In this document: piece after piece, positions 1-22,565 of the stretch
Layout of the letters: each line of letters opens with the position of its first letter
Numbering within the stretch: the first letter of the stretch is position 1
From: a virus
Length of the DNA: 22,565 nucleotides
Virus record (IMG/VR): IMGVR_UViG_3300025846_000041
Span: 1 to 22,565 of that record
Reading direction: 5' to 3' (one strand)
Program-made: the position numbers and the translations under genes
Notes under the pieces: generated by a model
The model's input: the letters and a program-made list of their open reading frames with translations, nothing else
Databases searched by the model: none
What the model was told of the DNA's origin: nothing

Positions 1-324
1 GAGGAGGTCACGGTCGAGCAGACTCTCGCGGCGATGGGTAGCACGGTCATCGCGGAGACGTACTCAGTCCCCGGCAGCCTGCTCGTGGCCGCGTCCACAA
101 GCAAACTCGGGATCAACGTCTCAGCTAAGGCCGCCCGCGACCGTTGCGCCGCCATCCTTGCCGAGATTGTGGCTGAACTGGGCAGCAACGACACCATGAC
201 CGGCAGCGTGCAGGACGTGCAGATCGCGTCGCAGAACTGGCACCAGGGCATGCGCCCAGACCCGCCCGCGCGCGTTGTGTGGGTCGAGTTCGCGCTGAAT
301 GTCACGGCTCGCGTGACACCGTAA
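1..324 (+). CDS. Probable tail terminator / tail completion protein (5' partial)
   Basis: The reading frame is open to the left edge, so the gene starts upstream; the first ATG in view is at 34, but the frame continues in front of it (EEVTVEQTLAA) without a stop. About 107 residues are visible. It is a compact alpha/beta protein with a helix rich in Ala, Glu and Arg (residues AARDRCAAILAEIV) and a C-terminal strand ending in VWVEFALNVTARV. Ending on a strand of this kind, directly before the tail tube genes, fits tail terminator proteins that cap the tail at the neck. No diagnostic motif was seen, so the role rests mainly on gene order; a head-tail connector is the main alternative. Confidence 0.55.
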   Translation, partial: EEVTVEQTLAAMGSTVIAETYSVPGSLLVAASTSKLGINVSAKAARDRCAAILAEIVAELGSNDTMTGSVQDVQIASQNWHQGMRPDPPARVVWVEFALNVTARVTP

Positions 325-338
325 TCGAAGGGAGATAC

Positions 339-554
339 GTGAAGGTCAAGCTACTCGTCAAGCGCGACAGTTGCGCGGCTGGATCGGTGGTCGATTACGG
401 CCCCGAGATGGCGCGCGAACTCATCGCGAAGAGGGAGGCGGAAGAGTTCATTCCGGGCTCGCCGCCGAAGAAGGAACCCGCGCCCGAGAGGGCGCCGAAG
501 CCAGTCAAACAAGAGGCCGCGGAAGCGGCCATTTCCGTTAAGGAGGACGTGTGA
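339..554 (+). CDS. Small hypothetical protein between terminator and tail tube genes
   Basis: A 71-residue protein starting at GTG 339, preceded by AAGGGAG; an in-frame ATG at 279 lies inside the upstream gene without a good site and is not preferred. The first 40 residues (VKVKLLVKRDSCAAGSVVDY...) look like the small beta-barrel-like proteins many phages encode near the connector genes, in which a KVKLL strand is followed by a G-x-V-V-x-Y turn and a helix. The rest is a Pro/Lys/Glu/Ala-rich, probably disordered tail. Its stop TGA overlaps the GTG of the next gene (GTGA), and the AAGGAGG in its last codons serves that gene. Function unknown. Confidence 0.75.
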   Translation: MKVKLLVKRDSCAAGSVVDYGPEMARELIAKREAEEFIPGSPPKKEPAPERAPKPVKQEAAEAAISVKEDV

Positions 555-934
555 GCGTTCTGAAAGGAAACCTGGCGAGCATCCGCGTCGCCGCCAATGC
601 CATTCTGGAGTGCCAGAATTGGTCGCTCGACATCTCCCAGGAGACCGTTGACACCACGTCCTTCGGCGATACCTTCCGAGAGAGTACCCCGACCTTCGCC
701 ACATGGTCCGCCACCGCGAAGGGCAACTACTGCATCACCGACACCACCGGCCAGCTCGCGCTACAGACGGCGGTCCTCGCTGGCACAGAAGTGGGAGACA
801 TCCGCTGCTACGTCGATGCCACGCACTACTACCACGGCCCGGCCTACGTCTCGGCTTCCATCAGCGCGGCTGTGGATGGCATCGTCGAGATCAACTGGAC
901 GTTCGCGGCCAGCGGCCCCCTCGCCTACGCCTGA
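551..934 (+). CDS. Tail tube-like protein, paralogue 1 (short)
   Basis: A 127-residue protein with GTG start at 551, seven bases after AAGGAGG (539-545) and overlapping the previous stop. It is nearly all beta strand. Motifs ECQNWSLDIS, VDTTSFGDTF and a C-terminal SASISAAVDGIVEINWTF followed by a GPL ending match the architecture of siphovirus tail tube proteins, whose monomers form hexameric rings around the tape measure. The next gene repeats the same motifs (CKSWTLDF, VDVTSFGDTF, STSISASIDGVVEQPF), so the two are tandem paralogues. This copy lacks the roughly 65-residue N-terminal insertion of its neighbour. Which copy forms the bulk of the tube cannot be told from sequence. Confidence 0.8.
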   Translation: MSVLKGNLASIRVAANAILECQNWSLDISQETVDTTSFGDTFRESTPTFATWSATAKGNYCITDTTGQLALQTAVLAGTEVGDIRCYVDATHYYHGPAYVSASISAAVDGIVEINWTFAASGPLAYA

Positions 935-949
935 GTGGGGGGCTGACCT

Positions 950-1588
950 ATGACCGTTATCAAGGGACGCCTCGGGGCCGTTTACATGGCCCAGATCGGG
1001 GCCGGCACCACGGCATTGACGAACGAGGCCACCACCGCCAACGCCGCCAAGACCGTCTTCACCATCGCCGACGAGGCCAAGCGATTCCTCGACCCGGACA
1101 CCGCCGTTGTTATTGACTACCCCGACAACGCGACTCCGGTCACGAGCTACGCATCCATCCAGCGCCCCGGCGGCATCGTCACGTGGGCAGCGACCCCCGG
1201 TGATGGGGACGTGTTCATCACGGGTAAGTACCTGCCCGTCGCCGTAGTCGGCGAGTGCAAGTCGTGGACGCTGGACTTCGCCACTGAGTTCGTCGACGTG
1301 ACCTCCTTCGGCGACACGTTCAAGCGGCAGGTCGCGATGATTACCCAGGGCACAGCCAACATCGAGGGCTTCTATGTGGACGAGACCCTGTTCAACGAGA
1401 TGATCTCGACCAATCCGCGCATCGGCGTCGACCTGTTCGTCGATTCCACGGCGGGCTATGAAATCCGCTACACCGGCTTTGGCACGCTGGGCAGTACGTC
1501 CATCAGCGCGTCCATCGACGGCGTGGTCGAGCAGCCGTTCGTCGTCAACTTCAACGACGGCCCTTACTACGTGGCGGGGCTCGCCTAA
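950..1588 (+). CDS. Major tail tube-like protein, paralogue 2 (long)
   Basis: A 212-residue protein; ATG 950 follows GGGGGG with good spacing. It starts like its neighbour (MTVIKGRLGAVYM against MSVLKGNLASIRV). It then has an extra segment, roughly residues 15-90, with TVFTIADEAKRFLDPDTAV and a GGIVTW/VFITGKYLP pair of strands. It rejoins the shared core at ECKSWTLDFATEFVDVTSFG and ends in SISASIDGVVEQPFVVNF. The added segment looks like a small separate beta domain on the tube surface. Length and position before the chaperones fit a major tail protein. The next gene begins directly after its stop codon. Confidence 0.82.
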   Translation: MTVIKGRLGAVYMAQIGAGTTALTNEATTANAAKTVFTIADEAKRFLDPDTAVVIDYPDNATPVTSYASIQRPGGIVTWAATPGDGDVFITGKYLPVAVVGECKSWTLDFATEFVDVTSFGDTFKRQVAMITQGTANIEGFYVDETLFNEMISTNPRIGVDLFVDSTAGYEIRYTGFGTLGSTSISASIDGVVEQPFVVNFNDGPYYVAGLA

Positions 1589-2248
1589 GTGGCACGCCTA
1601 GGGATCCCGTCCGGGCAGCAGGGTCAGACTTTCCGTATCGACGGTCTTGAGGAGATGGCCAAGGGGCTGAAGCACACCTCACAGGACGTGCGCCCACTTC
1701 TCAAGAAGGTCAACCGCCTGTGGGCGCGCAAGCTCGCGGTCATCATCAAGGCGGCGGAACCGACAACCGGCGGCGTGGGCAAAGGTCGGCGGCGGCGCCG
1801 CTCCGATGCGAAGAAGAAGGAAGGCATCACGCACCGTCCGGGGGCCACGCCGCACAATACCCCGCACGGCATCATCCGCAAGTCTATCAAGACGCATGCC
1901 GGTGTCGACTACTCGTCCGTCACCGGCGGCGACGCACGCACTCCGCACTTCGTCGTCAGTGAGTTCGGCGGCGGAGTGTGGTGGCGCAGCAGGCACGGCG
2001 GCGCGCATGTTCCGCTGAACGCGACGCGCTCGCACAAATCGCACGCCGAACAGTTCGCCAAGCATGGCGCTAGTAGGGGCGGACACATCATCGGCGTCCG
2101 CGAACGTAGCGGGATGAAGGACGGTTTCCCGATGGGTCACTTCTTCTTCCCGACCGTGGACAAGAACCTCGACAAGATTTTCAAGGATTACTGGAACGAC
2201 ATGACCAAGAAAATCGCCGAACACACCGGGCACAAACTCAGCGCGTAA
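1589..2248 (+). CDS. HK97 gp10-like tail completion / neck protein
   Basis: A 219-residue basic protein whose GTG start abuts the preceding TAA. The N-terminus FRIDGLEEMAKGLK is the usual opening of HK97 gp10-family proteins (a strand, then a helix on a DGL core). The C-terminal half has HFVVSEFGG and GHFFFPTVDKNLDKIF, matching the family's late aromatic 'FFPTV' block and closing helix. The middle holds an Arg/Lys cluster (GRRRRRSDAKKK, about residues 69-80) and many His residues. Family members act at the head-tail joint or in tail completion. The gene normally lies before the major tail gene, so its place after two tail tube genes is slightly unusual. Confidence 0.65.
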   Translation: MARLGIPSGQQGQTFRIDGLEEMAKGLKHTSQDVRPLLKKVNRLWARKLAVIIKAAEPTTGGVGKGRRRRRSDAKKKEGITHRPGATPHNTPHGIIRKSIKTHAGVDYSSVTGGDARTPHFVVSEFGGGVWWRSRHGGAHVPLNATRSHKSHAEQFAKHGASRGGHIIGVRERSGMKDGFPMGHFFFPTVDKNLDKIFKDYWNDMTKKIAEHTGHKLSA

Positions 2249-2266
2249 GCACCACGAGGGGGACAC

Positions 2267-2656
2267 ATGACAGACGAAGTGAAGACGATCACAGCCGACG
2301 AAGTAGAGGCCGAACCCGCGCCCATGGACATCGACGCCGACCCTTCCAACTGGAAGCTGGCCGAGCAGATGGCCTACCGCGAGAAGACCGGCGTCAACCC
2401 GCAGTACGCCATGCTGAAGATCGGCAAGGCGTTCGAGACGGAAGACGCCGAGCAGTATTCCAACATCCCTCCGGAGTGGCTCCTGGGCCTTGCCTGGATC
2501 ACCGAGCGGCGCAAGGACAAGTTTCTGAAGTTCGACGAGATGGCGGAGAAACTTGAGTACGGCGCACTGCTGCGCGCAATCATCGCGTGGGCCACGACGA
2601 AGGCCGAATCAGACCCTCCTCCGGCGCCGAAGCGGACGGCGCGCAAGAAGTCGTAA
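2267..2656 (+). CDS. Tail assembly chaperone, short form (gpG-like)
   Basis: A 129-residue acidic protein; ATG 2267 follows GAGGGGG. It lies immediately before the tape measure gene, the invariant position of the lambda gpG/gpT-type chaperones that keep tape measure protein soluble and recruit tail tube subunits. Residues 20-100 are helical (NWKLAEQMAYREKTG, EWLLGLAWITERRKDKF, MAEKLEYGALLRAIIAW), and the tail is Pro/Lys/Arg-rich (PPPAPKRTARKKS). A second open frame in -1 register overlaps its end from 2557 and runs to 2781, as expected for the frameshifted partner. Family assignment rests on position, helical content and the frame overlap. Confidence 0.8.
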   Translation: MTDEVKTITADEVEAEPAPMDIDADPSNWKLAEQMAYREKTGVNPQYAMLKIGKAFETEDAEQYSNIPPEWLLGLAWITERRKDKFLKFDEMAEKLEYGALLRAIIAWATTKAESDPPPAPKRTARKKS

Positions 2657-2781
2657 CCGAAAAGGACATCTTCCGTTTGTGCATCGCCTACAAGTGGCGC
2701 AGAGAGGACGTACTTGATTTGACGGTCGAGCAGTTCAACGTCGCGGCCAAGGTTGCCGCCGAATATCACGGAGCTAAGTAG
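2267..2781 (+). CDS. Tail assembly chaperone, -1 frameshift product (gpGT-like)
   Basis: The -1 frame is open from 2557 (after TGA 2554-2556) to TAG 2779-2781, overlapping the short chaperone for about 100 bases. Its last 45 residues are clearly protein-like: VTEKDIFRLCIAYKW, then REDVLDLTVEQFNV and AAKVAAEYHG, a two-helix T-type domain. No independent start with a ribosome binding site precedes it; the GTG at 2587 lacks one. A -1 slip would give a fusion of about 171 residues. Frameshifted G-GT chaperones are conserved across siphoviruses. The stop overlaps the tape measure GTG by one base. The slip must lie between 2557 and 2656, and the exact codon is uncertain. Confidence 0.75.
2614..2620 (+). 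other. Candidate -1 slippery site (C CCT CCT)
   Basis: Within the overlap of the two chaperone frames no textbook X XXY YYZ heptamer is visible. The best candidate is C CCT CCT, read in the short-form frame as Pro-Pro. The P-site tRNA could re-pair perfectly with CCC after a one-base slip, but A-site re-pairing with TCC would be poor. The GC-rich self-complementary CGGCGCCG at 2622-2629 lies just downstream. This is a weak inference. Confidence 0.25.
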
Positions 2782-5700
2782 TGTCCTATAACAAGACGGC
2801 CACTTTCAATGTCCAGGCCGTACTGCAGGGCAAGGACAAGGGCTACTCCAGCACCATGAAGAAGGCGTCCGTCGACGCCGAGCACCTGAACAAGAACATG
2901 CACGGTCTCGGCCTCGCGTTCCAGAAGGTCGGCATGTCTGGCATCGGGCGCGGCTTCGGTGACCTCAAGAACGCCCTGCGCTTCCTGGTATCCGGCAACA
3001 TCAGCCAGGGCATGTCCAGCATCGGTCGCTCGCTTGAGGGCTTCAACTCGATGGGCGGCGGCATCGTCAAGACGTTCGCCGTCGCGGCTGCGGCCATCGG
3101 CGGCTTCATCGCCATGGGCGTCAAGGGGATCCAGACCTACGCCGCCCTCGGGGCCAGCATCACGAAGATCGGCTTCGTTTCCGGCATCAATCCAGAGGCC
3201 GCCACCAATCTCTACGCGCAATTCAAGATGACCGGCGTGGACGCAGAGGCGGGGGCCAAGGCCATCGCCATGTTCACGAAGAACCTGTACAAGGCGCGGT
3301 CGGGAGTCGGAGCGCAGGCGGGGGCGCTCAAGGACCTCGGTGTCAAGCTCAAGACATCCAGTGGCGAGTGGAAGACGGCATCCGAACTACTCCCCGAAGT
3401 CCGCGATCGCCTCAGCGAGACGAAGGACTCGAGCCTGAAGGCGGGCGTCGCCATGGCCCTCTTCAGCCGTGGCTGGCAGGTCCTCGGCCGCTGGATTTCC
3501 ACGGACGAGAAGCTCATCCAGAGCTACAACGACATCGTCAAAAAGTCCGGCTTCAAGTTCGACAAGGGCGGCTACGAGAAGTTCATCCAATCGCAGCGCA
3601 AGGTCAGCCTGACGTGGGCGCTCATGTGGGCGCAGATCGGCAAGATTATGTCCCCAGCCATGACCGCCATAGCCGGGTTCATCGGTACCTGGGGGCCGCG
3701 TGCTATCAAGGTGGTGAGCGGCGTCGGCAAGGCGTTCGGTAAGGCGTTCGGCTTCCTCGGCCCCGTCCCTGCCCTCATCCTCGCCCTCGGCGTCCCCCTC
3801 GGTGCCATTGCCCTCATCTTCACCAAGTCAGTGCAGTCGGCGCAGGCGTTCAAGGGTGCGCTGAAAACCATGGGCTGGGCGGGAGAGACGGCCGCCATCG
3901 ACGCCGACACCGCTGCGCTGGTGGCCAATAACGCGGCGCGCGCTGGCGGCAGCCTGGGCGGGATGGGCGCTCCCTACGCATCTCCGCGAATGAACAGGCA
4001 GGCAGACCTGAATGCGGCTTTCAAGGCGCAAGACCTCTCGGCCATGCAGAAGGCGGGATCCGCCGCCGGCCTCGCACCCACGCTCGGCACGATCGGTAAG
4101 GCAGAGCAGCCCGTGAGCAGGCTCGGCATAGTAGCGGCCAAGACCGGCGGTGCATTCCGTTCCCTGGGCGCTGGCATCGCATCTGCCGCCGTGTCGTTCG
4201 GTCCATTCATCATCGCCGCTGCCGCCGCGGGCGCGGCCTTTCTTCTGGTCAGGCCGTTCTACAGGGAGTGGAAAGACGCCGAGAAACAGGCCGCGGATGC
4301 CACCAAGGGTTTCGCCGATGCAGTCACTCTGAACCTGGAGCGTATAGCCGACAAGTTCGGCGTGTTGTCGGACAGGTACCAAGAGTTCGCCGATCTCATG
4401 GCATCCGACGTCATGGCGTCCCTCGATGAGCAGACCAAAGGCCCGGCACTCGGACTGAGCAGGATGACGTCCAACCTCGAGGCCCAGTGGAAGCACCTTC
4501 TGGGAGAGAAGTCCGATCAGGAGGTGGCCAAGGCCGCGGGGAAGATCCTGGACACCACCCAGGCCATATTCGACAAGGGGCCCCTCACGGCGGAGGGCAA
4601 GAAGAAGATCGTCGGGGCCATCGACGATCTGAAGGGACTCGGCACCATCGCGGCCCCAGCCGTAGCCTTGCTATCGCAGCAACTCCTGAACATCGACCCA
4701 AGCGCATTGGACGATACGGCGACAAAGGCAAAGAAGGCCAAGGAGGCGCTGAAGGCCGCCGCCGACGCACTCGCGATAATCAACGTCCAGATTCCCGGCA
4801 TGTCCGGCCCAGTGGGCATGAGCAAGAGTCAGGCCGTCGCCGGTGGGTGGATGGGACTCGACAAGGCCGGGACCGAGATCATGCTCAAGGGCGCGACCAT
4901 CGTCGAGGACGTCCAGAAGACGGCCGCCGAAACCGCCGCGGCCGGGGCCGACCTAACCAACACACTCGCATCCATCCCCAAGAACATCATCGAGATTCTC
5001 AACCGCGACTGGGCCGGGATTGGCGCCGCGACATTCAACGCGATGATCGCCTTCAATAGCGGCTTCGCGTCCCTGACCGACGAACTGGTCGGGCTCTGGG
5101 GCACGCGCATGAGTAGCCTCGCGAGCATCACCAGCGCACTGGGCAGCATCCTGTCCGTATTCGCGGACGCGCCAAAGAAGGCGCTCAGGCCGCTACAACA
5201 GAACTTTGCCGCGCTCGGCGTCGCTTTGTTCAACGCCATGATGCAGGTGAACGCCGCGTTCGCGCAGATGAGCGACGAAATGCTAGTCGCGGACGCCGCA
5301 CGCATGGGCAGTATCGGCACTGCGGCAGGGGGCATCGGGTCGTTCATCTCGGCGCTCGCCGACATGCCGAAGAAGGCCGTCAGGGTCATCCCGCAGGCGT
5401 GGCACAGTCTCGCGGCAACGCTGGCATCAGCCTTGTCCGCAGTCCTCTCGGTCTTCACCGACAAGGGCCTCGCCAAGCAGGCTGAACGCGCCGGTTCGGT
5501 CGGCAGCGCGGCTGGTGGCATCGGCAGCTTCATCGGCGCCATGGCCGACATGCCGGCCAAGGCCGTGAAGATCATCCCGCAGGCGTGGAAGAAGCTGGCG
5601 ACCGTGCTGAGTGCGGCGCTCGCCGCAGTCCTCAACGTCTTCGCCGCAACCAGCACCAAGGGCCTCGCCGGTAACGCCGAGCGTATCGGCAGCATCGGCT

Positions 5701-6746
5701 CGGCGGCGGGCGGCATCGGCAGCTTCATCTCTGCCCTTGCCGATCTCCCCGACAAGGCCGTGAAGATCATCCCGCAGAAGTGGAAGGCGCTGGCGAAGGT
5801 TGTCAAGTCGGCCGTCGATCAAGTCCTCGCGGTCTTCAAGAAACTGTCCACGAAGCAGCTCGGCGACAGTGCGACTCGGGCGGGTTCCGTAGCGGGCATG
5901 GCGGGCAGTCTCGGTTCCATCATCTCGATGTTTGTCGAGGCACCCGACAAAGCTGTGGCCGTCATCCCGCAGAAGTGGCACTCCCTCGCCGTCGTCATCA
6001 AGAAGGCCGTCGAGGAGGTCCTGAAGGTCTACAAGGACATGAGCGACGAGATGCTCGGCAAGAAGGGCGACCGCATGGGCCTCATCGGCGCGATGGTCGG
6101 CCCCCTCGGCGACATCCTGTCCTACTTCGCGAACGCCCCCAAGACCATCATCACGACCATGCGCCAGAACTGGGCCGCGTTCGGCACAGCCATGATCGAA
6201 GGCGTCGGAGGCGTCCTCAAACAGTTCGCGATTTGGGACGACAAGATGCTGAAGAGTAAGTCCGAGAAGATGGGCTTCATCGGTACCATGGTCAGCGTCA
6301 TCGGAAGCATCGCCGATCTCGCCGCCTCACTTCCCGACATGGCCGCCAACCTGCAGAAGTTCGCCACCATGACCTACGGCAATCTCTGGCAGGGCATCGG
6401 CAGCGCCCTCACGCAGATGATCAACGGCATCGTCGGCGCCCTGCACATCATCCCCGATGCGACCAAGCTGCAGACCGCGCTTGACGCCGTGACCCTGCTA
6501 CGCGACATCTTCGCGTCCATGGTCGAGGTATCGGCCAATTCCGTGAACGCGATGAACACTGCGCCCGTTCCAGCCCTCGCCGCCGTCCCCGCGATGGCGA
6601 GCACCCCCGGCGGAAGCGTGGATGTGAACGTCTCATGGCAGACCCTGACCGGCGAGCCGAGTGAGCGCGAGAAGCGGCAACTTGTCCGGCGCCTGAAGCC
6701 CGAGTTCACGCGCCTCGCCAATGACCGCAAGCGGACGTCCTACTGA
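2781..6746 (+). CDS. Tape measure protein
   Basis: A 1321-residue protein with GTG start overlapping the chaperone stop by one base. Tape measure proteins span the tail lumen and set its length; at about 1.5 angstrom per residue this suggests a tail near 200 nm (inference). Hydrophobic segments lie at residues 95-117, 325-351 and 467-493, as in many tape measures. The N-terminal 300 residues are helical and Lys/Ala-rich. Residues 735-1192 hold seven tandem repeats of 62-65 residues, with cores such as IPQKWHSLA and GSIGSAAGGIGSFISALAD. The C-terminus has a strand (SVDVNVSWQTL) then a basic helix (REKRQLVRRLKPEFTRLA), typical of the end that meets the hub. No lysozyme or peptidase domain was recognised. 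Confidence 0.95.
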   Translation: MSYNKTATFNVQAVLQGKDKGYSSTMKKASVDAEHLNKNMHGLGLAFQKVGMSGIGRGFGDLKNALRFLVSGNISQGMSSIGRSLEGFNSMGGGIVKTFAVAAAAIGGFIAMGVKGIQTYAALGASITKIGFVSGINPEAATNLYAQFKMTGVDAEAGAKAIAMFTKNLYKARSGVGAQAGALKDLGVKLKTSSGEWKTASELLPEVRDRLSETKDSSLKAGVAMALFSRGWQVLGRWISTDEKLIQSYNDIVKKSGFKFDKGGYEKFIQSQRKVSLTWALMWAQIGKIMSPAMTAIAGFIGTWGPRAIKVVSGVGKAFGKAFGFLGPVPALILALGVPLGAIALIFTKSVQSAQAFKGALKTMGWAGETAAIDADTAALVANNAARAGGSLGGMGAPYASPRMNRQADLNAAFKAQDLSAMQKAGSAAGLAPTLGTIGKAEQPVSRLGIVAAKTGGAFRSLGAGIASAAVSFGPFIIAAAAAGAAFLLVRPFYREWKDAEKQAADATKGFADAVTLNLERIADKFGVLSDRYQEFADLMASDVMASLDEQTKGPALGLSRMTSNLEAQWKHLLGEKSDQEVAKAAGKILDTTQAIFDKGPLTAEGKKKIVGAIDDLKGLGTIAAPAVALLSQQLLNIDPSALDDTATKAKKAKEALKAAADALAIINVQIPGMSGPVGMSKSQAVAGGWMGLDKAGTEIMLKGATIVEDVQKTAAETAAAGADLTNTLASIPKNIIEILNRDWAGIGAATFNAMIAFNSGFASLTDELVGLWGTRMSSLASITSALGSILSVFADAPKKALRPLQQNFAALGVALFNAMMQVNAAFAQMSDEMLVADAARMGSIGTAAGGIGSFISALADMPKKAVRVIPQAWHSLAATLASALSAVLSVFTDKGLAKQAERAGSVGSAAGGIGSFIGAMADMPAKAVKIIPQAWKKLATVLSAALAAVLNVFAATSTKGLAGNAERIGSIGSAAGGIGSFISALADLPDKAVKIIPQKWKALAKVVKSAVDQVLAVFKKLSTKQLGDSATRAGSVAGMAGSLGSIISMFVEAPDKAVAVIPQKWHSLAVVIKKAVEEVLKVYKDMSDEMLGKKGDRMGLIGAMVGPLGDILSYFANAPKTIITTMRQNWAAFGTAMIEGVGGVLKQFAIWDDKMLKSKSEKMGFIGTMVSVIGSIADLAASLPDMAANLQKFATMTYGNLWQGIGSALTQMINGIVGALHIIPDATKLQTALDAVTLLRDIFASMVEVSANSVNAMNTAPVPALAAVPAMASTPGGSVDVNVSWQTLTGEPSEREKRQLVRRLKPEFTRLANDRKRTSY
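4983..6356 (+). repeat. Seven tandem ~65-residue repeats in the tape measure gene
   Basis: Seven consecutive coding repeats of about 195 bases (one of about 186). Each begins with (P/R)Q-x-W or a variant followed by a small-residue helix, then a charged turn (DEML, KGLA, KQLG), then R-x-GSIG-AAGGIGSFI and a closing A-D-x-P-x-KAV. The middle units (about 5200-5960) are most alike; the first and last are diverged. Copy number would directly alter protein length and hence tail length. Confidence 0.85.
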
Positions 6747-8278
6747 TGCAGTGGGCACGCTACGACCGCGTGATGATCGCCTGGGACGGGCAACTCGGCC
6801 CGACCTTCCGCGCTGACGACAGCCGCCCCTATCACCACTTCGTCGTGTCTCGCGGCCTCATGGGTAACGGCAGCGACGCGAGGGTCGTCGGCAAGACTGA
6901 GGCCGAAGCGTACATCGACAACGCCGTCCAGCCGAGCCGCGTCTACCACTACAGCGTGCAGGGGGCGGATGACGCGGCCGAGACGACGCTGACGGCTGTG
7001 GGGCCGAAGTTCACGGTTGCGACGCCGCATTCGCCGCCGGTGGACCGGATTCCGCCGACTGTGCCGGGGGGCCTTGCTGCGGGAGCGGCGGAGACGCCGG
7101 CAGTGGCTGGAACCTGGGCCGAGACGCAGCCTGTCGGGGACATAAACCAGTATTGGAACACTTGCGCCGTGAGCGCCGACGGTTCGGTGCTGTTGGCGGG
7201 GAGTTACACCGGCGGCAGTCTCTACCTCTCCACGAACGGCGGCTCAAGCTGGGCCGATGCCCGACCTGACGGGGTGTCTGGGGACTGGCTCACTTGCGCC
7301 GTGAGCGCCGACGGTCTGGTGCTGTTGGCGGGGGCCTTCCCCGGCCGCCTCTGGCTCTCCACCAATGGCGGCACGAGTTGGGCCGAGACGAAGCCTATCA
7401 GGAAGGATGCGTCTTGGCGTTCCTGCGCCGTGAGCGCCGACGGTCTGGTTCTGTTGGCGGGGGTCTCCGGCGGTCGTCTCTATCTCTCCACGAACGGCGG
7501 CTCAAGCTGGGCTGAGACGCAGCCTGCCGGGAACGTGGATACGTGGTGGTACTCCTGCGCCTGTGATTCCGACGGCTCGGTGCTGTTGGCGGGAGTCAGC
7601 ACCGGCCGTCTCTATCTCTCCACGAACGGCGGCTCGAGTTGGGCCGAGATGCAGCCTGCCGGGGACGTGAGTAAGGGGTGGATCGCCTGTGCTTGTGATT
7701 CCGACGGCTCGGTGCTGCTGGCGGGGGTCGAATGGGGCCTCCTCTACCTCTCCACGAACGGCGGCTCAAGCTGGGCTGAGACTTCCGGGAACATAAACCA
7801 GTATTGGCACACTTGCGCCGTGAGCGCCGACGGTTCGGTGCTGTTGGCGGGGAGTTACACCGGCGGCCATGTCTACCTCTCCACGAACGGCGGCTCAAGC
7901 TGGGCCGAGACGTATCCTCCCGCGCTCGGGTATAAAGAATGGTACTGCTGCGCCGTGAACGCCGACGGTTCGGTGCTGTTGGCGGGAGTTGTCGGCGGCC
8001 GCCTCTTCCTCTACGGGGGCGGGGTAGCCCCCGGCCCCGGCGGCGGCGGCTGGACCTGGACCCCGAGCAGCAAGGCCGACCCCACGCGCCTGCTCGCCTA
8101 CCTCGTCTACGACAGTAATCAGTCGCAGCCCAAGGCCGTCGTCTGGGCAAGGGACGCGGCGGGCGACCCCGTGACTAGCTGGCCTGATCCCACGACCGGC
8201 CCGCGCAGTTATCGCATGGCCGCCATCGACAAAGACCTGAACATCTCCGCGCCGTCGAACATCGCGACGGCGGCATGA
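6746..8278 (+). CDS. Tail-tip protein: FN3 domain interrupted by a seven-bladed Asp-box propeller
   Basis: A 510-residue protein; ATG 6746 overlaps the tape measure stop (TGATG). Residues 1-95 are a beta domain (VYHYSVQGADD). Residues 100-112, PPTVPGGLAAG, are the classic opening strand of a fibronectin III domain. The expected continuation appears only at residues 436-510 (WTWTPSS..., SYRMAAIDKDLNISAPSN). Between them, residues 124-423 form seven units of about 43 residues, each with CAVSADGSVLLAG and LYLSTNGGSSWAE. The latter is an Asp-box (S-x-N-x-G-x-x-W) as found in propellers of the BNR/Ycf48 type. No sialidase catalytic residues are apparent. Position between tape measure and hub suggests a tail-tip or adhesin role; carbohydrate binding is inference. 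Confidence 0.85.
   Translation: MQWARYDRVMIAWDGQLGPTFRADDSRPYHHFVVSRGLMGNGSDARVVGKTEAEAYIDNAVQPSRVYHYSVQGADDAAETTLTAVGPKFTVATPHSPPVDRIPPTVPGGLAAGAAETPAVAGTWAETQPVGDINQYWNTCAVSADGSVLLAGSYTGGSLYLSTNGGSSWADARPDGVSGDWLTCAVSADGLVLLAGAFPGRLWLSTNGGTSWAETKPIRKDASWRSCAVSADGLVLLAGVSGGRLYLSTNGGSSWAETQPAGNVDTWWYSCACDSDGSVLLAGVSTGRLYLSTNGGSSWAEMQPAGDVSKGWIACACDSDGSVLLAGVEWGLLYLSTNGGSSWAETSGNINQYWHTCAVSADGSVLLAGSYTGGHVYLSTNGGSSWAETYPPALGYKEWYCCAVNADGSVLLAGVVGGRLFLYGGGVAPGPGGGGWTWTPSSKADPTRLLAYLVYDSNQSQPKAVVWARDAAGDPVTSWPDPTTGPRSYRMAAIDKDLNISAPSNIATAA
7115..8014 (+). repeat. Seven Asp-box blade repeats, array 1
   Basis: Seven in-frame units of about 129 bases, highly alike at DNA level: the blocks encoding SADGSVLLAG and YLSTNGGSSW are nearly identical in several units. 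The first and sixth units share a 76-base stretch (7141-7216 and 7792-7867) with one mismatch, and the similarity continues beyond with a few more. The last unit degenerates at its end (FLYGGG) into a Gly/Pro linker. Confidence 0.9.
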
Positions 8279-8304
8279 TGACCACCAACGCCACCGGGAG
8301 GTGA
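8278..8304 (+). other. Possible minicistron MTTNATGR overlapping the ribosome binding site
   Basis: ATG 8278 overlaps the TGA of the upstream gene (ATGATG context), and its eight-codon frame stops inside the GGGAGGTGA ribosome binding site of the next gene. It resembles the minicistron at 13707 (also starting ATGACCACC). It may couple translation, or be chance. Confidence 0.25.
8296..8304 (+). promoter_or_regulatory. Ribosome binding site GGGAGGTGA preceding an ATC start
   Basis: A near-perfect anti-Shine-Dalgarno match placed nine bases (from GGAGG) before ATC 8311. The only nearby conventional starts, GTG 8301 and ATG 8278, run into stops within nine codons. The site therefore decides in favour of ATC as initiator for the following gene. 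Confidence 0.7.
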
Positions 8305-8310
8305 GCTACC

Positions 8311-8808
8311 ATCGCTAATAACATCTCGATTCTGGACGGCGCTGGCGTCAGCAAGACCGTCGCAACGACCGACACCGGCGGCGTCCACACCGAGCACGCC
8401 GAACTGGTTGCCAGCACAGCGGCCATCGGCAAGCTCACGGCGAACCCCGACGTTGAGATCGGCTCCGTGAAGATAGCCGCCAACGGCAAGACTCGCGTGA
8501 GTAAGCGCGTCGCCCTGACGGCATCTCAGACCGGCGTTACCATCTGGGACCCGACTGCCGGCACGAAGTTCGTCCTGACCAAGCTCGTCGTCTCCTGCAA
8601 GACCGCGGGCGACGTTGACTTCTTCGATTCCACCGACAGCGGCAACACGGTCATCACCCCCATCATCACAATGGCCATCGGTGGCACATGGCTGGCAATC
8701 TGGCAACTGGACATGCCTTACACCTCGGCCACCGCCGACAACATCCTCAAGTACACCAGCGGCAGCGGCTTCACGGGCAGTGTCTATGCCGAGGGATGGG
8801 AAGTCTGA
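8311..8808 (+). CDS. Tail-associated beta protein of unknown function, apparent ATC start
   Basis: With ATC 8311 as start the protein is 165 residues and begins (M)ANNISILDGAGVS, a typical phage structural protein opening. The first conventional in-frame start is GTG 8467, which has no good ribosome binding site and would remove 52 residues of clearly coding sequence (TVATTDTGGVHTEHAEL). The rest is beta-rich, with blocks GTKFVLTKLVVSC, DVDFFDSTDSGNTVI and a C-terminal GSVYAEGWEV. Similar small beta proteins occur in phage tail and decoration gene sets, but I recognise no named family. The next gene starts directly at its stop. Location in the tail-tip cluster implies a virion protein. Confidence 0.75.
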   Translation: MANNISILDGAGVSKTVATTDTGGVHTEHAELVASTAAIGKLTANPDVEIGSVKIAANGKTRVSKRVALTASQTGVTIWDPTAGTKFVLTKLVVSCKTAGDVDFFDSTDSGNTVITPIITMAIGGTWLAIWQLDMPYTSATADNILKYTSGSGFTGSVYAEGWEV

Positions 8809-9063
8809 TTGAGCCTGTTCTCCCTCCTGCGCGGCGGCAACGCGCCGACCATAACGGGCTTCGCACCGGCCTCGGCTCTGGTCGGCCACACAGTGACCAT
8901 CACCGGGACCGGCTTCATCGGCGCGACGGCGCTCTCCTTCCACGGCACGGCAGCGACCGCGTGGAGCGTCGTCAGTAACACCACGATCAGTGCCAAGGTG
9001 CCGGTGGGGGCGACGAGTGGGGTAATTACCGTCACGCATCCGGCAGGCAGCGTGCAGTCGTGA
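8809..9063 (+). CDS. Stand-alone IPT/TIG immunoglobulin-like domain protein
   Basis: An 84-residue protein starting at TTG 8809, immediately after the preceding TGA; GAGGGA upstream is a weak-to-fair site. Apart from a short leader (MSLFSLLRGG) it consists of one IPT/TIG domain: APTITGFAPASALVGHTVTI, TGTGFIGATALSFHG, then TTISAKVPVGATSGVITVTH. Such Ig-like folds usually sit inside larger surface or tail proteins; a protein made of one alone is unusual. Its TGA overlaps the hub gene's GTG (GTGA), so the two are probably translated together. It may decorate the tail tip. A second IPT domain is embedded in the spike gene at 14315. Confidence 0.85.
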   Translation: MSLFSLLRGGNAPTITGFAPASALVGHTVTITGTGFIGATALSFHGTAATAWSVVSNTTISAKVPVGATSGVITVTHPAGSVQS

Positions 9064-12056
9064 CCGACTTCACCGTCGTAAGTGCGCCTGCCGCCCCGGC
9101 GTCGGGTTCTCTCACCAACGCGGTCCATACGCTCATCGGCCAGATCAACGTCACCGTGGGCGGCACCGATTACACCGCCTATGCCGAGAACCTGACCTAC
9201 GACGTCAACACGTCCGGCGGCTTCGGCGCCTGCTCCTTCCGCCTGCGCCCGCCCGCGACCCCGCCGAGCTACGATGACGCGATCCTCATCACAGCCTACG
9301 GCGAGACGCTGTACTCGGGAACGGTCGTCAACACGCCGGACATCGCCTACACCGGCGAGAACGTCGCTTACGAGGTCGTCGGCGAGGGACCGGCGCGGGG
9401 GTTCGGCACCGCCGAGGACTTCGCATGGATGGGCAACGACCGCGACCTCGGTGCATGGAAACAACTCGACTGCCAGCACTGGGACGCGGCGGCCAACGGT
9501 TTCGAGATCACGCAGGCCGTGGACGCAGGACTGCGCTTCCAGTCGAGCGACGTCGATGCACTGGCGACCGACCAGAGCAGCATCGACGGCGCCTACAAGT
9601 ACCAGGGCCTGGCGGGGGATTACATTGGGAACTCCCCGCCCGTCTCGGCCGCGAACAAGAACTGGATGGTCACGGCGTCCGACTCCGACGGCTCGGTACT
9701 TCTGGCCGGCGCCTACGGCGGTCGCCTCTACCTTTCCGTCGACGGCGGCACGACGTGGACCAGGCAGACTCCTGCTGGGAACGCGGACAGACTGTGGCGC
9801 ACCTGCGCCTCCGACTCCGACGGCTCGGTACTTCTGGCTGGAGTCAACCGGGGCCGCCTCTACCTCACGTCAAACAGCGGAGCGGACTGGGCCGAGGTGC
9901 GGCCCGCAGGAAGCGCGAACAAGGGTTGGCAAGTCTGCGCCTGCGACTCGGATGGTTCCGTGCTTTTGGCGGGGGACTTCGGCAGCGAAACAGGGGCTGG
10001 CGGGCGCCTTTACATCTCGACCGACGGCGGCGTGAACTGGACGGAGGCCCGGCCTGCCGGCGACACGAACCAGCACTGGCGCAGCGGATCGGCCAGCGCC
10101 GACGGAGCCGTCTTGCTTGCAGGAGTCCACGATGGCCGCCTCTGGCTCTCGACAAACAGCGGCACGACATGGACGCAGCAGACGCCCGCCGGGGTCACGG
10201 ATCAGGACTGGCGCGGTTGTGCCGTAAGCGCCAACGGCGCGGTATTGCTGGCGGGCGATTACGGCGGCAGCGTGCCGGCAAGCGGCGCCCGTCTCTGGCT
10301 GTCTACCAACGGCGGCTCTAGCTGGGCCGAAACCAGGCCCGCCGGGGACGTCAGCAAGCACTGGCGCAGTTGCGCCGTGGATGCCGACGGCTCAGTCCTG
10401 CTAGCGGGGACATACGGAGGCAGGCTCTACCGTTCGACCAACAGCGGGTCAAGCTGGACAGAGATGACGCCCGCCGGGTCCGTGGACAGGAACTGGCGTA
10501 GCTGCACCTCAGACTCTGACGGCTCCGTGCTAATGGTCGCGGCCTACGGTGGCAGGCTCTACCTGTCGACTGACGGCGGCGCGACGTGGCATGAGCTGGC
10601 GCCCGCCGACGCCGACTACGCCGCCGACTGCCCGCCGGCGAAAATCCTCTGGTCGGCGCACTACTACCACATTCAGGACGGGCTGACCGCGGACCGCATC
10701 ACGGGCCTGAAGGCGCAGGCGCGGTATGACCTGCGGACGCCGATCGAGGACGCGAAGACCATCGACAACCTCAACGACCCGCAGGGCGCCGCGGACCCCG
10801 ATTACGGCCACCGCTTCTCGACCTATTCCACGCTCAATATGTGGACTGAGTTCTACCACCTCGACGCCCCGCCCGGCTCCATGTGGGCGGCCGTCTATGC
10901 CTGCGACGATCCGCGCGACCTGCCGATCAAGGATCCGGTGGCGATGCTTGACGACCCGCACCGCCTGCACCTGTTCGAGCCGCGCAGTCATACCGACCCC
11001 GTGGTCTACGCGGTCGACGACGAGGGCTTCATCGAATACGACGAGATGGGCCACGCCGTCATCGCCACGCCCGCCGAAGAAGAGGCCATCGACTTGACCT
11101 GTGACAACAAGTTCCTCGTCTTCTACTCCAGCTACGTGGTCATCCAGCTTCCGGTGCCGTTCAACGCCCTGTACGACGCGGGCCTCGACCACCTCGTGTG
11201 GAGCGAGTGGTACGCGCTCAACACCCTGTATACCGAATCTGGACAGTTCTGCGAACTGCGCGACGTGGAGATCCTGGCGAACGGTTACCCGGGCGGCAAT
11301 GACCTCGCGTGGGCCATCGGGGCCGTGGTCGGTGGCGGTGACATCAGCCCCGTCACCCTGACCGGCAAGCCGACCCTCAAGATCGAGCCGTACACGACCA
11401 AGCTCGCCGGCATCGAGCAACTTGTCGGCATGTCACCCGACCCGCTGTACTGGGGATGGGACCCCGACTTCTTCTGCACGACCGACCGGGGCAGCGTGAG
11501 CTTTGATGCCGACATACCCGGCGTCACCGTGGCGGCGGCCATCAAGAACGACGGCGTAATTGACACGGCCACCGTCATCTATTCGGACTCGACGGGCGAG
11601 CTTGACGACCGCCGCGTGCTGGCCGCATGGGTGCCCTACAGCCTGACCTTCGACATGAACGGCGACGGCGTGACGAGTCCGGCTGAGATGAGCGGGCTTA
11701 TCGACGCATCGCACATCGCCTGCGACGCCGACTGCGCCGCCGAGATCGCCCAGTCACTCATAGACCAGCGCGGCGGCCACGGCCCGCAGTGGGAAGGGAC
11801 CATCACCCTGCTCGGCTACGCGCGGGCGGGGGCGACCCCGGTCGGCAGCAGCGTCAACTGCGGGGACGTCTCCGGGGGCATCGTCACTTCGCTATCCGCG
11901 GACGTGGACGGCGACAGCGTCACCCTGTCACTGGGCGGGACTGGCTTTGAGGATCGGTTCGCTAGCAGCCCTGGCCAGCCGAACTCCGCAGTGCCGGCAA
12001 ACTCTTCGGCCGCCAAGGGGCCGCCGATGCGCTACATGCTCCAAAGGGGGGATTGA
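9060..12056 (+). CDS. Baseplate hub-like tail protein with an inserted seven-bladed propeller
   Basis: A 998-residue protein starting at GTG 9060 over the previous stop. Residues 20-130 resemble the first domain of siphovirus hub proteins: INVTVGGTDYTAYAENLTYD, then a strand pair ILITAYGETLYSGTV followed by VAYEVVGEGPARGF. Residues about 188-515 are seven Asp-box blades of the type seen in the gene at 6746. The remaining half (515-998) is beta-rich and ends with EGTITLLGYARAGATPVGSS and SLSADVDGDSVTLSLG, like the hub C-terminal strands. An EF-hand-like loop, DMNGDGVTSPAE, starts at residue 865. Hubs close the tail tube and carry the receptor-binding apparatus. Assignment as hub is moderately sure; the propeller is clear. 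Confidence 0.75.
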   Translation: MTDFTVVSAPAAPASGSLTNAVHTLIGQINVTVGGTDYTAYAENLTYDVNTSGGFGACSFRLRPPATPPSYDDAILITAYGETLYSGTVVNTPDIAYTGENVAYEVVGEGPARGFGTAEDFAWMGNDRDLGAWKQLDCQHWDAAANGFEITQAVDAGLRFQSSDVDALATDQSSIDGAYKYQGLAGDYIGNSPPVSAANKNWMVTASDSDGSVLLAGAYGGRLYLSVDGGTTWTRQTPAGNADRLWRTCASDSDGSVLLAGVNRGRLYLTSNSGADWAEVRPAGSANKGWQVCACDSDGSVLLAGDFGSETGAGGRLYISTDGGVNWTEARPAGDTNQHWRSGSASADGAVLLAGVHDGRLWLSTNSGTTWTQQTPAGVTDQDWRGCAVSANGAVLLAGDYGGSVPASGARLWLSTNGGSSWAETRPAGDVSKHWRSCAVDADGSVLLAGTYGGRLYRSTNSGSSWTEMTPAGSVDRNWRSCTSDSDGSVLMVAAYGGRLYLSTDGGATWHELAPADADYAADCPPAKILWSAHYYHIQDGLTADRITGLKAQARYDLRTPIEDAKTIDNLNDPQGAADPDYGHRFSTYSTLNMWTEFYHLDAPPGSMWAAVYACDDPRDLPIKDPVAMLDDPHRLHLFEPRSHTDPVVYAVDDEGFIEYDEMGHAVIATPAEEEAIDLTCDNKFLVFYSSYVVIQLPVPFNALYDAGLDHLVWSEWYALNTLYTESGQFCELRDVEILANGYPGGNDLAWAIGAVVGGGDISPVTLTGKPTLKIEPYTTKLAGIEQLVGMSPDPLYWGWDPDFFCTTDRGSVSFDADIPGVTVAAAIKNDGVIDTATVIYSDSTGELDDRRVLAAWVPYSLTFDMNGDGVTSPAEMSGLIDASHIACDADCAAEIAQSLIDQRGGHGPQWEGTITLLGYARAGATPVGSSVNCGDVSGGIVTSLSADVDGDSVTLSLGGTGFEDRFASSPGQPNSAVPANSSAAKGPPMRYMLQRGD
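9621..10605 (+). repeat. Seven Asp-box blade repeats, array 2
   Basis: Seven units of about 43-51 residues with SDGSVLLAG or a variant, then GRLYLS-DGG-TW or GRLWLSTNSGTTW. Two blades carry short loop insertions (FGSETGAG in unit 3, YGGSVPASGA in unit 5). Units are more diverged at DNA level than array 1 and prefer different codons (GTACTTCTGGC rather than GTGCTGTTGGC), so this array looks older or separately acquired. Confidence 0.9.
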
Positions 12057-12469
12057 TGGCTGACGTATGCACGCTCGGCACCGGGACGCCGCTCAACCTG
12101 AATGACCGCTCAAAGACCTTCGTCGACTACGGCGTCGACCTCGGCTACAAGCGCACGGAGTTCGATGAGGTGCGCTCCTACACCGGAAGCATTCGGCAGG
12201 TGGACGTGCATCAGCCGCTCATTGACGTGGTGCTCCCCATGACGGTCAAGGGGACCGGCGGCACGCCCGCCGACGACCTCTATGACACGCTGGTGCTCAT
12301 CAAGGCGCAGTGCATCGCGGGCGGTACGCTGACGTGGCAACCGGACGGGGAGCCAAGCGGTCAGACGTTCACCGTCGGGCCGTCATCGGAACCTGAAATC
12401 AAGTTCGACGAGCTCTACAAACTGCGCCACATCGCGAAGTTCGAGCTGCACCTGAAGCGTATGCCGTAA
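12056..12469 (+). CDS. Small tail protein downstream of the hub
   Basis: A 137-residue protein. ATG 12056 overlaps the hub stop (TGATG) behind AAAGGGGGG; an in-frame TTG at 12053 is equally close and would add one residue. The sequence is alpha/beta: LNLNDRSKTFVDYGVDLGYK, DVVLPMTVKGTGGT, DDLYDTLVLIKAQCIAGGTL and a C-terminal KLRHIAKFELHLKRMP strand. A strand-helix-strand build with a final alternating basic strand fits minor tail or baseplate proteins. No named family was recognised. It is the last gene before the hairpin at 12502 and so probably ends the tail-tip transcription block. Confidence 0.8.
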   Translation: MADVCTLGTGTPLNLNDRSKTFVDYGVDLGYKRTEFDEVRSYTGSIRQVDVHQPLIDVVLPMTVKGTGGTPADDLYDTLVLIKAQCIAGGTLTWQPDGEPSGQTFTVGPSSEPEIKFDELYKLRHIAKFELHLKRMP

Positions 12470-12501
12470 GACTTTCGACCGCGCGGTTCCCCCTCGCGCT
12501 C

Positions 12502-12540
12502 CGGCCCCCGTCCGCTGATACCGGGCGGGGGCCGCACTTT
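12502..12540 (+). terminator. GC-rich hairpin, possible transcription terminator
   Basis: CGGCCCCCGTCC (12502-12513) pairs with GGGCGGGGGCCG (12523-12534) over 12 base pairs with one G-T pair and a nine-base loop, followed by CACTTTCC. The U-run is poor, so intrinsic termination is uncertain. The position, in the only sizeable intergenic gap (12470-12567) between tail and lysis genes, supports a terminator or processing site. Confidence 0.55.
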
Positions 12541-12567
12541 CCACACACCACAAAGCAAGGGTACGCG

Positions 12568-12969
12568 ATGACCGAGCACGACTTCAGAGAACAGATAATC
12601 GCACGCGTGGCATCGCTCACGACGGCGGTCGACATGCTCAAGATTGAGGTCCGTGAGACCACCGATCAACTCTGGCGGCGGACCGATGACCGCTTCAGGG
12701 CAATGGAAACGGCCACCTCGGCGGCCCTTGCGGCGGCGGATAAGGCGAACGTTACGGCACTCACGGCGGCGGAAAAGGCCGTGGTCAAGCAGGAGCTCCT
12801 CGCCATGGCCCGATCCGCGCAGCAGGACGACCGGATCAGCGATCTCAGTACCCGCGCGGAGCAGGGTACGGGTCGTGGGGAAGGTCAGAAGGCCACCCTC
12901 TACGGCGCTGCGGCGATCATCATGGCCCTCGTCGCCGTCGTCTCGCTAATCACCCAGTTCGCCCACTAG
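12568..12969 (+). CDS. Holin-like protein with coiled coil and C-terminal membrane segment
   Basis: A 133-residue protein starting at ATG 12568 (AAGCAAGGG upstream). Residues 1-100 are a heptad-rich helix (RVASLTTAVDMLKIEVRE, then Ala/Lys/Glu-rich segments) predicted to form a coiled coil. Residues 109-131 (ATLYGAAAIIMALVAVVSL...) form one membrane helix at the end. This soluble-coiled-coil-plus-one-TM plan is shared by holin-associated proteins of the XhlA type and by several phage holins. The endolysin gene follows directly, its ribosome binding site overlapping this gene's TAG. A pore-forming or endolysin-release role is inferred from layout. A spanin is less likely because no lipobox or second membrane partner is seen. 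Confidence 0.7.
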   Translation: MTEHDFREQIIARVASLTTAVDMLKIEVRETTDQLWRRTDDRFRAMETATSAALAAADKANVTALTAAEKAVVKQELLAMARSAQQDDRISDLSTRAEQGTGRGEGQKATLYGAAAIIMALVAVVSLITQFAH

Positions 12970-12973
12970 GAGG
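12968..12973 (+). promoter_or_regulatory. Ribosome binding site AGGAGG preceding an ATC start
   Basis: A consensus AGGAGG overlapping the upstream TAG stop, five bases before ATC 12979. An in-frame stop at 12967 excludes any earlier start, and the first conventional start (ATG 13006) is 32 bases from this site. Together with the site at 8296 it points to ATC initiation. Confidence 0.7.
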
Positions 12974-12978
12974 CACCC

Positions 12979-13707
12979 ATCAACATCATCATCCTCAAAG
13001 CCGAGATGCGCGCCTACGCCAAGGCGAACAAGCTCGAGATCCCGCCGGTCACCTGGAGGACCGCGACCTGGGGCGGCAATGCCAAGACCCTCGCCTGGCG
13101 CGTCAGCAAGCACAAGACCGGGCACGGCACCACCGAGAAGAACGCCCTCTGGGCGATGTTCCATCCGGCGCCCCAGTACGCCGTCAGGCACGACTACGAC
13201 GCCGTGCATCACAGCGGGAACCGCGCCCTCGCCGTGGTCCACCAGATCGTCCTGCACGACATGGAGGTTGCAGCCTTCCTCACAGCCGCCGAGGACGTCG
13301 GCCGCTACTTCGAGATGAAGCAGTCCGGCGGCTCGACAAACGCCGGCGTCGACAACAACTCGATCCAGAGCTACCTCGACGACACCGTGATCCCGTGGGG
13401 CGCGCCCTACGTCAATACGAGCGGCGAGCATGTCGAGCAGATGGGCAAGGCATCTTGGACCGAGGCCGAGTGGAAGAAGTACGCCGCCGGCACGCTCGAC
13501 CGGACGGCCTGGTGGATTGCCCGTAAGGCGAAGAAGCTCCACATCCCGATCCGCGCCCTAACCGATGAGCAACTCCATGCCAACGAGAAGGGCATCACCA
13601 CGCATCGGCAGTGCTCGCGGGTGTTCCACATCTACGGAGGCCACACCGATCCCGGCACAGGTTTCCCCTACGCGGAGATCCTGGAGACGGCAAGGAAGTA
13701 CGCATAA
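12979..13707 (+). CDS. Endolysin: N-acetylmuramoyl-L-alanine amidase, apparent ATC start
   Basis: From ATC 12979 the protein is 242 residues and begins (M)NIIILKAEMRAYAKAN; the first conventional start, ATG 13006, would drop nine residues and lies too far from the AGGAGG. The fold fits the Amidase_2/PGRP family, zinc amidases that cut the bond between MurNAc and the stem peptide. Visible are QIVLHDMEVA with a probable zinc ligand His93, a GVDNNSIQSYLDDTVIPWGA substrate-cleft segment, GEHVEQMG, and the late GGHTDPGTGFP motif with His222 and Asp224. A separate cell-wall-binding domain is not obvious; N-terminal residues 1-80 may help. It lies behind the holin-like gene, forming a lysis cassette placed within the tail and adhesin genes. 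Confidence 0.88.
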   Translation: MNIIILKAEMRAYAKANKLEIPPVTWRTATWGGNAKTLAWRVSKHKTGHGTTEKNALWAMFHPAPQYAVRHDYDAVHHSGNRALAVVHQIVLHDMEVAAFLTAAEDVGRYFEMKQSGGSTNAGVDNNSIQSYLDDTVIPWGAPYVNTSGEHVEQMGKASWTEAEWKKYAAGTLDRTAWWIARKAKKLHIPIRALTDEQLHANEKGITTHRQCSRVFHIYGGHTDPGTGFPYAEILETARKYA

Positions 13708-13739
13708 TGACCACCCCCACCCCACCCCTAGGAGACTGA
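13707..13739 (+). other. Possible minicistron MTTPTPPLGD
   Basis: ATG 13707 overlaps the endolysin stop (TAATG). Its ten codons end at TGA 13737-13739, two bases before the next gene's ATG, and contain that gene's AGGAGA. It resembles the minicistron at 8278. A coupling role is speculative. Confidence 0.25.
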
Positions 13740-13740
13740 T

Positions 13741-13866
13741 ATGGCAGACAAGCCGCAGAAGAAAGAGGCCCCGGTGATCGTGTTCACGGGCCTCAAGGTC
13801 AAGATGAAAGGCGTGGGAATCGTCACGCCACCGAAGTCCGACAACTCAAAGGAAGGTGACAAGTAA
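13741..13866 (+). CDS. Very small hypothetical protein (41 residues)
   Basis: ATG 13741 is preceded by TAGGAGA with good spacing, and its TAA overlaps the next ATG (TAATG), which argues that this short frame is real. The protein has a charged N-terminus (MADKPQKKEAP), a short strand-like core (VIVFTGLKVKMKGVGIV) and a Lys/Asp/Ser-rich tail. There is no membrane segment or recognisable motif. Its place between the endolysin and the adhesin genes gives no firm clue to function. Confidence 0.7.
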   Translation: MADKPQKKEAPVIVFTGLKVKMKGVGIVTPPKSDNSKEGDK

Positions 13867-14309
13867 TGGCCGCCCATCACTGTCGTGTAAGCCAGGTCGC
13901 AGCCACCGCTGCCTGCAACTCCATCGTCGACCTCATCGACGCTGGTACACCACCCGGTTTCCTCATCATCTACACCGGCACCGAGCCGACGCACTGCAAC
14001 GACGCCGCCGCGACCGAAGTCGCGACCTGTACTCTGGCCGAGGCCGCCTTCGGTGCTGCATCCTACGTCGGTGGCACGCACACCTCGGACGCCGCTCTCA
14101 CGTCGACCGCTACCGACCTACACGCCACCGGCAGCGCCTCAGCCGTGACCCACTTCCGTCTCGGCAACGCTGCTGGCACGGCAGTCCTGCAAGGTACCTG
14201 CTCGGCAACGGCGGGCGACGATCTCGTGCTCAACAGCGCCATCATCGCCACCGGCTCGCAGGTCGACATCACCGCTCTCACCGTGAGCGTGCCCATCGAC
14301 CAGGCGTAA
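13866..14309 (+). CDS. Beta-rich structural protein, paralogue of the spike N-terminus
   Basis: A 147-residue protein; ATG 13866 overlaps the preceding stop and follows AGGAAGGTGA. It is Ala/Thr-rich with helical start (QVAATAACNSIVDLIDAG) and strands FLIIYTGTEPTHCND, ATEVATCTLAEAAFGAASYV, SASAVTHFRLGN and ITALTVSVPI. The next gene's first 125 residues repeat these blocks in order (VVIYTGSEPTHADD, ATEVATCVLSTPAFGAASYV, SASAVTHFRVLAS), so the domain was duplicated. It likely is a virion-surface or fibre-base domain; I know no named family for it. Confidence 0.8.
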   Translation: MAAHHCRVSQVAATAACNSIVDLIDAGTPPGFLIIYTGTEPTHCNDAAATEVATCTLAEAAFGAASYVGGTHTSDAALTSTATDLHATGSASAVTHFRLGNAAGTAVLQGTCSATAGDDLVLNSAIIATGSQVDITALTVSVPIDQA

Positions 14310-14314
14310 ACGAC

Positions 14315-16120
14315 ATGAAGCTGTCCGAGGCTGCCGCAACCGGCGCCTGCGACGCCGTAGCTGACCTTTGCGACGACGGCAGCGTTGTCATCTACACGGG
14401 CTCGGAACCGACCCATGCCGATGACGCTGCCGCCACAGAGGTGGCGACGTGCGTGCTCTCGACGCCCGCCTTCGGGGCTGCATCCTACGTAGCTGGCGAC
14501 TACGCCGCCGAGGCGGCGCTGGCTACGGCTGCGGTCGACCCTGATTGCACCGGGAGCGCCAGCGCCGTGACGCACTTCCGCGTGCTGGCCTCCAACTCGG
14601 ACACCGTTCTGCAAGGGACGTGCTCACCTACTACCGGAGATGACCTCGTTCTGGCCACGGACACCATCTCCGCCGGGTCGAAGTTCGTCGTCACGAACCT
14701 GCTCCTTGCCGCCAGTATCGAATCACCCGCGCCACCGCCCCCCGGCGGCAATATCGCGCTCTCCGCATCCCACGCCGACATCGGCGACGAAGTGACCATT
14801 ACCGGCACGGGGTTCGGCGCGGCGCAAGGGACTTCGACGGTCACGTTCGGGGAGCCGGTCAACATTCAGGGCTGGGCACCCGTCACTAAAGAGGCTGCCT
14901 CCTACGTCTCGTGGAGCAACACCTCGATCACCTGCACCGTGCCGGCGATGAGCCCCGGCAAGGCCGGCTACCCCGACACCTACCACCGCGTCCGCGTCTA
15001 CGTCGGTGGCGTCGAGTCGAACGCGGCCGACTTCTACATCGACCCGGTGACGACCATCACGACCGGGACCAGCACCGCCGTGGCCTACTCTGTCATCGCT
15101 CAGACCGGCTCGGAATGGGGTGAACCCAGCAACGCGACATGGGATCCCGCCACGGCGACCTATACGAGTTCCACCATCTTCGGCCTCTACCCCGTCAACA
15201 ACGCCGACGACATCCTCTTCGATGGGGTCACCTTCACCGCTACCTGTCAGACCATGACGGGGACAGCGTGGGGCGTGCTCTCACTCGGTAACGGCGAGAA
15301 GAGGCACGAGCGCATGACTTTCCTCAACTGCACATTCAGCAACAACACGGGTGTTGGCGAGGGTGTCGACTTCGGCGTCAACTGCGTCAAAGTGGCGACC
15401 GGGTACAACGTCAACGACCTCGTCAACGACCTCACCTTCGCGGACTGCCTCTTCGGCACACCCGACGGTGGGGCCAACGCCTTCACCCGCATGGGCTACG
15501 AACAGCAGAACGGAGCCTACGGTCCCGCCACGCGCATCAAGTTCACCGGCTGCACCTTCGAGCCCGCGATGGCTGAACCACTCAGCCTCAACGCTGGCGA
15601 CAACATGCACCTCTACGAAAACTGCCTCTTCAAGGGCGGCGGTGGAGGCACCCCCGAGTGGGGCCAGCAGTATTCCAACGTCTTCGAGTCCAACCAGGGC
15701 CACTACATCGAGATACGCGACTGCGAGTTCTGGAGGTGGAGCGGGACCTGTTTCAACTTCAACGGGGACAACGACGATCCCCACATCCTCGTCACTGGCG
15801 GGACTGTCGACTTCTCGCACGCTTATCAGACAGATACGTCCGTCGATACCAGCTGCGTCTTCGGGTGGGCGAGTATTGATTCCGTCCGCGTTGCAGGCGT
15901 CGCTATCAACACTGGCACCGATGGCGGCTGCTGCGACTCCATCGAAGCCTATGGGGCCAACTACTTCTACAGTTGCGAAGACAACGATTTCAGCGGTTCC
16001 ACCGTGACCGGCTACGTCCGTCAAGGAGGAAGTGCTTTTGTCCCTGAAACCGGGACTCTCTACTGGCGGGCGGGGTCCGAACTCATCGCCCACAGCAACG
16101 TACCACCGACGAAGGTATGA
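14315..16120 (+). CDS. Tail spike-like protein: duplicated N-domain, IPT domain, parallel beta-helix
   Basis: A 601-residue protein starting at ATG 14315, six bases after the upstream stop; the open frame extends further upstream but only through the previous gene in another register. Residues 1-125 copy the neighbouring 147-residue protein. A Pro-rich linker (APPPPGG) leads to an IPT/TIG domain at about 144-242 (HADIGDEVTITGTGFG). Residues 245-601 look like a right-handed beta-helix of the pectate-lyase type, with rungs MTFLNCTFSNN, LTFADCLFGTP, IKFTGCTFEPA, ENCLFKGGG and IEIRDCEFWRW, each with Cys at the same place. Phage beta-helix spikes bind or cut surface polysaccharide. No catalytic set could be pinned down, so binding or enzymatic activity remains open. 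Confidence 0.8.
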   Translation: MKLSEAAATGACDAVADLCDDGSVVIYTGSEPTHADDAAATEVATCVLSTPAFGAASYVAGDYAAEAALATAAVDPDCTGSASAVTHFRVLASNSDTVLQGTCSPTTGDDLVLATDTISAGSKFVVTNLLLAASIESPAPPPPGGNIALSASHADIGDEVTITGTGFGAAQGTSTVTFGEPVNIQGWAPVTKEAASYVSWSNTSITCTVPAMSPGKAGYPDTYHRVRVYVGGVESNAADFYIDPVTTITTGTSTAVAYSVIAQTGSEWGEPSNATWDPATATYTSSTIFGLYPVNNADDILFDGVTFTATCQTMTGTAWGVLSLGNGEKRHERMTFLNCTFSNNTGVGEGVDFGVNCVKVATGYNVNDLVNDLTFADCLFGTPDGGANAFTRMGYEQQNGAYGPATRIKFTGCTFEPAMAEPLSLNAGDNMHLYENCLFKGGGGGTPEWGQQYSNVFESNQGHYIEIRDCEFWRWSGTCFNFNGDNDDPHILVTGGTVDFSHAYQTDTSVDTSCVFGWASIDSVRVAGVAINTGTDGGCCDSIEAYGANYFYSCEDNDFSGSTVTGYVRQGGSAFVPETGTLYWRAGSELIAHSNVPPTKV

Positions 16121-16131
16121 GGAGGTGACGC

Positions 16132-16947
16132 ATGGCATCAGGCGATCCCATTTACGCGACAACCTCTCCCGATGACCAGGACTTTTACACGGACGGCGCG
16201 ACGTGGGCGGTCGCGCTCGCGGGAACTAACGTCCCAGAGGGCAGCAGTGCAGCAACGACCAATGTCGGCCTCTTCGTCGCCCCCACCTACGCGACGGAGT
16301 ACTTCCTCGCCTTCGACCTGTCGGGCATTCCGGCGGGCGCGACCATCGACAGCGCGACCTACGCGCCGTGGTACACCCATCTCGATCATTGCAACGGACA
16401 GGTCGAAGAGATCTACGCTTTCGACTGGGGTGCAGCTCCTGACGGGAGGAGTATTGCGGGTACTGCGGGGGCAGACTGGCGTACCGGCGGCTCAACGGGG
16501 TGGTTCTCCAGCAACCCCAGTGCCCTAGTCGCCACCCACACCCCGGCAGTCGGCGACGGCATGACGGCGTACACGCCGTTCACCGTCGATGAGACTAATA
16601 TGGTGAACGCTATCAACGCCGCGCTTGCCGACGACGGCATACTGCGACTCGTGGCCATCTGCGACCTCTACCGAGCCGACACGGCCCCGGCGAACAGCGA
16701 CTACTCCACCACCTGTTACACCGCTGACGGCACCCACCCCCCGCGGCTCGTTCCCACCTACACCGAGGGTGCTCCCGCCGATCTCCCCACCCTCACCACC
16801 ATGGCTATCACCGCCATCACGCGCACCACGGCCTCAGGTGGTGGCAACATCACCGACGAAGGAGATTCCCCGGTCACGACTTACGGCGTCTGCTGGAACA
16901 CGTCGGGTACGCCAATCATTACCGACTCGCATACGCATGACGAGTGA
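16132..16947 (+). CDS. Jelly-roll-like adhesin ending in the N-terminal half of an FN3 domain
   Basis: A 271-residue protein; ATG 16132 follows AGGAGGTGA. Residues 1-215 are a beta-sandwich resembling DNRLRE-type domains (EYFLAFDLSGIPAGATIDSA, DETNMVNAINAALADDG, PPRLVPTYTEG). Residues 219-271 are the front half of an FN3 variant with the GVCW motif: TTMAITAITRTTASGGGNI, VTTYGVCWNTSGTP, then DSHTHDE and the stop. In complete domains of this variant the next residues are G-T-G-x-F-x-x-x-L-x-G-L and the VRAYATNSAGT block, which are missing here. The same truncation recurs in the gene at 17426. Likely a virion-surface adhesin or decoration protein. Confidence 0.8.
   Translation: MASGDPIYATTSPDDQDFYTDGATWAVALAGTNVPEGSSAATTNVGLFVAPTYATEYFLAFDLSGIPAGATIDSATYAPWYTHLDHCNGQVEEIYAFDWGAAPDGRSIAGTAGADWRTGGSTGWFSSNPSALVATHTPAVGDGMTAYTPFTVDETNMVNAINAALADDGILRLVAICDLYRADTAPANSDYSTTCYTADGTHPPRLVPTYTEGAPADLPTLTTMAITAITRTTASGGGNITDEGDSPVTTYGVCWNTSGTPIITDSHTHDE
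16786..16944 (+). other. FN3 front half (first of two)
   Basis: Encodes the A to C' strand region of a GVCW-type FN3 domain, from PTLTTMAITAITRTT to DSHTHDE, with the stop codon exactly where the E-F-G strand half should follow. The back half is found only in the fibre gene at 18193. Confidence 0.75.
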
Positions 16948-16993
16948 GCTGAGCCTCAACGTCACGACCTACGGCGCGGCGAGGGATAGCTGA
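16937..16993 (+). other. Short overlapping frame MTSELSLNVTTYGAARDS
   Basis: ATG 16937 lies in the last codons of the previous gene; this 18-codon frame ends in a TGA that overlaps the next ATG (TGATG). It fills the 45-base gap. It could be a coupling minicistron, or the relict end of an older version of the upstream protein lost when the FN3 half was joined. Confidence 0.3.
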
Positions 16994-17433
16994 TGCCTCA
17001 GACCACCCTGACAGACCTGCTCACCGGACTCACAAACGCGCAGAAGGCCGACCGCAAGGCCGAGGCGCTGGTCAGCCTGCTGAACACGAGCGAGTACAAG
17101 GTCGGGACGAAGTTCGTCCGCATCAGCCGCTACACGACCTTCACCGTGGACGGCGTCACCATTGACCTCGCCAGCGCGCACTACGTGAGCGGCTGTTTCG
17201 GCCTCGTGCTCGACGTCTCGGATGCAAACGGCCCCTTGCCGATGCCCGACTACGCGGCGGGCGAGATGTACCTGTTCCGCAACCCGCCGATCCGCCGCTG
17301 GACGCGCGTCCCCGGCACGAACGGGGAGACGGACCAAGGCGCGACCATGGAAGACCTTGCCGCCGTCGTGCAGGGCTTCGTCTATGAGGCCGTCGTGAAC
17401 TACGCCAGAAACCACGGGTGGACGCATGGCTAG
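16993..17433 (+). CDS. Hypothetical protein between the two half-FN3 genes
   Basis: A 146-residue protein; ATG 16993 overlaps the TGA of a short frame (TGATG), with GAGGGATAG upstream. It has a helical N-terminus (LTDLLTGLTNAQKADRKAEA), then a beta region (KFVRISRYTTFTVDGVTIDL, CFGLVLDVSDANG) and a C-terminal helix (DLAAVVQGFVYEAVVNYARN). It ends Gly-Trp-Thr-His-Gly. No family was recognised and no signal peptide or membrane segment is seen. Its last eight bases overlap the start of the following gene. Its position suggests a virion component, perhaps a fibre-attachment or accessory protein, but that is only context. Confidence 0.8.
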   Translation: MPQTTLTDLLTGLTNAQKADRKAEALVSLLNTSEYKVGTKFVRISRYTTFTVDGVTIDLASAHYVSGCFGLVLDVSDANGPLPMPDYAAGEMYLFRNPPIRRWTRVPGTNGETDQGATMEDLAAVVQGFVYEAVVNYARNHGWTHG

Positions 17434-18193
17434 TCCGCTCACAGTCTGGAGCACGACGGCTGACGGCTGGATAAGGTCCATCAACGCGACGTATGCGACC
17501 GCAGCAGGGGCGACATCCGGGGGGGGCCTAAACGACTCCGGGTCAACGATGGTTGTCGGTCAAGAGGCCGGATTCTCCATCTACGAGTCATTCGTCGGGT
17601 TCGACACCTCCGGCGTCGGGGCCGAAAACTCTGCCACCGCCGCCACCCTAAGCGTCTACGGGAATTATGACCAGAGCACGACGGACTTCGTCATCCAAGC
17701 ACGCCTCAAAGACTGGGGCGGCAGTCTTGATGTGTCCACCGACTGGGTCAAAGACAGCAGCCTCGGTGCACTGACTCTACTCGCCTCATACGCGACGAGT
17801 GGCGGCTTTCCCACGAACGCCTACACCGCACTCACCGGCGAATCGGCGTTTCTCAGCAACATCGCCAAAACCGGCACGACTTACATTCTCCTGAACTCCG
17901 ACAGGCACGCGAGCACGACACAGCCTCCCAACGAGGAAGACGTCTATCTCTATTCCGCCAACGACGCCACCGGCGTCGGCGGCACCGACCGCGACCCGAA
18001 ACTATACGTGGAGTACGGTGTCCCCGCCGTCGCCCCCACCGTCACAATCGTGGGCATCAGTGCCATCACTGAGAACTCCGCCGCGAGTGGCGGCTGGGTT
18101 GTTGCAGAGGGCAGCGCCGAGGTTACCGAGAGGGGCGTCTGCTGGAACATGGGCGGTACCCCGACCATTGCCGACTCGCATACGCACGACTAA
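17426..18193 (+). CDS. Second jelly-roll-like adhesin ending in an FN3 front half
   Basis: A 255-residue protein; ATG 17426 overlaps the previous gene by eight bases behind GGGTGG. Residues 1-200 form a beta-sandwich of the same general plan as the protein at 16132 (SFVGFDTSGVGAENSATAAT, LYSANDATGVGGTDRDP, KLYVEYGVP). Residues 203-255 are an FN3 front half (APTVTIVGISAITENSAASG, VTERGVCWNMGGTP, IADSHTHD) followed at once by TAA. The cut is at the same FN3 residue as in the earlier gene. Its stop overlaps the fibre gene's ATG (TAATG), so translation is probably coupled to the protein that carries the FN3 back halves. Confidence 0.82.
   Translation: MASPLTVWSTTADGWIRSINATYATAAGATSGGGLNDSGSTMVVGQEAGFSIYESFVGFDTSGVGAENSATAATLSVYGNYDQSTTDFVIQARLKDWGGSLDVSTDWVKDSSLGALTLLASYATSGGFPTNAYTALTGESAFLSNIAKTGTTYILLNSDRHASTTQPPNEEDVYLYSANDATGVGGTDRDPKLYVEYGVPAVAPTVTIVGISAITENSAASGGWVVAEGSAEVTERGVCWNMGGTPTIADSHTHD
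18032..18190 (+). other. FN3 front half (second of two)
   Basis: Encodes the front strands of a GVCW-type FN3 domain from APTVTIVGISAIT to ADSHTHD. It aligns over its whole length with the copy at 16786-16944, but the DNA is well diverged apart from the end (GACTCGCATACGCA in both). Confidence 0.75.
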
Positions 18194-21100
18194 TGTCTAC
18201 CGCCGTCACCAAGTACCCCACCGTCACCAGCACCACCAACGCTACAGCTCCGTATAGCAATGACGACTGGGTAACTATTGCGGGCATCAAGGCCGAGAAC
18301 AGCACTTACGCCTACATCGACGCCAGCACCTTCGACGCCGCTGATTATAGTTTCCTAGCCAAGGCACAGCACTTCGACTTCGCCATCCCTGCGGGCGCGA
18401 CCATCGGCGGTCTCGCCGTCAATGCAGAGGCCGCCTGTTACGCGGGCACGACCAAGGCCGTTTGGTCCGATGTCCAGCTACTCAATGCCTCGGGTGCCGC
18501 CGAGGGCGACAACAATGCCGCAGACGGCGGGACGCTTACCGCATCCGACGCCGTCTACACCTTCGGCGGGATAACCGATAAGTGGAACGTCGCCCTCACC
18601 CCGGCGATGGTCAACGACGACGATTTCGGCATGCAGTTCGCCATCCAGGCGAAGAACGCCAATACCGACATCCGCGTCGATTATGTGACGATCACCGTCT
18701 ACTACACGATTCCCAGCGGCACTGGAGCCCTCACAGCGGGAGCGGTCAGCGTTGCCGGTGCAGGAACGGTCATACCTGTGACCACGGGCTCGGGAGCCCT
18801 CGTGGCAGGAGCGGCCAGCGTTGCCGGTGCAGGAACGGTCATACCTGTGACCACGGGCTCGGGAGCCCTCGTGGCAGGAGCGGCCAGCGTTGCCGGTGCG
18901 GGCGATGGCGGTACGCCGTTCACGAGTGCCCTGACCGGACTGGGCGCGGAGACCACGTACCACGTCCGGGCCTATGCCACGAGCACTGCCGGGACGAGCT
19001 ACTCAGCCGAACTCGACTTCGCGACGACAGAATCAACGTACCCGCAAGGCTCCGGCACCGTCACGACCGGGAAGACATCGGTCAGCGGCGTGGGCACAGT
19101 CAAGACTTCCGGGGCGGGCGCGCTCACTGTTGCTTCTCCTGCTGTGACCGGCGCGGCAAAGCACATCCTCAAGGGCGTCGCCGTGTTGCTGGTCGCCGCT
19201 GTGGTTGTAGCGGGAGCGGGGAAGTTCATCGTCTCCGGTACGGGTGCTCTGACGACAGGCAGGGCGTCCGTCGCTGGCGCGGGCGCGGTCACGCCGAAGG
19301 TCTCTGGCTCAGGTGGCCTTACGGTCGGTGCAGTTGCAGTATCCGGCAGCGGAACGCGCACGATCCTGAGTGGCAGCGGCTCCTTGACTGCTGGTGCTGC
19401 CTCTGTCGCCGGAATCGGGACCGCACACTTCGCCGGGGCAGGTGCAGTTACCACAGGCAGGGCATCTGCCATCGGTGCTGGCACCGAGAAGACCTCCGGC
19501 AGCGGCGCTCTGGCCACGGGCAAGGCGGCGGTCTCTGGTGTCGGCGACAACGAGTACATATCGACTGGCGGGCTGACCAGCGCCGCGGCGACGGTCGCGG
19601 GTAGCGGGAAGCTCAAGAATGCTGGCGCAGGCAGCCTGGACACAGGCGCCGCCTCGACGTCCGGCTCAGGTGCAGCGCACTTTGTCGGGATCGGCGCGAT
19701 CACGGCGGCGGCAGCGAGCACCGCTGGAGCAGGCGACGCCGAAGACATCGCTATCGGCGGATTGACCACGGCGCCAGCGCAGGTCGCAGGGGCCGGTCAA
19801 CTCAAGGACGCGGGCACGGGCACGCTCACGACCGCCGCATCCGCTATCGCGGGCAGCGGCACCGTCGGGCTCGAGTTCGATAGTTTCCTCACCGACCTTG
19901 CCGCCGACACGCACTACTACGTGCGCGCCTACGCGACCAACTCGGCGGGCACCAGTTACGGTAACGTCGAGGAGTTCGACACTGAGGTCGGCACGCCCAA
20001 CGGTTCCGGTGCGCTCACCACAGGTGCCGCCGCCATCGTCGGTTCCGGTTCGGTCAAGACTTCGGGCACAGGCACGCTCACGACGAGAGTCGCTGCCGTT
20101 GCGGGTACGGGCAGCGAGAAGACGACTGGCGCGGGGGCTTTGACGACCGTAGCCGCGAGTCTCGGCGCGGCGGGCACCTTCAGGAACATCGGTACTGGTG
20201 CCGCGACCACCGGAGCGGCTATGGCCACCGGCAGCGGCGCGGTACACTTTACGAGCGCGGGTGCGCTCACGGCCGCGACGACGACGGCGACCGGCGTCGG
20301 TAGCGCGTACTTCGTCGGTACAGGTGCGCTTACGACTGCAACAGTCAGCGTAGCCGCAGTCGGCGATACCGAAGACGTAGCAGTCGGCGGGCTAACTACC
20401 GCTGCAGCATCTGTCGCGGGCGTCGGCGCTACCAAGACCGCAGGTACCGGCGCACTCACTGCGGGTACCGCGAGCCTCGCGGGCACGGGCACCTCCGGCA
20501 TCTCCTTCGCTAGCGCGCTCACCGACCTCGACGCAGACACCGTCTACCACGTCCGCGCCTACGCGACCAACGCCGGCGGCACCGCATACGGCGACGAGGT
20601 CGACTTCGAGACCGAGGCTGCGGGCGTCTCTGGCGCACTCACGACGGCAGCCGCGTCGCTCGCGGGCAGCGGCGACGTTCATCTGCTCGGTGCCGGTACC
20701 TGCGACGTGCCCGCCTTCTCCGTCAGCGGCGCCGGCGCACCGCTGCACACAGCGACTGGCGCGCTCACAGCGGGTGCCGCCAGCGTCGCGGGCATCGGCG
20801 ACACCGAGTACGTCTCGATAGGCGGCCTCACAACCGCTGCGGCTTCCGTGGCGGGTGCAGGTAAGACCACGGTGGCTGGCGCAGGCGCGATCACCGCGAG
20901 AGCGGCGCAGGCGAGCGGCGCAGGCACCACGATCCTCAGCGGCTCGGGCGTTCTCACGACGGCCAATATCACGGTCGACGGCACCGCGCAGGCCACGGCC
21001 CCTGGTGCGACATCGGGGACGGGCACCGTCACGACGGGCAGTGTCGCAGTTGCTGGCGCGGGCGAGGCTACCGTCCCGGCGGCCACGGACGGCAGCGGCG

Positions 21101-22242
21101 TACTCGCTACGGGTACGGCCAGCCTCGCGGGCGCAGGCAAGCTCAAGAACATTGGCGCGGGTTCCCTCGCGACCGCCACCACGGCCGTAGTCGGAGCGGG
21201 CAGCGAGAAGACCGCAGGCAGCGGCGCTCTGACGACGGGCACCGCTTCCGTCTCCGGTAGCGGAGCCGCGAAGACCAGCGGCACCGGCGCGCTGACCGTC
21301 GCGGTCACCGCAGTTGCGGGAGTCGGCGACTGGCAGCATATCGCCCTCGGCGGACTCACCACGGCGACCGCCTCCGTCACGGGTTCGGGCAAGACTACGA
21401 CCGTTGGCACGGGCTTGCTCACAACCGCCAGCGCGACTGCAAGCGGCGTCGGCGGCAGCAAGACAAGCGGCACAGGTTCGCTTACCACGGCCACGGTCGT
21501 GGTCGCAGGCGAAGCCACAGCCACGGCTCCCGGCGAGACTTCGGGATACGGCGCACTCACGACAGCAGGCGCTTCCGTCTCCGGGGCAGGCACGGCGACC
21601 GCACCGTCCGCCGTCAGCGGTACCGGTGCGCTGACGACCGGCAAGGCGTCGGCATCCGGCGCGGGCGTTGAGAAGACTCTAGGAACCGGCGCACTCACCG
21701 CAGGCAAGTCTAAGATCGCAGGTTCGGGCGCGGCCAAGACGCTCGGCACTGGAACTCTGACCGCCGGAGCCTCGACGGTCACCGGCGCGGGCACGGTCCA
21801 TTTTGTCGGCGCCGGAGTGGTCACGGCAGCGGCAACGAGCGTTGCGGGCATCGGACAGACCAAGACCAGCGGTACTGGCACCGTCACCGTGGGCGCGGCG
21901 CGGGTGCAGGGCCAGGGCACGTCCAGGACGTTCGGCGCGGGCAGCCTATGCGCCACCTCCGCCAACGTCGCCGGCATCGGCACCACGGCCGTCTATACGA
22001 CCGGGACCGGCGCCCTCACCACGACGAAGGTCAAGGTCAGCGGCGAGGGCAAAGTGTGGTGGCCCGACATGGTCTTCACCGTCACCCTCGTTCCAAGCGG
22101 CTGGAACGCGCGGCTCCTGCGCGAGGGCTGGTCGGTGGAGACGCAGGCAGAGGTGTGGGCGGCGCGGCTGCGCGCGAATGGATGGCAGGCAGACATGCAA
22201 CCGAGCGGCTGGAAGGCTGCGGTCAGGAGAGACGAGAAATGA
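18193..22242 (+). CDS. Giant repetitive tail fibre-like protein (46 units of ~21 residues)
   Basis: A 1349-residue protein; ATG 18193 overlaps the previous TAA. Residues 1-175 are a beta-sandwich (FDFAIPAGATIGGLAVNAEA, FGMQFAIQAKN, VDYVTITVYYT). From about residue 176 to 1290 come 46 units, mostly 21 residues, of pattern G-x-G-A-L-T-T-G-x-A-S-V-x-G-x-G plus five variable residues. They are almost free of charged or aromatic residues except in the variable positions. Three units (3, 16 and 24) break off after the G-x-G and continue into an FN3 back half. The C-terminus has five Trp spaced nine residues apart (1304-1340). Extended, regular repeats suggest a long beta-structured fibre shaft; function in host attachment is inferred from context. 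I recognise no named family for the 21-residue unit. Confidence 0.85.
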   Translation: MSTAVTKYPTVTSTTNATAPYSNDDWVTIAGIKAENSTYAYIDASTFDAADYSFLAKAQHFDFAIPAGATIGGLAVNAEAACYAGTTKAVWSDVQLLNASGAAEGDNNAADGGTLTASDAVYTFGGITDKWNVALTPAMVNDDDFGMQFAIQAKNANTDIRVDYVTITVYYTIPSGTGALTAGAVSVAGAGTVIPVTTGSGALVAGAASVAGAGTVIPVTTGSGALVAGAASVAGAGDGGTPFTSALTGLGAETTYHVRAYATSTAGTSYSAELDFATTESTYPQGSGTVTTGKTSVSGVGTVKTSGAGALTVASPAVTGAAKHILKGVAVLLVAAVVVAGAGKFIVSGTGALTTGRASVAGAGAVTPKVSGSGGLTVGAVAVSGSGTRTILSGSGSLTAGAASVAGIGTAHFAGAGAVTTGRASAIGAGTEKTSGSGALATGKAAVSGVGDNEYISTGGLTSAAATVAGSGKLKNAGAGSLDTGAASTSGSGAAHFVGIGAITAAAASTAGAGDAEDIAIGGLTTAPAQVAGAGQLKDAGTGTLTTAASAIAGSGTVGLEFDSFLTDLAADTHYYVRAYATNSAGTSYGNVEEFDTEVGTPNGSGALTTGAAAIVGSGSVKTSGTGTLTTRVAAVAGTGSEKTTGAGALTTVAASLGAAGTFRNIGTGAATTGAAMATGSGAVHFTSAGALTAATTTATGVGSAYFVGTGALTTATVSVAAVGDTEDVAVGGLTTAAASVAGVGATKTAGTGALTAGTASLAGTGTSGISFASALTDLDADTVYHVRAYATNAGGTAYGDEVDFETEAAGVSGALTTAAASLAGSGDVHLLGAGTCDVPAFSVSGAGAPLHTATGALTAGAASVAGIGDTEYVSIGGLTTAAASVAGAGKTTVAGAGAITARAAQASGAGTTILSGSGVLTTANITVDGTAQATAPGATSGTGTVTTGSVAVAGAGEATVPAATDGSGVLATGTASLAGAGKLKNIGAGSLATATTAVVGAGSEKTAGSGALTTGTASVSGSGAAKTSGTGALTVAVTAVAGVGDWQHIALGGLTTATASVTGSGKTTTVGTGLLTTASATASGVGGSKTSGTGSLTTATVVVAGEATATAPGETSGYGALTTAGASVSGAGTATAPSAVSGTGALTTGKASASGAGVEKTLGTGALTAGKSKIAGSGAAKTLGTGTLTAGASTVTGAGTVHFVGAGVVTAAATSVAGIGQTKTSGTGTVTVGAARVQGQGTSRTFGAGSLCATSANVAGIGTTAVYTTGTGALTTTKVKVSGEGKVWWPDMVFTVTLVPSGWNARLLREGWSVETQAEVWAARLRANGWQADMQPSGWKAAVRRDEK
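18751..18888 (+). repeat. Exact 69-base tandem duplication
   Basis: 18751-18819 and 18820-18888 are identical by eye (GTTGCCGGTGCAGGAACGGT...), and the match continues into 18889-18899. The unit encodes 23 residues, one fibre repeat. Perfect identity next to diverged units indicates a recent slippage event. Confidence 0.9.
18901..19035 (+). other. FN3 back half 1 inside the fibre gene
   Basis: Encodes GDGGTPFTSALTGL then TTYHVRAYATSTAGTSYSAE and LDFATTE, the E-F-G strands of a GVCW-type FN3 domain. It follows the ASVAGAG end of a fibre unit with no front half before it. Confidence 0.75.
19858..19992 (+). other. FN3 back half 2 inside the fibre gene
   Basis: Encodes TVGLEFDSFLTDLAADTHYY and VRAYATNSAGTSYGN, ending EEFDTEVG. 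It joins the preceding fibre unit at the same register (AIAGSG) as the first copy. Confidence 0.75.
20491..20625 (+). other. FN3 back half 3 inside the fibre gene
   Basis: Encodes TSGISFASALTDLDADTVYH and VRAYATNAGGTAYGDE, ending VDFETEAAG. It joins after SLAGTG, again the same position in the fibre unit. Confidence 0.75.
22102..22212 (+). repeat. Five Trp at exact nine-residue spacing (fibre C-terminus)
   Basis: Trp codons at 22102, 22129, 22156, 22183 and 22210 (residues 1304, 1313, 1322, 1331, 1340), each usually preceded by Gly and followed by a short alternating stretch (WNARLLREG, WAARLRANG, WQADMQPSG). This is a small 27-base-period repeat closing the fibre. Confidence 0.85.
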
Positions 22243-22565
22243 GCGACGCAACCTACATCCTCGGCACCGACGAGTACGTCATCTGGCAGATCGAGTGCAC
22301 GACGCCGGGCTTCACCTACGTGCCGGCTGACTGGACGGCGAAGGCCGCAATGGTGGCGCGTGGCGCGGCGTTTGTCGACGAGCCGGCGTCCTTCACTACC
22401 GCCGCGCTGTCCGTCATCGACGGCAAGAACTACGGCAAGGCCCGCCTCATCGACCTCGGCGGCACAGTGGCCGGCCAGTTCCGCATCCTCACGCGCCTCA
22501 CGAAGACGGCGGGCGGCGTTGAGATTCCGCTGATCGAGGCGGTCGGGAGGGTCATCGTCAGGGCG
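22239..22565 (+). CDS. Beta-rich tail protein, 3' partial
   Basis: ATG 22239 overlaps the fibre stop (ATGA) and follows AGGAGAG. The frame stays open for 109 codons to the right edge. The visible protein starts MSDATYILGTDEYVIWQIEC and continues with PADWTAKAAMVARGAAFVDE, a Thr/Ala-rich turn, and strands KARLIDLGGTVAGQFRILTR and IPLIEAVGRVIVRA. This looks like a compact beta-sandwich of the kind phages place after fibre genes, possibly close to its natural C-terminus. No named family is claimed. Confidence 0.75.
   Translation, partial: MSDATYILGTDEYVIWQIECTTPGFTYVPADWTAKAAMVARGAAFVDEPASFTTAALSVIDGKNYGKARLIDLGGTVAGQFRILTRLTKTAGGVEIPLIEAVGRVIVRA

Follow-up and report, generated by a model that had tools for sequence, protein, structure and literature searches.

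The locus raises the question of where translation of a phage endolysin begins, and whether an ATC codon can be its start. The window analyzed here is the whole 22,565-nucleotide stretch of a metagenomic viral record (IMGVR_UViG_3300025846_000041), and its endolysin region holds the following features:

12568..12969, + strand: upstream ORF of 133 amino acids, in the endolysin frame; its terminal TAG and the ribosome site of the endolysin overlap
12968..12973, + strand: AGGAGG, Shine-Dalgarno sequence of the endolysin gene, kept in the relative L002 as TAGGAGGCAC
12974-12978, + strand: spacer CACCC between AGGAGG and ATC
12979..12981, + strand: ATC, putative endolysin start codon; L002 carries ATG at the corresponding position
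13006..13008, + strand: first in-frame ATG, codon 10, without a Shine-Dalgarno sequence; an internal Met conserved in L002
12979..13707, + strand: endolysin gene, 242 amino acids, with a phrog_12609 match and an 86% identical relative

Positions 12967-12981 read TAGGAGGCACCCATC, that is, a TAG, the AGGAGG overlapping it, a 5-nt spacer, and ATC. The ATC shares its frame with ATG 13006 and the TAA at 13705-13707, giving 242 codons in a frame that is open from 12970. These coordinates bear out two points of the initial annotation, namely, that AGGAGG overlaps the previous stop with ATC five bases on and that the in-frame TAG at 12967-12969 bars any earlier start. The arrangement AGGAGG-N5-ATC occurs once in the window, against 0.11 occurrences expected from shuffles. 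The product of the upstream ORF has one hydrophobic segment near its C terminus; family searches gave it no match, and it may be termed holin-like by position only.

The endolysin product matches phrog_12609, a phage endolysin family, over residues 79-240 (E = 9e-28), and this match places it among phage endolysins. A Pfam search returned no family for it, no solved structure related by sequence was found, and its predicted structure, with a mean pLDDT of 43.6, was of too low quality to be informative. No relatives were found in bacterial genomes, and a nucleotide search found no close phage records. Other relatives in phage records reached at most about 33% identity, and their alignments, none of which begins before residue 42, are uninformative about the start. 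A resemblance to proteins of actinobacterial phages is only a hint as to the host; the terminase is closest to those of Firmicutes phages (37%).

The one informative relative in the collections searched (L002) is encoded on a 94-kb phage record (G002) and is 86% identical to the endolysin over all 242 residues. Its gene begins TAGGAGGCACTATGAATATCATCGTT, where the window gene reads TAGGAGGCACCCATCAACATCATCATC; the start regions compared are TAGGAGGCACTATGAATATCATC and TAGGAGGCACCCATCAACATCATC, and the two proteins are colinear from residue 1, with the ATG of the relative sitting exactly at the codon homologous to ATC 12979. At the protein level, the codons that precede ATG 13006 are conserved (INIIILKAE versus MNIIVLKAD), with two synonymous and two conservative changes, start codon apart. 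The ATG of this close relative makes the odd ATC start look real, and together with the codon conservation it supports initiation at 12979 well, at the level of sequence. Alignable DNA homology between the two phages begins at TAGGAGG, and the genes upstream differ, a membrane-type ORF in the window and, judged by eye, a papain-like protein gene in G002; the ribosome site thus travels with the endolysin gene. The lysis region is modular in this respect, phage-to-phage homology beginning at that site, and the papain-like gene that precedes the endolysin in G002 follows the membrane-type ORF in a sister phage (G004; portal identity, 93%), at reverse-strand coordinates 3700-5400. A weak endolysin-like match in G004 did not hold up on reading of the locus.

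The endolysin is not the only gene of the window with this layout. The other case to which the initial annotation alludes is present as a sequence pattern, between tail-region genes:

8278..8304, + strand: eight-codon ORF (MTTNATGR), its TGA inside the Shine-Dalgarno sequence, in the frame of the second ATC gene
8297..8304, + strand: GGAGGTGA, Shine-Dalgarno sequence of the second ATC gene
8311..8313, + strand: ATC, putative start of the second gene, from the Shine-Dalgarno scan and census
8311..8808, + strand: second ATC gene, 165 amino acids

Here the ATC follows GGAGGTGA by six bases and an in-frame TGA lies at 8302-8304; the eight-codon ORF itself starts in a TGATG overlap with the stop of the preceding gene, and the next standard start, GTG 8467, lies deep in the frame. 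None of the collections searched held a relative of the 165-residue protein, and an N-terminal match to tail fibers was discarded (E about 8). The ATC start at 8311 is real as a sequence pattern, and it is this pattern that argues for initiation there. A stable hairpin predicted for 8270-8345 pairs the Shine-Dalgarno sequence of this gene, and translation of the eight-codon ORF could open it. Two neighboring tail-region proteins (6746-8278 and 9060-12056) carry many near-identical Asp-box/BNR-like repeats (LLLAG..GGRLYLSTNGGSSW), and farther along, a 1,349-residue protein (18193-22242) is built almost entirely from short GTGALTTGAASVAGAG-type repeats.

The frequency of such starts was surveyed on a second record, IMGVR_UViG_3300025836_000010 (G001; 61,572 bases), which is 100% identical to the window over all of its 22,565 bases. 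Seventy-nine genes of this 61.6-kb sequence were predicted by codon usage, and Shine-Dalgarno matches were sought near their starts; the gene caller was a simple one, and the census covers starts whose match spans 6 bases or more. Among genes with such a match, ATG, GTG, or TTG stood in register in every case but three: the two ATC genes (12979 and 8311) and a third that looks like a chance match. ATC makes up 3.4% of codons, and this census, like the ATG of the relative, indicates more than a chance pattern. The initial annotation suggested a host or phage that uses ATC starts; at 2 of 79 predicted genes, they are not a genome-wide habit. The same census of G002 (134 genes) and G004 (95 genes) gave no convincing ATC start. 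In G002, a gene of about 446 codons (reverse-strand coordinates 24750-26090) has a frame that opens just after GGAGGTAG with ATT CTG and a first ATG at codon 13; it is another candidate for a near-cognate start, at CTG or ATT, and here too a stop overlaps the Shine-Dalgarno sequence. The open literature searched, which lacks most subscription papers, describes no AUC or ATC starts in phages.

How might AUC be used? The normal initiator tRNA (fMet, anticodon CAU) would read AUC 12979 with a third-base mismatch. Two things would put a ribosome on this codon: the strong AGGAGG, and termination of the preceding gene at the overlapping UAG, which sets ribosomes free there. IF3 would discriminate against AUC and so hold endolysin output below that from AUG, and low output may delay or limit lysis. 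The gene at AUC 8311 would work by the same layout, a strong Shine-Dalgarno sequence and a short in-frame ORF whose stop lies 6 nt ahead of the AUC. In both ATC genes, an upstream ORF in the same frame stops 6 or 9 bases ahead of the ATC, a layout that suits re-initiation by just-terminated ribosomes and from which coupling to the upstream ORF may be inferred. A search of G001 for a phage-encoded IF3 gave no match to the IF3_C family. We consider it probable that this is a weak AUC start helped by a strong Shine-Dalgarno sequence and by coupling, with IF3 lowering output, a model in which AUC use, coupling, IF3 sensitivity, the lower output, and its value for lysis are all deduced.

Known systems make such a model reasonable. 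The infC gene of Escherichia coli starts at AUU. Its Streptomyces counterpart begins with ATC, and the start codon of Streptomyces sigR, a gene that IF3 represses, is GTC (PMC5472188). Like the endolysin gene, infC thus has a near-cognate AUN start of the kind that IF3 discriminates against; unlike it, infC is controlled by the protein it encodes and its rare start is well documented, whereas the endolysin is a phage gene with a presumed IF3 effect and one relative that has ATG. The sigR and endolysin start codons both end in C, and that of sigR keeps the protein scarce, but sigR differs in its codon, in encoding a cellular regulator, and in having been shown experimentally. AUU and AUA starts in Staphylococcus aureus accompany extended Shine-Dalgarno sequences and reduced yield; ccpN (AUA) and cvfC1 (AUU) resemble the endolysin gene in joining a near-cognate start to a strong Shine-Dalgarno sequence, which there lowers output (PMC13009471). 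Those starts are conserved across species and their output has been measured, whereas the endolysin ATC is known from sequence and is replaced by ATG in the relative. The lysis protein of the RNA phage MS2, which is unrelated to the endolysin, starts at UUG. Output of this coupled gene is restricted at the initiation step, which depends on ribosomes that finish the upstream gene (cited in PMC2268962); re-initiation requires both IF2 and initiator tRNA, and an excess of IF3 lowers it (PMC2268962). In one reporter, AUU, AUA, CUG, and AUC gave 0.1 to 0.3% of AUG activity in E. coli and 5 to 20% in two clostridia (PMC9680021). Taken together, these near-cognate and re-initiation data suggest the model of a weak AUC rescued by a strong Shine-Dalgarno sequence and coupling; activity as low as that in E. 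coli may not suffice for a lysis enzyme without help from coupling or from host factors.

Whether the rare codon has a purpose is a separate matter. By its sequence, the endolysin gene starts at a codon other than ATG, GTG, or TTG, and the sole relative does not keep that codon; such conservation would support regulation and does not strictly define the class of near-cognate starts. The ATG of the relative speaks against old, conserved regulation. It is quite possible, although we think it the less probable reading, that ATC is used but is a recent neutral or slightly harmful substitution, tolerated by way of the strong Shine-Dalgarno sequence and without a regulatory role. This account contests the purpose and not the start itself, and it overlaps with the explanation that we prefer. 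Both the ATG of the relative and a second ATC gene with no evident need for low output favor it; against it, two cases occur in one genome, each with a strong Shine-Dalgarno sequence and an upstream in-frame ORF. The idea in the initial annotation that a lysis gene is deliberately translated weakly therefore survives in part, being plausible from the known efficiency of AUC but opposed by the relative's ATG and by a second ATC gene that is not recognizable as a lysis gene. Avoidance of CATG was considered as a cause of the ATG loss and rejected, as CATG is not avoided (273 seen versus 202 expected).

Initiation at ATG 13006, with ATC unused and a protein nine residues shorter, is unlikely. That ATG is the first standard start in the frame, it is what standard ORF finding reports, and its Met is conserved in the relative; however, a Shine-Dalgarno scan found no ribosome site upstream of it, a perfect one stands 5 nt before the ATC, and codons 1 to 9 are conserved as protein in a relative whose own codon 1 is ATG. 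The initial annotation had judged ATG 13006 too far from the ribosome site, and the same evidence upholds that judgment. Initiation at ATC 12979 is thus the better reading, and the endolysin start is most likely, from its sequence, a further case of the known near-cognate type.

A sequencing or assembly error at a true ATG is very improbable; the initial annotation had called a sequencing error less likely. The ATG of the relative would fit an error, but the separate 61,572-base record is identical across the whole window, which makes a one-off assembly error unlikely; because one assembly would hardly yield two contigs with 22.5 kb in common, that record probably confirms the sequence independently. 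An error would moreover have had to strike twice, independently, at exactly two start codons, and near the start the window differs from the relative in other ways too, being one base longer. Equally improbable is read-through of TAG 12967 and TGA 8302, fusing the endolysin to the membrane-type protein and starting the second gene at ATG 8278: both upstream ORFs are ATG-started and in frame with their ATC genes, but two different stop codons would be involved, the upstream gene in G002 is a different one whose TAG is followed at once by TGA (TAG GAG GCA CTA TGA) and whose frame is not that of the endolysin ATG, and in G004 the gene next to the homologue of the upstream ORF, on its downstream side, is unrelated and has ATG.

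The supply of initiator tRNA may bear on the same codon. Outside the window, ARAGORN calls a tRNA-Met(CAT) between the portal and head protease genes of G001, right after a small Cys-rich ORF:

G001, reverse-strand coordinates 7688-7760 (L008:13813-13885, − strand): initiator-like tRNA, 73 nt

It folds best into a cloverleaf in which positions 1 and 72 are mismatched and three G-C pairs (GGG/CCC) flank the loop CTCATAA, so that the cloverleaf, the CAT anticodon, the three anticodon-stem G-C pairs, and the 1-72 mismatch of an initiator tRNA are all present. The 3' two-thirds align with an annotated Salmonella tRNA-Met and with the tRNA-Met of a Tunturiibacter phage, and a related contig (97.8%) carries the element unchanged. 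The Rfam tRNA model gave no match up to E = 1, and with this and its short D arm we call it initiator-like only. ARAGORN found no such tRNA in the portal region of G004 or in G002, where the endolysin has ATG, a single comparison that proves nothing. It is a long shot that a phage initiator-type tRNA, expressed late, raises AUC initiation and acts as a timer for a few late genes, including the endolysin; if it did, these would be made well only with the phage tRNA present.

Gene finders usually accept ATG, GTG, and TTG alone, and starts like this ATC are consequently lost or moved. A rare start codon that limits a lysis enzyme would, if true, be a simple means of setting lysis output. A phage tail/lysis operon with AUC starts may serve as a testbed for control by IF3, by coupling, and by the supply of initiator tRNA.
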